Source: Rhizobium sp. SG_E_25_P2 (GTDB lineage: Bacteria > Pseudomonadota > Alphaproteobacteria > Rhizobiales > Rhizobiaceae). Taken from it: 64,000 nt of DNA. The DNA lies in the NCBI RefSeq assembly GCF_029892285.1, contig NZ_JARXVM010000012.1, forward strand, positions 124,001-188,000, given 5' to 3'. The notes beneath the pieces are model-generated. The model had not been told where the DNA came from, made no database searches, and saw only the letters and a program-made list of their open reading frames with translations. Both the position numbers and the translations under genes were made by a program. Of the stretch, positions 1 to 64,000 are shown one piece after another; the first letter of the stretch is position 1; every line of letters begins with the position of its first letter.

Positions 1-1094
1 GCAAGCGTGATCGAGTCATTGCCGCCCGCGAGATTGACGGCCAGATCAGCCGCGCCGGTGAAGACAATCGCGTCATTGCCGCTCTTGCCGACAATGGTTT
101 CGATATCCGAAACCGAAAGCGTCGCGCCATCCGTGTCGAGCGTCAGCGTGTCGTCGCCAGCGCCCAGCTTGACCACGCCGCTCAGCGCGCCATCGAGCGT
201 GACGTCATCGTCCTTGCTGCCGCCTTCAATGGTTTCAACATTGGCGAGCGTGATATCATTGTCATATGCGCCGAGGATCACCTTATCCTTGCCGCCCAGC
301 AGATCGAGATCAACAGCGCTGGCGCGACCGGAGAAGGTCACGACGTCAACGCCGGAATTGCCAGTGATATCCTCGACACCCTTCACGCTGACCGCATTGG
401 CGCCCTTGGCGAGGATAAGCGTATCATCGCCCGCGCCGAGATTGACGGTCATCTTCTTGGTGAGAATACCCAAGGTGATCTTGTCGTCGGCTTCGTCACC
501 CGTCACCGTTTCGATATTCGATACCGTGATGGTCGCGCCGTTCTCATCGATGATGAGCTTGTCATTGCCGGCAGCAAGATCGATCTTGCCGCTGTTGTAG
601 GCGCCATCGAGATAGACAACGTCTGACGACGCAGCGCCAGTGATCGTCTCGACCTTTTCGAGATAGATCGTGTTGTTGAATTTGCCGAGCGTGACCTTGT
701 CATTGCTGCCGCGCATATTCACTTCGACGCCCTGGGCGGCGGCTGTGAACACGACGGCGTCGGCGCTGGTGCTGCCGGTCAATGTTTCGAGGTCCGCCAC
801 GCTCACCGTGGACGCTGCGGTCAAGGTCAGCTCATCATCGCCCGCCCCGAGGTCGATGACCGCTTTCTGCGATGCCGCCAGTGTAATGTCGTCGTCACCA
901 GCGCCCCCGCTGATGGTCTCGACGCTGGTCAGCGTGAGGTTGTTGCTGGATCCATCCAGCGCGAGGCTGTCATTGCCGCCCAGCAAATCGAGCGATCCGG
1001 AGACAGAGGAGTCAATCAGGATCACGTCCGACTTTGCGGAGGCGGTGATTTCCGCCAGGCTACTCACAGTTACAGTCTTACTCGTCGTCGCCAT
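1..1094 (-). CDS. RTX-like beta-roll repeat protein (3' end outside window)
   Basis: The reading frame is open from an ATG to the left window edge, so at least 364 residues are visible and the C-terminus is missing. After a short N-terminus (MATTSKTVTVSSLAEITA) the protein is a chain of about eight modules of 44-46 residues. Each module has a Gly/Asp loop such as LGAGDDTLTL or LAGGNDSITL, followed by a strand like VSDIETIVG. This resembles calcium-binding RTX beta-roll proteins, but the long modular period differs from the plain nonapeptide array. There is no N-terminal signal peptide, which fits type I secretion through a C-terminal signal that would lie outside the window. AAAGGGG lies about 10 nt before the ATG. 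It is divergent from a serralysin-type protease gene. Function inferred: secreted or surface protein; no enzymatic domain is visible. Confidence 0.75.
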   Translation of the reverse strand, partial: MATTSKTVTVSSLAEITASAKSDVILIDSSVSGSLDLLGGNDSLALDGSSNNLTLTSVETISGGAGDDDITLAASQKAVIDLGAGDDELTLTAASTVSVADLETLTGSTSADAVVFTAAAQGVEVNMRGSNDKVTLGKFNNTIYLEKVETITGAASSDVVYLDGAYNSGKIDLAAGNDKLIIDENGATITVSNIETVTGDEADDKITLGILTKKMTVNLGAGDDTLILAKGANAVSVKGVEDITGNSGVDVVTFSGRASAVDLDLLGGKDKVILGAYDNDITLANVETIEGGSKDDDVTLDGALSGVVKLGAGDDTLTLDTDGATLSVSDIETIVGKSGNDAIVFTGAADLAVNLAGGNDSITL

Positions 1095-1596
1095 AATACA
1101 GCCCCTTTTGCGTATTTGGGAGCATCGTATGCGGGAATGATTACGCAAACCTTACCGTATAGGTATTAGAAAGCACGAGGCTCCAAAATTTATGCAACAT
1201 TTTCAATGGGCATAACAAAAAACATGCACGCCGAACCACTCAGATTTTAATCGTTCAATTTGTCCGCCTTAATGCTTTGCGAAGAGATACAACCGGAATT
1301 TTATTTTAGAAACTCATGCGCTTCGCGTTGGAACTGCGCCACCTCGCCGGATAATCGGCACAAGGCCCGTCAGGCTTCCCGGCCCGCCTCAGGCCAGTGC
1401 ATGCGGTTATCCCCTCATATTTTGGGGGCGAATCTTAGCTTCGGAGAACAGATTGAGCATCTTCTTCGGCTTTCGAAAGCTTTGCCGCCTCGGCTTTGAG
1501 TATGACGCATGGTCGTGACAAGCTAAAAATATTAGAGAATCGCGGAACACGGTCCTGAAGACCGCGATCTCTACAGATGCAAAAGAGGGGGCAGGC
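1095..1596. other. Intergenic region between divergent secreted-protein genes
   Basis: This stretch of about 500 bases is locally AT-rich in its first 160 bases and must hold the promoters of both divergent genes. A plus-strand frame of 79 codons (1260-1499) has no family resemblance and no good ribosome binding site. I see no terminator, tRNA or clear operator. Confidence 0.5.
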
Positions 1597-2967
1597 ATGG
1601 CCATTACGAACGAGATTTCAAGCCAAAGCGAGACAATAGCGTCCGCGGCAGTCACGGATGTGGTTGCAAGCGGCGACAACCTGATCGACGGCGTGCTGAG
1701 CGACGCCAGCTGGTCGGGCGACAGCTTGTCCTACGCCTTTCCGGACAAGGCTTCGGACTACCGCTACGGGGGCGAAAAGAACCATGGCTTCAGCGCGGTC
1801 GAGAGCAACATCAGATCGGCGGCGCGCTATATTCTCGACCAAACCTATGGCGGCAAGGCGAATGACGGCTTTTCGGTCGAAGGCTTCACAAAGCTGACAA
1901 TCAACGAAGGCGCGGATGCAACATCGGAAATCCGCTACGCGAACTCCAACTCCGCCAACCCAACCGCCTATGCCTATTATCCAAGCAACACACAACGCGG
2001 CGGCGATGTCTGGTTCGGCGACAACTATGCCTATGAAAACGCCAGGTTGGGCAACTATGCTTTTGCGACCGTCATCCACGAAACAGGGCACGCACTCGGG
2101 CTCAAGCATCCGCATGAATCGGGAAACGGTCTCGAGGCGCTGTCCCGGCGCTATGATTCCCTCGAATATTCGGTCATGTCCTATCGAAGCTACGAGGGCG
2201 CCTCCACCAAAACCGGCTATGTCAATGAAACCTGGGGTTTCCCGCAAAGTTTCATGATGGCCGACATCGCCGCCCTTCAATATCTGTACGGCGCGGACTT
2301 CTACACCAATGGCGGCGACACCGTGTATAAATGGAAGCCCGACAGCGGCTCGACCTTCGTCAACGGCGACGCCGCCCTCAAACCCGGCGGCAACCGCATC
2401 TTCGCAACCATCTGGGACGGCGGCGGCACGGACACCTACAATCTGGAAGCCTATCGAGACGATCTTTTGATCGATCTGCGCCCAGGCCAACATTCCCGCT
2501 TCAGCAACGCGCAACGCGCCCATCTCGATGCCGACGATAGTGGCCGGTTCGCCAAAGGCAACATCTACAATGCTCTTCTCTATAATGGCGACGAACGCTC
2601 GCTGATCGAAAACGCCGTCGGCGGTTCGGGAGATGACGTCATTCGCGGCAATTCGGCGGAAAACCGACTTTGGGGTTCCCAGGGCGCCGACAGACTGTCA
2701 GGCGGAATGGAACACGACGTTTTGATCGGCGGCGGCGGCGCGGATGTCTTCGTGTTTGAAAAGGGTTGGGGACGCGACCAGGTTAAGGATTTCGGCGGAG
2801 CCGATACGATCGATCTCAGCGCGTTCGACTTTGCGTCGTTTTCAGCGGTCAAATCGCTGTTCACGCAGACCAAGATTGGCGTCGTCATCGATTTCGGCAG
2901 TGACGACGCGCTGGTGGTGGCCGGTTCAGAGATCGCCGACCTCGATCGCAATAACTTCACGCTGTAG
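1597..2967 (+). CDS. Serralysin-type (M10) zinc metalloprotease with RTX repeats
   Basis: This is a predicted secreted endopeptidase of 456 residues. The zinc motif HETGHALGLKHPH starts at residue 161, giving ligands H161, H165 and H171 and catalytic E162. A methionine turn (SVMSYRSY) follows about 30 residues later, as in serralysins. The C-terminal part carries RTX-type Gly/Asp loops (GGSGDDVIRGN, GGMEHDVLIGGGGADVF) and ends in DLDRNNFTL, consistent with a type I secretion signal. There is no Sec signal peptide. AGAGGGGG lies about 7 nt before the ATG. No type I exporter (ABC, membrane fusion, TolC-like) and no small protease inhibitor is encoded here, so the exporter must be elsewhere. A strong hairpin terminator follows the gene. 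The substrate is unknown. Confidence 0.93.
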   Translation: MAITNEISSQSETIASAAVTDVVASGDNLIDGVLSDASWSGDSLSYAFPDKASDYRYGGEKNHGFSAVESNIRSAARYILDQTYGGKANDGFSVEGFTKLTINEGADATSEIRYANSNSANPTAYAYYPSNTQRGGDVWFGDNYAYENARLGNYAFATVIHETGHALGLKHPHESGNGLEALSRRYDSLEYSVMSYRSYEGASTKTGYVNETWGFPQSFMMADIAALQYLYGADFYTNGGDTVYKWKPDSGSTFVNGDAALKPGGNRIFATIWDGGGTDTYNLEAYRDDLLIDLRPGQHSRFSNAQRAHLDADDSGRFAKGNIYNALLYNGDERSLIENAVGGSGDDVIRGNSAENRLWGSQGADRLSGGMEHDVLIGGGGADVFVFEKGWGRDQVKDFGGADTIDLSAFDFASFSAVKSLFTQTKIGVVIDFGSDDALVVAGSEIADLDRNNFTL

Positions 2968-3005
2968 TCGGCAAGCGCCGGCTTTCGCGCCTGTTGAAAA
3001 TAAAA

Positions 3006-3032
3006 AGGGCCGCCCGGCGACCGGGCGGCCCT
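3006..3032. terminator. Bidirectional rho-independent terminator
   Basis: A perfect 12-bp stem (AGGGCCGCCCGG) with a 3-nt loop lies between the convergent protease and trigger-factor genes. Read on the minus strand it is followed by a TTTTTATTTT tract, so it mainly terminates the trigger-factor gene. Confidence 0.9.
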
Positions 3033-3061
3033 TCTTCAATGTCTTGGAGACAGCGACAGAC

Positions 3062-4537
3062 TTATTCGCCCGCGTCTTCGGCGGCAGCCTTTTTCTTCGG
3101 AGCCGCCTTCTTCTTCGGAGCGGACTCTTCGCCAGCCTCGTCTTCGGCCTTCGCGGCCTTCTTTTTCGGCTTCTCGGCCTTGTCTTCGGACGAAGCCTCG
3201 TCCTCGTCTTCCGCCATCAGTTCTTCTTTGGTGACGGTCTTATCGGTCACCGAGATCTGCGTCAGCAGGTGATCCACGACCTTTTCTTCGAAGATCGGCG
3301 CGCGCAGGCCGGCGATAGCGCCAGGGGTCTCGCGGAAATACTTGATGATTTCCTTTTCCTGGCCCGGGAACTGCTGCATCTGGGCGTAGAGCGCCTTGTT
3401 GAGCTCGTCTTCAGAGACTTCAACGCCAGCCTTCTCACCGATTTCGGAGAGGACCAGGCCGAGCTTGACGCGACGTTCAGCGAGCTTGCGATATTCTTCG
3501 CGCGCCTTTTCTTCCGTCGTGTCTTCATCCTCGAAGGTCTTGCCGGACTGGGCGAGGTCAGAGGCGATCTGGCGCCAGATCTGCTCGAACTCGGCGTCGA
3601 CGAGGCGCGACGGGGTATCGAAAGCGTAAAGAGTGTCCATCTGGTCGAGCAGCTGACGCTTCAACTTCTGGCGGGTCACCGTGCCGAACTGGCTTTCCAG
3701 CTGGCCGCGGACGATTTCCTTGAGGCGATCGACAGATTCAATCCCGAGCTTGGAGGCGAGTTCGTCGTTGATTTCGACTGCTTCAGCGCCGGCGACAGCC
3801 TTCACCTTGATGTCGAAAGTCGCTTCCTTGCCGGCCAGATTGGCGGCGGGATATTCGGCCGGGAAGTTGACGGTGATCACCTTCTCGTCGCCAGCCTTGG
3901 CGCCGACCAGTTGCTCTTCGAAGCCGGGGATGAAACGGTTGGAGCCGAGCACCAGTTCAGCGCCTTCGTCCTTGCCGCCGTCGAAGGGCACGCCATCGAG
4001 CTTGCCTTCGTAATCCATGGTCACGCGGTCGCCGTTTTCAGCCGCGCCGTCCTTGTCGGCATAGCTGCGGGCGCTCTCGGCGATGCGGAGGATCTGCTCT
4101 TCGACTTCGCTCTCGGGGATCTCGACGACTTCGCGGGTCACGGAGATAGAGCTCATGTCCTTGAGTTCGATCGGCGGAATCACTTCATAAGAGAGAGTGA
4201 ATTCGAAATCGGCCTCGGCGGCGAGAATCTTGTCGGCTTCCGACTGGTCCTCGGTCATGGCGATTTCCGGCTGGGTGGCGGACTTTTCGCCGCGGCCGGT
4301 GAGGATTTCGGTCGGACGGTCGCGAATGATCTCGTTGACCAGTTCGGCCATCACGGACTTGCCGTACATCTTCTTCATGTGGGCGAAGGGCACCTTGCCG
4401 GGACGAAAGCCGTTGATACGGACGCGGCCCTTCACTTCCTCAAGCCGCTCGTTCATCCGAGCTTCCATGTCCTTGGCCGGAATGACGACCTTGAGTTCGC
4501 GCTTCAGCCCATCCGCGAGCGTTTCGATAACCTGCAT
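3062..4537 (-). CDS. tig: Trigger factor, ribosome-associated chaperone
   Basis: Trigger factor binds the ribosomal exit tunnel and shields nascent chains; it also has peptidyl-prolyl isomerase activity. The 491-residue product has the ribosome-docking signature GFRPGK at residues 43-48, then an FKBP-like isomerase domain (about 165-245, with [14 protein letters not shown]) and a helical C-terminal chaperone domain. It is longer than the usual 430-450 residues because of a tail of about 45 residues made of Lys, Ala and Glu ([17 protein letters not shown]). Such charged tails are common in alphaproteobacterial trigger factors. The gene is monocistronic here, with its own terminator. clpP, its common neighbour, is not adjacent. 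Confidence 0.97.
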
Positions 4538-4753
4538 GTTCCTACCTTCATAATCGCGGCGGCGCAGCAGAACGCGCCAGCCTCTCGTTATAGATGAACT
4601 CCACCGCTCATCCGCCGGAAAAGCGCTTTATGCAAATTCGGAGTCCTTTTGCAAGCAAAATGGGCCGTGAAAGCCGGAGTTGCCGTCTTTTCCCGTGTTG
4701 CTCGCCCATGTCATGCTTGTGCTCTGCCTGAAGCCGTCCCGAAATTCGAGATC

Positions 4754-4837
4754 TGGTGCGGGTGGAGGGACTCGAACCCCCACGCTTTTGGCGCGAGAAC
4801 CTAAATCTCGTGCGTCTACCAGTTCCGCCACACCCGC
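4754..4837 (-). tRNA. tRNA-Leu (anticodon UAG)
   Basis: Reading the minus strand, GCGGGTGTGGCGGAACTGG opens a cloverleaf with a 7-bp acceptor stem. The anticodon arm is CGAGA-TTTAGGT-TCTCG, giving anticodon UAG for CUA/CUN codons. A long class II variable arm (CGCGCCAAAAGCG), the T arm GGGGGTTCGAGTCCCTCC and an encoded CCA follow. Total length is 84 nt with CCA. Confidence 0.97.
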
Positions 4838-4928
4838 ATCAGCGAAACCGCTTCAAGCCGTTTCGTCGCCGCGTCCTTAGCACCGTCGAAACGGCAAGGG
4901 AAGAAAAACATCGCGTGCTGCCGTCGCT

Positions 4929-4961
4929 TTTACACAATGTAAATACCAGCTTACTATAGTA
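4929..4961. promoter_or_regulatory. Two short palindromes, possible promoter/operator
   Basis: TTTACA-CAA-TGTAAA is a perfect inverted repeat (4929-4943), followed by the 10-bp palindrome TACTATAGTA (4952-4961). Read forward, TTTACA and TACTAT are 17 nt apart and resemble a sigma70-type -35/-10 pair pointing towards the downstream sRNA. Because the block is symmetrical it could equally serve the tRNA gene on the other strand. This is inference only. Confidence 0.35.
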
Positions 4962-5083
4962 GGCCATGTCGGGAGCCAATTCCCAGCTATGCACTCGGCG
5001 CATGGGGCCATTGAGTTTTTTGCGCTGCAAAAAGAAAATTTATCATACTATTGTCCTTCTCAACGACAGGGCGGACCTGACGA

Positions 5084-5261
5084 GACGGCAGTTGCGAACC
5101 GTCGGCGATCTGATCGCTTTAGCTCTCCCGAAAGGGTGATGGAATTCGGGGTCGCGATCTCCTCCTCCCACGCGCCCCGATGTGACTGATGGCACTCCTC
5201 CTCCCAGCCGTCGGTCAGACTCAACGACGCCCACCGGACCTCCTCCCCCGGTGGGCGTTTT
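5084..5261 (+). ncRNA. Cuckoo-type sRNA with three CUCCUCC-loop hairpins
   Basis: Three consecutive hairpins each expose an anti-Shine-Dalgarno loop. Hairpin 1 (5146-5180) has stem TCGGGG/CGCG and a loop holding CTCCTCCTCCC. Hairpin 2 (5184-5216) has a 10-bp stem, two pairs being G-U, and a loop holding CTCCTCCTCCC. Hairpin 3 (5227-5258) has an 11-bp stem, loop ACCTCCTCCC and a following T-tract, so it is also the terminator. Smaller hairpins (5084-5103, 5105-5117) lie upstream, and the 5' end is a guess. CUCCUCCC loops plus a terminator define the cuckoo RNA class of alphaproteobacteria, which includes CcsR of Rhodobacter. Two DUF1127 genes lie downstream; in Rhodobacter, CcsR RNAs are associated with a DUF1127 RNA-binding protein. 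Targets here are unknown. Confidence 0.75.
5227..5261 (+). terminator. Rho-independent terminator of the sRNA
   Basis: Stem ACGCCCACCGG / CCGGTGGGCGT of 11 bp encloses a C/U loop (ACCTCCTCCC) and is followed by TTT. The loop repeats the anti-Shine-Dalgarno motif of the two upstream hairpins. Confidence 0.85.
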
Positions 5262-5684
5262 GATTCCGGCAACGCCTGCGTTTCACGCCTTTTCCATATC
5301 ACGTGGCTGCGCCAGCAGGACGATCGCGCTTTTCAATGCGCGACTGCGGCGACCGGGCGATCTTCATGCAACGCCGAAAAAAATCACTGGCGGAGCCGAG
5401 ACAAAGCTCGGAATGACCATAGTTTCCCCGCATTTTGCGAGGACCGCGCCACATTCAGCCGCACCGCCTAAAAAACAGGCCGATTGGCCATACAAATGCC
5501 CTCCTCGCGTCAATCTGATTAATAAAAGTTAAATTATGTGAGCCACTTAGGTTAATGAGATGCGATTCTTGCATAGGTGCACTGCTGCAATGGCGCTGGT
5601 TTCGTGTGCGCTGCAATATTATATTCCGGTCATGAAATTCGGAGCGGCGAAACAGATCGCTCCAGACCGAAAAGGAACCGCATC
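5262..5684. other. Region between sRNA and first DUF1127 gene
   Basis: About 420 bases without a credible gene. Short open frames here have no family resemblance. The last 170 bases include an AT-rich patch (TTAATAAAAGTTAAATTATG) that probably carries the promoter of the following small gene. An isolated CCCTCCTC occurs near 5500 but has no flanking stem. Confidence 0.5.
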
Positions 5685-5828
5685 ATGAACATCGCACGCG
5701 CTTACAACAACTGGGTCAAGTATCGTCAGACCGTCACCGAACTCGGCCGCATGACCAATCGCGAACTCAGCGATCTCGGCATTGCTCGCGAAGACATCCG
5801 CAAGGTTGCTCGCCAGGCCGTTCTCTAA
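5685..5828 (+). CDS. DUF1127 small basic protein, first copy
   Basis: The product is 47 residues, basic and Arg-rich (MNIARAYNNWVKYRQTVTEL at the start). It has the DUF1127 core: a W-x-x-Y-R-x-T helix, L-x-x-M-x-N-R-E-L-x-D-L-G-I and a downstream R-x-D/E-I. The chosen ATG has AAAGGAA 8 nt upstream; the frame stays open further 5', but that part is not family-like. A strong terminator follows, so it is a single-gene unit. DUF1127 proteins of alphaproteobacteria affect stress and phosphate/carbon responses and RNA turnover; a Rhodobacter member binds RNA and is linked to CcsR sRNAs. The role here is inferred from that precedent and from the neighbouring cuckoo-type sRNA. Confidence 0.9.
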   Translation: MNIARAYNNWVKYRQTVTELGRMTNRELSDLGIAREDIRKVARQAVL

Positions 5829-5850
5829 GCTTTCAAGCACTGCATCCACG

Positions 5851-5878
5851 AAAGCCGCCGGAGCGATCCGGCGGCTTT
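5851..5878 (+). terminator. Rho-independent terminator after first DUF1127 gene
   Basis: A perfect 11-bp stem AAAGCCGCCGG / CCGGCGGCTTT with a 6-nt loop, 22 nt after the stop codon. Confidence 0.85.
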
Positions 5879-6017
5879 CGTGCGTTTTGGAGTCTCGCAT
5901 TGCAGGCCTTCGTTGACGCTCCGACATCCAACGAATTTGCCTCTGAGCCCGCCAATGCGGGCAGCCCCGGTTTTCGGCCGTTAACCACTGGCGAAACTTT
6001 GCGCCTCGCCTTCTTAT

Positions 6018-6053
6018 TGTGCATCGCATGCTTATTTGCATAGCAGCTGCACA
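6018..6053. repeat. Imperfect inverted repeat upstream of second DUF1127 gene
   Basis: TGTGCA...ATGC...GCAT...TGCACA forms a broken palindrome about 105 nt upstream of the second DUF1127 start codon, inside a 330-base stretch that is otherwise without a gene. It could be an operator or an untranslated-leader hairpin; the sequence alone does not decide. Confidence 0.3.
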
Positions 6054-6158
6054 CAAATCGCACTCCACCTTATTATTATTCGCGTGTATAAAGAGATCAT
6101 AAGTTTTCGAGCCGGGCAGAAAGCCAGGCCGCTTCAGAAGTCTAAAGAGGAAACGTCC

Positions 6159-6302
6159 ATGAACCCGCTTCGCATCGCCATCAATTGGGTCAACTATCGC
6201 CGCACGATCTCCGAACTGTCCAACCTGTCCAACGACACGCTGCAGGACATCGGCGTCAACCGCTACCAGATCCGCAACATTGCGGCTCGCTCCTTCCGCT
6301 AA
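6159..6302 (+). CDS. DUF1127 small basic protein, second copy
   Basis: Again 47 residues (MNPLRIAINWVNYRRTISEL at the start), and alignable without gaps to the first copy: N-W-V-x-Y-R, T-x-x-E-L, N-x-L-x-D-I/L-G and a C-terminal basic helix. The start follows AAAGAGG by 8 nt. It has its own terminator and about 330 bases of upstream DNA, so it is separately expressed from the first copy. Identical length with roughly half the residues shared suggests an older duplication with separate regulation. A possible RNA-related stress role is inferred as for its partner. Confidence 0.9.
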   Translation: MNPLRIAINWVNYRRTISELSNLSNDTLQDIGVNRYQIRNIAARSFR

Positions 6303-6333
6303 GCGGCGAAAGAGCTACCATACATATCGTGTC

Positions 6334-6357
6334 AACGGCGCCCATTCGGGCGCCGTT
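6334..6357 (+). terminator. Rho-independent terminator after second DUF1127 gene
   Basis: Stem AACGGCGCCC / GGGCGCCGTT with loop ATTC, followed by a short T-rich tail (TTTGCATTT). Confidence 0.8.
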
Positions 6358-6382
6358 TGCATTTGTAGCGCTTGCCGGAGCA

Positions 6383-6412
6383 AACGGGCGGCGACTTACG
6401 CCGCCGCCCGTT
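6383..6412 (-). terminator. Terminator of the ene-reductase gene
   Basis: Stem AACGGGCGGCG / CGCCGCCCGTT of 11 bp lies immediately after the minus-strand stop codon. The T-tail on that strand is short. Confidence 0.65.
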
Positions 6413-6416
6413 GCAT

Positions 6417-7532
6417 TCACACCAGTTCGCCGAGCGCCGCCGGGCTGAACTCCTTGAGCGCATCCAATTCGCCCTTTTGCACCTTCGCAACCCATTGCGA
6501 GTCGTTGAGCAGGGCGCGGCCCACCGCAATCAGGTCGAACTCGTCGCGCTCCATGCGCTCGATGAGATTGTCGAGACTTGCGGGCTTGGACGATTCACCG
6601 CCGAAGGCCGCGATGAATTCGCCGCTCAGGCCGACGGAACCGACGCTGATCGTGGCGGCGCCTGTGAGCTTCTTGGCCCAGCCAGCGAAGTTCAGGCCCT
6701 TTTCGCCATCGATTTCCGGGAATTCCGGCTCCCAGAAGCGGCGCTGCGAGGCGTGGATCACGTCAACGCCAGCATCGACCAGCGGCTGCAGCCAGCTCGC
6801 CATTTCGTCCGGCGTCGTCGCCAGACGGACCGAGAAATCCTGCTGCTTCCACTGGCTGACGCGGAACAGGATCGGATAGTCAGGGCCGACGGCGGCGCGG
6901 ACGGCTTTGGTGACTTCCACCGCGAAGCGGCTGCGGTCGGCGATGGTCGGGCCACCCCAGGCGTCCTGGCGTTCATTCGTGCCAGCCCAGAAGAACTCGT
7001 CGATCAGATAGCCATGCGCGCCATGAATTTCGAAGGTGTCGAAGCCAAGCCGCTTCGCATCGGCGGCGGCCTGGGCGAAAGCGGCGATGGTGTCGGCGAT
7101 ATCGGCGTCGGTCATCGCCTTGCCGCGCGGCTTGCCCGGAGCGAGCAGACCCGAGGGGCTTTCGATGCCTTCAGGATTGTAGTCCTTGTCGGCGATGGTG
7201 CTGCCGGTATGCCAGATCTGCGGGCCCATGCGACCGCCGGCGGCATGCACGGCGTCGATGACGTTTTTCCAGCCGGCGAGCGCGGCCTCGCCATGAAAAT
7301 CCGGAATGTTGGGATGGTTCTTGGAGGCGCTGCGCGCCACCACCGTGCCTTCCGACAGGATCAGTCCGACATCGGCTTCGGCCCGACGGCGATAATAATC
7401 GGCGACGTTCTGGCCGGGCACGCCTTCGGGCGAGAAGGTGCGCGTCATCGGCGCCATCACGATTCGGTTCTTCAGCGTCAGGCCCTTGATCGTCAGCGGG
7501 CGAAACAGCGTGTCTGCGGTTTTCGTGGTCAT
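6417..7532 (-). CDS. Old yellow enzyme family NADH:flavin oxidoreductase
   Basis: A 371-residue FMN-dependent TIM-barrel protein of the old yellow enzyme family, which reduces activated alkenes, nitro compounds or related electrophiles with NAD(P)H. The N-terminal KNRIVMAPMTR (21-31) is the FMN-binding start of the barrel. H170 and H173 in IHGAHGYLIDEFFW form the substrate-binding pair. AAAGAGG precedes the ATG. It is divergent from an HxlR-type regulator across about 110 bases that hold a palindrome. This arrangement is typical of ene-reductases induced by electrophile or redox stress. The substrate cannot be read from the sequence. No iron-sulfur or NAD-binding extension is present, so it is not a 2,4-dienoyl-CoA reductase type. 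Confidence 0.9.
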   Translation of the reverse strand: MTTKTADTLFRPLTIKGLTLKNRIVMAPMTRTFSPEGVPGQNVADYYRRRAEADVGLILSEGTVVARSASKNHPNIPDFHGEAALAGWKNVIDAVHAAGGRMGPQIWHTGSTIADKDYNPEGIESPSGLLAPGKPRGKAMTDADIADTIAAFAQAAADAKRLGFDTFEIHGAHGYLIDEFFWAGTNERQDAWGGPTIADRSRFAVEVTKAVRAAVGPDYPILFRVSQWKQQDFSVRLATTPDEMASWLQPLVDAGVDVIHASQRRFWEPEFPEIDGEKGLNFAGWAKKLTGAATISVGSVGLSGEFIAAFGGESSKPASLDNLIERMERDEFDLIAVGRALLNDSQWVAKVQKGELDALKEFSPAALGELV

Positions 7533-7575
7533 GTTGTCCTCTTTGAAATCGCACCTCGGGAGGTGGACTCCCTAT

Positions 7576-7590
7576 GTATAAATTGTATAC
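7576..7590. promoter_or_regulatory. Candidate HxlR operator
   Basis: GTATAAATTGTATAC is an inverted repeat (GTATA/TATAC around AATTG) between the divergent ene-reductase and HxlR-type genes. HxlR proteins bind short GTA...TAC palindromes overlapping promoters. Location and symmetry support the role; binding is inferred. Confidence 0.5.
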
Positions 7591-7641
7591 CAAGTAGCAA
7601 GAACGCACTTTCAGGCTACCAGATATACGCAAGGAAACCAC

Positions 7642-8031
7642 ATGCCCGGCGATGCCTGCTTTCCCATCCGCACGGGGATCACCAACAGGTTGATTCTCGA
7701 CCAGATCGCCGACAAATGGTCGATCCTGATCCTCGCTGTGCTCTGCCAGCAGCCGCGCCGCTTCAACGAGATCCGGCGGGCGCTCGACAGCGTCACCCAG
7801 AAGGCGTTGACCCAATGCCTGCGCCGATTGGAGCGCAACGGACTGGTGTCGCGGCGCATCATCGCCAGCTCGCCCGTCGGCGTGGAATACGCCATCACCC
7901 CGCTCGGCGCATCGCTGAAAGAGCCGATCCGGGCGTTGCATGCCTGGACGCTGGATCACGAGGCGGCAATCCTGACGGCGCAGCGCAATTACGACGCCGC
8001 CCAGGGCGTCTTCAGCGAAGCCGCCGAATAA
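7642..8031 (+). CDS. HxlR-family winged-helix regulator
   Basis: A 129-residue transcription factor with the HxlR winged helix: [11 protein letters not shown] (helix 1), [31 protein letters not shown] (recognition helix) and the wing VEYAITPLG. One Cys lies early in the protein (MPGDACFP) and two more are in or near the DNA-binding domain. HxlR proteins often sense electrophiles or oxidants through Cys. AAGGAA lies 6 nt before the ATG. It is divergent from the ene-reductase gene, so the likely job is autoregulation plus control of that enzyme. Confidence 0.9.
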
Positions 8032-8083
8032 CGCCGCTGAACCGACTTGGTCTTTTGCCGATCGTCATGTTAAGAGCCGCGCC

Positions 8084-9499
8084 ATGAGCACATATCCCTC
8101 CCCCATTCATGTCATCGGCGGCGGACTGGCCGGCTCCGAAGCCGCGTGGCAGATCGCCAGCCGCGGCGTTCCCGTGATCCTGCACGAGATGCGCGGCCGG
8201 CGCAAAACCGACGCCCACCAGACCGACAGCCTCGCCGAATTGGTTTGCTCCAATTCCTTCCGGTCTGATGATTCCACGTCCAACGCCGTTGGCGTGCTGC
8301 ATGCGGAAATGCGCATGGCGGGCTCGCTGATCATGTCAGCGGCGGACGCCAACCAGGTTCCGGCGGGCGGCGCGCTCGCGGTTGACCGCGAAGGCTTTGC
8401 CGAAGCCGTCACGCAGCGGATCGCGGACCATCCGCTGATCACTGTGATCCGCGAGGAAATCACCACTTTGCCGCCCGAGGAATGGGACAATGCGGTGGTG
8501 GCGACAGGACCGCTGACCGCACCCGATCTCGCCGAATCCATCCGCGCTGCAACCGGCGCCGACGCCCTCTCCTTCTTCGACGCCATCGCGCCCATCGTTC
8601 ATCACGAAACGATCAACATGGATATCGCCTGGCACCAGTCGCGCTATGACAAGGTCGGCCCCGGCGGCACGGGCAAGGATTACATCAATTGCCCGATGAC
8701 CCGCGAACAATACGAGGCTTTCGTGGCCGCGCTGATCGCCGGCGAAAAGACCGAGTTCAAGCAATGGGAAAACGTGCCCTATTTCGACGGCTGCCTGCCG
8801 ATCGAAGTGATGGCCGAGCGTGGTCCCGAAACGCTGCGTCACGGGCCGATGAAGCCGATGGGCCTGACCAATGCGCATAACCCCACCGTCAAGGCCTATG
8901 CCGTGGTGCAGTTGCGCCAGGACAACGCGCTCGGCACGCTGTTCAACATGGTCGGCTTCCAGACAAAGCTGAAATATGGCGCGCAGACCGAGATCTTCCG
9001 GATGATTCCCGGTCTTGAGAACGCGGAATTCGCCCGTCTCGGCGGCCTGCACCGCAACACCTATATCAATTCGCCGGTATTGCTTGATGGCAGCCTGATG
9101 CTGAAAAGCCGCAAGGGCCTGCGTTTTGCCGGCCAGATCACCGGCTGCGAAGGCTATGTGGAAAGCGCCAGCATCGGGCTTCTGGCGGGCCGCTTCGCCG
9201 CCGCCGAACGGCTGGGCGAGACGCTGACGCCGCCACCCGCCACATCCGCCTTCGGCGCGCTGCTGGGACATATCACCGGCGGGCATCTGGCGACCGACGA
9301 AGAGCCCGGCAAACGCTCCTTCCAGCCGATGAACATCAATTTCGGCCTGTTTCCGGAGCCGGAACCCGGCAGCGTCGCGACCCAATCCGAGGGCAAGCGT
9401 CTGCGCGGCAAGGAAAAAACCGTGGCTAAGCGCCGGGCGATCGCGGCGCGGGCGCTGGCGCATTGCCGCGAATGGCTTGCCGGGACACCGTCCGGCTGA
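8084..9499 (+). CDS. trmFO: Folate/FAD-dependent tRNA m5U54 methyltransferase TrmFO
   Basis: TrmFO methylates uridine 54 in the T loop of tRNA, using methylenetetrahydrofolate as carbon donor and FADH2 as reductant. The 471-residue protein begins with the FAD-binding motif GGGLAGSEA (from residue 12). The family landmarks [20 protein letters not shown] and [12 protein letters not shown] follow. [19 protein letters not shown], near residues 350-370, is the GidA/TrmFO-type C-terminal FAD contact. Length matches the family. It starts about 50 nt after the HxlR gene on the same strand and may be read through from it, but no functional link is evident. Confidence 0.96.
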
Positions 9500-9535
9500 G
9501 ACGAAACAGCGGACTATGACGAAAACGCCGAGCGC

Positions 9536-9988
9536 TCAGATTGTGGCGCTTGGCTCGAGATCCCTGTCGGCGCGGTTCGCCACGGAACCCAGCAGCCAGA
9601 GCGAAACTTCGGCCGCGTCCTTTTCGCTCCGGAATGAAAACACGCCCGTCAGGGCCGTATGCTCGTGAAATTCGATCGAGAGGGTTTTGGGATCCGCGGT
9701 CGCCGAGAGTGTCACCCGTTCAGCGTCGATCAGGCTGCAGAGATAGCGATTGGACACGCGCCGCATGCAGCCTGCGCCGCCTGTCCACAATCGCAAGAAC
9801 ACCATGTCGCCATCGATCGTCATCACCAGATTGCGAATGGCTTCATTGGGATAGGCGCGCGCAAATTCGAGCACGGCCAAGCCGGCGTCAAAACGCTCAT
9901 TGGCTTCGCTCTGGCGCACGAAACCGGTCGCCCAATAGAAGAATCCCAAGGCGGCGGCCAGAATTACCGCCCAAATCGCCAAGACCAT
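9536..9988 (-). CDS. Uncharacterised membrane-anchored protein
   Basis: 150 residues with one N-terminal hydrophobic segment (about 4-22, LAIWAVILAAALGFFYWATG) and a soluble domain of about 125 residues, probably exported or periplasmic. Two Cys (in GGAGCMRR and YLCSLI) could form a disulfide. GGAGTGG lies about 7 nt before the ATG, supporting translation. It is convergent with trmFO, with a 36-nt gap. I do not recognise a family. Confidence 0.6.
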   Translation of the reverse strand: MVLAIWAVILAAALGFFYWATGFVRQSEANERFDAGLAVLEFARAYPNEAIRNLVMTIDGDMVFLRLWTGGAGCMRRVSNRYLCSLIDAERVTLSATADPKTLSIEFHEHTALTGVFSFRSEKDAAEVSLWLLGSVANRADRDLEPSATI

Positions 9989-10076
9989 CGGCCCACTCCA
10001 GCATCAACGTCCATTCGCTAGCGCATCAAGCTTGCGTGAATGTGGGCCGCCACGCAATCGTCGCCCCATGCAAAAA

Positions 10077-10099
10077 CGCCGGAACAAGGTGTTCCGGCG
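10077..10099 (-). terminator. Rho-independent terminator of the OmpA-family gene
   Basis: Perfect 10-bp stem CGCCGGAACA / TGTTCCGGCG with a 3-nt loop; on the minus strand it runs into TTTTTG. Plus-strand reading also gives CATTTTTT, so it can work both ways. Confidence 0.9.
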
Positions 10100-10122
10100 C
10101 ATTTTTTCGTCATGGCGATCGT

Positions 10123-11907
10123 TTACTCGGCCTGGGCGACCGGACGCACCAGCGGCGTGATGCGGCGGATGGTGACGCGGCGGTTTTCGCGGGCGGCTTC
10201 CTCGGTGTTGATCTTGAGGTAGCGCTCGCCATAGCCCTGGGTGACCAGGTTTTCCGCCGGGATCTCGAACATGTCCGACAGGACCTCGGCCACCGATTCC
10301 GCGCGGTGATCGGACAGGACGAGATTGGATTCGTCCGAGCCGACGGCGTCGGTATGACCTTCGATCAGGAAGGTCTCGCCCGGGTCCTGGTCGAGAATCT
10401 GCTTGATCGCCGCGCCGACGCGCTTCAGCGACGCCGCCTGGTTCATCGAGATATCCCAGCTGCCGGTGTCGAAAGTGATGGTGTCGAGATCGATTCGGCG
10501 CACCTTGTCGCGGATACGCGCCGAATACTTCACTTCATCGACGGAATAGACGCGCTCGACGGGTTCAACCGGCGGCTCTTCCAGGAATTCTACGTAATTG
10601 CGGTTCGGCTCCCTGGAGACGTCGATGATGTAGTCTTCGACCGGAATGGTGAGACGCATCGGCGGCAGGCGCGCGCCCGGATCACGCAGGTACAGGCGAT
10701 CGGCGCGACCGGCATCGAGAATCGGCGAATAGAAGATCACCACCTCGCGACCGGGACGCTCGATGCGGGTGCGCTTGATGATTTCGCCATAGCGGTTACG
10801 AACCGTCACGATGCGGGTCCCATCCGGACGCACGATGATTTCGCGGATGCGGTTGTTGTTGAGGCGCTCATAACGGGTATCGCCGCGACGGCCCAACCGA
10901 TCGCGGTCGTCGTCGCGGACGATGACGCGGTCGTTCAGCTTGATGATAACGCGGTTGTCGCGGTCGTTCACACGGCGGCCTTCGCCAAGGTCGTAGCCCT
11001 GGAAGCCGGTGATGCGTTCGCCTTTCTCCTCCATCACGGGACGAACGCGGATCGGCTTGCCGTCCTGATCCTTGAACCCGGCCTGGGCTTCGCGGTCCGA
11101 ACGCGGCGCACGCACGGGCTCAGCGTCCTGCCGTTCACGACGGCGGCGCTCGCGAGCGTTTTCATCGCCCTTGTCGGCGTCCTTCTCGCTGTCGAGCACG
11201 GCGGCGCCGTTCTTGACCGGAAGGCGCTTGGGCTCGCCGCGCTTTTCGTCAGCCTCCGCCTTCTTGTCGGCGCGGGGCTGCGTTTCGATCTCCTCGACCG
11301 AACCATTGTTGCGCTTGCGCGGCTTTTCAACCTGATCGGTCTGACCCGCATTGTCTTCGGCCTGATTGTTGCGCTTGCGCGGCTTGTCCTGGCCCTGATC
11401 CTCGATCACGCGATTGTCCTGGCCCTCGGCGGTGTTGCGCTTGCGGTCCTTGCGGTTTTCCTCTTGCTGCTGACCTTGCTGCTCTTCCTGCTGGCGCTTG
11501 CGCTCCTGACGACGCTGCTCCTTCTGGCTCTCGGCGTTGTCATTCTGGCGCTGCTGCTCTTCCTGCTTCTGGCGCTGGCGCTGCTGCTTTTCCTGCTGGC
11601 GCTGTTCGCCCTGCTGCTGGTCCTGCTCCTGCTGCCGCTGCTTTCGCTCCTGCTGCTTCTGTTGTTTTTCCTGCTGCTTCTGCTGTTTTTCTTGCTGCTT
11701 CTGCTGCTTTTCCTGCTGGCGTTGCTGGCGGCGCTGTTCTTTCTGCTGCTGGAGCAGTTCTTCCTCGGACTGGACTTGAACGACATCCGTGCTCTGCGGC
11801 GCAGCGATAACCGATTGCGGAATAGGCGCGGCCTGAACCGGAGAGAGGCCCATCAGGGCGATCAGCGGAATCGCCGCCGTGGCCAATAGCTTGTGTCGTA
11901 ACGCCAT
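10123..11907 (-). CDS. OmpA-family protein with long Gln/Lys/Arg-rich region
   Basis: A 594-residue exported protein. A signal peptide (about 1-26, ending PVQAA) is followed by a very low-complexity stretch at about 50-200 built from QQ, QEK and RQQ, likely an extended or coiled region. A basic/acidic linker follows, then a C-terminal OmpA-like domain (about 470-590). That domain has TFDTGSWDIS, EGHTDAVGSDESN and NLVLSDHRAESV, the NxxLSxxRA motif that binds meso-diaminopimelate in peptidoglycan. No beta-barrel is obvious, so it is probably a periplasmic or outer-membrane-associated peptidoglycan tether. The Gln-rich region is encoded by CAG/AAG-rich DNA with short internal repeats (KQQKQQE), prone to length change. 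Its own terminator follows. Confidence 0.85.
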   Translation of the reverse strand: MALRHKLLATAAIPLIALMGLSPVQAAPIPQSVIAAPQSTDVVQVQSEEELLQQQKEQRRQQRQQEKQQKQQEKQQKQQEKQQKQQERKQRQQEQDQQQGEQRQQEKQQRQRQKQEEQQRQNDNAESQKEQRRQERKRQQEEQQGQQQEENRKDRKRNTAEGQDNRVIEDQGQDKPRKRNNQAEDNAGQTDQVEKPRKRNNGSVEEIETQPRADKKAEADEKRGEPKRLPVKNGAAVLDSEKDADKGDENARERRRRERQDAEPVRAPRSDREAQAGFKDQDGKPIRVRPVMEEKGERITGFQGYDLGEGRRVNDRDNRVIIKLNDRVIVRDDDRDRLGRRGDTRYERLNNNRIREIIVRPDGTRIVTVRNRYGEIIKRTRIERPGREVVIFYSPILDAGRADRLYLRDPGARLPPMRLTIPVEDYIIDVSREPNRNYVEFLEEPPVEPVERVYSVDEVKYSARIRDKVRRIDLDTITFDTGSWDISMNQAASLKRVGAAIKQILDQDPGETFLIEGHTDAVGSDESNLVLSDHRAESVAEVLSDMFEIPAENLVTQGYGERYLKINTEEAARENRRVTIRRITPLVRPVAQAE

Positions 11908-12207
11908 GAGACTGTTTCCTCGCGCTTCATGTTGTTCTGTTTTCCGAATCTCAGTCGATTCGAGGCCATTTTATGTTTTCACACCAGCCTTGCCGCCAGA
12001 CTTACGAAATCCGGCCTTTATCAACACTGAACCGACGGTTCAGTTCCCGTTCATATTCGACCTCGCGAATTTTCGTGGGGACGCGGCGGTGTTATGGTGT
12101 TGCAATTGGCGTGGGAAAAGGACCATTATTTCAAGGCGAGGCGCTATGAAAAAGCGCCAACAGACAACCGCCAGGCGCAATGCCTGCTTCGCATACAGGG
12201 GAAAATC
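11908..12207. other. Divergent intergenic region
   Basis: About 300 bases between the OmpA-family gene and the amino-acid-binding protein gene. An open frame runs into the latter from 12094, but it precedes the signal peptide and is not part of the protein. Promoters for both genes must be here; no clear box stands out. Confidence 0.4.
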
Positions 12208-12987
12208 ATGAAAATCGCTCGTCGCCTGACCCTAGCCGCGGCCGTTTCGGTCATCGCCGCCATCTCCGGCGCAAGCTTCGCCGCCGACAAGATCGTGATC
12301 GGCACGGAAGGCGCTTATCCGCCGTTCAACAATCTCGAAGCCGACGGCACGCTGACCGGTTTCGACATCGATATCGGCAAGGCGCTCTGCGAAGAACTGA
12401 AGGCCGAATGCACCTTCGTGACCAATGACTGGGACGGCATCATCCCGGCGTTGCAAGCCAAAAAATTCGACGCCATCCTCGCTTCCATGTCGATCACGCC
12501 GGAGCGCAAGGAAAAGGTCGATTTCACCGTCAAATACTACAACACGCCGCCGGCCATCGCCGTGCCGAAGGATTCTGCGATCACCGAAGCCAGCGAAGCC
12601 GGCCTCGACGGCAAGGTTCTCGGCGCCCAGTCCTCGACCACCCATTCCAACTATGCCGAAGCGCATATGAAAAAGTCCGAACTCAAGCTCTATCCGACCG
12701 CGGACGAGTATAAGCTCGACCTCGCCAACGGCCGCATCGACGCCGTGATCGACGACGTCGTGGTGCTGTCGGAATGGCTGAAGACCGAAGACGGCGCCTG
12801 CTGCAAGATCCTCGGCACGCTGCCGGTCGATCCCGCCATCAACGGCGACGGCGCTGGCATCGCCGTCCGCAAGGGCGATGATGCGCTGCGCGAAAAGCTG
12901 AACGGCGCAATCGCCGCCATTCGCGCCAACGGCAAGTACAAGGAAATCAACGCCAAGTACTTCCCGTTCGACGTCTACGGCGAATAA
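12208..12987 (+). CDS. Periplasmic cationic/polar amino-acid-binding protein
   Basis: The product is 259 residues. Signal peptide MKIARRLTLAAAVSVIAA...ASFA is cleaved after about residue 25, and CAGGGGA lies 7 nt before this ATG. The mature part has the family-3 solute-binding fold: IGTEGAYPPFNN, GFDIDIGKALCEEL, WDGIIPALQAKKFDAILASMSITPERK (here in pieces) and the C-terminal YKEINAKYFPFDVYGE. This is most like lysine/arginine/ornithine- or histidine-binding proteins (HisJ/ArgT). It delivers ligand to the two permeases just downstream. A large hairpin separates it from them, which would keep binding-protein mRNA in excess. The exact ligand is not readable. Confidence 0.92.
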   Translation: MKIARRLTLAAAVSVIAAISGASFAADKIVIGTEGAYPPFNNLEADGTLTGFDIDIGKALCEELKAECTFVTNDWDGIIPALQAKKFDAILASMSITPERKEKVDFTVKYYNTPPAIAVPKDSAITEASEAGLDGKVLGAQSSTTHSNYAEAHMKKSELKLYPTADEYKLDLANGRIDAVIDDVVVLSEWLKTEDGACCKILGTLPVDPAINGDGAGIAVRKGDDALREKLNGAIAAIRANGKYKEINAKYFPFDVYGE

Positions 12988-12990
12988 TCA

Positions 12991-13044
12991 CAGGCAAAAT
13001 GCTGAAACGCGGCGGGAGACTTGCTCTCCCGCCCGTTTTGCCTG
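12991..13044 (+). terminator. Large intercistronic hairpin/attenuator
   Basis: Inner stem GGCGGGAGA / TCTCCCGCC (13011-13033) sits inside an outer stem CAGGCAAAA / TTTTGCCTG. The outer right arm supplies a TTTT tract after the inner stem. It could act as a partial terminator or as an mRNA-stabilising structure between the binding-protein and permease genes. Confidence 0.7.
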
Positions 13045-13089
13045 ACAAGAAGAGCGAGAAATCCCGAAAAGGGAGCAAAGGGGAATAGA

Positions 13090-13959
13090 ATGCAGGGAGA
13101 AGCCGTTTCGACGGCGGAGAGCAACGTGTCTCTCCTCGCTTCCATATCGTCTGGTGTCGATGCGCTGTTCAGCGCCATCTGGGCGTTTCTGCATCCGGTG
13201 TTGGCGACGGTTGATCCGCTGTGCGGTCCCGTTGGGGTGTTCAATCTTTTCCTGTCGAAATCGCTGCTCGCCTGCGGCGCGGCTGGATGGGGCGACGAGA
13301 TCGCCTTCGGTTTTTATGTGACCGCGTCGCTGTCGATCTGCACCCTGCCCTTCGGCCTGCTGCTTGGCTTTTTCCTGGCGCTGGCCAAACAATCGCAGGA
13401 ACCCTATTTGCGCCGCGCCGCCGATGTCTACACGACATTGTTTCGCGGCCTGCCCGAACTGCTGACGCTGTTTATCATCTATTACGGCACGCAGCAGGCG
13501 CTGCAGTCCGCACTCGCCGGCCTGGGCTATGAAGGTCCGGTGGAAATCAACGCCTTCGCGGCCGGCATGATCGCGCTCAGCGTGGTGTTTTCCTCCTATT
13601 GCGCCGAAGTGCTGCAATCGGCCTTCAAGGCCATTCCGCGCGGCCAATATGAAGGCGGCTATGCCGTCGGCCTGTCGCGCGGCAAGACCATGCGCCTAGT
13701 AGTGTTGCCGCAACTGATCCGCATCGCCCTGCCCGGCCTGGGCAATCTCTGGATGACGCTGCTCAAGGACACCGCGCTTGTCTCGATCGTCGGTCTGTCC
13801 GACATCATGCGCCAGACGCAGATCGCCGCCCGGGTCAGCAAGCAGGCTTTCTTCTTCTATGGCGTCGCCTGCCTGTTGTTTCTGGTTCTCGCCATCCTAT
13901 CGTCCTTCGTCTTTTCCTGGATTGAACGAAAGGCCAAGCAGGCGGAGGTGCGGGCATGA
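13090..13959 (+). CDS. Amino-acid ABC transporter permease (HisQ/ArtQ type)
   Basis: A 289-residue inner-membrane permease of the HisMQ family. About 40 extra residues precede the first conserved segment. The family EAA-type loop is visible as GQYEGGYAVGLSRGKTMRLVVLPQLIRIALPGLGN, split here as GGYAVGLSRG and LVVLPQLIRIALP. YTTLFRGLPELLTLFIIYYG is the usual N-terminal landmark. AAAGGGGAA lies a few bases before the ATG. Its stop codon overlaps the next permease start (ATGA), so the two are translationally coupled and form a heterodimer. No nucleotide-binding subunit is encoded in this cluster. Confidence 0.92.
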   Translation: MQGEAVSTAESNVSLLASISSGVDALFSAIWAFLHPVLATVDPLCGPVGVFNLFLSKSLLACGAAGWGDEIAFGFYVTASLSICTLPFGLLLGFFLALAKQSQEPYLRRAADVYTTLFRGLPELLTLFIIYYGTQQALQSALAGLGYEGPVEINAFAAGMIALSVVFSSYCAEVLQSAFKAIPRGQYEGGYAVGLSRGKTMRLVVLPQLIRIALPGLGNLWMTLLKDTALVSIVGLSDIMRQTQIAARVSKQAFFFYGVACLLFLVLAILSSFVFSWIERKAKQAEVRA

Positions 13960-14786
13960 GCATTGCGCATGACTTGATCGCGCCGCAGCCGGCCCCGCCC
14001 GATCCGCCTCGCGCCTTTTCGCTGGAGCGGCTTGTTGGCATCGTGTTCATGGGCGTGTGGCTGGCGGTGTTTATCGCGGCCGGCTTTTCTATGGTGGAAG
14101 GGTTCAGCGGCGACAAATTCGCCCGCTACGCGCCCAAGCTGCTCTCCGGCCTGGTGATCACGCTCGAACTGGTCGCCGTGTCGATCACGCTCGGCGCGCT
14201 TCTGTCGCTGCCGGTCGCCTTTGCGCGGATGAGCAAGAATCGGGCCTTGTCGGCTCTGTCCTACGGCTATGTCTATCTGTTTCGCGGCACGCCGCTGATC
14301 GCCCAGCTCTTCCTGATCTATTACGGCTTCGGCAGTTTCAAGGGCTTTTGGGAAAGTCTGGGTCTCTGGTGGTTTTTCCGCGAAGCCTATTACTGCGCCA
14401 TCCTGTCCTTCACGCTCAACACCGCAGCCTATCAGGCCGAAATCCTGCGCGGCGCGATCGAAAGCGTGGCGCGCGGCCAGATGGAGGCCTGCCATGCGCT
14501 TGGTCTCAACCGTTTTCACGCCTACCGCAAGGTCATCCTGCCGCAGGCGATCATCGTGGCGCTCAGGCCCTATGGCAACGAGATCATCCTGATGATCAAG
14601 GGCTCGGCGATCGTGTCGATCGTCACCGTGCTCGATGTGATGGGCGAGACGCGGCGCGCCTTTTCCCGCACCTTCGATTACCAGATCTATATCTGGGCGG
14701 CGATCATCTATCTGGTGATGGTGGAGACGCTCCGAAATGTGTGGAACTGGCTGGAAGCGCGGCTGTCGCGGCATCTCAAACGCTAA
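13956..14786 (+). CDS. Amino-acid ABC transporter permease (HisM type)
   Basis: The 276-residue second membrane subunit has YVYLFRGTPLIAQLFLIYYG as the family landmark and GQMEACHALGLNRFHAYRKV as the ATPase-contacting EAA loop. About five transmembrane helices are visible. It overlaps the upstream permease by four bases. A hairpin follows, and then an unrelated small gene instead of the expected ATPase gene, so energy coupling must come from an ATPase encoded elsewhere. A minus-strand ABC ATPase at about 39-40 kb is of another subfamily and is an unlikely partner. Confidence 0.93.
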   Translation: MSIAHDLIAPQPAPPDPPRAFSLERLVGIVFMGVWLAVFIAAGFSMVEGFSGDKFARYAPKLLSGLVITLELVAVSITLGALLSLPVAFARMSKNRALSALSYGYVYLFRGTPLIAQLFLIYYGFGSFKGFWESLGLWWFFREAYYCAILSFTLNTAAYQAEILRGAIESVARGQMEACHALGLNRFHAYRKVILPQAIIVALRPYGNEIILMIKGSAIVSIVTVLDVMGETRRAFSRTFDYQIYIWAAIIYLVMVETLRNVWNWLEARLSRHLKR

Positions 14787-14792
14787 AAAGCG

Positions 14793-14824
14793 TTGGCAGC
14801 ACTCATTGCACTCCGCTGCCAACC
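14793..14824 (+). terminator. Probable terminator after the permease operon
   Basis: Stem GTTGGCAGC / GCTGCCAAC (9 bp) with a 14-nt loop, followed after 9 nt by TTTTT. The long loop and the spacing make it weaker than the other terminators. Confidence 0.5.
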
Positions 14825-14936
14825 CACTGATTTTTCATAGAAATGTCATAAACTACGCAATCTCTTAAGCTTTGGTCAACCAAGAGGGCGTTCAATGGAA
14901 CGGCAAGCTCAGGGAACTCAAACATAAGAGATTGCC

Positions 14937-15203
14937 ATGCATCAAGAACTCGACATGCGGCTCAAAGGCTACGGCCTGACCACAGCCGAAATCATCTATC
15001 GCCTGCCCGATCATCCGAGCCTGCTGCAAAGCTATGTCTGGCAGCATTACGATCTGGCGCCCGACTTTCCCGAAATGATGAGTTTTCTTGCCTTCTGGCG
15101 GGCGAAGCTCGACGGCGCGCTGCATTCGGTCCGCTATGTCCATAACCGGCTGATCACGCCGACGGAATGGCGGGCGCTGAAAGGCGAGATGATCCTGCAT
15201 TGA
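14937..15203 (+). CDS. usg: Usg family protein
   Basis: An 88-residue protein of the Usg family, small cytosolic proteins conserved in alphaproteobacteria and named from a gene near trp genes in Caulobacter. Landmarks are LTTAEIIYRLPDHPSLLQSY, VWQHYDLAPDFPEM and LDGALHSVRYVHNRLITPTEW. The biochemical role of the family is unknown to me. It lies alone between the amino-acid transporter and a methyltransferase gene. Length is normal for the family. Confidence 0.88.
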   Translation: MHQELDMRLKGYGLTTAEIIYRLPDHPSLLQSYVWQHYDLAPDFPEMMSFLAFWRAKLDGALHSVRYVHNRLITPTEWRALKGEMILH

Positions 15204-15258
15204 TTTTACCGGCCATCAGCCGTATGAGCCCCTGAACACGGGCGAAGGACAGCGAGTG

Positions 15259-16089
15259 ATGGCCAAGAACAAGAAAAAGATCGACGAACAGGCGCTCGCG
15301 GACGCCTATAATCTGGCGCTGTCGCTGGAAAAATTGGGCCAGTTCACTGAAGCGGCCGAAGCCTATAAAAAGGTTCTGGCGCTCGATCCCGACGATCACG
15401 GCGGCGCGGCCGTCCGTCTCGCCTCGATGGGCCTGGGCGAAATCCCGCCGAAAGCGCCCGACGCCTATGTCGCCACGCTGTTTGACCAGCATGCCGAAGC
15501 ATTCGAGAGCATTCTGGTCGATCAGCTCGAATATTGCGTGCCGATGCTTTCGCGCCAGCGCATCCAGGCGCTCGGCCTTGGCCCGTTCAAGAAAATGCTC
15601 GATCTCGGCTGCGGCACGGGCCTCACCGGCGGCGCGCTGCGCGATATCGTAGAGGACATCACCGGCCTCGATATTTCCGAAAACATGGTCGAGATCGCCC
15701 ATGAGAAGGATCTCTACGAGACGCTCTATGTCTCAGAGGCCGCGGACTATCTCGAAGACAACGACGACGGTCCCTTCGATCTCGTCACCGCCACCGACGT
15801 GCTGCCCTATCTCGGCTTTCTCGAAGAACTATTCTTCGGCGTCGCCGACAATATGACCGCCGGCGGCCATTTCATCTTCTCCTCCGAGACGCTGCCCGAG
15901 GACACGCTGCAAGGTCGCGATTTCATGGTCGGCCCCCACCAGCGTTTCGCCCATTCCAGCGCCTATGTGACGCGCGCGCTCGATGGAGCCGGCTTCGACC
16001 TGGTCGAGATCGTGGACATCACGGTGCGGCTGGAGGACGGCGCGCCGATCGCGGGGCATCTGGTGACGGCGAAGAAGCGCGCCGACTGA
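15259..16089 (+). CDS. TPR-containing SAM-dependent methyltransferase
   Basis: 276 residues. The N-terminus has one clear tetratricopeptide-like helix pair (YNLALSLEKLGQFTEAAEAY, then KKVLALDPDD). A class I methyltransferase domain follows, with motif I MLDLGCGTGLTGGAL near residue 115, ITGLDISENMVEIA as motif II and FDLVTATDVLPYLG as the motif IV region. The arrangement resembles predicted TPR/methyltransferases seen in many alphaproteobacteria. The substrate is not known. GTG three bases upstream is an alternative start; AAGGA fits either. A terminator hairpin lies 64 nt after the stop. Confidence 0.85.
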   Translation: MAKNKKKIDEQALADAYNLALSLEKLGQFTEAAEAYKKVLALDPDDHGGAAVRLASMGLGEIPPKAPDAYVATLFDQHAEAFESILVDQLEYCVPMLSRQRIQALGLGPFKKMLDLGCGTGLTGGALRDIVEDITGLDISENMVEIAHEKDLYETLYVSEAADYLEDNDDGPFDLVTATDVLPYLGFLEELFFGVADNMTAGGHFIFSSETLPEDTLQGRDFMVGPHQRFAHSSAYVTRALDGAGFDLVEIVDITVRLEDGAPIAGHLVTAKKRAD

Positions 16090-16153
16090 TTGTTCTCAGA
16101 CTGCCTGATCGGGTGCAATCCGCCCTTTCCCAACCTCTTCCAATCCTCTAAAC

Positions 16154-16187
16154 CTCCCGCAGTTCATCAGACTTGCGGGAGTTTTTT
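16154..16187 (+). terminator. Terminator hairpin overlapping the next gene's leader
   Basis: Stem CTCCCGCA / TGCGGGAG with a 12-nt loop and TTTTTT is a textbook rho-independent terminator, yet it ends one base before the next ATG. The right arm contains GGGAG, the only good Shine-Dalgarno sequence for that gene, so the hairpin would both stop transcription and hide the ribosome binding site. Confidence 0.8.
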
Positions 16188-16188
16188 C

Positions 16189-17058
16189 ATGGCGAAGGCG
16201 GCGTTTATCGGGCTTGGGGTAATGGGCTATCCCATGGCGGGCCATCTCATGGTCAAGGGCGGCCATGAGGTGACGGTCTATAACCGCACCACGGCAAAAG
16301 CGGAGAAATGGGCGGCCCAGTTTGGCGGCGCTTTTGCGCTCACGCCGGCGGAAGCGGCGAAGGACGCGGATTTCGTCTTCACCTGCGTCGGCAATGACGA
16401 CGACCTGCGCTCCGTGACCACCGGTCCCGATGGCTGCCTGTCGACGATGAAGCCCGGCGCCATCCTGATCGACAACACCACGGCAAGCGCCGAAGTCGCC
16501 CGCGAACTCGAAGCGGCGGCGGAAGCGCGCGGCTGTTTCTTCATCGACGCGCCCGTCTCCGGCGGCCAGGCCGGCGCGGAAAACGGCGTGCTGACAGTGA
16601 TGTGCGGCGGCAAGCCTGACGTGTTCGAGCGCGCCAAGCCTGTGATCGACGCCTATGCCCGCATGGTCGGTCTGATGGGCCCGGCTGGATCAGGGCAGCT
16701 CGCCAAAATGGTCAACCAGATCTGCATCGCCGGGCTCGTTCAGGGCCTCGCCGAGGGTATTCATTTCGCCAAGAAGGCCGGACTGGACGTCGAAAACCTG
16801 GTCAGCGTGATCTCCAAGGGCGCCGCCGGCTCCTGGCAGATGGAAAACCGCCACAAGACCATGAACGAAGGCAAGTTCGATTTCGGTTTCGCCATCGACT
16901 GGATGCGCAAGGATCTCGGCATCTGCCTCAACGAAGCCCGTCGCAACGGCGCAAAACTGCCGGTGACGGCGCTGGTGGACCAGTTCTACGGCGATGTGCA
17001 GGCCATGGGCGGCAATCGCTGGGACACCTCGTCGCTGCTCGCCCGTCTGGAGAAATGA
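16189..17058 (+). CDS. 3-hydroxyisobutyrate dehydrogenase-family oxidoreductase
   Basis: A 289-residue NAD(P)-dependent beta-hydroxyacid dehydrogenase. The Rossmann motif AFIGLGVMGYPMAGHL is at the N-terminus, the family signature DAPVSGGQAGAENGVL is mid-protein, and the catalytic lysine lies in GSGQLAKMVNQ. Members oxidise 3-hydroxyisobutyrate, reduce tartronate semialdehyde or reduce glyoxylate; the sequence does not say which. The start is fixed by the Rossmann strand, so it cannot be further downstream. Its leader is taken up by a terminator hairpin, suggesting conditional expression or an unusual promoter. It overlaps the following alkylation-repair gene by four bases. Confidence 0.9.
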   Translation: MAKAAFIGLGVMGYPMAGHLMVKGGHEVTVYNRTTAKAEKWAAQFGGAFALTPAEAAKDADFVFTCVGNDDDLRSVTTGPDGCLSTMKPGAILIDNTTASAEVARELEAAAEARGCFFIDAPVSGGQAGAENGVLTVMCGGKPDVFERAKPVIDAYARMVGLMGPAGSGQLAKMVNQICIAGLVQGLAEGIHFAKKAGLDVENLVSVISKGAAGSWQMENRHKTMNEGKFDFGFAIDWMRKDLGICLNEARRNGAKLPVTALVDQFYGDVQAMGGNRWDTSSLLARLEK

Positions 17059-17756
17059 GCGGGCTCGCCAAAACATCCGACGCAAACGAGGTCATCGCCG
17101 CGCTCAGGGCGATGGCCAATCCCGACGCTGTCGCCAGCATGGCGCGGTTCGGCATCGTTACGGAGACGGCGATTGGCGTCTCCAACCCCGATCTCCGGGC
17201 GTTGAGCCGTAAGATCGGCCGCAATCATGACCGCGCTTTGGCCTTGTGGGCCAGCGGCATTCGCGAGGCGCGGCTGCTCGCCGCTCTCACCGAAGAGCCA
17301 AGACTGATGTCCATCGATCAGGCGAGCGCCTGGGCGGCGGACTGCAATTCCTGGGAACTGGTCGATTGCGTCAACGAACCGATCATGCGCGCCGGGCATG
17401 GACCGATGCTGATTGCCGAATTCGCCGGCGATGACCGCGAATTCGTTCGCCGCATGGCGTTTTCGATGATCTGCTGGGGCGCGGTGCATCAGAAGGCTTT
17501 GGCGGACGACGATGTCACTGGCTGGCTCGTCCATGTCGAGGCGCAGGCCCGCGATCCGCGCAATTTCGTTCGCAAGGCGGTGAACTGGGCGCTCCGGCAA
17601 ATCGGCAAACGCAACCGCGCCTGCCATGCGGCGGCGCTGGCGCTCGCCGAACATCTTGCCGAAAGCGAAGACAAGACCGCCCGCTGGATCGGCAAGGACG
17701 CAGTTCGCGAACTGGAGAGCGAGGCGGTCTACAAGCGCCTCGCGAAGCGCGACTGA
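17055..17756 (+). CDS. AlkD-like DNA alkylation repair protein
   Basis: 233 residues, helical throughout, of the DNA-alkylation-repair/AlkD-like family of HEAT-repeat glycosylases. Visible landmarks are FGIVTETAIGVSNPDLRALS near residues 34-53, LALWASGIREARLLAALT, NSWELVDCVNEPIM and RDPRNFVRKAVNWALRQIGK. The last is the conserved segment in which W/R residues line the DNA-binding groove. Such proteins excise 3- or 7-alkylpurines. It is translationally coupled (ATGA) to the dehydrogenase gene and abuts the convergent Lrp gene with no gap. Confidence 0.87.
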   Translation: MSGLAKTSDANEVIAALRAMANPDAVASMARFGIVTETAIGVSNPDLRALSRKIGRNHDRALALWASGIREARLLAALTEEPRLMSIDQASAWAADCNSWELVDCVNEPIMRAGHGPMLIAEFAGDDREFVRRMAFSMICWGAVHQKALADDDVTGWLVHVEAQARDPRNFVRKAVNWALRQIGKRNRACHAAALALAEHLAESEDKTARWIGKDAVRELESEAVYKRLAKRD

Positions 17757-18245
17757 TTATTCCTCGTGATTCTTGGGCTGTTCGAGGATCATGTAATCCA
17801 GCGGCAATTCGGTCGTGTATTTGATCTGCTCCATGGCGAAGACCGAGGAGACGTCACGGATCTCGATCTTGGCGATCATGCGCTTGTAGAAGGCGTCGTA
17901 GGCGGCGATATCCGGCACCACCACCCGCAGGAGATAGTCGACATCGCCGCTCATACGGTAGAATTCGACCACTTCGGGAAATTCGGCGATCACTTCGGAA
18001 AAACGCTTCAGCCATTCGATCGAATGGGAATTGGTGCGGATCGACACAAATACGGTGACCTTGGTGTTGACCCTTACCGGATCGAGAATGGCCACACGCC
18101 GCTTGATGACGCCGTCCTCCTCCATCTTCTGGATGCGACGCCAGCAGGGCGTGGTGGAAAGACCGACCTTCTTGGCGAGATCCGCCACGGCGAGCGTGGA
18201 GTCCTCCTGAAGAAGTCTCAAGATTTTTCTATCGAGCCGGTCCAT
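17757..18245 (-). CDS. Lrp/AsnC family transcriptional regulator
   Basis: 162 residues. An N-terminal winged helix-turn-helix (DRKILRLLQEDSTLAVADLA, KKVGLSTTPCWRRIQKME) is joined to a ligand-binding RAM domain (about 65-150: FPEVVEFYRMSGDVDYLLRV). Members form octamers or discs and respond to amino acids. The usual partner gene (a catabolic enzyme or exporter divergent from it) is absent: upstream on the same strand is a uracil-DNA glycosylase gene. So the regulated genes are not evident. It is convergent with the AlkD-like gene, with the two stop codons adjacent. Confidence 0.93.
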   Translation of the reverse strand: MDRLDRKILRLLQEDSTLAVADLAKKVGLSTTPCWRRIQKMEEDGVIKRRVAILDPVRVNTKVTVFVSIRTNSHSIEWLKRFSEVIAEFPEVVEFYRMSGDVDYLLRVVVPDIAAYDAFYKRMIAKIEIRDVSSVFAMEQIKYTTELPLDYMILEQPKNHEE

Positions 18246-18310
18246 TCACGCCTCCAGTGGAATAATTTTTCGCATAATTGCATGTTTCCCAAAAAAAGAC
18301 AGTCGAGCAA

Positions 18311-18919
18311 TCAGACAATCCACCGGGAAACGACTGTGCGCAGTTCTGGCAGCAGGTCCATCTCGAACCAGGGATTGCGCTTCAGCCAGCCGGTATTGCG
18401 CCAGCTCGGATGCGGCAGCGGCAGAACGCCTTGCTCGACAGGCCGCCGCCAGTCGCGCACTGTTTCGGTCATCGGCGCCTTCCGTCCGAGATGCCGAGCC
18501 TGCGCGTGCGCGCCGATGGCAAGAACCAGTTCGATCTGCGGCATAACCGACAGGGCGCGGTCGCGCCAGAGCGGCGCGCATTCCCTCCGCGGCGGCAGAT
18601 CCGAACCATGGCGATCATAGCCCGGAAAACAAAAGCCCATCGGCAGGATGGCGAAATTATCGGGATTGTAAAATTGTTCCCGGTCGACGCCCAGCCAGTC
18701 GCGCAGCCGGTCTCCCGAGGCGTCGTTGAACGGCAGGCCGCTTTCATGCACGCGCAACCCCGGCGCCTGCCCCGCGATCAGAATGCGCGCCTTGGCCGAC
18801 AGCACCGCCACCGGGCGCGGCTCATGCGGCAATCGCCGCTCGATCCCGCCTGCAGGCGCGTCTCGACAGAGACGACAGCGGGCGATCTCCGCTGCAAGCG
18901 CTTCGATTTCCCGCGTCAC
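18311..18919 (-). CDS. Fe-S uracil-DNA glycosylase superfamily protein
   Basis: 202 residues of the uracil-DNA glycosylase superfamily (COG1573-like). Motif A is IAGQAPGLRVHESGLPFND and motif B is LPLPHPSWRNTGW. Four cysteines (C15-x2-C18, then C-x16-C in GFCFPGYD...RREC) match the 4Fe-4S ligand pattern of the family 4/5 type. The reaction is removal of deaminated bases from DNA; the exact specificity is uncertain. It begins with GTG, and the stop of the upstream GST gene overlaps it (GTGA), so the two are coupled. Confidence 0.85.
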   Translation of the reverse strand: MTREIEALAAEIARCRLCRDAPAGGIERRLPHEPRPVAVLSAKARILIAGQAPGLRVHESGLPFNDASGDRLRDWLGVDREQFYNPDNFAILPMGFCFPGYDRHGSDLPPRRECAPLWRDRALSVMPQIELVLAIGAHAQARHLGRKAPMTETVRDWRRPVEQGVLPLPHPSWRNTGWLKRNPWFEMDLLPELRTVVSRWIV

Positions 18920-19530
18920 CGCGCCGTCGCGCAGGGACGCGCGCCGATCCGATCCCGCCAGGCGATCAGCGCGCCATATTCGTCGGGACAGGACAGCCGC
19001 GCTGCTTTCATGAAGTCAAAGGCGACCAGCAGCGTGATGTCGGCGATGGAAAAATAGTCGTCGAGCAGCCAGTTGCGCCCATCCAGATGCCGGTCGAGGA
19101 AACGCATGGCGTCGAGAGCTTTGGGCCGGTTCGCTTCGGCCCATTCCTTGATCTGCGGCTGTTCGGCCACGGCCATGCCGGGATGGCCATGGCGAAAGGC
19201 GGCCCCGACATGGGAAAACAGACCGAGTTCGACGCGCCTGTTCCACATTTCCACCAGCGCCCTCTCGCGAGCGTCGCGCCCGAACAAGGGAGGCTCGGGA
19301 TGAATCTCCTCGACATAGCGGCAGATGGCCACCGACTCCGAAATATGCGCGCCGTCATCTAACTCCAGAACCGGAACGCGATGCAGCGGATTGATGCGCG
19401 CGAAATCGGCATGCAAGTGGGCGCCGGATTTGAGATCGACGTGAATACGCGGGATCGTCACGCCTTTTTCGGCGAGAAAACACTGCACCCGGCGCGGATT
19501 GGGCGCCCAATCGGAATCATAGAGTTTCAT
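18916..19530 (-). CDS. Glutathione S-transferase family protein
   Basis: 204 residues. The N-terminal thioredoxin-like half (MKLYDSDWAPNPRRVQCFL) has the conserved cis-proline region HRVPVLELDDG and the glutathione-contacting ES pair in ISESVAICRYVEE. The helical C-terminal half follows (FSIADITLLVAFDF is the hydrophobic staple/N-capping segment). An upstream extension of about 58 codons is open but not family-like. AGGGTAGTGGA precedes the chosen ATG. It is upstream of and coupled to the uracil-DNA glycosylase gene, suggesting a damage-protection unit. The substrate is unknown. Confidence 0.9.
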   Translation of the reverse strand: MKLYDSDWAPNPRRVQCFLAEKGVTIPRIHVDLKSGAHLHADFARINPLHRVPVLELDDGAHISESVAICRYVEEIHPEPPLFGRDARERALVEMWNRRVELGLFSHVGAAFRHGHPGMAVAEQPQIKEWAEANRPKALDAMRFLDRHLDGRNWLLDDYFSIADITLLVAFDFMKAARLSCPDEYGALIAWRDRIGARPCATAR

Positions 19531-19589
19531 TCCACTACCCTGCGCTGGCGTTTCAGCAGACGCCGCGCGGCGGCGGGCCTGCCCAATAT

Positions 19590-20138
19590 TTATGGAAGGT
19601 CGAAAAACCGCGCAAGGAAGGAGCCGCCATGTTCCTGCTCCTCGGACATCGCGTGCCGATGCCCCTTGCGCCAATCCGCCGGACGTTCGAACTCTCCCGC
19701 CCACACGCCCCGCCGCGCCTGTCGCGCGTCCTCCTCCTCGGTGCGAAACCCGCCGAAAGCAACGGCCATGCCGGACCAGACCATGGCGGCGTTGACATCC
19801 TCGCCGGCGGCATCGCAGTCGACAAGCAGCCGGCGATATTTATCCTCGCGTCCACCCGAGCATATGACGCCACGCTGGGCAATGAGTTTGCGCAAGGCGT
19901 CCCGCGCTTCGGCTCCGCACGGCCAAGCCCTTCCGCCGCGAAAACAGGTCTGGGCGAGTTCCGGGGCGTCGATCGCCCGGAGCCTGAGTTTGCGGCCATC
20001 GAGGTCGAGACTGTCGCCATCCACGACCCTGAAAGAGCCGCCGAGGCGCTCCGCCTCGTCCTGCCCCAGCTTGAGCGCGACCAGGCCCAGCAGACATAAA
20101 AAGCAGAATGTAAGGAGCAAGTCCCTGACGAGTCTCAT
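19590..20138 (-). CDS. Membrane-anchored thermonuclease-family protein
   Basis: 182 residues. A hydrophobic N-terminal segment (about 5-24, LLLTFCFLCLLGLVALKLG) acts as signal or anchor. It is followed by a staphylococcal nuclease-like domain: FRVVDGDSLDL, LRLRAIDAPEL (catalytic Arg and Glu region) and EDKYRRLLVDC, holding the second catalytic Arg. Ca2+-dependent cleavage of extracellular or periplasmic nucleic acids is expected from the family. It reads in the same direction as the GST gene, 59 bases upstream of that gene's start. It is divergent from the histidine kinase gene. Confidence 0.87.
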   Translation of the reverse strand: MRLVRDLLLTFCFLCLLGLVALKLGQDEAERLGGSFRVVDGDSLDLDGRKLRLRAIDAPELAQTCFRGGRAWPCGAEARDALRKLIAQRGVICSGGREDKYRRLLVDCDAAGEDVNAAMVWSGMAVAFGGFRTEEEDARQARRGVWAGEFERPADWRKGHRHAMSEEQEHGGSFLARFFDLP

Positions 20139-20275
20139 TTTTTCATCTCAATGGATTCCACGGCAACCTGTAGCGGCCGAATGCGGCATGGCAAACAAAT
20201 GCTTAGCGAGGCAGCATCTTTTTAACGAATGAGTGATAATCTCACCCCCGTAATTGCGTGTGCCAGTTTCAGGTC

Positions 20276-21811
20276 ATGAGTCAGAAAGCAAGTTTGTCTC
20301 CAGACAAGATCATCGTGGATCGATCCCGCGTGTCCCGGAATAAGGACGTGGCGCGGGCGGTGAAAACCACGCGTGAACGGCTGCAGACCAACGCTTCTGT
20401 CGGCAATTCCTTCGACAAGGAATTGCTCGCCCTGCACCTGTCGTCGATCCAGTATAGCGCGGCTGCCTTGCCGCTGTTCGCCATCGTCATCAGTCTTATC
20501 GCCAATTCCGTTTTCACCGGCGTCAATCTGTTCAGCTGGATGCTGGCCAGTCTCGCGGTTCATTCCCTGCAGCTGTTTGTTTCGAGGCGGGCGCAACGCA
20601 GCGGCATCACCCATGAAAATGTGCAACGATGGCGTCGGGCGCTGATCGCCGCACAGGCGCCAGTCGGTCTGTGCTGGGCGTGGTTCGCGGTCATCGATTG
20701 TTCCGCCTGCACCGTCGATTCCTATTTCTACTTCAAGAGCGCCGTTCTTATTCTCGCATTGTCCGCCACGTCGATGGCGCAATCCATGCTGCGGGGCGCG
20801 ACCCTTTACACTTTTCTGCCTGTCGTGGTCGCTCTCGCCTATGGCGGATTTCAGTCGCGCGCGGCGACAGATCTCGCCTTGACGGCGGTGTTTACCATGT
20901 CTCTGGTGTTCTTCGTGTTCATCACCAACAGGCTCTACAGCTCCAATATCCAGGTGATGTCGTTCCAATCGGAAAAAGACGACCTGATCGCCGAGCTCGA
21001 AGTGGCGAAATCGATGTCTGACGAAGCCCGTCGCCGCGCTGAAGAGGCCAATCTGGCCAAATCGCGTTTTCTCGCATCGATGTCACACGAGCTGCGCACG
21101 CCGCTCAACGCGATTCTCGGCTTTTCGGAAGTGATGGCCACTGAAGTCCTCGGGCCGCTCAACAACCCGACCTACAAGGAATATGTCGCCGACATCCATA
21201 CGTCGGGCCAGCATCTCCTCAACCTCATCAACGAAATTCTCGATCTCTCCCGCATCGAGGCCGGCCGCTACCAGCTCAACGAAGAAGCCGTGCAGCTGGT
21301 CGACATCACCGAAGATTGCATCGGCATGGTGCAGCTCCGGGCAAAGTCCAAATCGATCCGCGTCGTCGAGCAATATGAACCTTCCATGCCGTCGATCTGG
21401 GCCGATGAAAAGGCGGTGCGCCAGATCATCCTCAACATCCTGTCCAACGCGGTGAAATTCACCCCGCAAGGCGGCGAGATCGTCGTCAAGGCGGGCTGGA
21501 CCGCCTCGGGTGGCCAATATGTGTCCATCAAGGACAATGGCCCGGGAATTGCCGAAGAGGAAATTCCCGTCGTGCTGTCGGCTTTCGGCCAAGGCTCCAT
21601 CGCCATCAAAAGCGCCGAACAGGGCACGGGTCTCGGCCTGCCGATCGTGCAGGCGCTGCTGCACAAGCATGATGGTCAATTCTACCTGAAGTCCAAGCTG
21701 CGCGAAGGTACGGAATGCATCGCCATCCTGCCCGCCAAGCGCGTGCTGCAGACGCTTCCAGCGGTCGAGGAGACCGCTGCTGTCGATCGGAAGAAAAAGA
21801 CGTTCGCCTGA
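20276..21811 (+). CDS. Membrane sensor histidine kinase (PdhS/DivJ/PleC-like)
   Basis: 511 residues. About six hydrophobic segments lie between residues 55 and 220, followed by a coiled coil (about 225-258, IAELEVAKSMSDEARRRAEE). The HisKA dimerisation domain has the phosphoacceptor H271 in FLASMSHELRTPLNAILGFS. The ATPase domain has NAVKFTPQGG (N box), DNGPGIAEEEIP (G1), FGQGS (F) and GTGLGLPIV (G2). The HisKA sequence is of the type found in DivJ/PleC/PdhS cell-cycle kinases of alphaproteobacteria; that closer link is inference. No response regulator is adjacent. The ATG chosen follows CAGG; a GTG six codons upstream is possible. Confidence 0.88.
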   Translation: MSQKASLSPDKIIVDRSRVSRNKDVARAVKTTRERLQTNASVGNSFDKELLALHLSSIQYSAAALPLFAIVISLIANSVFTGVNLFSWMLASLAVHSLQLFVSRRAQRSGITHENVQRWRRALIAAQAPVGLCWAWFAVIDCSACTVDSYFYFKSAVLILALSATSMAQSMLRGATLYTFLPVVVALAYGGFQSRAATDLALTAVFTMSLVFFVFITNRLYSSNIQVMSFQSEKDDLIAELEVAKSMSDEARRRAEEANLAKSRFLASMSHELRTPLNAILGFSEVMATEVLGPLNNPTYKEYVADIHTSGQHLLNLINEILDLSRIEAGRYQLNEEAVQLVDITEDCIGMVQLRAKSKSIRVVEQYEPSMPSIWADEKAVRQIILNILSNAVKFTPQGGEIVVKAGWTASGGQYVSIKDNGPGIAEEEIPVVLSAFGQGSIAIKSAEQGTGLGLPIVQALLHKHDGQFYLKSKLREGTECIAILPAKRVLQTLPAVEETAAVDRKKKTFA

Positions 21812-21838
21812 TCCTGACCCCGCCGAGCGCGGGAGCCG

Positions 21839-22204
21839 CTACAGGAAAACGACCCAGGCCATATAAAGCCCGACCGACACCAGCATGCAGAACACCGCGA
21901 AGGATCCGAGATCCTTGGCGTGCTTGCCGGTTTTCGATACTTCCGGCGACACACGGTCAACGAGCTCTTCCACCGCCGTATTGAGCGCCTCAAAGCCGAA
22001 CAGGATCAGGAAGAGAATGACCAGGATGAGATATTCGGCGAGGGTCGCGCCGACGGCGGCGAAAAGCGCCAGCGCCGCCACGAACATCAGCATTTCGTGA
22101 CGGAAGGCGGATTCCCCAAGCGCACGCCTGAAGCCAGCCAGTGAATAGCTGGCTGCCGCGAAGAGATGCGCCAGACCCGTCTTCTTCTCTTCCGGCGCTT
22201 CCAT
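21839..22204 (-). CDS. dgkA: Diacylglycerol kinase
   Basis: A 121-residue integral membrane enzyme that phosphorylates diacylglycerol released by lipid-headgroup transfer, returning phosphatidic acid to phospholipid synthesis. It has the expected three transmembrane helices and the signature FGFEALNTAVEELVDRVSPE, in which the catalytic Glu and Asn are present. GGGAG lies before the chosen ATG; nine extra codons upstream are open but unlikely. It is convergent with the histidine kinase gene. Confidence 0.94.
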   Translation of the reverse strand: MEAPEEKKTGLAHLFAAASYSLAGFRRALGESAFRHEMLMFVAALALFAAVGATLAEYLILVILFLILFGFEALNTAVEELVDRVSPEVSKTGKHAKDLGSFAVFCMLVSVGLYMAWVVFL

Positions 22205-22334
22205 CGTGCGTCTCCCGTCTTGTCGCCCCAATCGCGCGTTCGCTCGGACATGTCGCCTGCGAATCGCGCCTGGCCCGAATGACCTTTATCAAGCCGATCC
22301 TGTTGCGAGGCCTGCGTTGCGGCCCATCGGCCCG

Positions 22335-23351
22335 TCAACCCTTGTTGCTGACGCCTGCGCTATCGAAAGTCGCCATGCCCGCATGGCAGGCGGCGGCGGC
22401 CTTGACGATGCCGGCGGCCAACGCCGCGCCCGAGCCCTCGCCCAACCGCATGCCGAGCGCCAGAAGCGGCGTCTTGCCGAGCTTGTCGATCGCCTTCATA
22501 TGCGCCGGTTCAGCAGACACGTGACCGATCAGGCAATGATCGAGCGCCGAGGGATTGGCGGCCTTCAGAATGGCGGCGGCGGCAGTGACGACATAGCCGT
22601 CGAGCAGCACCGGTATGCGTTCCATGCGGGCGGCGAGGATGGCGCCGGCGATGGCGGCGATTTCGCGGCCGCCGAGGCGGCGCAGAATTTCCAGCGGATC
22701 GGAGAGATGATCCTTGTGCAGCGCGACGGCCTTCTCGACAGCGGCGATCTTGCGCTTCAACACCTCGCCTTCAGAGCCCGTACCGGGGCCGACCCAATCC
22801 TCAGCCGTCCCGCCATAGAGCGCAAGATTGATGGCGGCGGCGATTGTGGTGTTGCCGATACCCATTTCACCCAGGCAGAGCAGATCCGTGCCGCCAGCGA
22901 TGGCCTCCATGCCGAATGCCATGGTGGCGGCGCAATCGCGCTCGGAAAGCGCCGCCTCCTCGGTGATGTCGTTGGTCGGATAATCGAGCGCCAGGTCGAA
23001 GACCTTGAGGCCGAGATCATAGGTGGCGCAGATCTGGTTGATCGCCGCGCCGCCATTGGAGAAATTCGCCACCATCTGCTTGGTGACTTCAGCCGGATAG
23101 GGCGTGATCTTCTGTTTGGTCACGCCGTGATTGCCGGCGAAAATCGCCACCAACGGCCTGTTAACGGCGGGCTTGCGGCCTGTCCAGGCGGCGAGCCAAT
23201 AGGCGATTTCCTCGAGCCGGCCGAGCGAGCCCAGCGGTTTGGTGAGCTGGCTGTCGCGATCGCGCGCGGCTGCGAGCGCCATGCTGTCAGGACCGGGCAG
23301 ATTTACGATCAGATTGCGAAAATCGTCGAATGGCAGGCCGCTCACGCTCAT
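22335..23351 (-). CDS. cobT: Nicotinate-nucleotide-dimethylbenzimidazole phosphoribosyltransferase
   Basis: CobT makes alpha-ribazole phosphate for the lower ligand of cobalamin. The 338-residue protein has the family landmarks FAGNHGVTKQ, NFSNGGAAINQI, GEMGIGNTTIAAA and RLGEGSGAALA, the last holding the catalytic Glu. The real start is MSVSGLPFDD; the frame extends 80 codons further upstream, but that part is not family-like and overlaps the divergent cobS. It is divergent from cobS, the next enzyme in nucleotide-loop assembly, with about 110 bases between them. I could not see a cobalamin riboswitch in that short gap. Confidence 0.95.
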   Translation of the reverse strand: MSVSGLPFDDFRNLIVNLPGPDSMALAAARDRDSQLTKPLGSLGRLEEIAYWLAAWTGRKPAVNRPLVAIFAGNHGVTKQKITPYPAEVTKQMVANFSNGGAAINQICATYDLGLKVFDLALDYPTNDITEEAALSERDCAATMAFGMEAIAGGTDLLCLGEMGIGNTTIAAAINLALYGGTAEDWVGPGTGSEGEVLKRKIAAVEKAVALHKDHLSDPLEILRRLGGREIAAIAGAILAARMERIPVLLDGYVVTAAAAILKAANPSALDHCLIGHVSAEPAHMKAIDKLGKTPLLALGMRLGEGSGAALAAGIVKAAAACHAGMATFDSAGVSNKG

Positions 23352-23464
23352 GACCCAGGTCTCCTGTTTTTTCTTTCCCGGCGACGGATGCGTCCCTATT
23401 ATCCGCAGTCGCCGCGGGCGGCAACCTTCATCACGCCGCCGCCGGTCGCAAAGGAATGAGTTTG

Positions 23465-24247
23465 ATGACGCATGCAAATCTGCTGGTGGACACCGCGCGC
23501 GCCGTGGGCTTCCTGAGCCGCCTGCCTGTTCCCGCCCGCTTCTTCGATGGCTATGACGGATCGTTGACGCGGGCCTCGCGGGCCTTCCCACTGGCGGGGC
23601 TTATCGTCGCGGCGCCGGCGGGCGTGCTGCTCGCCGCCACGCTTGCTTTCGGCCTCGAGCCTTTGGTCGCCAGTGTCCTGGCCTTGGCCGTTATGGGCGG
23701 AACCACCGGGGCGCTGCATGAGGACGGATTGAGCGACGCCGCCGACGGTCTTGGGGCGACACGCGACCGTGACCGGGCGCTCGCCATCATGCGCGACAGC
23801 CGCATTGGCTCGTTCGGCGCAGCCGCGCTCATTCTCTCCTACGGTCTCAGGACAAGCGCGCTCGCGGCTGTCTGCGCCGCCATTGGCCCCTTGGCGAGCA
23901 TGGCGGCCTTGCTCGCCGTCGCCGCCTTGAGCCGGGCCGCCATGGTCTGGCACTGGCGCGTCTTGCCGCCGGCGCGCACGGATGGGCTCGCAGTGGCGAT
24001 GGGCGGGCCCGACGGTGCGAGCGCACTGTTCTCCACCGTCTCGGCGGCGATCATCGCCGCCTTGCTGATCGGTTCTTTCGCCGGACCGTTCCAGGCGCTC
24101 GGCGCAATGGCGGCGGCAGCCGCGGCGACAGCGGGCTTCAGCCGCTATGTCCGAAGCCGCCTTGGCGGTCAAACCGGCGACACGATCGGAGCCACGCAGC
24201 AATTGTCCGAAATCGCCGCGCTGCTTGCTCTTGCGCTCCTGACATGA
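23465..24247 (+). CDS. cobS: Adenosylcobinamide-GDP ribazoletransferase
   Basis: CobS (CobV) joins alpha-ribazole to adenosylcobinamide-GDP in the membrane as the last step of cobalamin synthesis. It is 260 residues and strongly hydrophobic. GFLSRLPVP opens the protein, GALHEDGLSDAADGLGAT supplies the Asp-rich metal/substrate site, DRALAIMRDSRIGSFG follows, and GGQTGDTIGATQQ lies near the end. An ATG nine bases upstream is closer to the AAAGGA ribosome site than is usual, so this second ATG is preferred. It overlaps by four bases a possible early start of the next small gene. Confidence 0.94.
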   Translation: MTHANLLVDTARAVGFLSRLPVPARFFDGYDGSLTRASRAFPLAGLIVAAPAGVLLAATLAFGLEPLVASVLALAVMGGTTGALHEDGLSDAADGLGATRDRDRALAIMRDSRIGSFGAAALILSYGLRTSALAAVCAAIGPLASMAALLAVAALSRAAMVWHWRVLPPARTDGLAVAMGGPDGASALFSTVSAAIIAALLIGSFAGPFQALGAMAAAAAATAGFSRYVRSRLGGQTGDTIGATQQLSEIAALLALALLT

Positions 24248-24288
24248 CAATCCCCATATTCGCTGCAATACGCATCAGAAGGTCCGCC

Positions 24289-24507
24289 ATGGAATCCCCC
24301 TGCATTCTCGTCTGTTCCATCGACGACAAGACCGGTTACTGTTTCGGCTGCGGGCGGACCCGCGAGGAAATCGGAGCCTGGACGCAGTATTCCAGCCAGG
24401 AACGCCGCGACATCATGACGGCGCTGCCGGCCCGGCTCGAAACAATGGAGCGCAAACCGCGCCGCGAGACGCGCCGCACACGGATGGCGCGAGGGAATAT
24501 TAGCTGA
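24289..24507 (+). CDS. DUF1289 Cys-rich small protein
   Basis: 72 residues with the DUF1289 motif: SPCILVCSIDDKTGYCFGCG followed by RTREEIGAW and a basic tail. Four Cys (C-x3-C ... C-x2-C) look like a metal or Fe-S site. The family's function is unknown. AAGG precedes this ATG. An upstream ATG overlapping the cobS stop (ATGA) would add 15 residues and cannot be excluded. Its own stop overlaps the start of the following protease gene by one base, so cobS, this gene and the protease gene look like one transcript. Confidence 0.88.
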   Translation: MESPCILVCSIDDKTGYCFGCGRTREEIGAWTQYSSQERRDIMTALPARLETMERKPRRETRRTRMARGNIS

Positions 24508-25202
24508 TGCAGCGCGTGTTGATCGCCATCATCGTCGGCCTTTTGCTGCTCATCGGCGCCCTGGCGCTGGCGCCAGACAGTTTCAACATGGACGGCGACC
24601 AGATCGCCCAACTGGTGAAATACGGCATGATTGCCGCCCTGATCGGCTCCGGCGTGTTGGCGAGCCAACGCAATCTCGGCCAGGCGGTGCGCAGTCTGGC
24701 CATCTGGTCGCTCATCGCGCTGGCGCTCGTCACCGTCTATCTCTATCGCAACGACGCACAGGACGTGGCCTCGCGGCTGACCGCCGGCCTGATCCCTGGC
24801 CGCGCCTCGACCTTTACCGACGCACAGGGCTTTAACACCGTGGTGCTCTACAAGGCCAGCAATGGTCATTTCCAGGCCGAAGTGTCGATCAATGGCAAAA
24901 ACGTGCCGATGATGGTCGATACCGGCGCGAGCATGATCGCGCTGACCTATGAAGACGCAGAACGCGCCGGCCTCGACATGGCCGGGCTCTCCTTCACATC
25001 GCCTGTCATGACCGCCAACGGGCGGGCGATGATGGCGCCGGTGACCATCCCCTCGCTCAGCATCGGCGGCATTGAGCGCACCAATATCCGCGCCGGCGTG
25101 GCCGAACGGGGCCGGATGGCCGAAAGCTTGCTCGGCATGAGCTTCCTGCAAACGCTTAGCGCCTTCTCTTTTGAAGGCGACGAGTTGAAGCTCCGCGACT
25201 GA
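24507..25202 (+). CDS. Retropepsin-like aspartic protease, membrane-anchored
   Basis: 231 residues. Three hydrophobic segments lie within residues 1-85, followed by a single-lobe aspartyl protease domain of the TIGR02281 type. FQAEVSINGKNVPMMVDTGA holds the active-site DTGAS, LTYEDAERAGLD follows, and LLGMSFLQTLSAF is the family's C-terminal Gly-Met-x-Phe-Leu motif. Such proteins are expected to dimerise like retroviral proteases and face the periplasm. Substrate unknown. It shares its start with the stop of the DUF1289 gene and abuts the convergent TauE-type gene with no gap. Confidence 0.9.
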   Translation: MQRVLIAIIVGLLLLIGALALAPDSFNMDGDQIAQLVKYGMIAALIGSGVLASQRNLGQAVRSLAIWSLIALALVTVYLYRNDAQDVASRLTAGLIPGRASTFTDAQGFNTVVLYKASNGHFQAEVSINGKNVPMMVDTGASMIALTYEDAERAGLDMAGLSFTSPVMTANGRAMMAPVTIPSLSIGGIERTNIRAGVAERGRMAESLLGMSFLQTLSAFSFEGDELKLRD

Positions 25203-26021
25203 TCAGGTCAGGCTGACGAAAAAGCGGATCGACACGACGGTGAGGAACAGGCCGAAGCCGATTTCCAACTGCCGCTTGTCGAGCGCATGGGCAAGCTTCA
25301 CGCCATAAGGGGCGACCAGCAACGTCATCGGCATGACCAGCGCCACCGTGATCCAGTTGACAAAACCGGTCGAGAACGGCGGCAGGAACGGCTCGCCCCA
25401 TCCCGCCCAGACGTAGCCGATCAGGCCGGGGATGGAGATGAGCACGCCGACGCCCGAGGCCGTGGCGACCGATTGATGCACGCTGCGTCCGAACAGCGTC
25501 ATCCAAAGGTTCGACAAGACGCCGCCGCCGACGCCCATCAGCCCGGAAAACAGGCCGATGCCGAAACCTGCGCCCGCATTCACCGCGCCCTTAGGCAAGT
25601 CATCCCCCAGCCGCCAGCTCTGGCGGTTGAGGAACATGCGGATGGCGATCAGCAGGGAAAGAACGGCGAAAATGGCGCGCAGCTCCCAGCCCGACACATA
25701 GGCGGCCACAAGCGCAGCCGCGACGACGCCGACAGGAATGGACAGCGCCCATCCTTTGAGAACCTCCATATCGACGGCGCCGCGGGCCTTGTGAGCGCGG
25801 AAAGAGCGGATCGAGGTGGGCACGATAATGGCCAGCGAGGTACCGACCGCGACATGGGTCCTGACGGCGTCGGCGACGCCCAAGAGACCATAAACCTGAT
25901 AGAAGACCGGAACAAGGATGGCCCCGCCGCCTACGCCGAACAAGCCCGCCAAAAGGCCTGAGACGACGCCTGCGGCGACGAGAGCTGCGGCAAAGACGAT
26001 CAGTTCCGACATATCGGGCAT
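25203..26021 (-). CDS. TauE/SafE family sulfite or organosulfonate exporter
   Basis: A 272-residue membrane protein with about eight helices and the two-fold pseudo-repeat of the TauE/SafE family: GLLAGLFGVGGGAILVPVFY in the first half and GLFSGLMGVGGGVLSNLWM in the second, each with G-V-G-G-G. The family exports sulfite, sulfoacetate or related anions. The ligand cannot be read here. No sulfur-metabolism genes are adjacent. ATG codons at residues 1 and 4 are both possible starts. Confidence 0.9.
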   Translation of the reverse strand: MPDMSELIVFAAALVAAGVVSGLLAGLFGVGGGAILVPVFYQVYGLLGVADAVRTHVAVGTSLAIIVPTSIRSFRAHKARGAVDMEVLKGWALSIPVGVVAAALVAAYVSGWELRAIFAVLSLLIAIRMFLNRQSWRLGDDLPKGAVNAGAGFGIGLFSGLMGVGGGVLSNLWMTLFGRSVHQSVATASGVGVLISIPGLIGYVWAGWGEPFLPPFSTGFVNWITVALVMPMTLLVAPYGVKLAHALDKRQLEIGFGLFLTVVSIRFFVSLT

Positions 26022-26118
26022 AGGCGGGCTCCTGTTGGCTGGAGACTTCCGCTAAGCCCCTTCGGTTCGCGCTACAAGCCGCAAACGCGGTCAATCCGTC
26101 CTCAACACCAGGTTTGGA

Positions 26119-26373
26119 CTACTTCCATTCACCGTCCACGTCGCAGCCTTTCGGTGGAATGGGCAGATCGCCGAACCGCTGCTTGAGCATCTCGCAGCCA
26201 TATCTGTTGATCGGCCCGGGCATGATGGCGTTGAGGCTTGAGCCGACATCATCGAAGGGACTGTCGGCATGGGCGACATAGGCGTACCACTTGCCCCCAA
26301 CCAGAAGAAGCATGGCGGCGAGCAAAGTAGGCTTGGCTATTCGGTGAATTCTGGAAGCTGATGTCTTGGTCAT
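26119..26373 (-). CDS. Small exported protein of unknown function
   Basis: 84 residues. A basic start and a hydrophobic stretch (about 14-27, PTLLAAMLLLVGGKW) look like a signal peptide or anchor. About 50 exported residues follow, with two Cys (YGCEMLKQRFG and KGCDVDGEWK) that could pair. The Shine-Dalgarno sequence is weak (AGAG). It stands alone between the TauE-type gene and the extensin-like gene. No family recognised; some risk that it is not expressed. Confidence 0.5.
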   Translation of the reverse strand: MTKTSASRIHRIAKPTLLAAMLLLVGGKWYAYVAHADSPFDDVGSSLNAIMPGPINRYGCEMLKQRFGDLPIPPKGCDVDGEWK

Positions 26374-26464
26374 GGCGGCAAACTCTATCTGTCGCCAGCA
26401 TAACGCGCCGCAATTAAAGACTATTCATGGCGAACGATAAAATCTTAACAATTGTGGCGCGGCG

Positions 26465-27640
26465 TCACAGGCTGCAATGCCGGTATCCCTTTTTGCGGGC
26501 GCGCATGTCGAAATGGAAGTGATCGCCATGATAGGGGTCGCCAGGGCCGAGCACGGTCGTGAAGTAGCGGCAGGAGTCCTCGCGAACAGTTTTCAACAGA
26601 CCCTTCTCACGGAATTGAAAGAAGCCCTTCTTGCGGACATCGATCTCCTTGCCGTTGTTCAGAATGAACTTGCCGATATCGATGGCGTTGCCGCGCGCAT
26701 GCTCCGACCAGGGATTGTTCGATCGCGAGTTCATCTTGCGGCAGGAATAGGACGACATCTGATGGATGGTCTTGATGCCCGAGAAATAGCGATAGCGGGC
26801 GGCGGGCACGAGTTCGTTGCGCACCCATTTGGCGAAAGCGCGCGTGACAGTGCAGTTCAGTTTGGCGGCGGGCTTCAATTGCACGCCGCTGGCAAAGCCG
26901 CTCACCAGGATCGGATGGGCGATACCGCAACTGGCGCCGTCCGAAATAGGGGGAATTTCCTTGAAGCGCACCCCAAGCTTCTCAAGATCCTGACGACAGG
27001 CTTTGTCGGCCTTGGTCAAGCCGCCATAGGATTCGGGAACCTGCATCGGATCGGAAAAGCGCGGAATGAAAGCGACCTGCTGTTCCGGCGCTTCTTTACG
27101 GCGCGTGGGCATGGTGATTTCACTGGCCTGGGCCGCCTGATCGAACGGCACGGCGCTTGCCGCCGAGGGGGCGGACATGTCGACCAGTTCATCCGTGCCG
27201 ACGCCGGCGACGACAGGCTGCGCCGTGTCGCCCTCGGCGATGTCGCGGGCCTGCTCTTCGGCAAGACCGACCGGCGCGACGCCGAGACTGTCATCGATGT
27301 TGACGCCTTGATCGGGAATCGTCATCGCCTGCGGGCCAGACGGCATGGGCTGATCTGCGTCAGACGCGGCGTCCACCAGCGGCTGATCCTGCGGCGTTTC
27401 TCCCATACCGGCGAGATTGGGTTGATCGAGATAGATGTCGACATTTTCGGAGGTCTGGGCCGTATTGCCGGGCGCCGCATATGTTGACTGGCGCGTCTGC
27501 CGCGTTACCTTGACGCTGGAGACGGTTTCAGAGCCGATATCGGCTGGCGGCGTCAGATCTCCCGAACAGGATGTCAGCGCGACGGCGACGCTGGCCGTCA
27601 GAAGACGCCGGCTCCAAGTGACACAGAACGCAAAACGCAT
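26465..27640 (-). CDS. Extensin-like domain lipoprotein
   Basis: 391 residues. A signal sequence ends in a lipobox-like ALTSC near residue 25, so the mature protein is probably lipidated. A long low-complexity acidic linker (about 30-190) precedes a C-terminal extensin-like domain (about 205-391). That domain contains MSSYSCRKMN, SEHARGNAIDIGKF and YHGDHFHFDMR; the last two carry the His/Asp metal-type residues shared with D,D-peptidase-like folds. The family is widespread in alphaproteobacteria and is suspected to act on or bind the cell wall; its activity is not established. Six or more Cys in the domain suggest disulfides. Single-gene unit. Confidence 0.88.
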   Translation of the reverse strand: MRFAFCVTWSRRLLTASVAVALTSCSGDLTPPADIGSETVSSVKVTRQTRQSTYAAPGNTAQTSENVDIYLDQPNLAGMGETPQDQPLVDAASDADQPMPSGPQAMTIPDQGVNIDDSLGVAPVGLAEEQARDIAEGDTAQPVVAGVGTDELVDMSAPSAASAVPFDQAAQASEITMPTRRKEAPEQQVAFIPRFSDPMQVPESYGGLTKADKACRQDLEKLGVRFKEIPPISDGASCGIAHPILVSGFASGVQLKPAAKLNCTVTRAFAKWVRNELVPAARYRYFSGIKTIHQMSSYSCRKMNSRSNNPWSEHARGNAIDIGKFILNNGKEIDVRKKGFFQFREKGLLKTVREDSCRYFTTVLGPGDPYHGDHFHFDMRARKKGYRHCSL

Positions 27641-27734
27641 ACTCTCATCCGTCGGCCAAATTCCGATGCGATTGCTCAGTTTAGGGCCGAAAGGGTTAGC
27701 GGAGCGTAAAGCTTTCTAGCTATGCACCGGAGAA

Positions 27735-28592
27735 TCAGAAAGCGGCGCGGCGATGCGCCCGCCAAAGGCGCCACATTCTGAGCCATTGGGCCGAGACAAC
27801 GGCTTCTGACAAGCAGCCGGCGCCAAGTTTTTCCGCTCGATCGAACACGGGCTCAATCAAGGCCAGCGGCAAGAAGGCGTCGGCGACAGGCGTCGTCAAT
27901 CTGCCCTTCGCGGCTGCGCGCGCTGTCGCCAGATGATCGCGGCCATAGCCGATAAAGGCGGTGATCGCATGAACGACGGCGGGGCTCTCGCCTTTCAACA
28001 ATGCCTGCCCGTTCAATCCCGTCGCGGCGAGAATGTCGGCGGGCAGGTAGACCTGCCCGCGGCGGCGATGCAGCGGCATCAGCAGCAGCGTTCCCGCGAC
28101 CAGTTGCGCGATGCCGGCATGGCCGGCCGCGTCGGCGAGTGACGGCGCGGCGTCGGGAGCCAGGATCAGCGCCGCCAACTGGATCAGCGCCGACGACGTT
28201 TCTCCAGCATAGCCTTCGAACATGCGTCGGCTTTCCATCGGATCGTCGTAGAGATCGAAAATCCGCGCCTCGGTCATGGCCGCCAGCGCCGGGCGCGGCA
28301 GTTTGTGTTCCTCGATGGCATGGATCAATCCCGCCGCAAGCGGATTGGCCATGGCGTCGCCGGCGCCCTGTCCCTCCACGAGATCACGCCACCATTGCAG
28401 ACGGATCTCGCCTGGCAGGGGGTCGCGGACGATATCGCGCACCCGCGCCAGTTCGGCGTTGAAGGCGTAAAGCGCCGCGATCGCGCCGCGCTTGTCCTCC
28501 GGCATGAGCAGACAGGCGAGATAGCGGTCGAGATCGGTCGACCGCAGCGTGGTCAGGCACGCCTCATAGGCTTCGATGCGGCCCATGGCCAT
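27735..28592 (-). CDS. Squalene/phytoene synthase-fold protein, NDUFAF6-like
   Basis: 285 residues with the squalene/phytoene synthase fold. LYAFNAELARVRDIVRDPLP and EIRLQWWRDLVEG are typical, but the Asp-rich D-x-x-x-D substrate motif of true synthases is not evident. This matches the subgroup related to mitochondrial NDUFAF6, a respiratory complex I assembly factor. It lies 3 bases after an NDUFAF3-like gene, which supports an assembly role over carotenoid or hopanoid synthesis; both points are inference. GGAG precedes the ATG. Same transcript direction as secDF. Confidence 0.8.
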   Translation of the reverse strand: MAMGRIEAYEACLTTLRSTDLDRYLACLLMPEDKRGAIAALYAFNAELARVRDIVRDPLPGEIRLQWWRDLVEGQGAGDAMANPLAAGLIHAIEEHKLPRPALAAMTEARIFDLYDDPMESRRMFEGYAGETSSALIQLAALILAPDAAPSLADAAGHAGIAQLVAGTLLLMPLHRRRGQVYLPADILAATGLNGQALLKGESPAVVHAITAFIGYGRDHLATARAAAKGRLTTPVADAFLPLALIEPVFDRAEKLGAGCLSEAVVSAQWLRMWRLWRAHRRAAF

Positions 28593-28595
28593 GGT

Positions 28596-28985
28596 TCACT
28601 CCACGGCGATCAGCGCGGCTGCAGCCGCGCGGCTTTCGGCGAGCAGAATGTTGAACGTGCGCACCGCCGCGCCCGTGGACATCGGGTCGGCGGAAACCTG
28701 CGCCGCCTTCAGCGCCTCGCGCAGAGGTCGCTTCAGCGGCATCAGATTCTTTCCGGTGCCGACAAGCAGCACCTCGATTTCGGCGGCCTCGGACAAAACG
28801 CGCGCGAGGCTTTCTTCATCGATATCGGCTCCGTCAGCGACATCCCAGCCATAGATGCCCGAAGGCAGGCACAGAATGGATCCCCGATGGCTCATATCGG
28901 CGAAACGGAAGCCGCCATTGCCATAGGCGTCGATCGGCGCCCGTCCGGGGAAATGCTGTTCGCGGATGATGATGCCTCTGGCCAC
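28596..28985 (-). CDS. Mth938-domain (DUF498) protein, NDUFAF3-like
   Basis: 129 residues of the Mth938/DUF498 family. Landmarks are FPGRAPIDAYGNGGFRFADM at the start, VLLVGTGKNLMPL in the centre and VSADPMSTGAAVRTFNILLA towards the end. The family includes NDUFAF3, a mitochondrial complex I assembly factor. It sits 3 bases after the secDF stop and 3 bases before the NDUFAF6-like gene, so the three are co-transcribed. This gene order is one I associate with alphaproteobacteria. Molecular activity unknown. Confidence 0.9.
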   Translation of the reverse strand: MARGIIIREQHFPGRAPIDAYGNGGFRFADMSHRGSILCLPSGIYGWDVADGADIDEESLARVLSEAAEIEVLLVGTGKNLMPLKRPLREALKAAQVSADPMSTGAAVRTFNILLAESRAAAAALIAVE

Positions 28986-28988
28986 GCC

Positions 28989-31541
28989 TTACACCGCCTG
29001 CGCTTCGGGGGCCTTCTCGTCCTGTTCATCCTTCTTGTCGAACGCGTCCGACCGGAGCTTGAACAGGATGAGGATCGGCGCAGCGATATAGATCGAGGAG
29101 AAGGTGCCGACCACGACGCCAAACAGCATCGAAATCGTGAAGCCGCGAATGACCTCGCCACCAAACAGCACCAGCGCCGCGATCGCGATCATCGTCGTGA
29201 CCGAGGTCAAGATGGTGCGCGACAGCGTCGAGTTGATCGAGGTGTCGATCAGCAGTTCGAGCGGCATCTTCTTGTATCGCCGCAAATTCTCGCGCATTCG
29301 GTCATAGACCACGACCGTGTCGTTGAGCGAATAGCCGACGATGGTCAGGATCGCCGCGATACTGGTGATGTCGAATTCGAGCCCGGTGAACACGAACAGA
29401 CCGATGGTCAGCAACAGGTCATGCAGGGTGGCGACAATGGCGCCGAGCGCAAACTGCCATTCGAACCGGAACCAGATATAGACCATGATCGCCAGCAGCG
29501 ACAGGCCGACGCCGATCGCGCCCGTCATGGCGAGTTCGCCGGATACCGACGGCCCCACCACTTCCACGCGGCGGAAATCATATTCGTCGTTCAACTCGCC
29601 GCGGATCTTGTTGACGGCAGATTGTTCGGCGTTCTCGCCGGCTTCCTGGCTCTGGACGCGCACCAGCACCGAGCTTGGATCACCGAAGCCCTGGACCTGC
29701 ACGCCGCCGAGATTGAGTTCGCCCAGGCGGTCGCGAATATTGGCGAGGTTGGCGTCGCCCTGCTTCGCCTTCAGTTCGATCATCGAGCCGCCGGTGAAAT
29801 CAATGCCGAGATTGAGGCCTTGGGTCGCAACGCCAGCCACCGACGCGATGGCCAACGCGGCCGAAATGCCGAATGTCCATTTGCGCACGCTCATGAAGCG
29901 AATCTGGGCAAAATCGAAGAATCCGGTGCGCACGCCCTTCGGCAGCGCCTTGGGACGCGTGCGGCGCAGCCAGATGGAGATCATCAGACGCGAAACGGTA
30001 TAGGCGGTGAAAACCGTGGTGATGATGCCGATCGACAGGGTGATTGCGAAGCCGCGCACCGGACCAGAGCCCATATAGAACAGGATCACGGCGGCGATCA
30101 GCGTCGTCAGGTTGGCGTCGATGATGGTGCCGAACGCCTTGTTGAAGCCGGTTTCCATCGCCTGCGTTATCGGCCTGCCCGCCTTCACCTCTTCCCGGAA
30201 GCGTTCATAGAACAACACGTTGGAGTCGACCGCCTGACCAATGGTCAAGACGATGCCGGCGATGCCGGGCAAAGTCAGCGTCGCGCCCAGCATCGACAGG
30301 ATGGCGATGATCATCACCACGTTGATGACCATGGCGGCCGAGGCGATGGCGCCGAGCGTGCCGTAGAAGAATTGCATGAAGGCGATCACTGCGACCAGGC
30401 CGATCACGCCGGCGATGAAACCGGCGCGGATCGAGTCGGCGCCGAGGCCGGGGCCGACGGTGCGTTCTTCGACAACGGTCAGCGTCGCGGGCAGCGCGCC
30501 GGCCCGCAGCAGAACCGCGAGGTCGGCCGCGCTCTGGGCAGTGAAGTTGCCGGAAATCTGACCGGCGCCGCCAAGGATCGGCTCATTGATGACAGGGGCC
30601 GTAATGACCTGATTGTCGAGCACGATGGCGAAGGGCTCGCCGACATGCTCCTGAGTGATGCGGCCGAATTTCTGCGCGCCGGCCGAATCGAATCGGAACG
30701 ACACGATGGCGGCGTTGTTTTCCTGATTGAAGCCCGGTTGGGCGTCGACGAGGTTTTCACCGGTCAGGATGGCGCGCTTCTGCAGAAGATAGGGAACCGG
30801 CGGATCATCATTGGAATAGACGATTTCCGAGCTGGCCGGCGGACGACCGTTCATCGCTTCCTGGACCGGCATCGAATTGTCGACGAGGTGGAAGGTCAGC
30901 TTCGCGGTCTTGTTGAGAATGGCCTTGAGGCGTTGCGGATCGTCGAGACCGGGAACCTGCACGATGATGCGGTCGACGCCCTGGCGCTGAATCAGCGGCT
31001 CGGTGGTGCCGAGTTCGTCGACGCGGCGGCGAACCACTTCGATCGACTGAGACACGGCGGACTGGATGCGGTAATTCAAGCCTTCATCGGTGAGGTTCAC
31101 CTCGAAGGTTCCGTCCGCAGTGTTGTTGACCGTGGCTTCCTGAATCGACGAACCGGCGAAGCCGCCGACGCTCACGAGTTGCGTGAGATCCTTCAGCGAT
31201 TCCTTGGCGGCGTCGATCTGGGACGCGTCACGCAGCTTGAAGGTCACCTGCTGGCCACGCACGGCGAGGCCGGTATAGCCGATGGAGGCCTTGCGAAGGT
31301 TGCCGCGGACATCGTCGAGCACGGTTTCCATGCGCTCCTTGACGATGTCGCCGCGCTCGACCTGCAGCATGATATGCGAGCCGCCCTGAAGGTCGAGGCC
31401 CAGCGTCATCGTCGTCTTCGGGAACCAGGACGGCATGCTGGCGAGCACATCCTTGGGGATGAAGTTCGGCGTGGCGATCAGGATACTGACCAGCGTCACG
31501 AGCCAGATGGCGATGGCTTTCCAGCGCGAAAAATACAGCAT
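28989..31541 (-). CDS. secDF: Fused protein translocase subunit SecDF
   Basis: 850 residues: SecD and SecF in one chain. They use the proton motive force to pull substrates through SecYEG. SecD half: first helix, TLGLDLQGGSHIML, the periplasmic P1 domain, and a helix bundle starting near residue 360 with GAGQISGNFTAQSA and IVLTIGQAVDSNVLFYERFR. SecF half: begins near residue 540 with FAQIRFMSVRKWTFGI, then LNLGIDFTGGSMIELK and VGYSLNDTVVVYDRMRENLR. Twelve membrane helices are expected. It lies downstream of yajC, separated by a terminator-like hairpin, and upstream of the complex I assembly homologues. Confidence 0.97.
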   Translation of the reverse strand: MLYFSRWKAIAIWLVTLVSILIATPNFIPKDVLASMPSWFPKTTMTLGLDLQGGSHIMLQVERGDIVKERMETVLDDVRGNLRKASIGYTGLAVRGQQVTFKLRDASQIDAAKESLKDLTQLVSVGGFAGSSIQEATVNNTADGTFEVNLTDEGLNYRIQSAVSQSIEVVRRRVDELGTTEPLIQRQGVDRIIVQVPGLDDPQRLKAILNKTAKLTFHLVDNSMPVQEAMNGRPPASSEIVYSNDDPPVPYLLQKRAILTGENLVDAQPGFNQENNAAIVSFRFDSAGAQKFGRITQEHVGEPFAIVLDNQVITAPVINEPILGGAGQISGNFTAQSAADLAVLLRAGALPATLTVVEERTVGPGLGADSIRAGFIAGVIGLVAVIAFMQFFYGTLGAIASAAMVINVVMIIAILSMLGATLTLPGIAGIVLTIGQAVDSNVLFYERFREEVKAGRPITQAMETGFNKAFGTIIDANLTTLIAAVILFYMGSGPVRGFAITLSIGIITTVFTAYTVSRLMISIWLRRTRPKALPKGVRTGFFDFAQIRFMSVRKWTFGISAALAIASVAGVATQGLNLGIDFTGGSMIELKAKQGDANLANIRDRLGELNLGGVQVQGFGDPSSVLVRVQSQEAGENAEQSAVNKIRGELNDEYDFRRVEVVGPSVSGELAMTGAIGVGLSLLAIMVYIWFRFEWQFALGAIVATLHDLLLTIGLFVFTGLEFDITSIAAILTIVGYSLNDTVVVYDRMRENLRRYKKMPLELLIDTSINSTLSRTILTSVTTMIAIAALVLFGGEVIRGFTISMLFGVVVGTFSSIYIAAPILILFKLRSDAFDKKDEQDEKAPEAQAV

Positions 31542-31579
31542 GAGCGTCTCGATATGGTTCCGTCAGGCGAAAATGCAAA

Positions 31580-31600
31580 ACGGCGCGGAAACCGCGCCGT
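31580..31600 (-). terminator. Terminator/attenuator between yajC and secDF
   Basis: Perfect 9-bp stem ACGGCGCGG / CCGCGCCGT with a 3-nt loop, followed on the minus strand by TTTGCATTTT. Placed inside the usual yajC-secDF operon, it would lower secDF transcription relative to yajC. Confidence 0.75.
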
Positions 31601-31608
31601 CAAAATTA

Positions 31609-31956
31609 TCAGGGCTTGTTGGCGGCCACTGGCTCGCCCTTGACGCGGACTTCCGCGATCATGGCGCGGACGACGCGGACCTTCACGCCTTCGGCGATTT
31701 CGGCTTCGAGCTCATCCTGGCCTTCGGTGATCTTGGTGACCTTGGCGACAAGGCCGCCGCCGAGCACGACCTGATCGCCGCGACGGATGTTCTTCAGGAT
31801 TTCCTCGCGCTTCTTGACCTGCTGGCGCTGCGGCCGGAAAATCAGGAAATAGAACACCACCATCATCGGCACGAAGAGAAGAAGAATGTCCAACCCGCCA
31901 CCCAGCGGCGAGGACTGCGACGTTGCCGACTGCGCGAAGGCTTCCGTGAAAATCAT
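31609..31956 (-). CDS. yajC: Preprotein translocase accessory subunit YajC
   Basis: 115 residues with a single transmembrane segment (LLLFVPMMVVFYFLIFRPQR) followed by a cytosolic basic domain with KKREEILKNIRRGDQVVLGG, the YajC signature. It associates with SecDF at the Sec translocon. Upstream in-frame codons exist, but GGGAG 8 nt before MIFTEAFAQ fixes this start. First gene of the yajC-secDF transcript. Confidence 0.95.
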   Translation of the reverse strand: MIFTEAFAQSATSQSSPLGGGLDILLLFVPMMVVFYFLIFRPQRQQVKKREEILKNIRRGDQVVLGGGLVAKVTKITEGQDELEAEIAEGVKVRVVRAMIAEVRVKGEPVAANKP

Positions 31957-32155
31957 TTGATACTCCCGACGATGAAACGTAGACGGCCTGGTCCGGCCGG
32001 TTTTCTGGCCGCCGGAATATAGGAACATGGCCTGTCAATGCAACAGGACGGATGGAAATAACACTTCGTAAACCGACGTTTTCACCGGCTTCCGACCTTT
32101 CGGGGTCCAGGCCTGCATGTTAGCTGCCTCTCCACCTGAAAAAAGGAGCGACACG

Positions 32156-33019
32156 ATGAACGACGAAATCCTGGCCGCGATCCTCACGGAGTTGAAACGA
32201 CTGGCCGACGCCGCCGAACGCAGCGCCGGCCCCAAAGCGCCTGAAGTCGACTGGACGGCGGCCGACTGCTTCGTCTGGTCGCCGGAACGCCTTGCTCTTC
32301 AACCTGTATCGCGCCCCAATCGCGTCGATGTCTCGCTGATCAAGGGCGTCGATCACGTCAAATCAATCCTGCACGACAACACCGAGCGGTTTGGCGCAGG
32401 ATATCCGGCCAACAATGTGCTGCTCTGGGGCGCGCGCGGCATGGGCAAGAGCTCGCTGGTGAAAGCGGTGCACGCCGCCGTAAACGACGCCCTCTCCATC
32501 CGGCTGAAGCTGGTGGAAGTGCACCGCGAGGACATCGGCACGCTGCCGGCGCTGATGGAGATCCTGAAGACCAGCAGCGAGCGCATCGTGCTGTTCTGCG
32601 ACGACCTCTCCTTCGATCACGACGACACCTCCTACAAGTCGCTGAAAGCAGCGCTGGATGGCGGCGTCGAGGGACGGCCCGACAATGTCGTGTTCTACGC
32701 GACCTCGAACCGGCGGCATCTTCTGCCGCGCAATATGATCGAAAACGAACAGTCGACGGCCATCAATCCGTCCGAAGCGGTCGAGGAAAAGGTGTCGCTG
32801 TCAGACCGGTTCGGCCTGTGGCTCGGCTTCCACAAATGCAGCCAGGACGACTATCTCGCGATGATCGACGGCTATGCCGACTATTTCAAGCTGACGGTCG
32901 AGCGCGAGCGCCTGCATGCGGAGGCGCTGGAATGGGCGACGACGCGCGGTTCGCGCTCCGGTCGCGTCGCCTGGCAGTTCATCCAGGATCTCGCTGGACG
33001 GCTGCGCCAGACGCTCTGA
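32156..33019 (+). CDS. DUF815 family ATPase
   Basis: A 287-residue AAA-type ATPase of the DUF815 family. The Walker A motif is VLLWGARGMGKSSLVKA (about residues 96-112), Walker B is RIVLFCDDLSF, and YATSNRRHLLPRNM acts as sensor 1 with the arginine-rich follow-on. The N-terminus is helical (AAILTELKRLADAAE). The role of the family is not defined. AAAGGAG before the ATG is strong. It is divergent from yajC, and a hairpin separates it from the convergent LytM-lipoprotein gene. Confidence 0.92.
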   Translation: MNDEILAAILTELKRLADAAERSAGPKAPEVDWTAADCFVWSPERLALQPVSRPNRVDVSLIKGVDHVKSILHDNTERFGAGYPANNVLLWGARGMGKSSLVKAVHAAVNDALSIRLKLVEVHREDIGTLPALMEILKTSSERIVLFCDDLSFDHDDTSYKSLKAALDGGVEGRPDNVVFYATSNRRHLLPRNMIENEQSTAINPSEAVEEKVSLSDRFGLWLGFHKCSQDDYLAMIDGYADYFKLTVERERLHAEALEWATTRGSRSGRVAWQFIQDLAGRLRQTL

Positions 33020-33041
33020 CAAGCAGGTCCCGAAACGTAAG

Positions 33042-33067
33042 GAAGCCCGGCTGAGGGGCCGGGCTTC
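33042..33067. terminator. Hairpin between convergent genes
   Basis: Stem GAAGCCCGGC / GCCGGGCTTC (10 bp) with a 6-nt loop. T-tails are poor on both strands, so it is only a probable bidirectional terminator. Confidence 0.6.
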
Positions 33068-33093
33068 TCACGCGCGATCCTCCGACGCACAAC

Positions 33094-34566
33094 TTACTGG
33101 AGGAACGTCATCGGGTTGACGGCCACGGCATTCTGCCGGACCTCGAAATGCAGTTTGGGACGTTTCGCGCCGCCGCTCATGCCGGAATTGGCGATGACCT
33201 GCCCGCGCGTCACCTTGTCGCCGCGCTTGACATTGAGATCAGCCGCATTGCCGTAGACGGTGACGGTGCCATCGTCGTGGCGCACCAGAACCGTGTTGCC
33301 GAGATCCTTCAGGCCGCTGCCGGAATAGATCACGACGCCGTTTTCGGCGGCCTTCACCGGCGTTCCCTCCGGAACCGAAATATCGATGCCGGTGTTGCGG
33401 GCGCCTTCGACATTCTGGCCGTAGCCGGCGATCACCGCGCCGCGAACCGGCCAGCGGAACTTGCCGATGCCCGTGGCGTCCGGTGCGTCTTCGCCACTGT
33501 CGGACGACTTCTGGACTTCGGCGACGCTCTTTTCAGCCGCAGGCGGCGTATAGGTCTTCGGCTTGGCGGCAGTCGCCTGCTTGACGGCCTGACCTTCCGG
33601 AACGGCCGCAGTCTTGACCGGGTCGGCCGCTACAGCGCCAGCGGCGGGGATGACGAGCTTCTGGCCGATGCGGATATCGGCGACCGCCATCCCGTTTGCC
33701 TTTTTCAGCGCATCGATGCTGACCTTGTTGGCGCGGGCGATCTTGGCGAGCGAATCGCCGGGTTTCACCACATAGCCAGCGCCATCCGGGGCGCTTCCGG
33801 CGTCCGCGAGTTTGGCGTCGACCACCTTCTTTTTGTCCTGCAGCGAGGCGGGCAGCGCGGCCTGCTCCTGACTCGGGGCCTTGCCCGGCACCGGAACTTT
33901 TTTGGAGCTCTCGACAGCCGGCGGCATGGTCTGGGCCATCGTGTCGGTGACCGGGATCACAACCGTGCGGCCATATTTCAGGTCGGCTGCGGTTTGCATA
34001 TTGTTGGCGCGCAGGATTTCCCGCTGCGGCACGCCGTATTTGGCGGAAAGGCCCGACAGCGTCTGACCGCTCTTGATCTCGACGCGCGGCGAGCGACTGG
34101 TCACCTTCCAGATCGACTGGGCGCTGCCGGTGCGGATCGGGTCGGCGTTCTTCTGGCTGTCGAGCGTCATCACCTGGCGCGCCGGCATCGGCTGGGCGAG
34201 AGCCACGCGCTCCGGACTTTGACCCGGCGCGCTCAATTCCGCCCGCTGCACGCGGGACGCAGCCGGGGGCACCGTGCTGGTCGCCAGCGCGTCATAAGGC
34301 TGATCCGGATATGGCTGGTTCAGCGCGTCATTGCCGGCGAGATCGCCTTTCGAGATGTCGGCCCTGGGCGTCGGAACTTTGCCATTGACGGCATTGACCC
34401 GATGGGGAACCGAAGCGGTCGTCAGCGTGTCCGTCCGCGAGCGGGAGAACAGGCTGTCGAAACGCGTGACGTCCGAACTGCAACCCGTCGCCGCGCCGGC
34501 GAGGAGCATCACCGTAACCAAACGGATGGAAGACATTCTTGACTTTACGATTTCATAGCTACGCAT
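33094..34566 (-). CDS. LysM/degenerate LytM lipoprotein (NlpD-like)
   Basis: 490 residues. Lipoprotein signal with lipobox GAATGC; translation may begin 10 codons later at MSSIRLVTVM. Two LysM peptidoglycan-binding domains (about 158-205 with IKSGQTLSGLSAKYGVP, and about 263-308 with VVKPGDSLAKIARANKVS) precede a C-terminal M23/LytM domain (about 370-488). Active-site residues are degraded: the first zinc ligand is N391 instead of His (D395 kept), the usual Y-x-H reads Y-G-N, and the final H-x-H reads K471-L-H473. This is expected of non-hydrolytic activators such as NlpD or EnvC, which switch on amidases at the division site. It lies downstream of pcm/surE as nlpD does in many proteobacteria. 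Confidence 0.9.
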   Translation of the reverse strand: MRSYEIVKSRMSSIRLVTVMLLAGAATGCSSDVTRFDSLFSRSRTDTLTTASVPHRVNAVNGKVPTPRADISKGDLAGNDALNQPYPDQPYDALATSTVPPAASRVQRAELSAPGQSPERVALAQPMPARQVMTLDSQKNADPIRTGSAQSIWKVTSRSPRVEIKSGQTLSGLSAKYGVPQREILRANNMQTAADLKYGRTVVIPVTDTMAQTMPPAVESSKKVPVPGKAPSQEQAALPASLQDKKKVVDAKLADAGSAPDGAGYVVKPGDSLAKIARANKVSIDALKKANGMAVADIRIGQKLVIPAAGAVAADPVKTAAVPEGQAVKQATAAKPKTYTPPAAEKSVAEVQKSSDSGEDAPDATGIGKFRWPVRGAVIAGYGQNVEGARNTGIDISVPEGTPVKAAENGVVIYSGSGLKDLGNTVLVRHDDGTVTVYGNAADLNVKRGDKVTRGQVIANSGMSGGAKRPKLHFEVRQNAVAVNPMTFLQ

Positions 34567-34710
34567 GACTGCAACCCGTGCAACGCATTACCTTAGCTAT
34601 GATTAAAGCGCGTTAGAGTTACCGTGCGGTTAACTGCGCGGAAATGAGTAAAATAAATCTAGAAAACGATAACCTTAACAATATCTTGCAAAAGGCCTCA
34701 AAGCCCTGCC

Positions 34711-35364
34711 TCACAGCGTCTGCGCCACCTGCTGCACGATTGGCTGGAAGGGCGTATCAAACAGATCTTCGCGCTCGAAACGGCTGCCGGCCTTAACCAG
34801 CCGGATCATCCTGGCGACGCCGTCTTCACCCAGAACGGGCGCGAGCATGACGCCGCCGGAGACAAGCTGTTCCGCGTAAATTCGCGGAAAAGCCGAAAAA
34901 CCGGCGGTGATGAGAATGCGATCGAACGTCCCCTCACCCTGCAGACCGACATTGCCGTCGGCCTGGCGGACGATGACATTGCGCAGCGCCAGCTTGTCCA
35001 TGCGCTCCTGAGCGAGATTGACCAGCGTGCGGTAGCGGTCGATGGTCAACACCCTCTCGGCGATGCGCCCCATCACGGCGGCGGTGAAACCGCTGCCTGT
35101 GCCGATTTCCAGCACGCGATGGCTTGGCTTCAGCTTGAGGAGATCAATGAGGATGGCGGAGAGATCGACGCCTTCCATCACCGCGCCGCATTCGAGCGGC
35201 AAGGTTCTGGATGACCAGGCGTTGCCACTGAAGTCGGACGGAACGAACAAATGACGAGGCGTCTGCTCGATCGCGTTGAGCAGATCGGGATTGTTGACGC
35301 CCTTGGCGCGCAGCCTGAGGCAGAGAGCGGCAAAACCTTCCTTGCTGCTCACGCTCTGCGGCAT
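34711..35364 (-). CDS. pcm: Protein-L-isoaspartate O-methyltransferase
   Basis: 217 residues. It methylates isoaspartyl residues in aged proteins with SAM. Landmarks are PRHLFVPSDF, the SAM-binding VLEIGTGSGFTAAVMGRI, ERVLTIDRYRTLVNLA and FDRILITAGFSAFP. The usual Pcm motif before the SAM site reads LECGAVMEGVDLSAILIDLL here, somewhat diverged from the classic QTIS-type motif. One base separates it from the upstream surE stop. The surE-pcm-nlpD-type order is the conserved proteobacterial stress cluster, here with serS upstream. Confidence 0.92.
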   Translation of the reverse strand: MPQSVSSKEGFAALCLRLRAKGVNNPDLLNAIEQTPRHLFVPSDFSGNAWSSRTLPLECGAVMEGVDLSAILIDLLKLKPSHRVLEIGTGSGFTAAVMGRIAERVLTIDRYRTLVNLAQERMDKLALRNVIVRQADGNVGLQGEGTFDRILITAGFSAFPRIYAEQLVSGGVMLAPVLGEDGVARMIRLVKAGSRFEREDLFDTPFQPIVQQVAQTL

Positions 35365-35365
35365 G

Positions 35366-36130
35366 TCAGGAATCCTTGAGAGCCTGATCGATCCGGTCGA
35401 GCAGGCTGTAATCGGTCAGATCGAGTTTGAGCGGCGTCACCGAAATCTTGTCGGCCTTCAGCGCGTGAATATCGGTGCCTTCGCGGAAATCACCCTGCCG
35501 ATTGTCGAATTTCAGCCAGTAATAGGGAAAGCCGCGACCATCGATGCGGCGCTCGACATTGACGCCGAAATCGAGCTTGCCCTGCGACGTGACCTCGACG
35601 CCCTTGACGTCGGAGGGCGCGCAATTGGGGAAGTTGAGGTTCATCAGCGTCCAGGCGGGCATATCGACGTCCAGGAGCTTCCTGATCAGGTCCGGGGCGA
35701 AGAGCTCGGCGATCTCCCAGGGGGTGACGCGCTCGCCGTCGAAATAGGCTGCGGCCTGGCTGAGCGCGAAAGACTTCACACCCTGTAGCGTACCCTCGAT
35801 CGCGCCGGCGATGGTGCCGGAATAGGTGACGTCGTCGGCCATGTTGGCGCCGGCATTGACGCCCGAAAGAACCAGATCCGGCTTGCCCGGCAGCACTTCC
35901 TTGCAGCCCATGATGACGCAATCGGTCGGCGTGCCGCGCAGCGCGAAATGCTTGTCCGAAATCTTTCGGAGCCGCAAGGGCTCCGAAAGCGTCAGCGAAT
36001 GCGCAAGCCCGCTCTGATCGGTCTCCGGCGCAATGATCCAGACGTCGTCCGACAGCGTGCGGGCGATACGTTCCAGCACCGCCAACCCTTCGGCATGGAC
36101 GCCATCGTCATTGGTCAGGAGGATCCGCAT
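35366..36130 (-). CDS. surE: 5'/3'-nucleotidase SurE
   Basis: 254 residues. A metal-dependent phosphatase acting on nucleoside monophosphates and short polyphosphates. The metal site is in [20 protein letters not shown] at the N-terminus, with [22 protein letters not shown] and [20 protein letters not shown] (Asn/Ser metal region) following. Four bases separate it from serS upstream, so serS-surE-pcm is probably one operon. Confidence 0.96.
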
Positions 36131-36134
36131 GGAC

Positions 36135-37418
36135 TCAGCTCGCTTTCTCGATCTTCTTCAGACCGCCCATATAGGGCAGCAACACATCCGGAATTGTGAT
36201 GGAGCCGTCTTCATCGAGATAGTTTTCCATCACGGCGATCAAGGCGCGGCCAACGGCGGTGCCCGAACCGTTCAGCGTATGCACGAACTTGACCGACTTA
36301 TCCGTGCGATCGCGATAACGCGCATTCATGCGACGCCCTTGGAAATCGCCGCAGACGGAGCAGGACGAGATCTCGCGATAGGTGTTCTGCCCCGGCAGCC
36401 AGACCTCGATGTCATAGGTCTTCTGCGAGCCGAAGCCCATGTCGCCGGTGCACAGCGTCATGGTGCGGAAATGCAGGCCGAGCTTCTTGAGCACGGTTTC
36501 GGCGCATTCGGTCATCCGCTCATGCTCGGCGATCGAGGATTGGGCGTCGGTGATCGACACGAGTTCGACCTTGTTGAACTGATGCTGCCGCAGCATGCCA
36601 CGCGTGTCGCGGCCGGCGGAGCCGGCTTCGGAGCGGAAGCAAGGGGTGAGCGCGGTCAGGCGCAGCGGCAGGACATCGTGTTCGAGGATCTGCTCGCGCA
36701 CGAGATTGGTGAGCGGCACTTCCGCCGTCGGGATCAGCCAGCGGTCATCGGTGGTGCGGAACAGGTCTTCAGCGAATTTCGGCAGCTGGCCGGTGCCATA
36801 CATGGCGTCGTCGCGCACCATCAAGGGCGGCTGCACTTCGAGATAGCCATGCTCCATCGTATGCGTGTCGAGCATGAACTGCCCGATGGCGCGTTCGAGA
36901 CGGGCCAGTTGGCCCTTGAGGATGGTGAAGCGCGCGCCGGCGATCTTGGCGGCGCCTTCGAAATCCATCCAGCCGAGCGCTTCGCCGATCTCGTAATGCT
37001 CCCGGGCGGGATGGTTCCAGCGGGGCTTGTCGCCCAGCACCCGGGTCACGACATTGTCGTTCTCGTCCTTGCCAACAGGCACATCGGCGAGCGGAATATT
37101 GGGGATGCGCGACAGCGCGTCATTGAGTTCGGCGGTGATGCGGCGCTCTTCTTCTTCGGCCGCCGGCAGATCGACCTTGATCGCCGCCACTTCGGCTTTC
37201 AGTTTTTCCGCCAGCTCCATGTTCTTCTGGCCCATCGCCGCGCCGATCTCCTTGGAGGCGGCGTTGCGGCGCGACTGCATGTCCTGCGCCTTCTGGACGA
37301 TGGCGCGGCGCGTCTCGTCGAGCGCGATGAGGGTGGCGGACTGGGCTTCGGCTCCGCGCTTGGAAAGCGCGGCGTCGAGCGCCGCTGCATTGTCGCGAAT
37401 CCATTTGATATCGAGCAT
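36135..37418 (-). CDS. serS: Serine-tRNA ligase
   Basis: 427 residues. The N-terminal coiled-coil arm that binds the tRNA-Ser variable arm is at about 30-105 ([29 protein letters not shown]). The class II catalytic core carries motif 2 [19 protein letters not shown] and motif 3 near the C-terminus, [17 protein letters not shown]. Normal length. First gene of the serS-surE-pcm group, downstream of tatC with a 117-base gap. Confidence 0.97.
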
Positions 37419-37535
37419 GTGAACACCGTCTCTTGGCTCAGGGGCGGAATCCCGACGCGTCGTGATTCCGGATCACCGTGGTTTTGGCGCGCGGAGAGCG
37501 GAAAGACAAGCCGCAAGCGCGGCTCGCCGGTCAAA

Positions 37536-38342
37536 TCAGGCGGACCCCTCGGAGCTTTCGTCCGAAATCCGCTGTTTGCGGGACTTCTCGATCAGCCGCG
37601 CCGCATAGATGGCGACCTCATAGAGGATGATCGTCGGGATCGCCAGACCGAGCTGCGAGATCGGATCCGGCGGCGTCAACACGGCGGCGACGATGAAGGC
37701 GATGACGACGGCGTATTTGCGCTTTTCGGCGAGCGTCTTCGAGCTCAGCAGTTCGACGCGCACCAGCAGCGATGTCACCACCGGCAGCTGGAACACCAAG
37801 CCGAAGGAGAAGATCAGCGTCATGATCAGGCTGAGATATTCCGACACTTTCGGCATCAGCGAAATCGCAATCTGCCCCTGGCCGCCCGTTTGCTGCATCG
37901 ACAGGAAGAACCACATCACCATCGGGGTGAACAGGAAATACACCATGGCGCCGCCCAACAGGAACAGCACTGGCGAGGCGATGAGGAACGGCATGAAGGC
38001 GGCGCGTTCGTTTTTATAGAGGCCGGGCGCCACGAATTTGTAGATCTGCGTCGCGATGACCGGAAAGGCGATCACCATGGCGCCGAACATCGCCACCTTG
38101 ATCTGGGTGAAGAAGAATTCCTGCGGCGCAGTGTAAATCATCTCCGTCGTGCTGGGGTCGAGATGCGACCAATCGACGGCAATACGATACGGCACCACCA
38201 GCGCATTGAACAATTGTTCGGCGAAGTAGAAGCAGACCAGAAAGGCCGCGAAAAACGCGACGACGGCCCAGATCAGCCTCTGGCGCAGTTCGATCAGATG
38301 CTCGATGAGCGGCTGCGGCTTGTCCTGGATCTCTTCACTCAT
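37536..38342 (-). CDS. tatC: Twin-arginine translocase subunit TatC
   Basis: A 268-residue core receptor of the Tat pathway with six transmembrane helices. Landmarks: PLIEHLIELRQRLIWAVVAF at the start (the conserved Glu-Leu-Arg-x-Arg), APQEFFFTQIKVAMFGAMVI, FVAPGLYKNERA and FGLVFQLPVV. Translationally coupled to tatB (ATGA overlap). Confidence 0.97.
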   Translation of the reverse strand: MSEEIQDKPQPLIEHLIELRQRLIWAVVAFFAAFLVCFYFAEQLFNALVVPYRIAVDWSHLDPSTTEMIYTAPQEFFFTQIKVAMFGAMVIAFPVIATQIYKFVAPGLYKNERAAFMPFLIASPVLFLLGGAMVYFLFTPMVMWFFLSMQQTGGQGQIAISLMPKVSEYLSLIMTLIFSFGLVFQLPVVTSLLVRVELLSSKTLAEKRKYAVVIAFIVAAVLTPPDPISQLGLAIPTIILYEVAIYAARLIEKSRKQRISDESSEGSA

Positions 38343-39058
38343 GCGTCACCGGTCTCATCGGATTTCTTGGCGGACTTTTTCCGCGTCTTCGGCGCGTCCG
38401 GCGTTTCGCTTGCGACCTTGGCAGTGGACTTGCGCGGTGCGCGCGCCGGCTTTTCGACGTCGCCATCGGCTTTTTCGGCCTTGGGCTTTGTCGTGCGCTT
38501 GGCCTTGGGTTTCTCGTCAGCGGCAACCGCAAGCGGCTTGGCGTCGACCACGGCGGGCACAGGCTTGGGCTCGACGACAGCCGGAAGCGGCGCAGGCTGC
38601 ACGACGACCGGCGGCGTCTTCAACGCTTCCGGCTCGGTTTGCGTCGGCGCGAGTTGCGCCACCGGTTCAAGAACCGGATTGGACGCCGGCAAGGCCGCGT
38701 CCGTCTTCTCTTCGACTGCGGACACACCAGCGGACGTAGAAGGCTCGTCCTTCAGATCGGTCGCCTTGCGCAGGTCGGACTTGATGTCTTCGCCGAGTTT
38801 GCGGATCGGGTTGATCGCGTCGCGAAGGCTGTTGGTCGGGTTGAGCTTGTTGACTTCGCTCAATCCCTTGCGGACATCGTCGAGTTCCGCCTCGCGCAGA
38901 GCCTCATCGAATTGTGAACGGAATTCATTGGCCATTCCGCGCACGCGGGTCGCCATCCGCCCGAACGTCCTGAGCATACCCGGCAGATCCTTTGGACCCA
39001 CCACGATAATGAGAATGAGCGCGATGACAAGGATCTCGCTCCAGCCGACTTCCAGCAT
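38339..39058 (-). CDS. tatB: Sec-independent translocase protein TatB
   Basis: 239 residues. The N-terminal helix and amphipathic helix carry the TatB signature: VGWSEILVIALILIIVVGPK then DLPGMLRTFGRMATRVRGMA. The long C-terminal part (about 100-239) is Pro/Ala/Lys-rich and low in complexity, ending in a strongly basic run (RKKSAKKSDETGDA). Such tails are common in alphaproteobacterial TatB. Lies between tatA and tatC in the standard order. Confidence 0.95.
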   Translation of the reverse strand: MLEVGWSEILVIALILIIVVGPKDLPGMLRTFGRMATRVRGMANEFRSQFDEALREAELDDVRKGLSEVNKLNPTNSLRDAINPIRKLGEDIKSDLRKATDLKDEPSTSAGVSAVEEKTDAALPASNPVLEPVAQLAPTQTEPEALKTPPVVVQPAPLPAVVEPKPVPAVVDAKPLAVAADEKPKAKRTTKPKAEKADGDVEKPARAPRKSTAKVASETPDAPKTRKKSAKKSDETGDA

Positions 39059-39109
39059 GATAATTATCCTGCGGCTGGAGCGGCTCGGGCCGCCCCTGCC
39101 GGCGCCCTG

Positions 39110-39301
39110 TTACTTCGCTTCGTCGGCCTTGTGATCCACGGACGGCGTCTTGTCGGCGGTTTCTTCCTCGGCCATGCCCTTCTTGAAGTTCTTGATGCCC
39201 TTGGCGACATCGCCCATCAATTCGGGGATTTTGCCGCGGCCGAAGAAAATCAGGATCACGGCCAGAACAATCAGCCAGTGCCATACGCTAAAGGAACCCA
39301 T
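39110..39301 (-). CDS. tatA: Sec-independent translocase protein TatA
   Basis: 63 residues: one transmembrane helix ([20 protein letters not shown]), the F-G-x-G-K-[IL]-P hinge, the amphipathic helix [17 protein letters not shown] and a short charged tail. TatA oligomers form the translocation path. The ATG here has GGGAG 7 nt upstream; a GTG two codons earlier is too close to it. tatA leads the tatABC operon. Confidence 0.95.
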
Positions 39302-39332
39302 GCTCACACTCCCAGTTTTGTGCCAACAAGAC

Positions 39333-40445
39333 TTAGTCGGTCTTTATGGCTTTTTCAAACACCAATGTATCACGTTCGTTCATCGAGACAACGACATCCC
39401 GTAGCCCATGCGGCACTTCGTCCGCCCGGATGCGCGCCCGGATAGGCTCATCGAGCCCTTCGACGGCCAATGTGAACATGTCAACAACGCCGAGAAAGCG
39501 GCGTGACAGGATGCGCGCCGCCGCCCCCTCGCCTTCGGCCGCGATTTTCAATCCGGAAAGACGCAGCGCTACATCCACAGTTTTGTTGTCGGCGAGATCG
39601 GGCGCGGCGATTGCGCCGAGCGGAGTTTCCACCTGCCCGCGCAAAACCACGCCCTCGAACAGATTCACCTCGGAAAAAAACGATGCGGCGAACAAATTGG
39701 CCGGGTTGCGATAGAGAATTTCGGAAGGGCCGACCTGCACCAGTCGGCCGTCCTTGAGAAGCGCGATCCGGTCGGCCATGCGCATGGCCTCTTCCGCGTC
39801 ATGGGTCACCACGATCGCCGTCACCCTCGCCTCGCGGAGAATTGACAGCGTGTCGGCGCGGATCGCATCCTTCAGTCGGGAATCGAGGCCTGAAAACGGC
39901 TCGTCCATCAACAGCACGGCGGGACGCGGCGCCAGCGCGCGCGCCAAGGCGACGCGCTGCTGCTGCCCGCCGGAGAGCCGGTGCGGGTAATCTTCGGCAT
40001 AGTCGGCAAGCCCCACACGCTCCAGCGCATTCAGCGCTTCGGCCCGCGCCTCGGGCTTCGGCAGCGCCGTCAGGCCATAGCGGACATTGTCGACGATGGT
40101 CATATGCGGAAACAGCGCGAAGTCCTGGAACATCAGCCCAACGCCGCGCCGTTCGGGCGGCAGGAAGGCGTCGGGGCCAGCGATCTCCCGGCCATTGAGG
40201 AGAACCCGGCCCGCGCTTTGCGCCTCTATTCCGGCGGCGATGCGCAGCAATGTCGTCTTGCCTGACCCAGACGGGCCGAGAAGGCAGAGCACCTCGCCCG
40301 GCTCCACGGTAAGCGACAGATCCGACAGGATCGGCTTGTCGCCATAACTGTGGGTGATGTTTTCGAAGCTCAAGCCGGCGGCGAAGGTCACGCCGGCCGA
40401 TCGGCGAGGACTCTGCGCATCCTTCAGGCTATTTGTGCTCGGCAA
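39333..40445 (-). CDS. ABC transporter ATP-binding protein (FbpC/PotA-like)
   Basis: 370 residues. The ATPase domain has Walker [20 protein letters not shown]-loop [12 protein letters not shown], signature [16 protein letters not shown], Walker [13 protein letters not shown] and H-loop [11 protein letters not shown]-terminal regulatory/TOBE-type domain spans about residues 255-370. The family drives uptake of ferric iron, polyamines, sulfate or similar solutes. No permease or binding protein is adjacent, so it is an orphan here. The apparent start is TTG with a poor ribosome site; a GTG 18 codons in is an alternative. It lies 31 bases upstream of tatA on the same strand and might share its transcript. 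Confidence 0.87.
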
Positions 40446-40492
40446 TTGCGTCTATCCCGGCGGACATCGCGCCCGCTCATTTTAAGATGACG

Positions 40493-41191
40493 CTATTCAT
40501 CCGCTTCACCCCCGGGTGTCAAGAGGCCGAGTTCTTCGAGATCGAGCTGGGTGATGGGATCTTCGTCGCCGGCAAGCTCGTCGTCGCTCTTCGGAATTGG
40601 CGCGGAAAGCCCAGGCGGAATGCGCCCCGTGAGCAGGCCCGCAGCCTTGAGCTCCTCGATGCCCGGAAGATCACGGATTTCCTCAAGACCGAAATGATCG
40701 AGGAAATCGCGCGTCGTGCCGAAAGTCACGGGCCGCCCCGGCGTGCGTCGGCGGCCCCGGAACTTGACCCAGCCCGCTTCCAGCAGCACGTCGAGCGTGC
40801 CCTTGGAGGTCTGAACGCCCCTGACATCCTCGATCTCCGCGCGCGTCACCGGTTGGTGATAGGCGATGATCGCCAGCACTTCGAGCGCGGCGCGCGACAG
40901 TTTCTTCGGCTCCTGCCCTTCCTGGCGGACAGCGAAGGACAGATCGGCGGCGGTGCGAAAGGCCCAGAAGCCGTCGATCTTGACGAGATTGACGCCGCGC
41001 GCGGCGTAAAATCGGCTGAGTTCAGCGAGGATGCGCGGCACATCGGCGCCGCGTGGCAGGCGCTCGGACAGGTAATGTTCCGAGACCGGGTTTGCGGAGG
41101 CGAAGATCAGCGCTTCGGCCGCCCGCGCCGCATCTGAATTCAAGATATCGCTCAGAAGAGCTTTGGTTTCCGGAGCGATCGCGTCAGTCAC
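40493..41191 (-). CDS. scpB: Segregation and condensation protein ScpB
   Basis: 232 residues. The winged-helix kleisin partner of the SMC-ScpAB condensin that compacts and segregates the chromosome. Landmarks: AEALIFASANPVSEHYLSER, LSRAALEVLAIIAYHQPVTR and AEIEDVRGVQTSKGTLDVLL, then TTRDFLDHFGLEEIRDLPG. The C-terminal 40 residues are acidic. Its start lies inside the 3' end of scpA (8-base overlap). Confidence 0.95.
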   Translation of the reverse strand: MTDAIAPETKALLSDILNSDAARAAEALIFASANPVSEHYLSERLPRGADVPRILAELSRFYAARGVNLVKIDGFWAFRTAADLSFAVRQEGQEPKKLSRAALEVLAIIAYHQPVTRAEIEDVRGVQTSKGTLDVLLEAGWVKFRGRRRTPGRPVTFGTTRDFLDHFGLEEIRDLPGIEELKAAGLLTGRIPPGLSAPIPKSDDELAGDEDPITQLDLEELGLLTPGGEADE

Positions 41192-42056
41192 GTCCCGCCT
41201 CCATGGCTTCGAGATCGGCGTCGGTGATCGGGTTGGATCCCGTCCGCATGAAAATCGGCTGGAAGGCCCCTTCCTGCCGCACCTCGATGCGGCGTTCGCG
41301 GATCAATTCCAGCGTCGCGGCAAACGAACTGGCGATGGCGGTGGCCCGCTCCTCGGGATCGGCCGCATAGCGGATCAAAAATGTGTCTAGCGCCGTCCAG
41401 TCGTCCAGCGCGCCCACAATGCGCGCCAGCATCAGCCGGGCGTCGGCCAGCGACCAGACCTTGCGTCTCTGGATGGTGACATTGGTGATCGCCTGCCGCT
41501 GGCGGAGATTGGCGTAGGCGGACAGGAGATCATAGAGAGAGGCGTCGTACGCCGACTTGCGCTCATCGGGGATGAATTCCGGCGCGCCGCGGGCGAAGAA
41601 ATCACGGCCGAGCCTGTTGCGATTGACGAGCCGCATGGCGGCGTCGCGGATCGCTTCCAGGCGTCTCAGACGATAGGCGAGCGTGGCCGCCAGCTCTTCC
41701 CCTGAAGGGCCGTCGTCCTTCGGCGCCTGCGGGATCAGCAAACGCGATTTGAGATAAGCGAGCCAGGCGGCCATCACCAGATAATCGGCGGCCAATTCCA
41801 GCCTGACACGACGGGCGCTTTCGATGAAGTCGAGATATTGCTCGGCCAAAGCCAGCACGGAAATGCGGGCGAGATCGACCTTCTGATTGCGCGCGAGATG
41901 CAGAAGCAGGTCGAGCGGCCCTTCGAATCCCCCGACATCGATCACGAGGGCAGGCTCGGCCTCCGCCACCGGCAAGGTCTCATCGATCCTTATGGGGCGA
42001 TCCTCCCAGAGCTTTTCGAGAGGCGCCTGATCCTGCGCGTCGGGTCCCGCCGTCAT
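41184..42056 (-). CDS. scpA: Segregation and condensation protein ScpA
   Basis: 290 residues. The kleisin subunit bridging SMC heads. Landmarks: FEGPLDLLLHLARNQKVDLA near residue 45, ISVLALAEQYLDFIESA and YLVMAAWLAYLKSRLLIP. The C-terminal winged helix that binds the SMC head is at about 210-275 (ATAIASSFAATLELIRERRI). It is between nagZ (9-base gap) and scpB. The nagZ-scpA-scpB order is common in alphaproteobacteria. Confidence 0.95.
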   Translation of the reverse strand: MTAGPDAQDQAPLEKLWEDRPIRIDETLPVAEAEPALVIDVGGFEGPLDLLLHLARNQKVDLARISVLALAEQYLDFIESARRVRLELAADYLVMAAWLAYLKSRLLIPQAPKDDGPSGEELAATLAYRLRRLEAIRDAAMRLVNRNRLGRDFFARGAPEFIPDERKSAYDASLYDLLSAYANLRQRQAITNVTIQRRKVWSLADARLMLARIVGALDDWTALDTFLIRYAADPEERATAIASSFAATLELIRERRIEVRQEGAFQPIFMRTGSNPITDADLEAMEAGRD

Positions 42057-42065
42057 CGCCCCGCC

Positions 42066-43082
42066 TCAGGCCGAGGGAAGAAGGGCGGCGAATTCCGCGC
42101 GTAGATCCGGCTCATTGCTGCCATCTGGGGCCGTAAAGGCAGCTTCGGCTCTTTCGGCGCGCTCCCTGGACTTTCCGGCGAGCAGTTTCACTTCGGCCTG
42201 CACCTCCAGCATTTCCGACATCACGCCATTGCAGTGCAGAACGACATCGCAGCCGTTCGAGGCGATGGCGCGGGCGCGTTCGCCCAGCGTCCCCTTGAGC
42301 GCGTTCATGGAGCTGTCGTCTGAGATCAGCAGACCGTCGAAACCAAATTCGCCGCGGATGATCTCCTCGATCACCTTGCGCGATGTGGTGGCGGGGTTGT
42401 CAGGATCGATGGCGGTGAACACAACATGGGCAGACATGCCCATCACCTCATTCGTCATGGCCATGAAGGGCGGAAAATCATGGGCGCGCAAGTCGTCGAG
42501 CGGCGTGTCGACCACCGGCAGATCATGATGGGAATCGGCGAAGGCGCGACCATGGCCGGGCATATGCTTCATCACCGGCAGCATGCCGCCAGCTTTCAGA
42601 CCTTCGGCGGCGGCGCGGCCCATCTGGGTGACGATATCGGGATTCTTGCCGTAAGCGCGGTTGCCGATCACGTCGTTTGCGCCTTCGACCGGCACATCCA
42701 GCACTGGCAGGCAGTCCACATTGATGCCGAGCCTGAGGAGATCGAAGGCGTGCAGCCGTGACATCAGCCAGGCGGCGCGAACGCCCTTTTCCGCATCTTG
42801 CCGCCAGATATCGCCGAGATCGCGGCCGGAAGGGTAACGCGGGCAGAGCGGCTCACGGATACGCTGAACGCGACCGCCCTCCTGGTCGATCAGCACTGGC
42901 GCGTTGCGGCCGACGCTGTCGCGCATATCCGCGACCAGCCGCTTGATCTGCTCGGCGTCGGCGGAGATGTTGCGGGCGAACAGGATGAAGCCCCAGGGAT
43001 TGGCGTCGCGATAGAAGGCGCGCTCAGCTTCAGTGAGTGTGAGGCCGCTCGCCCCGAAGATAACGGCATTGACGTCGGTCAT
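42066..43082 (-). CDS. nagZ: Beta-N-acetylhexosaminidase (cell-wall recycling)
   Basis: 338 residues, glycoside hydrolase family 3. NagZ removes N-acetylglucosamine from cytosolic anhydro-muropeptides. Landmarks: LIDQEGGRVQRIREP, MLPVMKHMPGHGRAFADSHH (the flexible-loop Asp/His pair of NagZ) and GFDGLLISDDSSMNALKG (nucleophile Asp). MTDVNAVIFG is the likely start, with GAGAGA before it; a 14-codon extension upstream is possible but not family-like. Preceded by a terminator that ends the SPOR-protein gene. Confidence 0.94.
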   Translation of the reverse strand: MTDVNAVIFGASGLTLTEAERAFYRDANPWGFILFARNISADAEQIKRLVADMRDSVGRNAPVLIDQEGGRVQRIREPLCPRYPSGRDLGDIWRQDAEKGVRAAWLMSRLHAFDLLRLGINVDCLPVLDVPVEGANDVIGNRAYGKNPDIVTQMGRAAAEGLKAGGMLPVMKHMPGHGRAFADSHHDLPVVDTPLDDLRAHDFPPFMAMTNEVMGMSAHVVFTAIDPDNPATTSRKVIEEIIRGEFGFDGLLISDDSSMNALKGTLGERARAIASNGCDVVLHCNGVMSEMLEVQAEVKLLAGKSRERAERAEAAFTAPDGSNEPDLRAEFAALLPSA

Positions 43083-43160
43083 GAATGATCTCTCGTGTGG
43101 ATTTTTCAGACGCCGTGATCGCAAACCGCTGCGCGGGCTTGCGCGACATGCTGGAAAACA

Positions 43161-43193
43161 CGCGCGGCCGGAACGAGATGTCCCGGCCGCGCG
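43161..43193 (-). terminator. Terminator of the SPOR-domain gene
   Basis: Perfect 11-bp G+C stem CGCGCGGCCGG / CCGGCCGCGCG with an 11-nt loop; on the minus strand it is followed by TGTTTT. Confidence 0.8.
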
Positions 43194-43210
43194 CAGATTA
43201 AGCGGAAAAC

Positions 43211-46200
43211 TTACTTGGAAACAAGGCAGGAACCGCCGGCGGCCTTGTAGCGGGCGCAGAGTTCCTGGGCGTCCTGCTTCGAGCCGGCGGGAATGCGAAC
43301 GCGATAATAAGTGCCCTTGTTGGCGATCTGGGCGCGCTTGATGTCCACCCCACGCCCGCCGATCACGCCGGAGAATTTCGCCGACAGACGCTTGTATGAG
43401 GTTTCGGCGTCGGACTGGCTCGGCAGCGACGCGATCTGGATCACGTAGGACCCTGCGGGCGTCGGCGTCTGTGCGGCGGGCGCTTCGGTCTGCGGCTCGG
43501 CGCTCGCCGTCTGGGTTTCGGCGGGCTGGCCATCGGTGACGCGGCCCTGATCGGTCACGGCTCCAATGACATTGACGGGCTGTTCCACCGGACGATTGGT
43601 CGGGACCGGCATATTGAGCGGCGCGGACGCGGTTTCCTCGGCAGCCGCTGGCGGCGTTTCAGCCGTCGCCACGCCAGTTGCGGCGGCGGCGGGCACTTCG
43701 GCTTGCGCCACGGCGGCGATGGCAGACTGATCGGCGTCGACATTGGCCGCAGGCGCCTCCGCAGCTGTTTCGGCGGCGTCGGTTTGATTGTCCGCCACTG
43801 GCTGCGCCGCCTGCTCCTGGCCGACAGCCGGATCGGCGGACGCCTGTTCGATGGTGCGTGAAATGTCATCCGGCGGCAGGCGCTCGGGAACGTCGGTCGC
43901 CTGGGGCGCGACGGCGGGCGCATCGGGCGACGCGGCGGCAGTCTGCTCCACGATCTCCTCACGCGGCACCAGCGAGCCGTCCGGACGGACGATCATCGTG
44001 CGCACTTTGCGCGGGGCGACGCCGGTCGCCACCTTTTCCGAAGTGGAAACATTCTCCGTCGCGCCTTCCGGCAGCAGTCGGGCGTCGGACGTGTCTTGCG
44101 TCGGCGTGCCCATGGCGTCCTGCTCGTCGTCCATCGGCAGATTTTCCGGCAACAACGTCTTCTGGACGACATCGACGGGCTCTTCGTTCGAAGTCACGAG
44201 GCGCGGCTGCTTGGCTGCATCCGTGCTGACGCCCGAGACCCGATCATAGACCGCCTTGTCCTGATTCGGCACTTTCTGGCCGCCAGGGTTCACGGGCGCA
44301 ACCTTCATTGGGTCCTTGTCGGCGAGAATGACCTTCGGTTCGCCAGAAGAAGCCACCAGCCCATCTGCGCCGCCCATGAAGGCGTAGACGCCCGCGCCGC
44401 CCAGCATGACAACGCCGACGACCGAGGCGGCGAGCACAAGAACGCGCTTTGAGCGGCCGCGATCTTCCCGCGTCTCTTCGAGATCCACAGGCGACAGCGC
44501 GACGCGATCGAGATTTACGGTGGCGCGATTCTCCGACAGCGACCGGCGGAAATCTTCCTCCAGCGCCTTCTCGAATTCGTCGAAATCACCGGTCGCCTTG
44601 TCGGCAGCGGCAGCCGGAGCGGCAAGACCGCTATCGGCTCGCGAAGCCGTGCGATTAGGCAACGTCGCTGCGGCTGGTTCCGGACGCGCAGCGAAGAACT
44701 CCGCCATGTCGGCGTCGATATCGAGATCGTAGTCGGCGGGATCCGTCGAACCAGGCTCCTGATCGACCACCGGAAGTTCCGGCACATCGATCTCGGCCAG
44801 AGCTTCCAGAACATCCTCCTCGACCGAGATCTGCGAGGGGTCGAAAGGCAGAGAGGCGTAATCAGCGCTCCCCGCCTTGACCGGAGAAGCGTCAACCACC
44901 ACGGAGGCGTGGCGAACGGGCGCCGCGATATTCTCCACGGCGGGATAGGAATCGTCGATCGGCTTGGGGGAGATGGCGGCGGCGGCGGGTTTGGCGGCCG
45001 GCGCATCGTCCATCACGTCGAGCAAGTCGAGTTCGATTTCACGAAGATCCAGTTCGAAAGCGTTCTCGTCGAAGAGTTCGGCGTCGGAGAAGAACGGAAA
45101 GTCGTCCTCGTCACCCGATTCGACGAACGCGTCGCGGCTACGGCCGACAGACGCCTCCAAGGTCGGAGCAGCGACGGGGGCGGCTGGAACCGGCTCAGGC
45201 GCGCGCTGCGAGGACGTTTCCGCCGCCCGGGGATCGACATGTTCGGCGGCAACGCCGAACGCGGTCGAGCGCGACCATCCAGTGCGGGTGACGACAGGGT
45301 AGCGTTCGACGTCGGAGAGGAGGCGATCAAGCGCCATGGCGTCGGCCGTGGAAGGCTGGACATTCGCAACGGGCTCGACCACAGCGACCGGCTCTGCCTG
45401 CAGCGGCTGACGCCAGAAGGCGTCGTCATCCAAAGACGACGGTTCGATCGAAGGTTTGGGCCAGCTCGCCAGATCTGGTTCCGCCTGGGCTATCGCGGCA
45501 GGCTCCGCGTCATCCAGATCGGCGAAATCGACCGCATCGGCCATTGAACGATGCAGTTCATCCTCAAGCGCCGCAACGAGCGTATCGGCAGGGAAATCCG
45601 CCGCATCGTCCCATTCGTCCTCGACGAGATCTTGCGCTTCCTCGTAATGCGGCTCTGCCTCTGGCTCGGCGTCAATATCGAGATCACCCTCGACATCGAC
45701 GAAATCGCTCTCGTCCAGACGCCAGACGTCGGCATCGAGAGCCGCATCGACCGGAAGATCGACGGGCTCGGGCTGCGGCGCAACTTCGTAAACGGGGAGT
45801 TCCGGTTCGCGACGAACCAGGACTGGCTCAACGAAGGGCGCTGAGGGCGCGGCGATCGCGCCATCCCTTCGGGCGTCGAACGCTGCGAATTCCTGCATGA
45901 TCTCTTCCTCGAGATCAAACAGCGACCGACCGACAGGGTCGATTCGCGGCTGCGTCTGGGCTTGGAAAACCGGTTCGGCGGGTGATGCGACAAAGGCCTG
46001 AGCGGACGCGGAGCGCGCAACGGACGGCGCTGGCTCCACCGGCGCATAGGCGACCGGCTCTTCCTCGACAAACGGGTCGAACGCCTGAACCAAAGGCGCC
46101 TCAGCCACCGGAGTCGCGGCGAAACGGACGTCGCCATCGACAGCCGGGGCAATCGCTGGTGGGCGGGAAATGGAGGCAGCGGACGCGTCTTCACCGATCT

Positions 46201-46396
46201 CGTATTGTTCGAGCTCCTTGAGGAGTTCGTCTTCGAGATTGAATTCCGGCTCGCGTCGAGGCGTCGAAATCCGCGCGCGACTCGGGGTAACGGGAAGGTC
46301 GAAATTGACGATCCGGGCAAGCTCGGACAACGGATCGTCTTCCGAAAGGAAGCCGCCGTCGGCGTTTTTCTTCAGCACCCGCTGGTTATCTGCCAT
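43211..46396 (-). CDS. Very long SPOR-domain membrane protein
   Basis: 1061 residues. About 650 cytosolic residues, acidic and rich in Pro, Ala, Glu and Asp, with no recognisable domain, precede one transmembrane helix (about 650-672, RVLVLAASVVGVVMLGGAGV). A periplasmic Ala/Pro/Thr-rich linker of about 300 residues leads to a C-terminal SPOR domain (about 980-1061: SYVIQIASLPSQSDAETSYK, FSGVIGG). SPOR domains bind denuded glycan strands at the division septum. The topology fits FtsN-like or other septal SPOR proteins, but the cytosolic part is far longer than in FtsN. It lies between argS and nagZ, a place where a SPOR protein is common in Hyphomicrobiales. Divisome or cell-wall role inferred. 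Confidence 0.85.
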   Translation of the reverse strand: MADNQRVLKKNADGGFLSEDDPLSELARIVNFDLPVTPSRARISTPRREPEFNLEDELLKELEQYEIGEDASAASISRPPAIAPAVDGDVRFAATPVAEAPLVQAFDPFVEEEPVAYAPVEPAPSVARSASAQAFVASPAEPVFQAQTQPRIDPVGRSLFDLEEEIMQEFAAFDARRDGAIAAPSAPFVEPVLVRREPELPVYEVAPQPEPVDLPVDAALDADVWRLDESDFVDVEGDLDIDAEPEAEPHYEEAQDLVEDEWDDAADFPADTLVAALEDELHRSMADAVDFADLDDAEPAAIAQAEPDLASWPKPSIEPSSLDDDAFWRQPLQAEPVAVVEPVANVQPSTADAMALDRLLSDVERYPVVTRTGWSRSTAFGVAAEHVDPRAAETSSQRAPEPVPAAPVAAPTLEASVGRSRDAFVESGDEDDFPFFSDAELFDENAFELDLREIELDLLDVMDDAPAAKPAAAAISPKPIDDSYPAVENIAAPVRHASVVVDASPVKAGSADYASLPFDPSQISVEEDVLEALAEIDVPELPVVDQEPGSTDPADYDLDIDADMAEFFAARPEPAAATLPNRTASRADSGLAAPAAAADKATGDFDEFEKALEEDFRRSLSENRATVNLDRVALSPVDLEETREDRGRSKRVLVLAASVVGVVMLGGAGVYAFMGGADGLVASSGEPKVILADKDPMKVAPVNPGGQKVPNQDKAVYDRVSGVSTDAAKQPRLVTSNEEPVDVVQKTLLPENLPMDDEQDAMGTPTQDTSDARLLPEGATENVSTSEKVATGVAPRKVRTMIVRPDGSLVPREEIVEQTAAASPDAPAVAPQATDVPERLPPDDISRTIEQASADPAVGQEQAAQPVADNQTDAAETAAEAPAANVDADQSAIAAVAQAEVPAAAATGVATAETPPAAAEETASAPLNMPVPTNRPVEQPVNVIGAVTDQGRVTDGQPAETQTASAEPQTEAPAAQTPTPAGSYVIQIASLPSQSDAETSYKRLSAKFSGVIGGRGVDIKRAQIANKGTYYRVRIPAGSKQDAQELCARYKAAGGSCLVSK

Positions 46397-46462
46397 TTCA
46401 CCACTCGATCACGCATCTCACACAGGACATGCCAGAGCATTGTGGGCAAATGGTGACTTCCG

Positions 46463-48217
46463 TTACATCTCATCCGGCGCGGATGTGCCGACAATGGACA
46501 ATCCGGATTTCAGAACAGCAGCAACGGCGCGCACCAACCCAAGCCTGGCCTGCGTCAATTCTCTATCGTTAGCCTTAACAAACCGTAACTCCGGATTGTC
46601 ACGACCTTTGTTGTAATGCGCGCTGAAGACACCCGCCAGATCATAGAGGTAGTAAGGCAGGCGGTGCGGCTCCATCGCGGAGGCGGCTGATTCGATCAAT
46701 CTCGGATATTCTGCCAGTTTGGCGACAAGCTGCAACTCGTTCGGATCTGTGATCAGCTTTTTCGCCGCTTCCGAGAGCGTTTCGGCGCTGATATCGAGAT
46801 CCGGAAAGGCTTCGAGCGCCTGGCGCAACACCGAAGCGCAACGCGCATGCGCATATTGCACATAAAAGACCGGATTGTTGCTGGACTGCTCCGTCACCTT
46901 GGCGAAATCGAAATCCAGCTGTTCGGTGCTCTTGCGATAGATCATCATGAAGCGGACGGCATCGGAGCCGACCTCGTCCACGACATCGCGCAGCGTCACG
47001 AAATTGCCGGAACGTTTGGACATCTTGAACGGCTCGCCGTCCTTGTAGAGGTTGATCAGCTGATAGAGCAGCACGGTCAACTTCGCCTTGCCCTCGGACA
47101 CGGCGCGCGCCACCGCTTCGAGACGCTTGACGTAGCCGCCATGGTCCGCGCCAAGCACATAGACCATTTCGCTGAAGCCGCGATCGTATTTGTTTTTGAA
47201 ATAGGCCACGTCGGCTGCGAAATAGGTGTAGGAGCCATCGGACTTCATCAGCGCCCGGTCCATGTCGTCGCCGACATCGGTGGAGCGGAACAGCACCTGC
47301 TCGCGATCCTCCCAATCCTCGGGCGTCTGCCCCTTCGGCGGCGGCAGCGATCCGCGATAGACATGGCCCTTATAGGTCAGGTCGTTGATCGCGCTCTGGA
47401 TCAGCGCGCCGCCATCGGCATGCAGCGAGCGCTCCGAGAAGAACACGTCGTGATGCACCTTGAGCATGGCGAGATCGTCGCGGATCATCGCCATCATCGC
47501 GTCGATGGCGCGATCCCGGATGATCGGCATCCATTCGGCCTCGGTCATGCCGCGCAGCTTGGAGCCGAACTCATCCTTGAGCGCATGGCCGACCGGCACG
47601 AGGTAGTCGCCGGGATATAGCCCTTCGGGGATCTCGCCGATCTTCTCGCCGAGCGCCTCGCGATAGCGCAGGAACACCGAGCGCGCCAGCGTGTCGATCT
47701 GCGAGCCTGCGTCGTTGATGTAATATTCCTTGGTGACGTCATAACCCGCCGCGATCAGCACATTGGCGAGCGAATCGCCAACCACGGCGTTGCGGCAATG
47801 GCCGACATGCATCGGTCCGGTCGGATTGGCGGAGACATATTCGACATTGACCTTGCGTCCGCCGCCGATGGTGGAGCGGCCATAGGCTTCGCCCGCCACG
47901 ATCACGCCGGCGAGAAAGCGGCTCCAATAAGCGCCTGAGAGGCGGATATTGATGAAGCCGGGGCCGGCGACCGACACTTCGGCCACATCAGCGTCTTCCT
48001 TGAGATGCTTAATGATCTCCTCGGCCAGCGCGCGCGGCGCCATGCCCATCGGCTTGGACAGCACCATGGCGGCGTTGGTGGCGAGATCGCCATGTGAGGC
48101 GTCGCGCGGCGGTTCGACGACGACGCGGCTCAAATCAGCGCCGCGCTTGTCCTCCGGAATGACCTTGTCGGTCAGGATGGATTTGATCCGGGTTTCGAAT
48201 TCCGCAAACAGGTTCAT
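46463..48217 (-). CDS. argS: Arginine-tRNA ligase
   Basis: 584 residues, class I synthetase. The HIGH motif appears as [20 protein letters not shown], and the KMSKS-like motif as [13 protein letters not shown]; many ArgRS lack a canonical KMSKS, and this one has KMSKR. The N-terminal Add-1 domain (1-110) and the C-terminal anticodon-binding helices (about 460-584, with [20 protein letters not shown]) are present. AAGGA lies 8 nt before the ATG. Downstream of the dGTPase-like gene and upstream of the SPOR gene on the same strand. Confidence 0.97.
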
Positions 48218-48279
48218 CGCATATCCTTTCGGCGGCGGTCGCCGTTGCAGCCGCCGTCTCAGCCATTTCGCGGGCTGCC

Positions 48280-49512
48280 CTATCGCAAATCGGGTGTCCG
48301 GTCAAACAAACGCCTGTGGGCGGCAATGGCGTAATTGTCGGTCATGCCGGCCAGATAATCGCCGACATGACGCGCCTTGACATGTTCCGGCATGGTCTCG
48401 ATCTGGTCGTACCAATAATGGCTTTGCATTTCCTTGGGCGCCGCCATGAAAGCGGAATAGAGATCGGTGACGATCTCGGCTGCGCCGGCGCGAATGCGCA
48501 TGATCTCAGGATGCCGGTAGATATGCGTGAACAGCAGCTTCTTGATCTGCCTGTCGGTGACCGCCATCTCATCGGAAAAGCTGGCAAAGGTCAGGCCCGC
48601 ACTGCGAATATCGTCGGCCGACTGCGGCTTGATCTCCTTGAGGCGCTGCTGCGTCACGCTGATGACGTCCTCGACCATATGGGTGATCTGGCGTCGCATG
48701 ATCTCATGGGTGAGCCGGCTGTCCTCCAGCCCGGGATAGCGGTCGCGCACCTCGCGCATCAGACCGGCCAGGAACGGCACCTCATCGAGCATGTCGAAGG
48801 TCAGGTAGCCTGAACGCAGGCCGTCATCAATATCATGGGTGTTGTACGCAATGTCGTCGGCGATCGCCGCGACCTGCGCTTCCAGACTGGCGTGGTTGAA
48901 GAGCTCGAGGTCATGCAGCGCGCAATAATCGAGGATCGGCTGCGGCACGGCTCCGCGCGTCCCCTCTCCCTTGCCGTCGACAAGCGGCCCGTTATGCTTG
49001 ACCAGTCCTTCGAGGCTTTCCCAGGTCAGGTTCAGCCCGTCGAATTCCGCGTAACGGCGTTCCAGCTTGGTGACGATGCGCAGCGACTGGGCGTTGTGGT
49101 CAAAGCCGCCATAGGGTTCGAGCGCCGCATGCAGGGCATCCTCGCCCGTGTGACCGAAGGGCGTGTGGCCGAAATCGTGCACGAGCGCGACGCCCTCGGC
49201 GAGATCTTCGTCAAGTCGCAGCGCGCGCGCCAGAGCCCGGGCGATCTGCGCCACCTCGATCGTATGGGTCAGGCGGGTGCGATAGTGATCGCCGTCATGG
49301 GCGATGAACACCTGCGTCTTGTGCTTCAAACGCCTGAAGGCAGTGGTGTGGACGATGCGGTCGCGGTCACGCTGGAAATCGGATCGCGTCGGGCTGCCGC
49401 CTTCCTCAAACAATCGTCCGCGCGTCTTCCAGGCGTCCGCGGCATAGGGCGCGTGCGCGCCGACGCCGAAACCGAGAGCCTGCCTGTCTATCGTCATGAA
49501 CTCCATTCCCAT
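48280..49512 (-). CDS. Deoxyguanosinetriphosphate triphosphohydrolase-like protein
   Basis: 410 residues, HD-domain dNTPase family. Landmarks: [40 protein letters not shown] (first metal His), [20 protein letters not shown] (His-Asp pair) and [19 protein letters not shown] (last metal Asp). It hydrolyses dNTPs to nucleosides and triphosphate. The length matches the type-2 subfamily of alphaproteobacteria. ATG codons at residues 1, 3 and 6 are close together and the exact start is unsure. It precedes argS by 62 bases and is divergent from the Fe-S protein gene. Confidence 0.93.
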
Positions 49513-49643
49513 TGACGCCTGTCCGCCTCCTACTTACCTAGTGCTTCCAGTCAATAGAAGCAGGACATTGCCCGAAGCTTCTCTTTTGACGTATCATCAA
49601 CTGACCCAACGGACCTTGACCCCGATTGGAGAGGAAGACCAGC

Positions 49644-49973
49644 ATGAGCAACATGATTTCACTCACCGACGCGGCAGCGCGCCGCATTGCCGCCATCGTC
49701 GCCAAGGACCCCGCCAAGACCGCGTTGCGCGTTTCGGTCGAAGGCGGCGGCTGTTCGGGCTTTTCCTACAAATTCGACCTGGTCGCTGATCAGGGAGACG
49801 ACGATCTCGTCATCGAGAAGAACAACGCCAAAGTGCTGATCGATTCGATGTCAGTCATTTATATGGACGGTTCGGAAATCGACTTTGTCGATAATCTGAT
49901 GGGCCAGAGTTTTCAGATCAAGAATCCGAACGCGGTGGCAAGCTGCGGATGCGGAACGAGTTTCGCCATCTGA
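49644..49973 (+). CDS. erpA: A-type iron-sulfur cluster insertion protein
   Basis: 109 residues of the HesB/IscA/ErpA family. The three ligand cysteines are present: C in VEGGGCSGFSYKF and the C-x-C pair in SCGCGTSFAI. It carries Fe-S clusters from the assembly machinery to apoproteins. The internal SEIDFVDNLMGQSFQIKNPN matches ErpA-type members; the split between ErpA and IscA is by similarity only. GAGGAAG precedes the ATG. Divergent from the dGTPase-like gene, an arrangement typical of alphaproteobacteria, and followed by xth. Confidence 0.9.
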   Translation: MSNMISLTDAAARRIAAIVAKDPAKTALRVSVEGGGCSGFSYKFDLVADQGDDDLVIEKNNAKVLIDSMSVIYMDGSEIDFVDNLMGQSFQIKNPNAVASCGCGTSFAI

Positions 49974-50064
49974 GGCTGTTGGGCGATTGATTCAGGATCT
50001 GGCGACACATGCCGGAAAAGGTTAGACAAACCCTCCGAGAGATCGAGCGCCGAGGAAGACCCGC

Positions 50065-50850
50065 ATGAAAATCGCCACCTGGAACATCAACGGCGTTCGC
50101 GCGCGCATCGACAATCTCCTGGCCTGGCTCAAGGAGTCTGCGCCCGATATCGTCTGCCTGCAGGAAATCAAGTGCCAGGACGACGCCTTCCCGCGCGGCG
50201 AGATCGAAGCGCTCGGCTATCATGTCGAGACCCATGGCCAGAAAGGCTTCAACGGCGTGGCGCTTCTCTCCAAGTTGCGGCCCGAAGACGTGCTGCGCGG
50301 CCTGCCGGGCGATGAGACCGACGAGCAATCGCGGTACATAGAAGGCGTTTTCTCGGTCGAAGGCGGGGTCGTGCGAGTGGGCTGCCTCTATCTGCCAAAC
50401 GGCAATCCCTCCGCGGACCCGGTCAAATATCCCTATAAGCTCGGCTGGATGCAGCGGCTGGAAGCCCATGCGCAGGCGCGGCTGGCGCTTGAAGAGCCGT
50501 TCATCCTGGCTGGCGACTACAATGTCATACCCGAACCGCATGACTGCTGGGACCCGAAGGTCTGGGAGAATGACGCCCTGTTCCTGCCGGCGACCCGGCA
50601 GGCGTTCCGTAGGCTGGAAAATCTCGGCCTGACGGACGCTGTGCGGGCGACCTCCGACGTAGCGCCGCTCTACACTTTCTGGGATTACCAGGCCGGCAGT
50701 TGGCAGAAGAATTGGGGCATCCGCATCGACCATCTGCTGCTATCGCCGGAAGCCGCCGATCGACTGCAGTCGACCAGCGTCGAAAAATATGTGCGCGACT
50801 GGGACAAGCCGTCCGACCATGTGCCGGTGGCGGGCGTCTTCTCCTTCTGA
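50065..50850 (+). CDS. xth: Exodeoxyribonuclease III
   Basis: 261 residues. AP endonuclease and 3'-5' exonuclease of base excision repair. Catalytic motifs: TWNINGVRAR, DIVCLQEIKCQDDAFP (metal Glu), GFNGVALLSK, FILAGDYNVIPEPHDCW (Asp/Asn), GIRIDHLLLS and KPSDHVPVAGVF (catalytic Asp-His). Complete for the family. It is 91 bases after the erpA-type gene on the same strand. Convergent with the M50 protease fusion, with 5 bases between stops. Confidence 0.96.
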   Translation: MKIATWNINGVRARIDNLLAWLKESAPDIVCLQEIKCQDDAFPRGEIEALGYHVETHGQKGFNGVALLSKLRPEDVLRGLPGDETDEQSRYIEGVFSVEGGVVRVGCLYLPNGNPSADPVKYPYKLGWMQRLEAHAQARLALEEPFILAGDYNVIPEPHDCWDPKVWENDALFLPATRQAFRRLENLGLTDAVRATSDVAPLYTFWDYQAGSWQKNWGIRIDHLLLSPEAADRLQSTSVEKYVRDWDKPSDHVPVAGVFSF

Positions 50851-50855
50851 ACGGA

Positions 50856-52118
50856 TCATCCGAACAGGCGGTCGCTGGCGAAAATCAGCGCATGGCCATG
50901 AATGCCGAGCGCGGCGTAATAGCCGAAGCCAACCAGCATGCGCTCGGCGGGAGCCATCTCGTCGAGCTCATGGCGCGATTTCACATTCGATTTGCCCTGG
51001 GTCAGAAAGCTCAGGGCCAGCATCACCGCCAGCCCGCCATACAGCGCCTGCAGCGGAATGCCGATGCGCCAGCCGATCCACACCACCGCTGCGGTGACCA
51101 GAAACGTCGCGCCCATCAGCCCATCCCGGGTCGGAAACACCTGCCGGATCACCTGCCCGCCATCAAAGCGCGACATCGGCAAGAGGTTGAGCATATTGAA
51201 GGCGCCCAGGACGAGCATGAACAGCAAGATGAAATCGGCGGCGACGGGATCCGACCCTGAAATCGCGCCATGGGCCGCAACGCCGATCGGAACCAGAAAC
51301 GCCGAGAAACCCGCGCCCATCAAGGCGCAAACCGCCACTTCCATTTTGGAGTTGTAAGGCCTGCCGCCCACTGCCACCCCTCCTAAAAGCGGGATGAAAA
51401 TCATCCGCACCCGCTGATGCCCGAAGGCGCGATAGGCGGCCATGTGACCGAATTCGTGCAGGACGATGGTCACGGTCAGGATGGTCGACAGGATGAGGCC
51501 ATGCCCCTTCAATCCAAAGAATGGCCAGAGCAGAAGCGTCGACAAAATGGCTAGCGCAACTTGCGTCAAGGGGCGCTCCATCACGCCGGATTGTCCGGCC
51601 TCCCCTGTTCTCAGCCATGTTTCGATTTCGCGCATCTCCCGGCGAAGCATGATGACGCGATAGAGAAAAAACGCCAGGCCGCGATAGCGATCGACCACTT
51701 CGACCGTGAGTTCCGCCTTGTCCGTGGCGCCGCGCACGCTGCGCTTCTCCGAATAATGCGACCAGAACACGGGATCCAGGGCAGAATCCTCGATCACGCG
51801 CGACGCGAAGGCGAGTTTCTCGCCGGGGTGAACACTCTCGATAGCGAGCTTTCGCCGGATCGGCTCGCCTCGGCGATCGTGATGACTCATGGTCTGGAGC
51901 ACGCATCCGTCCCCTTCGCCGGCGCGACTGTCGAGGATTTTCGGAGACCAGGTCGCGTGCTCGCCGAGTGGATGCACCATTGCCCAGACCTGCTCCGGCG
52001 CGGCGTTGAATGTCCGGCGCATGACGATGCTTCGGCGGCCGAGCGGCGCGGCCATCAGCAGCCACAGAATTCCGACATTCAGAGCAAGCAACAGGATCGA
52101 GGATGGCGAAAGGGGCAT
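50856..52118 (-). CDS. START-like domain fused to M50 site-2-type protease
   Basis: 420 residues with an unusual build. After a signal-anchor helix (5-24) comes an SRPBCC/START-like ligand-binding domain (about 33-175: RRTFNAAPEQVWAMVHPLGE, then GDGCVLQTMSHHD). A multi-helix M50 zinc protease follows: LHEFGHMAAYRAF with H221, E222 and H225, and the third ligand D319 in NLLPMSRFDGGQV. M50 enzymes cut transmembrane segments of regulators. The START-like part faces the other side of the first helix and could sense or bind a lipid-like ligand. No anti-sigma factor or sigma factor gene is adjacent. GGAG precedes the ATG. Confidence 0.82.
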   Translation of the reverse strand: MPLSPSSILLLALNVGILWLLMAAPLGRRSIVMRRTFNAAPEQVWAMVHPLGEHATWSPKILDSRAGEGDGCVLQTMSHHDRRGEPIRRKLAIESVHPGEKLAFASRVIEDSALDPVFWSHYSEKRSVRGATDKAELTVEVVDRYRGLAFFLYRVIMLRREMREIETWLRTGEAGQSGVMERPLTQVALAILSTLLLWPFFGLKGHGLILSTILTVTIVLHEFGHMAAYRAFGHQRVRMIFIPLLGGVAVGGRPYNSKMEVAVCALMGAGFSAFLVPIGVAAHGAISGSDPVAADFILLFMLVLGAFNMLNLLPMSRFDGGQVIRQVFPTRDGLMGATFLVTAAVVWIGWRIGIPLQALYGGLAVMLALSFLTQGKSNVKSRHELDEMAPAERMLVGFGYYAALGIHGHALIFASDRLFG

Positions 52119-52204
52119 GGGCGCTCCACATCAAGACGTTCGCCCACAAGTAGACGCCCGAATGTTGAAACGGCGCTTTCTCTTCCGTTAAATTTTGAGC
52201 TGTC

Positions 52205-53278
52205 TCACTCGAAAGAGTGATTTTCGCTGCAAGGCTTGAACATGACCGAAACCACGGCGCCGTTTCTGTTGAAAAAACGGGCTTCGCCGCGCAGTCCTTC
52301 CGCAAAGGACTGAATCAGACGAAAACCAAGCTGGCGGCTCGTCGAAGGATCGAAATTGTCGGGATAACCGCCGCCATTGTCCTGCACCTCAAGGACAGCG
52401 GCGCCATCCTCCTGCCGCTTGAAATGGAGAGAAAGGCTCAGCCTGCTGGCGGCGCTGTCGGCATGTTTCAACGAATTCATCAGCGCTTCCAGCACAATCA
52501 TCGACAGATTGGTCAACTGCTGGACACTCAGCTCGATGGGATCGCAATCCACCGCGAGATCGTAATCGCTCACGCCGCCCGTGGTCAGAAGATCCTCGCA
52601 CAATTCCCGAAAATAGCGATCGAGCCGCACAGCGTCGGTCGATGGATCATAAAGCCTCCGGTGGACGCGCGACATCTGATCGATTCTGAGCCGAGCGTCC
52701 TGCAGCACATCGACTGCCTCGGGAATGTGTTTCAGTTTACGCTGGGTGATCGACAGCAACGACGCCACCATGGCCAGATTGTTGGCCGTGCGGTGCTGAA
52801 GCTCCTGGAACAATGAGCGCTGATGTCGGGCCAGACCGAGCCGTTCTTCGGCAAGGGCGCGGCTGCGCTCCTTTTCGACCTCTAGCGCCGCGATGGTCTT
52901 GTTCAACCAGGCGATGATGGCGATATCGATCGTCGCGACCAGAGCGAAATACGCCAAGGCGAGGATTACGGGCCCATTGACGCCAAACTCATTCTCGGGC
53001 GCAATAAAAAAGCGCCAGGCGGCGAGCAGCGAGAGCACGGCGCATAAGACACCCGCCCGCGCCCCGCCGAAAACACTCGACAGGATCACCGCTGGGAAAA
53101 ATGTAAGGAATGGAAACCCGGCGGGCAAATAGTGATCTGATGCATGTCGCAGGAGAAATGCGAGGCCAAATGCCGTGACGGCAAGAGCATAGCCAAATCC
53201 GGGAATGCGCTGCACGTCCTTCGTCAGACGGTGCAATCCGATCAGACGACGTTCATACCAGGCTCCGTCTGTCCACAT
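52205..53278 (-). CDS. Sensor histidine kinase, DUF4118/HisKA_2 type
   Basis: 357 residues. An N-terminal four-helix DUF4118-like membrane domain (about 25-125: LRHASDHYLPAGFPFLTFFP, AVILSSVFGGARAGVL) and a short coiled coil precede a HisKA_2 dimerisation domain with phosphoacceptor LFQELQHRTANNLAMVASLL (about residues 155-174). The ATPase domain follows (VLEALMNSLKHAD, EVQDNGGGYPDNF, LGFRLIQSFAEGL). This kinase group in alphaproteobacteria often feeds the general stress response through PhyR-type regulators. No phyR, nepR or ecfG is present here, so that link is inference. Confidence 0.9.
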   Translation of the reverse strand: MWTDGAWYERRLIGLHRLTKDVQRIPGFGYALAVTAFGLAFLLRHASDHYLPAGFPFLTFFPAVILSSVFGGARAGVLCAVLSLLAAWRFFIAPENEFGVNGPVILALAYFALVATIDIAIIAWLNKTIAALEVEKERSRALAEERLGLARHQRSLFQELQHRTANNLAMVASLLSITQRKLKHIPEAVDVLQDARLRIDQMSRVHRRLYDPSTDAVRLDRYFRELCEDLLTTGGVSDYDLAVDCDPIELSVQQLTNLSMIVLEALMNSLKHADSAASRLSLSLHFKRQEDGAAVLEVQDNGGGYPDNFDPSTSRQLGFRLIQSFAEGLRGEARFFNRNGAVVSVMFKPCSENHSFE

Positions 53279-53401
53279 GTCGCTTTGCCCTTGGAATGCG
53301 GTGCAACCACAAATCCTTCAAAGCTATCCCTTAGCAAATTCTCAGCTAAATCAACACGTAGATTTTGATGAGGCTTTGATGATCATCAGGCTCAAAATGC
53401 A

Positions 53402-53432
53402 AAAAAGCCCGCCTCGAAAGGCAGGCTTTTTT
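53402..53432 (-). terminator. Terminator downstream of tRNA-Leu(GAG)
   Basis: Stem AAAAAGCC-C-GCCT / AGGC-A-GGCTTTTTT with loop CGAA and T-rich ends on both strands. It starts a few bases after the tRNA 3' end on the minus strand. Confidence 0.85.
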
Positions 53433-53435
53433 GAT

Positions 53436-53520
53436 TGGTGCGGTCGAGAAGACTCGAACTTCCACGGGTTGCCCCACAGCGACCTCAACGCTGCGCGTCT
53501 ACCAATTCCGCCACGACCGC
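53436..53520 (-). tRNA. tRNA-Leu (anticodon GAG)
   Basis: On the minus strand GCGGTCGTGGCGGAATTGG opens the tRNA. The anticodon arm is CAGCG-TTGAGGT-CGCTG, anticodon GAG (CUC/CUU codons). A class II variable arm (GTGGGGCAACCCGT), T arm GAAGTTCGAGTCTTC and encoded CCA follow. 85 nt with CCA. Confidence 0.97.
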
Positions 53521-53725
53521 ATCGTGGTAGAGCGCCGACTTCCGCCGGCGAGGGAGCATCTAGCAAATGGATTCCGGCCGCACAAGAGCGGTGTGAAAGT
53601 TTTTTGACGATATTTTTCGACGCCGCCGCAAACTGGTGCAACTCTCGGGCTTGCGCTGGGCGACTTGCCTTTGTGGATAATTTTCCCCACATAGGCGGAA
53701 TATAGCATTCGAGGATTATTTCGCC

Positions 53726-54448
53726 ATGCAGCGCGCCGAGCTTTCCCAGTCCATGTGGCCCGTAGAGGCTGGAAACCCAGTGCGTTGGCGCATTTCCGAG
53801 GGGCTCGTGAGCTATCCCGACGCATTGGCGGAAATGGAATCGCAGGTCGCGAGAATCGCCGCCGGCGAAGCGGACGAACTGATTTGGCTGCTCGAACATC
53901 CGCCGCTCTACACCGCCGGCACCAGCGCCGACGCCAAGGATCTGCTGGCGCCGGATCGCTTTCCGGTCTTCGCGACCGGGCGTGGCGGCGAATACACCTA
54001 TCATGGCCCCGGCCAGCGGGTCGTCTATGTCATGCTGGATCTGAAACGCCGCCGGCAGGATGTGCGCGCCTTCGTCGCCGCGCTGGAAGAGGTGGTGATC
54101 GGAACCCTCGCGGACATGAATATTCGCGGCGAACGGCGCGAGGATCGCGTCGGCGTCTGGGTGCAGCGCCCAGAGCGCCCTCGCCTGCCGGACGGCTCGA
54201 TGACTGAAGACAAGATCGCCGCAATCGGCATCCGTTTGAGAAAGTGGGTCAGCTTTCACGGCGTCTCGCTGAATGTCGATCCCGAGCTCGATCATTTCGG
54301 CGGCATCGTGCCCTGCGGCATCTCTCATTACGGCGTGACCAGTCTCGTCGATCTCGGCCAATTGGTGATGATGAGCGACGTCGACACGATCCTGAAGGCC
54401 AATGTCGAGCGGGTGTTCGGCGCCGTCGAAATCGAACACCGAGGCTGA
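53726..54448 (+). CDS. lipB: Octanoyltransferase LipB
   Basis: 240 residues. It transfers octanoyl groups from acyl carrier protein to lipoyl domains of 2-oxoacid dehydrogenases and GcvH. Signature [20 protein letters not shown] is intact, as are the catalytic Lys region ([18 protein letters not shown]) and the catalytic Cys in [18 protein letters not shown] precedes the ATG by about 10 nt. It sits alone, with about 150 bases before rpe; lipA is not adjacent. Confidence 0.95.
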
Positions 54449-54615
54449 GGCCGCATTGCAGCGATTCAAGGGCGGTGATATGGCCTCGGCGAAGGACGGC
54501 GACGATGGTCTCCTTGCCGGCGTCGTCTCCGCTTAGGATTTTGACGCAAATCAGGCCGCAAGACCGTTTCGCACCTTTGCTTGAAATACTCTAGACTGTC
54601 ATGGGAGACGCGCAG

Positions 54616-55293
54616 ATGCACAGACCGATCCGGATCGCCCCTTCAATTCTCGCCGCCAATTTTGCGCGGCTGGGACAGGATGTGACCGATGCGGTGACGG
54701 CCGGCGCGGACTGGATCCATCTCGACATCATGGACGGCCATTTCGTCCCCAACATCTCTTTTGGGCCAGACGTCGTGAAGGCGCTCAGGCCGCTGACCGA
54801 CGCCGTGTTCGACTGCCATCTGATGATCGCGCCGGCCGATCCCTATCTCGAAGCATTCGCCAAAGCCGGCGCCGACATCATCACCGTACATGCCGAAGCC
54901 GGCCCGCATCTGCATCGCTCGCTACAGGCGATCCGGGCGCTGGGCAAGAAAGCCGGCGTGTCGATCAACCCGGCCACGCCGGAAAGCGTGCTCGACTATG
55001 TGATCGACCAGGTCGATCTCATTCTGGTGATGAGCGTCAATCCCGGCTTCGGCGGACAGAAATACATTCCCGCAGTGACCGAGAAGATCGCCCGCATCCA
55101 CAAGTTGATCGGCGACCGGCCGATCGAGCTCGAAGTCGATGGCGGCATCACCGCCGAAACCGCCGGCATTCCGGCAGCGGCGGGCGTCAATGTGCTCGTT
55201 GCGGGCTCCGCCGTCTACAAGGGCGACGACGTCGAGGCCTATCGCGCCAATATCGCCGCTATCCGCGCTGCCGCCGAAAAGGCGCGCGGATGA
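54616..55293 (+). CDS. rpe: Ribulose-phosphate 3-epimerase
   Basis: 225 residues. Interconverts ribulose 5-phosphate and xylulose 5-phosphate (pentose phosphate pathway, Calvin cycle). TIM-barrel landmarks: [30 protein letters not shown] (catalytic Asp, metal His), [18 protein letters not shown] and [16 protein letters not shown] 8 nt before this ATG is preferred over an ATG five codons upstream. Its stop overlaps the next gene (ATGA). Confidence 0.96.
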
Positions 55294-56030
55294 GCCGCCG
55301 TCTCCGAGCTTTCCTCCTGTCTCTCGCTTGCGGCGCGGGCCTATTTATGGGTCAGGCCGCGCAGGCGGGCGATGCGGCGGAAATGCGGGTGATCGGATTT
55401 TCCGCCGATGCCCGGATGTTCGCCTTCGAGGAATTCGGGGTGCAGGATGGCTCGGGGTTTCCCTATTCCAACATCTTTGTCGTCGATCTGGCGCTGGATA
55501 AATTCGCCCCCGGCGCGCCGGTGCGGGTCACCATCGAGCGCGAGGCGCCGATCAAGGATGCGAGGCTGAGGGCGTGGGAGAAGGCGCGCAGCCTGATTGC
55601 CCGTTACGGTGTTGATTCCGACCCTGGCGCGTTCGCCGCCTATCGGGCGGCGGCCGATCTTGGAGCATCCGGAGACGCCGTCCGGTTCAACCGCTATCCG
55701 CAAGCCCCCAATGTGGCGCGGCCCTACGCCATCGCCATCCAGAGCAAGCCGTTTCCGGCCACCAAGGACTGCCTGAACGCCAGCAACGGCTTCAACGGCT
55801 TCATGCTGAAGTTGGTCGAGGCGAATGGCGCGCCGGTCGACCGATTGCTCTATGAGGACGCCGCCGTGCCGCCCAGCCGCAAATGCCCGACAGGCTATCG
55901 CGTCGGCGCTGTCGTCACTGGCGGCGCGAATGCTGTTGCCGCTGTCGCCATGATCCAGGCCTCCAGCCAGGGATTTGAGGGCGACGACATCAGATGGATC
56001 GCCGTTCCAATCCATCTGGACGCGCCATGA
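55290..56030 (+). CDS. DUF2259 secreted protein
   Basis: 246 residues. Signal peptide (about 1-26, [20 protein letters not shown], cleaved after AQA) followed by the DUF2259 domain with the signature [20 protein letters not shown] then [13 protein letters not shown]. Two Cys ([16 protein letters not shown]) may pair. The family consists of predicted secreted proteins of unknown function found in alphaproteobacteria. It is translationally coupled to rpe upstream and to a membrane protein gene downstream, so the three are one transcript. Confidence 0.88.
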
Positions 56031-56545
56031 CGATAGCGCGCGGGCGACTGAGCGCCGCGCTGGCGCGGATCGCGGACGCGGCGCCCGCGCCGCTTACCGT
56101 TCTTCTGGGCTCGACCCTTTTCGGCGCGCTGATAGCGCTGGTCGCCGCGATCGATCTCAATGACCGAAATCAATTCCTGATGCCGCAATGGCCTGCGGTT
56201 CTGGTGATGTTCTTTCTCGGCGGCGCGCTCGGTTTCGCGCCGGCGCTCTGGCTGTCGCGGCTGCTGTTCGGCGCCCGTCAGGCGATCGCGCGGAGCATGG
56301 GCGCGACTGTGATCATCGCGCTCGCCACGCATCTGGCGCTCGCCGCGCTGTTTGCGCTTGAATACAGGTTCTTTTACGCGCATTGGCATGCGCCCGCCTT
56401 CACGCTGATCTGGGGTTTCCAGTTCGCCTTCACCACGCTGAGCGCCGCCTATCAGTTCACCGTGATCTCCTTTTCCATCTATGGACTGCCCGGAGCGACG
56501 ATTTTCCTGGGTTTCGGCCTGTGGTTTGGCCGCTCATCGCATTGA
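56027..56545 (+). CDS. Four-helix membrane protein of unknown function
   Basis: 172 residues with four clear hydrophobic segments (about 22-42, 55-77, 90-112 and 126-160), short loops and no recognisable motif. The start is the ATG overlapping the upstream stop (ATGA); an in-frame ATG 11 codons earlier lies inside the DUF2259 gene. No family recognised. Its position between a secreted protein gene and purB suggests an envelope role, but that is a guess. Confidence 0.75.
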   Translation: MTIARGRLSAALARIADAAPAPLTVLLGSTLFGALIALVAAIDLNDRNQFLMPQWPAVLVMFFLGGALGFAPALWLSRLLFGARQAIARSMGATVIIALATHLALAALFALEYRFFYAHWHAPAFTLIWGFQFAFTTLSAAYQFTVISFSIYGLPGATIFLGFGLWFGRSSH

Positions 56546-56605
56546 TGCGGGCGGCCGCATTTGTTAGACGGGCCGCAACCCCAAGCGCCGCAAGGAAAAC
56601 CGCCG

Positions 56606-57913
<1,308 letters not shown>

Positions 57914-57936
57914 TTTCCGTACTGGCAATGACACAA

Positions 57937-57971
57937 GCGGCGCGAATCCACACGGTTCGCGCCGCTTTTTT
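57937..57971 (+). terminator. Rho-independent terminator after purB
   Basis: Perfect 10-bp stem GCGGCGCGAA / TTCGCGCCGC, 9-nt loop and TTTTTT. Confidence 0.92.
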
Positions 57972-58137
57972 CGGCTTTTGCTGATTTTTGCCCATATGGA
58001 CCGGATTTCATAGCTTTGACCTGCTTGGATTTCGCCCGCGCGATAGAATAAATTCCCGCTGCGATCCGTCTCGATAGGGCGAAAGCGCGATCCCGGCGCG
58101 CGAAAATTGGACCCCGGGAGACAATCAAGAGGTCATC

Positions 58138-59940
58138 ATGCCACGCATTTTTCGCAGCGTCCTTCCGGCGACGCTGATTTCCCTGGGACTCGCCATGAGC
58201 CCCATGACATCTGTCGCCGCTTACGCCGCGACCTCTGCGGCCTATCAGTCCAAAAAGCTGAGCGCCGGCCAATTGCTGGATAAACAGGCCCAGGCGATCC
58301 TGGTGACCATCAGGGCGATCAAGGCGCTTCCGAAAAACAAGCGCGGCCAGTCTGCGCCGCTGCTGAAAGCGCTGGCCGAGGCCGCCAAGCAATTGAAAGC
58401 GGTCGACAAGGCGGCGCGCGGCAAAAGAACTGCTGATCTGGCGAAAAGTCTGCCAAAATACGCTTCCGCCGTTGCTCAGGTTGAACTGAGCTACAGCCTC
58501 GCCAAGATCAAGGACAAGCAAGTCAAGATCGGCGTCCAAACACTTGGCAAGGCCTGGGAAGACTATCTGAAGCGGGTTAAGGGCGGCACGGCCGCAAATG
58601 CCAAGGACGCCGCCGTCAAGAATGGCCGCCGCCTTGCCGCAATCCAGAAGCGTATTGCCGAAATGTCTGCGCAAAAGGCGCTCAACGCTCGCCAAAAGCA
58701 AGAAATCGCTCGCCTGCAGCGCCTGCTCGACCGCGCCTGGCAGGCCAACAGGCTTCCAAGCCAGCAATGGCAAACAGTCTATCTGATCGCCGCCTTCGAC
58801 GGATACTACTCTGGCTATTACTATTGGTACGCAGCCTATGAGCCGCAATATTATGCGGTCTATCGCGACCAGTGGGAATACATTTCCACAACCACAACAT
58901 ATTTCTACGAGGAAACGAGCACCTACTACGAATCCTACTCCTGGGAAATCTATGAGGAGACGGTCCAGGTGTCGGAAAGCTATGACTTTTCCTATTCCGC
59001 TGAGGAATATCAGAGCTTCTATTCAGAATATCAGAGCGTCGAGGAAAGCTTCGAGCAGACTATCGAAGAGGAATATTCGTCCACCGAGGAAGTCCAGGAA
59101 ATCGAAGCCGCAGAAAGCTACGATTCCGAGGAAGTCGTGGAGGATGTCGCTGATATTGCCGACCCCCAGGTCGACGAAGCTTCAACGCTGGAAGAAGAGC
59201 CGGCTACCGCCGCAGACGACGAACAGGCTTTGCCCGTTGAGGACGCCGCAGACGAAGCCATGATGGATAACGCTGCAGACGAACAACCAGCTGATGCAGA
59301 TGATGCGCCGCAGGACGCCTCGGACGACGCAACGGTTGCCCCAGAAGACAATGGCGGTGAAATGAACGCGGACGATCAGTCTGGCGATCAAGCGCCCGAG
59401 GCCAACGACCAGCCCAACACTCCAGACGAACAAGTCGCTCCGGTGGATGAAGCGCCTGAGGAAGCGGCGCCCGCCGAGGATAATTCCGACCAAGCCGCGC
59501 CGATGGACGAAGCGCCCGAGGAAGCGGCGCCCGCAGAGGACAATTCCGAGCAGGCAGCGCCGATGGACGAAGCGCCTGAGGAAGCGGCTCCTGCCGAGGA
59601 CAATTCCGAACAGGCCGCACCGATGGACGAAGCGCCCGAGGAAGCGGCTCCTGCCGAGGATAATTCCGACCAAGCCGCGCCGATGGACGAAGCGCCTGAG
59701 GAAGCGGCGCCCGCAGAGGACAATTCCGAGCAGGCCGCTCCAATGGAAGAGGCGCCGGAGGAAGCGGCGCCCGCAGAGGAAAACTACGAGGAGGCGGCCC
59801 CGGCGGAGGAAGCAGCGCCCGCTGAGGAAGACCAGAGCCAGATGGACGCTCCGGCGGATGACGGCGGCGAATCCATGGCCGATGATTCGGGTGGCCAGGA
59901 AGAAGCCGCGCCCGAAGACGGCGGCGACGTCGAACAATAA
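58138..59940 (+). CDS. Secreted Tyr-rich, acidic tandem-repeat protein
   Basis: 600 residues in four parts. A signal peptide-like N-terminus (1-31, ending VAAYAA). A basic, helical Lys/Ala/Gln-rich part (about 35-210). A strikingly aromatic region (about 215-310) with YYSGYYYWYAAYEPQYYAVY and many further Tyr, Ser and Glu. An acidic tail (about 310-600) dominated by Glu, Asp, Ala and Pro, holding five near-perfect copies and one decayed copy of a 20-residue unit (DEAPEEAAPAEDNSEQAAPM). No Cys. The N-terminus is basic and the C-terminus very acidic. A ribosome site is GGGAG about 20 nt upstream, with a weaker AGAGG nearer. Flanked by a terminator upstream. No family recognised. It looks like an envelope or matrix protein; function unknown. 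Confidence 0.82.
   Translation: MPRIFRSVLPATLISLGLAMSPMTSVAAYAATSAAYQSKKLSAGQLLDKQAQAILVTIRAIKALPKNKRGQSAPLLKALAEAAKQLKAVDKAARGKRTADLAKSLPKYASAVAQVELSYSLAKIKDKQVKIGVQTLGKAWEDYLKRVKGGTAANAKDAAVKNGRRLAAIQKRIAEMSAQKALNARQKQEIARLQRLLDRAWQANRLPSQQWQTVYLIAAFDGYYSGYYYWYAAYEPQYYAVYRDQWEYISTTTTYFYEETSTYYESYSWEIYEETVQVSESYDFSYSAEEYQSFYSEYQSVEESFEQTIEEEYSSTEEVQEIEAAESYDSEEVVEDVADIADPQVDEASTLEEEPATAADDEQALPVEDAADEAMMDNAADEQPADADDAPQDASDDATVAPEDNGGEMNADDQSGDQAPEANDQPNTPDEQVAPVDEAPEEAAPAEDNSDQAAPMDEAPEEAAPAEDNSEQAAPMDEAPEEAAPAEDNSEQAAPMDEAPEEAAPAEDNSDQAAPMDEAPEEAAPAEDNSEQAAPMEEAPEEAAPAEENYEEAAPAEEAAPAEEDQSQMDAPADDGGESMADDSGGQEEAAPEDGGDVEQ
59446..59805 (+). repeat. 60-bp tandem repeat, six copies
   Basis: Six in-frame units of 60 bp encode the 20-residue acidic repeat. 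Copies 1-5 differ at only a few, mostly synonymous, positions; copy 6 has diverged. Over its middle and end (from GAGGATAATTCCGACCAAGC on) copy 4 is nearly identical to copy 1, and copy 5 begins like copy 2. This points to duplication of a larger block of about 180 bp. Confidence 0.92.
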
Positions 59941-60034
59941 GCGGAGCGCGCGAAGAAACGACGCGCGCAAAACCGACGAAGTGACCTATCGCGCGGCGCT
60001 TGACACAGGCGCCGCGCGACCGCATTTGAGAGGC

Positions 60035-60595
60035 ATGAAAGCTTCAGAAACAGACATTCTCCTCATTCCCGGCCATGGCGCTCCGCATCAGGACCACTGG
60101 CAGAACCGCTGGTCGGGCAAGCTCGCCACCGCGCGACGCGTCGAGCAATCCTCCTTCATGGAGCCGGATCGCGACGCCTGGGTCGACGCTATACGCAAGG
60201 CGATCGCTGACGCCGAGCGGCCGGTCGTGCTCGTCGCGCATAGCCTGGGAATTGGGGCGGCTCTCCACGCCCTTGACGGAAACGCTGACAAAATCGTTGG
60301 CGGTTTTTTCGTGTCGCCGCCGGACTTGACCCTAAAAGGCCCACACAAGAAGATCTTCGAGACTTTCGGACCCTATCCGAATGCGCCGCTGCCCTTCCCG
60401 TCAATCACCGTGGCGAGCCAGAACGATATCCACGGCTCCTATGAACACGCGGGCGATGTGTCCAATGCATGGGGTTCGTTTCTGGTCGATGCGGGCAATT
60501 CCGGTCATATCGATATCGATTCGGGGCATGGCCCCTGGCCGGAGGGCACGATGGTGTTCGCGCAGTTTCTGTCTCGACTAAAACCCAGAAACTGA
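60035..60595 (+). CDS. RBBP9/YdeN-family alpha/beta hydrolase
   Basis: 186 residues. Small serine hydrolase of the RBBP9/YdeN family. LLIPGHGAPHQDHWQNRW is the N-terminal family motif, the nucleophile elbow is VAHSLGIGAALHAL (Ser), and SGHIDIDSGHGPWPEG near the end carries the catalytic His with its Gly-His context. The family often reads GHSLG; here it is AHSLG. GAGAGG lies before the ATG. An open frame continues far upstream, but only as the out-of-frame shadow of the repeat gene. Substrate unknown. 94 bases after the repeat protein gene. Confidence 0.9.
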   Translation: MKASETDILLIPGHGAPHQDHWQNRWSGKLATARRVEQSSFMEPDRDAWVDAIRKAIADAERPVVLVAHSLGIGAALHALDGNADKIVGGFFVSPPDLTLKGPHKKIFETFGPYPNAPLPFPSITVASQNDIHGSYEHAGDVSNAWGSFLVDAGNSGHIDIDSGHGPWPEGTMVFAQFLSRLKPRN

Positions 60596-60612
60596 CCGGT
60601 TGATATAACAAA

Positions 60613-60636
60613 AAAGCCGCCCCGAAGAGCGGCTTT
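60613..60636. terminator. Bidirectional terminator
   Basis: Stem AAAGCCGC / GCGGCTTT with an 8-nt loop between the convergent hydrolase and DUF1476 genes; the minus strand continues into TTTTTTGTT. Confidence 0.8.
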
Positions 60637-60657
60637 GAACACTGGGAGCGGCTGATA

Positions 60658-60972
60658 TCAGCCCTTCTCGATCTGGTCGGCGGCGACAGCGAGAAGTTCC
60701 GCCATTTTGGCGCGAATGTCTTCGGCGGACTTGGAAACGCCGCCTGCGGTCAGGTCGCCCAAAACCTTGCGCACGACATCCTCGTCGCCTGCTTCTTCGA
60801 AATCGGCGGCGACGACTTCCTTGGCATAGACGTCGGCGTCGGCCTTGCCGAGCAGTTCGGCGGCCCAGAGGCCAAGCAACTTGTTGCGCCGCGCGATGAT
60901 CTTGAATTTCTTCTCTTCATCATGGGCGTATTTGTTTTCGAAGGCCTTTTCGCGATCGTTGATAGCCGACAT
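60658..60972 (-). CDS. DUF1476 protein, F1-ATPase zeta-subunit type
   Basis: 104 residues, helical. It matches DUF1476, the family of the zeta inhibitor subunit of alphaproteobacterial F1-ATPase. Landmarks: MSAINDREKAFENKYAHDEE, KFKIIARRNKLLGLWAAELL and DADVYAKEVVAADFEEAGDE. In Paracoccus the N-terminus of zeta blocks ATP hydrolysis by F1. Here the N-terminal inhibitory segment looks intact. A second, diverged copy lies 173 bases upstream on the same strand. Confidence 0.92.
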   Translation of the reverse strand: MSAINDREKAFENKYAHDEEKKFKIIARRNKLLGLWAAELLGKADADVYAKEVVAADFEEAGDEDVVRKVLGDLTAGGVSKSAEDIRAKMAELLAVAADQIEKG

Positions 60973-61145
60973 TGGGGTCTCCCGAATTGTTGCAATGTTC
61001 GCGTCGCTTATAGTCGTTCAATTCGGAAATCGAAAGTGCGATTTCGTCTCACATGCCGGCGCGTGCTCCGCGACGCGACACAGCAAAACCGCCCCGACGG
61101 AAGAACCCGGCGGAGCGGCTGTAGAGTGGCGTGCAGTCGGAAGGA

Positions 61146-61454
61146 TCAGGCGGCGATAGCCTGCTGCTCGGCAAAGAGAAGCTCGACCATCTTGACGCGA
61201 ACTTCGAAATGGGCGCAGGGAATTCCAGCGCGGTTGAGATCGAGGCGCACTTTGGCGGCCATGACATCGTCATCGGGCGTGCCAAGGTAGAGGTCGGCGA
61301 GCTGCGAGGCGTAGGCGGCGCTGTCGACGCCGATCTGTTCGGCGGTCCAATCGGCGAGGCGGCGCGTGCGGCGCATGATGGCGTGGAAACGCACATCCTC
61401 GTCATGAGCGAACTTGTTTTCGAGCGTGGTTTCGATCTTCTTGATATTCTTCAT
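61146..61454 (-). CDS. DUF1476 paralogue, diverged
   Basis: 102 residues, alignable to the neighbouring DUF1476 protein over its whole length: LENKFAHDEDVRFHAIMRRT against FENKYAHDEEKKFKIIARRN, then RLADWTAEQIG, Y-A and a C-terminal KMVEL helix. The extreme N-terminus (MKNIKKIETT) differs from SAINDREKAF and is more basic, so inhibition of F1 may be altered. One Cys (AGIPCAHFE) is unique to it. It has its own gap of 237 bases upstream and is divergent from purC. Function inferred from the family only. Confidence 0.88.
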   Translation of the reverse strand: MKNIKKIETTLENKFAHDEDVRFHAIMRRTRRLADWTAEQIGVDSAAYASQLADLYLGTPDDDVMAAKVRLDLNRAGIPCAHFEVRVKMVELLFAEQQAIAA

Positions 61455-61691
61455 GTTCTCGTCCCCGTTTGCCTGTGATCTTGACGATCATCGTTTCGAC
61501 AAGGTCAGTTCTACAACCTGCGACTGAAAACTTCGCAAAATGGTTCGTTACAATTCTCTCTAACCTCTGTTATCTGGACATCAGCCGATGCGTGATTGTG
61601 AATTCCGATCTTTTCGGCTAATGAGCGTTTAACGCATCGACGGGGCGGCGCAGTCCGCGTGAGTCTCCGCCAAACGAAAAGAGAAGACTAA

Positions 61692-62465
61692 ATGAACAAC
61701 CGTCGCCGCCGGATTTACGAAGGCAAGGGCAAAATCCTTTACGAAGGTCCGGAGCCGGGCACGCTCGTGCAATTCTTCAAGGACGACGCGACCGCGTTCA
61801 ACAAGAAAAAGCATGAGATCATCGACGGCAAGGGTGTGATCAACAATCGCATCTCTGAGTTCATCTTCACCCATCTGAACCGGATCGGCATTCCCACCCA
61901 TTTCATCCGCCGTCTCAACATGCGCGAACAACTGATCCGCGAAGTCGAGATGATTCCGCTTGAAGTGGTGGTGCGCAATGTCGCCGCCGGCGAACTCGCC
62001 TCTCGCCTGGGCATCGAGGAAGGCCTGGTTCTGCCGCGCTCGATCATCGAGTTCTACTACAAGTCGGACGCGCTCGACGACCCGATGGTGTCGGAAGAGC
62101 ATATCACCGCCTTCGGCTGGGCGAGCCCCCAGGAACTCGACGACGTGATGGCGCTAGCCATCCGTATCAACGACTTCCTGACCGGCCTCTTCCTCGGCGT
62201 CGGCATCCAGCTCGTTGACTTCAAGATCGAATGCGGCCGCCTCTATGAAGGCGACATGATGCGCATCATTCTCGCCGACGAGATCTCGCCGGATTCCTGC
62301 CGCCTCTGGGACATCGAAACCCGCGAGCGTCTCGACAAGGATCGTTTCCGCAAGGATCTCGGCGGGCTGCTCGACGCCTATCAGGAAGTCGCGCGCCGTC
62401 TGGGCATCATCAATGAGAACGAGCCGATCCGCAGCGCGGGCCCGGTGCTCGTCAAGTCGGACTGA
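61692..62465 (+). CDS. purC: Phosphoribosylaminoimidazole-succinocarboxamide synthase
   Basis: 257 residues. Makes SAICAR from CAIR, aspartate and ATP in purine synthesis. Landmarks: [20 protein letters not shown] (ATP site), [37 protein letters not shown] and [16 protein letters not shown], then [15 protein letters not shown] (substrate/metal signature). Length is usual for alphaproteobacteria. Leads the purC-purS group; 41 bases to purS. Confidence 0.97.
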
Positions 62466-62506
62466 AGGGTCCGCACCAAGCTTCTATCGGACATGCAGAG
62501 GGATAT

Positions 62507-62749
62507 ATGATCAAGGCGCGTGTAGTTGTTACGCTGAAGAATGGGGTTCTCGACCCGCAGGGCAAAGCCATCGAGGGCGCGCTGTCGGCGCTCGATTTCT
62601 CGGATGTCGGCAGCGTCCGCCAGGGCAAGGTGTTCGACATCGAGATCGCCCATGACGACAAGGCCAAGGCGGAAGCCGATCTCAAGGCGATGTGCGAAAA
62701 GCTGCTCGCCAACACCGTGATCGAAAACTACAGCGTCAGCCTGGGCTGA
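62507..62749 (+). CDS. purS: FGAM synthase subunit PurS
   Basis: 80 residues (MIKARVVVTLKNGVLDPQGK at the start, then AIEGALSALDFSDVGSVRQG). PurS dimers hold PurL and the glutaminase PurQ together in three-part FGAM synthase. GAGGG precedes the ATG. Normally purQ follows almost directly; here a terminator and two further reading frames come first. Confidence 0.96.
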   Translation: MIKARVVVTLKNGVLDPQGKAIEGALSALDFSDVGSVRQGKVFDIEIAHDDKAKAEADLKAMCEKLLANTVIENYSVSLG

Positions 62750-62774
62750 TCTGAAGTTCGTCGTTGAACTTGAG

Positions 62775-62810
62775 GCCGCTGCGGGATTTCTCGCGGCGGT
62801 ATTTTTATTT
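62775..62810 (+). terminator. Rho-independent terminator after purS
   Basis: An 11-bp stem GCCGCTGCGGG / CTCGCGGCGGT (three G-U pairs) with loop ATTT and tail ATTTTTATTT. It sits between two subunits of the same enzyme. Confidence 0.75.
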
Positions 62811-62837
62811 TGGCCATTCTCACGCCTAGAATATACT
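62810..62837 (+). promoter_or_regulatory. Candidate sigma70-type promoter
   Basis: TTGGCC and TATACT are separated by 16 nt, directly after the purS terminator, and point to the following small gene and purQ. The match to TTGACA/TATAAT is 4/6 and 5/6. Confidence 0.45.
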
Positions 62838-62886
62838 ATGAAGACGATATACAATTCCAAAGCTCGTTATAGTTGAGGGACTGGCA

Positions 62887-63141
62887 ATGGCTGATGTGAC
62901 GCAGGAATTGATGTTCGAAATCCTGAAAAACCTTCAGCAGCGCTTCGACAAAGTCGATCATGCGGTTTCCGAGTTGCGGCAGGACATGCTGTCCATTCGT
63001 GGCCATCTTCACAATGTACAGGGTGATCTGAACGGAATTAGAAACGTCTGCGCCCGTATTGATGATCGGACCGATCGGATCGAAAAACGGCTCGACCTGC
63101 GCGAATTCGCAGAAACGGCGCAAAAGCCGCTTACGCCATGA
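62887..63141 (+). CDS. Small coiled-coil protein of unknown function
   Basis: 84 residues, almost entirely helical with heptad-like spacing (LMFEILKNLQQRFDKVDHAV then LRQDMLSIRGHLHNVQGDLN), so likely a coiled-coil dimer or a partner of another protein. Such short proteins occur in alphaproteobacteria, but I know no function. GAGGGA lies about 7 nt before the ATG. It lies between purS and a broken kptA-like gene and ends 9 bases before that frame begins. Confidence 0.75.
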   Translation: MADVTQELMFEILKNLQQRFDKVDHAVSELRQDMLSIRGHLHNVQGDLNGIRNVCARIDDRTDRIEKRLDLREFAETAQKPLTP

Positions 63142-63150
63142 AACTGAGTG

Positions 63151-63699
63151 ATGCCCACTGACGCCCAGATTTCCAAATTCATGAGCTAAGTCTTGCGCCA
63201 TGCGCCGCACGAGCTCGATCTTGAAGTCGACCCGCAAGGCTGGACCGACTATGCGCAGTTCAGCGACAGGCTGCGCGCGCAGCTCGGCGTGTCCGACTGC
63301 GACATCCGGCGCGTCATCGCCGAGAACGCCAAGAAGCGATTCACACTTGAAGATGGGCGTATACGCGCCGCCCATGGGCACAGCATCGACGTCGATCTGC
63401 CGCTGGAAGCGGTCACCCCTCCGAGGATACTTTATCATTGAACGACGGCGGCGGCCTGGCAGGAGATCGAGACATCTGGTCTCAACCCCATGCAGCGCAG
63501 CCATGTCCATCTGTCGCCCGGTCTCGAAACGGCCAGGCAGGTCGCAATGCGGCGGCGAGGTTCGCATATGCTGTTGACGGTGGATGCGCTGGCAATGGCG
63601 GAAGCAGGTTATGCTTTCCTTCGCGCCGACAATGGCGTATGGCTCACCGCGAACGTCCCGCCGGACTTCTTGTCCCCCGTTACGGAGATTGCCCGATGA
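63151..63699 (+). pseudogene. RNA 2'-phosphotransferase (KptA/Tpt1) pseudogene
   Basis: Reading one frame from MPTDAQISKFMS to TEIAR gives a full-length (about 180 residues) KptA/Tpt1 homologue broken by only two stop codons. TAA at 63187-63189 replaces the hydrophobic residue between SKFMS and VLRH; TGA at 63439-63441 replaces the Gly of the LYHGT motif (GGA to TGA would do). Intact motifs include [54 protein letters not shown] and [15 protein letters not shown]. The enzyme moves a 2'-phosphate from spliced RNA to NAD. There is no frameshift, so inactivation looks recent. Its last codons overlap the purQ start (ATGA). Confidence 0.88.
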
Positions 63700-64000
63700 A
63701 ATCCGCCGTCGTCCAGCTTCCTGGCCTCAACCGCGACCGCGACATGATCGCCGCCCTGACCAAGATTTCGGGACAGGCGCCCGTGACCATCTGGCAGACC
63801 GAGACCGAGATCCCCGACGTCGACCTGATCGTCATTCCCGGCGGCTTTTCCTATGGCGACTATCTGCGCTGCGGCGCCATCGCCGCGCGCATGCCGGTGA
63901 TGCAGGCGATCCGCGACAAGGCGGAACAGGGCGTGAAGGTGATGGGCGTCTGCAACGGCTTCCAGATTCTGCTCGAGGCCGGCATGCTGCCGGGCGCCTT
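63696..64000 (+). CDS. purQ: FGAM synthase glutaminase subunit PurQ (5' part)
   Basis: The first 101 residues are visible; the gene runs off the right edge. [20 protein letters not shown] and [20 protein letters not shown] are PurQ landmarks, and [20 protein letters not shown] contains the glutaminase nucleophile Cys. PurQ supplies ammonia to PurL. It starts inside the end of the kptA pseudogene (ATGA), so its translation may depend on ribosomes ending that frame, or on GGAG about 10 nt upstream. Confidence 0.95.

Follow-up and report, generated by a model that had tools for sequence, protein, structure and literature searches.

A conserved ar14 (NfeR1-type) small RNA beside two short DUF1127 genes in Rhizobium, each preceded by a candidate LsrB-type box

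The locus described here lies in a 64,000-nucleotide stretch of the Rhizobium sp. SG_E_25_P2 genome (the window), where minus-strand genes for trigger factor (3062-4537) and tRNA-Leu (4754-4837) are followed, on the plus strand, by a small RNA (sRNA) core at 5141..5263 and by two genes of the DUF1127 family. DUF1127 gene 1 (5685..5828; PF06568, E = 4e-15) and gene 2 (6159..6302; PF06568, E = 2e-11) each encode 47 aa, as an earlier note on this DNA had read them, and both products have the length (~47-48 aa) and the domain of short DUF1127 proteins. GC-rich inverted repeats, possible terminators, lie 3' of both genes on the plus strand, at 5850..5879 with a poor T run and at 6335..6358 with a weak one; a terminator scan of both strands of 4900-6420, set to require five or more T per 8 bases, returned neither of these nor any other, the sRNA's own included. 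The earlier proposal that each gene has its own terminator therefore keeps its inverted repeats but is plausible only. By eye, four of nine genus members (L132, L133, L134 and L135) have a tiny CCTCCCAA-loop hairpin in the interval that separates DUF1127 gene 1 from its inverted repeat. The hairpin is absent from this position in the window; it resembles the remnant of an ar14 RNA formerly located 3' of the gene. Elsewhere in the window, an open frame of 456 aa (1597-2967) contains a HETGHALGLKHP stretch resembling that of zinc metalloproteases, together with glycine-aspartate repeats, and by eye its predicted product looks like a serralysin-type secreted protease.

The sRNA core folds into three hairpins (5146-5180, 5183-5217 and 5226-5259) with CTCCTCC in the loop of each, the last being terminator-like; the predicted fold has an energy of -60.6 kcal/mol (z = -5.5), which none of 200 shuffles equalled, and the three CUCCUCC loops that the earlier note had drawn are real. 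CTCCTCC matches nine times on the two strands of the 64-kb window, five of them within 5159-5246, and because 9.04 matches are expected across the whole window it is this cluster, not the count, that is notable. A covariance-model search matched 5141-5263 to Rfam RF02344 (ar14) at full length (model positions 1-123) with 103.8 bits, above the curated cut-off of 58.8 (E = 4.5e-18), and the family hallmark is present: an unpaired CCUCCUCCC-type anti-Shine-Dalgarno (anti-SD) motif in every one of three hairpins. The RNA is a clear member of ar14, the family founded by the Sinorhizobium sRNA NfeR1, which makes the earlier description as a cuckoo-type RNA right and more exact; CcsR1 (RF02791) was tried and rejected, its model giving 22.2 bits where the curated cut-off requires 65.3.

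Three anti-SD loops had been called unusual, which is mistaken: ar14 members are described as having three hairpins with an identical anti-SD motif in each (PMC10746234), and in S. meliloti, with six copies, the three motifs are reported to be used redundantly (PMC7143759). NfeR1 itself is described as an Hfq-independent RNA with its own promoter, 123 nt long in one account (PMC10746234) and 115 nt in another (PMC8844928). We rejected the idea that the sRNA regulates its neighbouring DUF1127 genes: ranked by loop-duplex energy among 40 starts, the other 38 belonging to window open frames of 200 codons or more that were picked mechanically, the two DUF1127 starts came 17th and 29th.

Synteny of tRNA-Leu, ar14 and two DUF1127 genes, with the order unchanged, is kept in all eight congeners. 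The hairpin region is conserved in 8/8 congeners at a mean column identity of 84 percent, against 52 percent for the upstream DNA, the reverse of the pattern (hairpins lost amid conserved surroundings) that had been named as counter-evidence. A wider scan with the trigger factor protein, one genome per species, gave 161 relatives, of which we used the best 80, with an ar14 search model built from 12 sequences. ar14 was present at 38 of these best 80 loci, in 38 of the 42 of a presumed related group and in none of the remaining 38, seven of the 38 positive loci coming from genomes that had gone into the model. All 38 ar14-positive loci among the best 80 of 161 have DUF1127; in 37 the sRNA comes first, and 35 of those 37 have two DUF1127 genes.

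The single exception, Oricola (L076), has the order box-DUF1127-ar14, twice, and three further genomes, all of one genus in the family of this Rhizobium and outside those 80, have the opposite order, a DUF1127-DUF1127-ar14 array, 2.4-3.2 kb from trigger factor; gene order thus varies even at one chromosomal site. Two other loci, L154 (genome G146) and L159 (G007), hold arrays of three alternating DUF1127-ar14 pairs, in which the G007 ar14 copies and one of those of G146 score below the Rfam cut-off; the arrays suggest that the pair was duplicated as a unit. The trigger factor match in G146 (G146:C1:633808-635154) contains one in-frame TGA.

Across a sample of 150 genomes of the order, ar14 was matched at E <= 0.001 in 46 and above the cut-off in 22, and DUF1127 was found in 130; the genome studied here has five ar14 copies and six DUF1127 genes. 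We compared the surroundings of all 55 over-cut-off ar14 copies, window included, loci whose relatedness means that these counts, like those for the box below, are not independent trials. A DUF1127 gene lies within 1 kb of 36 of the 55, on the same strand in all 36, and 22 of the 55 stand directly past a DUF1127 stop codon (-40 to 60 nt); by our own arithmetic, which takes some five DUF1127 genes per ~5 Mb, ~0.2 percent of copies would be linked by chance. At least one linked copy occurs in 18 of the 22 genomes, whereas 19 of the 55 copies have no DUF1127 gene within 1 kb, and two of the five copies in this genome are linked.

Upstream of the sRNA core we found a plus-strand TGCA-N6-GCAT sequence at 4990..5003, a predicted box for the LysR-type regulator LsrB. 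Its form is that of the NfeR1 box described in S. meliloti, which LsrB is reported to bind at about -72 to -57, ahead of the core promoter, activating NfeR1 and being needed for its expression (PMC10746234). The box is exact in five of nine genus members, the window among the five, and has one mismatch in the other four; 42 nt past it lies a predicted -10 element, TACTAT (5046..5051, plus strand), similar in the congener alignment. DUF1127 gene 1 has a predicted LsrB box at 5561..5574 (plus strand), exact in six of nine genus members and with one mismatch in the window and two others, followed, again 42 nt on, by a -10-like TATTAT at 5617. For gene 2 the LsrB-like box is one base shorter (TGCT-N5-GCAT, 6029..6041, plus strand), a form found in all nine genus members, none of which has the exact one; its -10-like element may be TATAAA, 45 nt further along at 6087, or else the TATTAT of 6071-6076. 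A sigma-70 scan listed none of the three proposed -10 elements, preferring TATTAT 6071-6076 for gene 2, and gave an earlier promoter-like pair (4929-4957) before the sRNA.

The window alone holds 72 matches to the box at up to one mismatch against 71.6 expected, and we rejected significance by count; such a box is no rarer there than chance would make it, and the case for it rests on position and conservation. At 39 related trigger-factor loci (window included), 22 of 51 ar14 copies (0.42 expected from background; the other 29 have none) and 25 of 76 DUF1127 genes (0.68 expected from background) have the strict box TGCA-N6-GCAT in the gap before them, at clustered distances. Order-level loci have a strict box before 16 of 46 DUF1127 genes (0.78 expected) and directly upstream of 6 of 69 ar14 copies (0.57 expected), many of the ar14 copies there closely following DUF1127.

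The genome also appears to encode LsrB (VtlR) beside an abcR gene: on contig C7, abcR adjoins a LysR-type gene, before which a disulphide-reductase-like frame resembles the vtlR neighbourhood as described in PMC12595884. An exact box 57 nt upstream of this abcR serves as an internal positive control, AbcR1 (ar15) with LsrB (VtlR) having the same box type and differing in RNA family. Within 300 nt, a box also accompanies two further DUF1127 genes (exact on C28, one mismatch on C4) and two further ar14 copies (exact for C11, one mismatch for C4b); none was found within that distance of ar14 C2 and C4a (two of five copies), DUF1127 C1 and C6 (two of six) or one of the two abcR genes. Those two abcR (ar15) genes (L189 and L190) lie on different contigs, one by the LysR-type gene and one by a large frame, helicase-like by eye; in S. 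meliloti the abcR genes have been described as tandem. The ar14 copies on C4 (L001 and L004) have an extra CATCCTCCTCCC motif within ~25 nt upstream of position 1501, just before the Rfam model, which suggests a fourth anti-SD hairpin.

If transcription starts 57 nt past the box, as in NfeR1, the sRNA would begin near 5060, ~80 nt upstream of the Rfam model; the start at 5084 given by the earlier note may thus be late. The predicted leader (5060..5140, plus strand) lies outside the model, and folding places small hairpins there in several congeners; their stems, judged by eye, vary in sequence yet remain paired. A strict three-hairpin pattern, defined only after relatives had been inspected, fits 10 of 26 leaders, where 60 shuffles of each predict 0.1. 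The window's own leader is outside those ten, and taken alone its fold is no more stable than that of shuffled sequence (z = 0.08); across 25 dereplicated leaders the mean fold z is -1.06. An alignment fold of the nine genus members gave only two of the three leader hairpins, with eight pairs; in three of these pairs both partners have changed, and the covariation term is -0.23. Seven of 23 box-to-core distances are 57-59 nt, leaving no room for an ~80-nt leader in those ar14 copies. We regard the leader structure as a lead, and a weakly supported one, rather than a result.

An open frame at 4966-5139 overlaps this leader and ends a single base short of the core, much as the stop codons of DUF1127 genes lie close to the core in relatives; it could be read as a decayed DUF1127 gene whose remodelled remnant is the leader. 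The frame begins upstream of the predicted start site, and DNA similarity covers most of it in two congeners only and 54 nt of it in a third; with similarity confined to near congeners, we rejected this origin as extremely improbable.

The locus resembles several known systems. Like NfeR1 (Smr14C2) of Sinorhizobium meliloti, it has three hairpins, an anti-SD motif in every loop, a terminator-like last hairpin and, as a candidate, an LsrB-type box upstream; unlike NfeR1, at 123 or 115 nt, it would carry an ~80-nt 5' leader. The DUF1127 neighbourhood noted earlier is real and already has a name: alphaproteobacterial CcsR-like RNAs are often associated with short DUF1127 genes, as the CIN1 locus of the cuckoo RNA family (PMC10253847, citing Reinkensmeier and Giegerich 2015), and the present pairing of short DUF1127 genes with a cuckoo-type RNA agrees with that definition as the citing paper gives it. 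CcsR1-4 and CcaF1 of Rhodobacter sphaeroides likewise combine anti-SD hairpin RNAs with an adjoining DUF1127 gene, but are described as one operon, protein first, with sRNAs processed by RNase E, whereas here the sRNA precedes both genes and has a predicted promoter to itself, and, judged from gene order, the ccaF1-CcsR operon type is absent. The difference from Rhodobacter in order, pointed out earlier, is correct for this locus and for the 37 trigger-factor loci of like order, while the ar14 copies directly past a DUF1127 stop codon elsewhere are ordered otherwise. The two proteins match the short DUF1127 proteins (SDPs) of Agrobacterium tumefaciens, single-domain DUF1127 proteins of 47-48 aa (PMC12501420).

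Taken together, we consider it likely that the locus encodes an LsrB-activated, trans-acting silencing sRNA of NfeR1 type beside co-regulated short DUF1127 genes. The sRNA and the two proteins would probably come from separate transcripts, and the redox regulator LsrB (VtlR), of LysR type, would bind a TGCA-N6-GCAT-type box before each unit and activate the sRNA and both DUF1127 genes together. Kraus et al., in 2020, reportedly found that LsrB controls DUF1127 genes in Agrobacterium. Brucella VtlR is described as activating abcR2 and three DUF1127 genes (PMC12595884). The three interchangeable anti-SD loops would cover the Shine-Dalgarno sequences of many mRNAs and block their translation. In S. 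meliloti the targets are transporter mRNAs and ntrBC, NfeR1 silencing ntrBC and NtrC repressing NfeR1 (PMC10746234), and here the sRNA may silence nutrient-uptake mRNAs. The short DUF1127 proteins would act in parallel on nutrient signalling, with no contact with the sRNA needed; those of Agrobacterium are reported to act through PhoR, with contacts described (PMC12501420).

An alternative, raised in the earlier note, is a self-contained module in which the DUF1127 proteins bind the ar14 RNA and direct how it matures or is turned over, as reported for Rhodobacter CcaF1 with CcsR RNAs (PMC10253847). This precedent, the tight same-strand linkage of ar14 with DUF1127, often right after the stop codon, and the box common to both argue for it; against it stand the unlinked ar14 copies and NfeR1, a transcript from its own promoter for which processing from a DUF1127 mRNA would not be needed. 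RNA binding, reported for CcaF1, was according to PMC12501420 not found for Salmonella YjiS, and the same paper assigns the Agrobacterium proteins to PhoR, yet its finding that CcaF1 complements the Agrobacterium short-DUF1127 defect means that PhoR and RNA roles may coexist. Contact between DUF1127 proteins and the sRNA is disputed, and we judge such a module unlikely, though the DUF1127 proteins may have a CcaF1-like role in RNA processing.

Descent alone could also account for the arrangement, if an ancestral DUF1127-ar14 operon split in Rhizobiaceae and its parts, still adjacent and under one regulator, do not interact functionally. The box-DUF1127-ar14 order of Oricola, which recurs in several order-level genomes (a partly chosen set), fits such a split, as do the CCTCCCAA-loop hairpin past DUF1127 gene 1 and a weak R1 match at that position in L050 (E = 0.0039). 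Adjacency nevertheless persists at the trigger-factor site though spacers diverge and DUF1127-ar14 pairs are repeated in G146 and G007, suggesting that the pair is under selection; the change would have run from operon to split, and we hold descent alone to be rather unlikely. A further version would make ar14 and the short DUF1127 genes one LsrB-driven unit, derived from a box-DUF1127-ar14 operon that split in Rhizobiaceae with each piece keeping its box, and with a roughly three-hairpin leader, TGGCGA-like in its first loop, gained or kept as a possible DUF1127/RNase E platform. As the alignment fold supports only part of the leader structure, this version seems to us decidedly improbable.

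An LsrB-activated silencing sRNA beside co-regulated DUF1127 genes, the reading that we prefer, draws on elements already in print: the triple anti-SD structure and the DUF1127 neighbourhood are both known from earlier work (PMC10746234, PMC10253847). In the open-access literature we found no paper containing both DUF1127 and NfeR1, and the box common to all three units, together with the two gene orders at one site, may be new; what this work adds is the comparative synthesis of ar14-DUF1127 linkage, order and box. Control of NfeR1 by LsrB in Sinorhizobium and of DUF1127 genes by VtlR in Brucella have been published separately (PMC10746234, PMC12595884), and this locus hints that one regulator may govern the sRNA and both DUF1127 genes.
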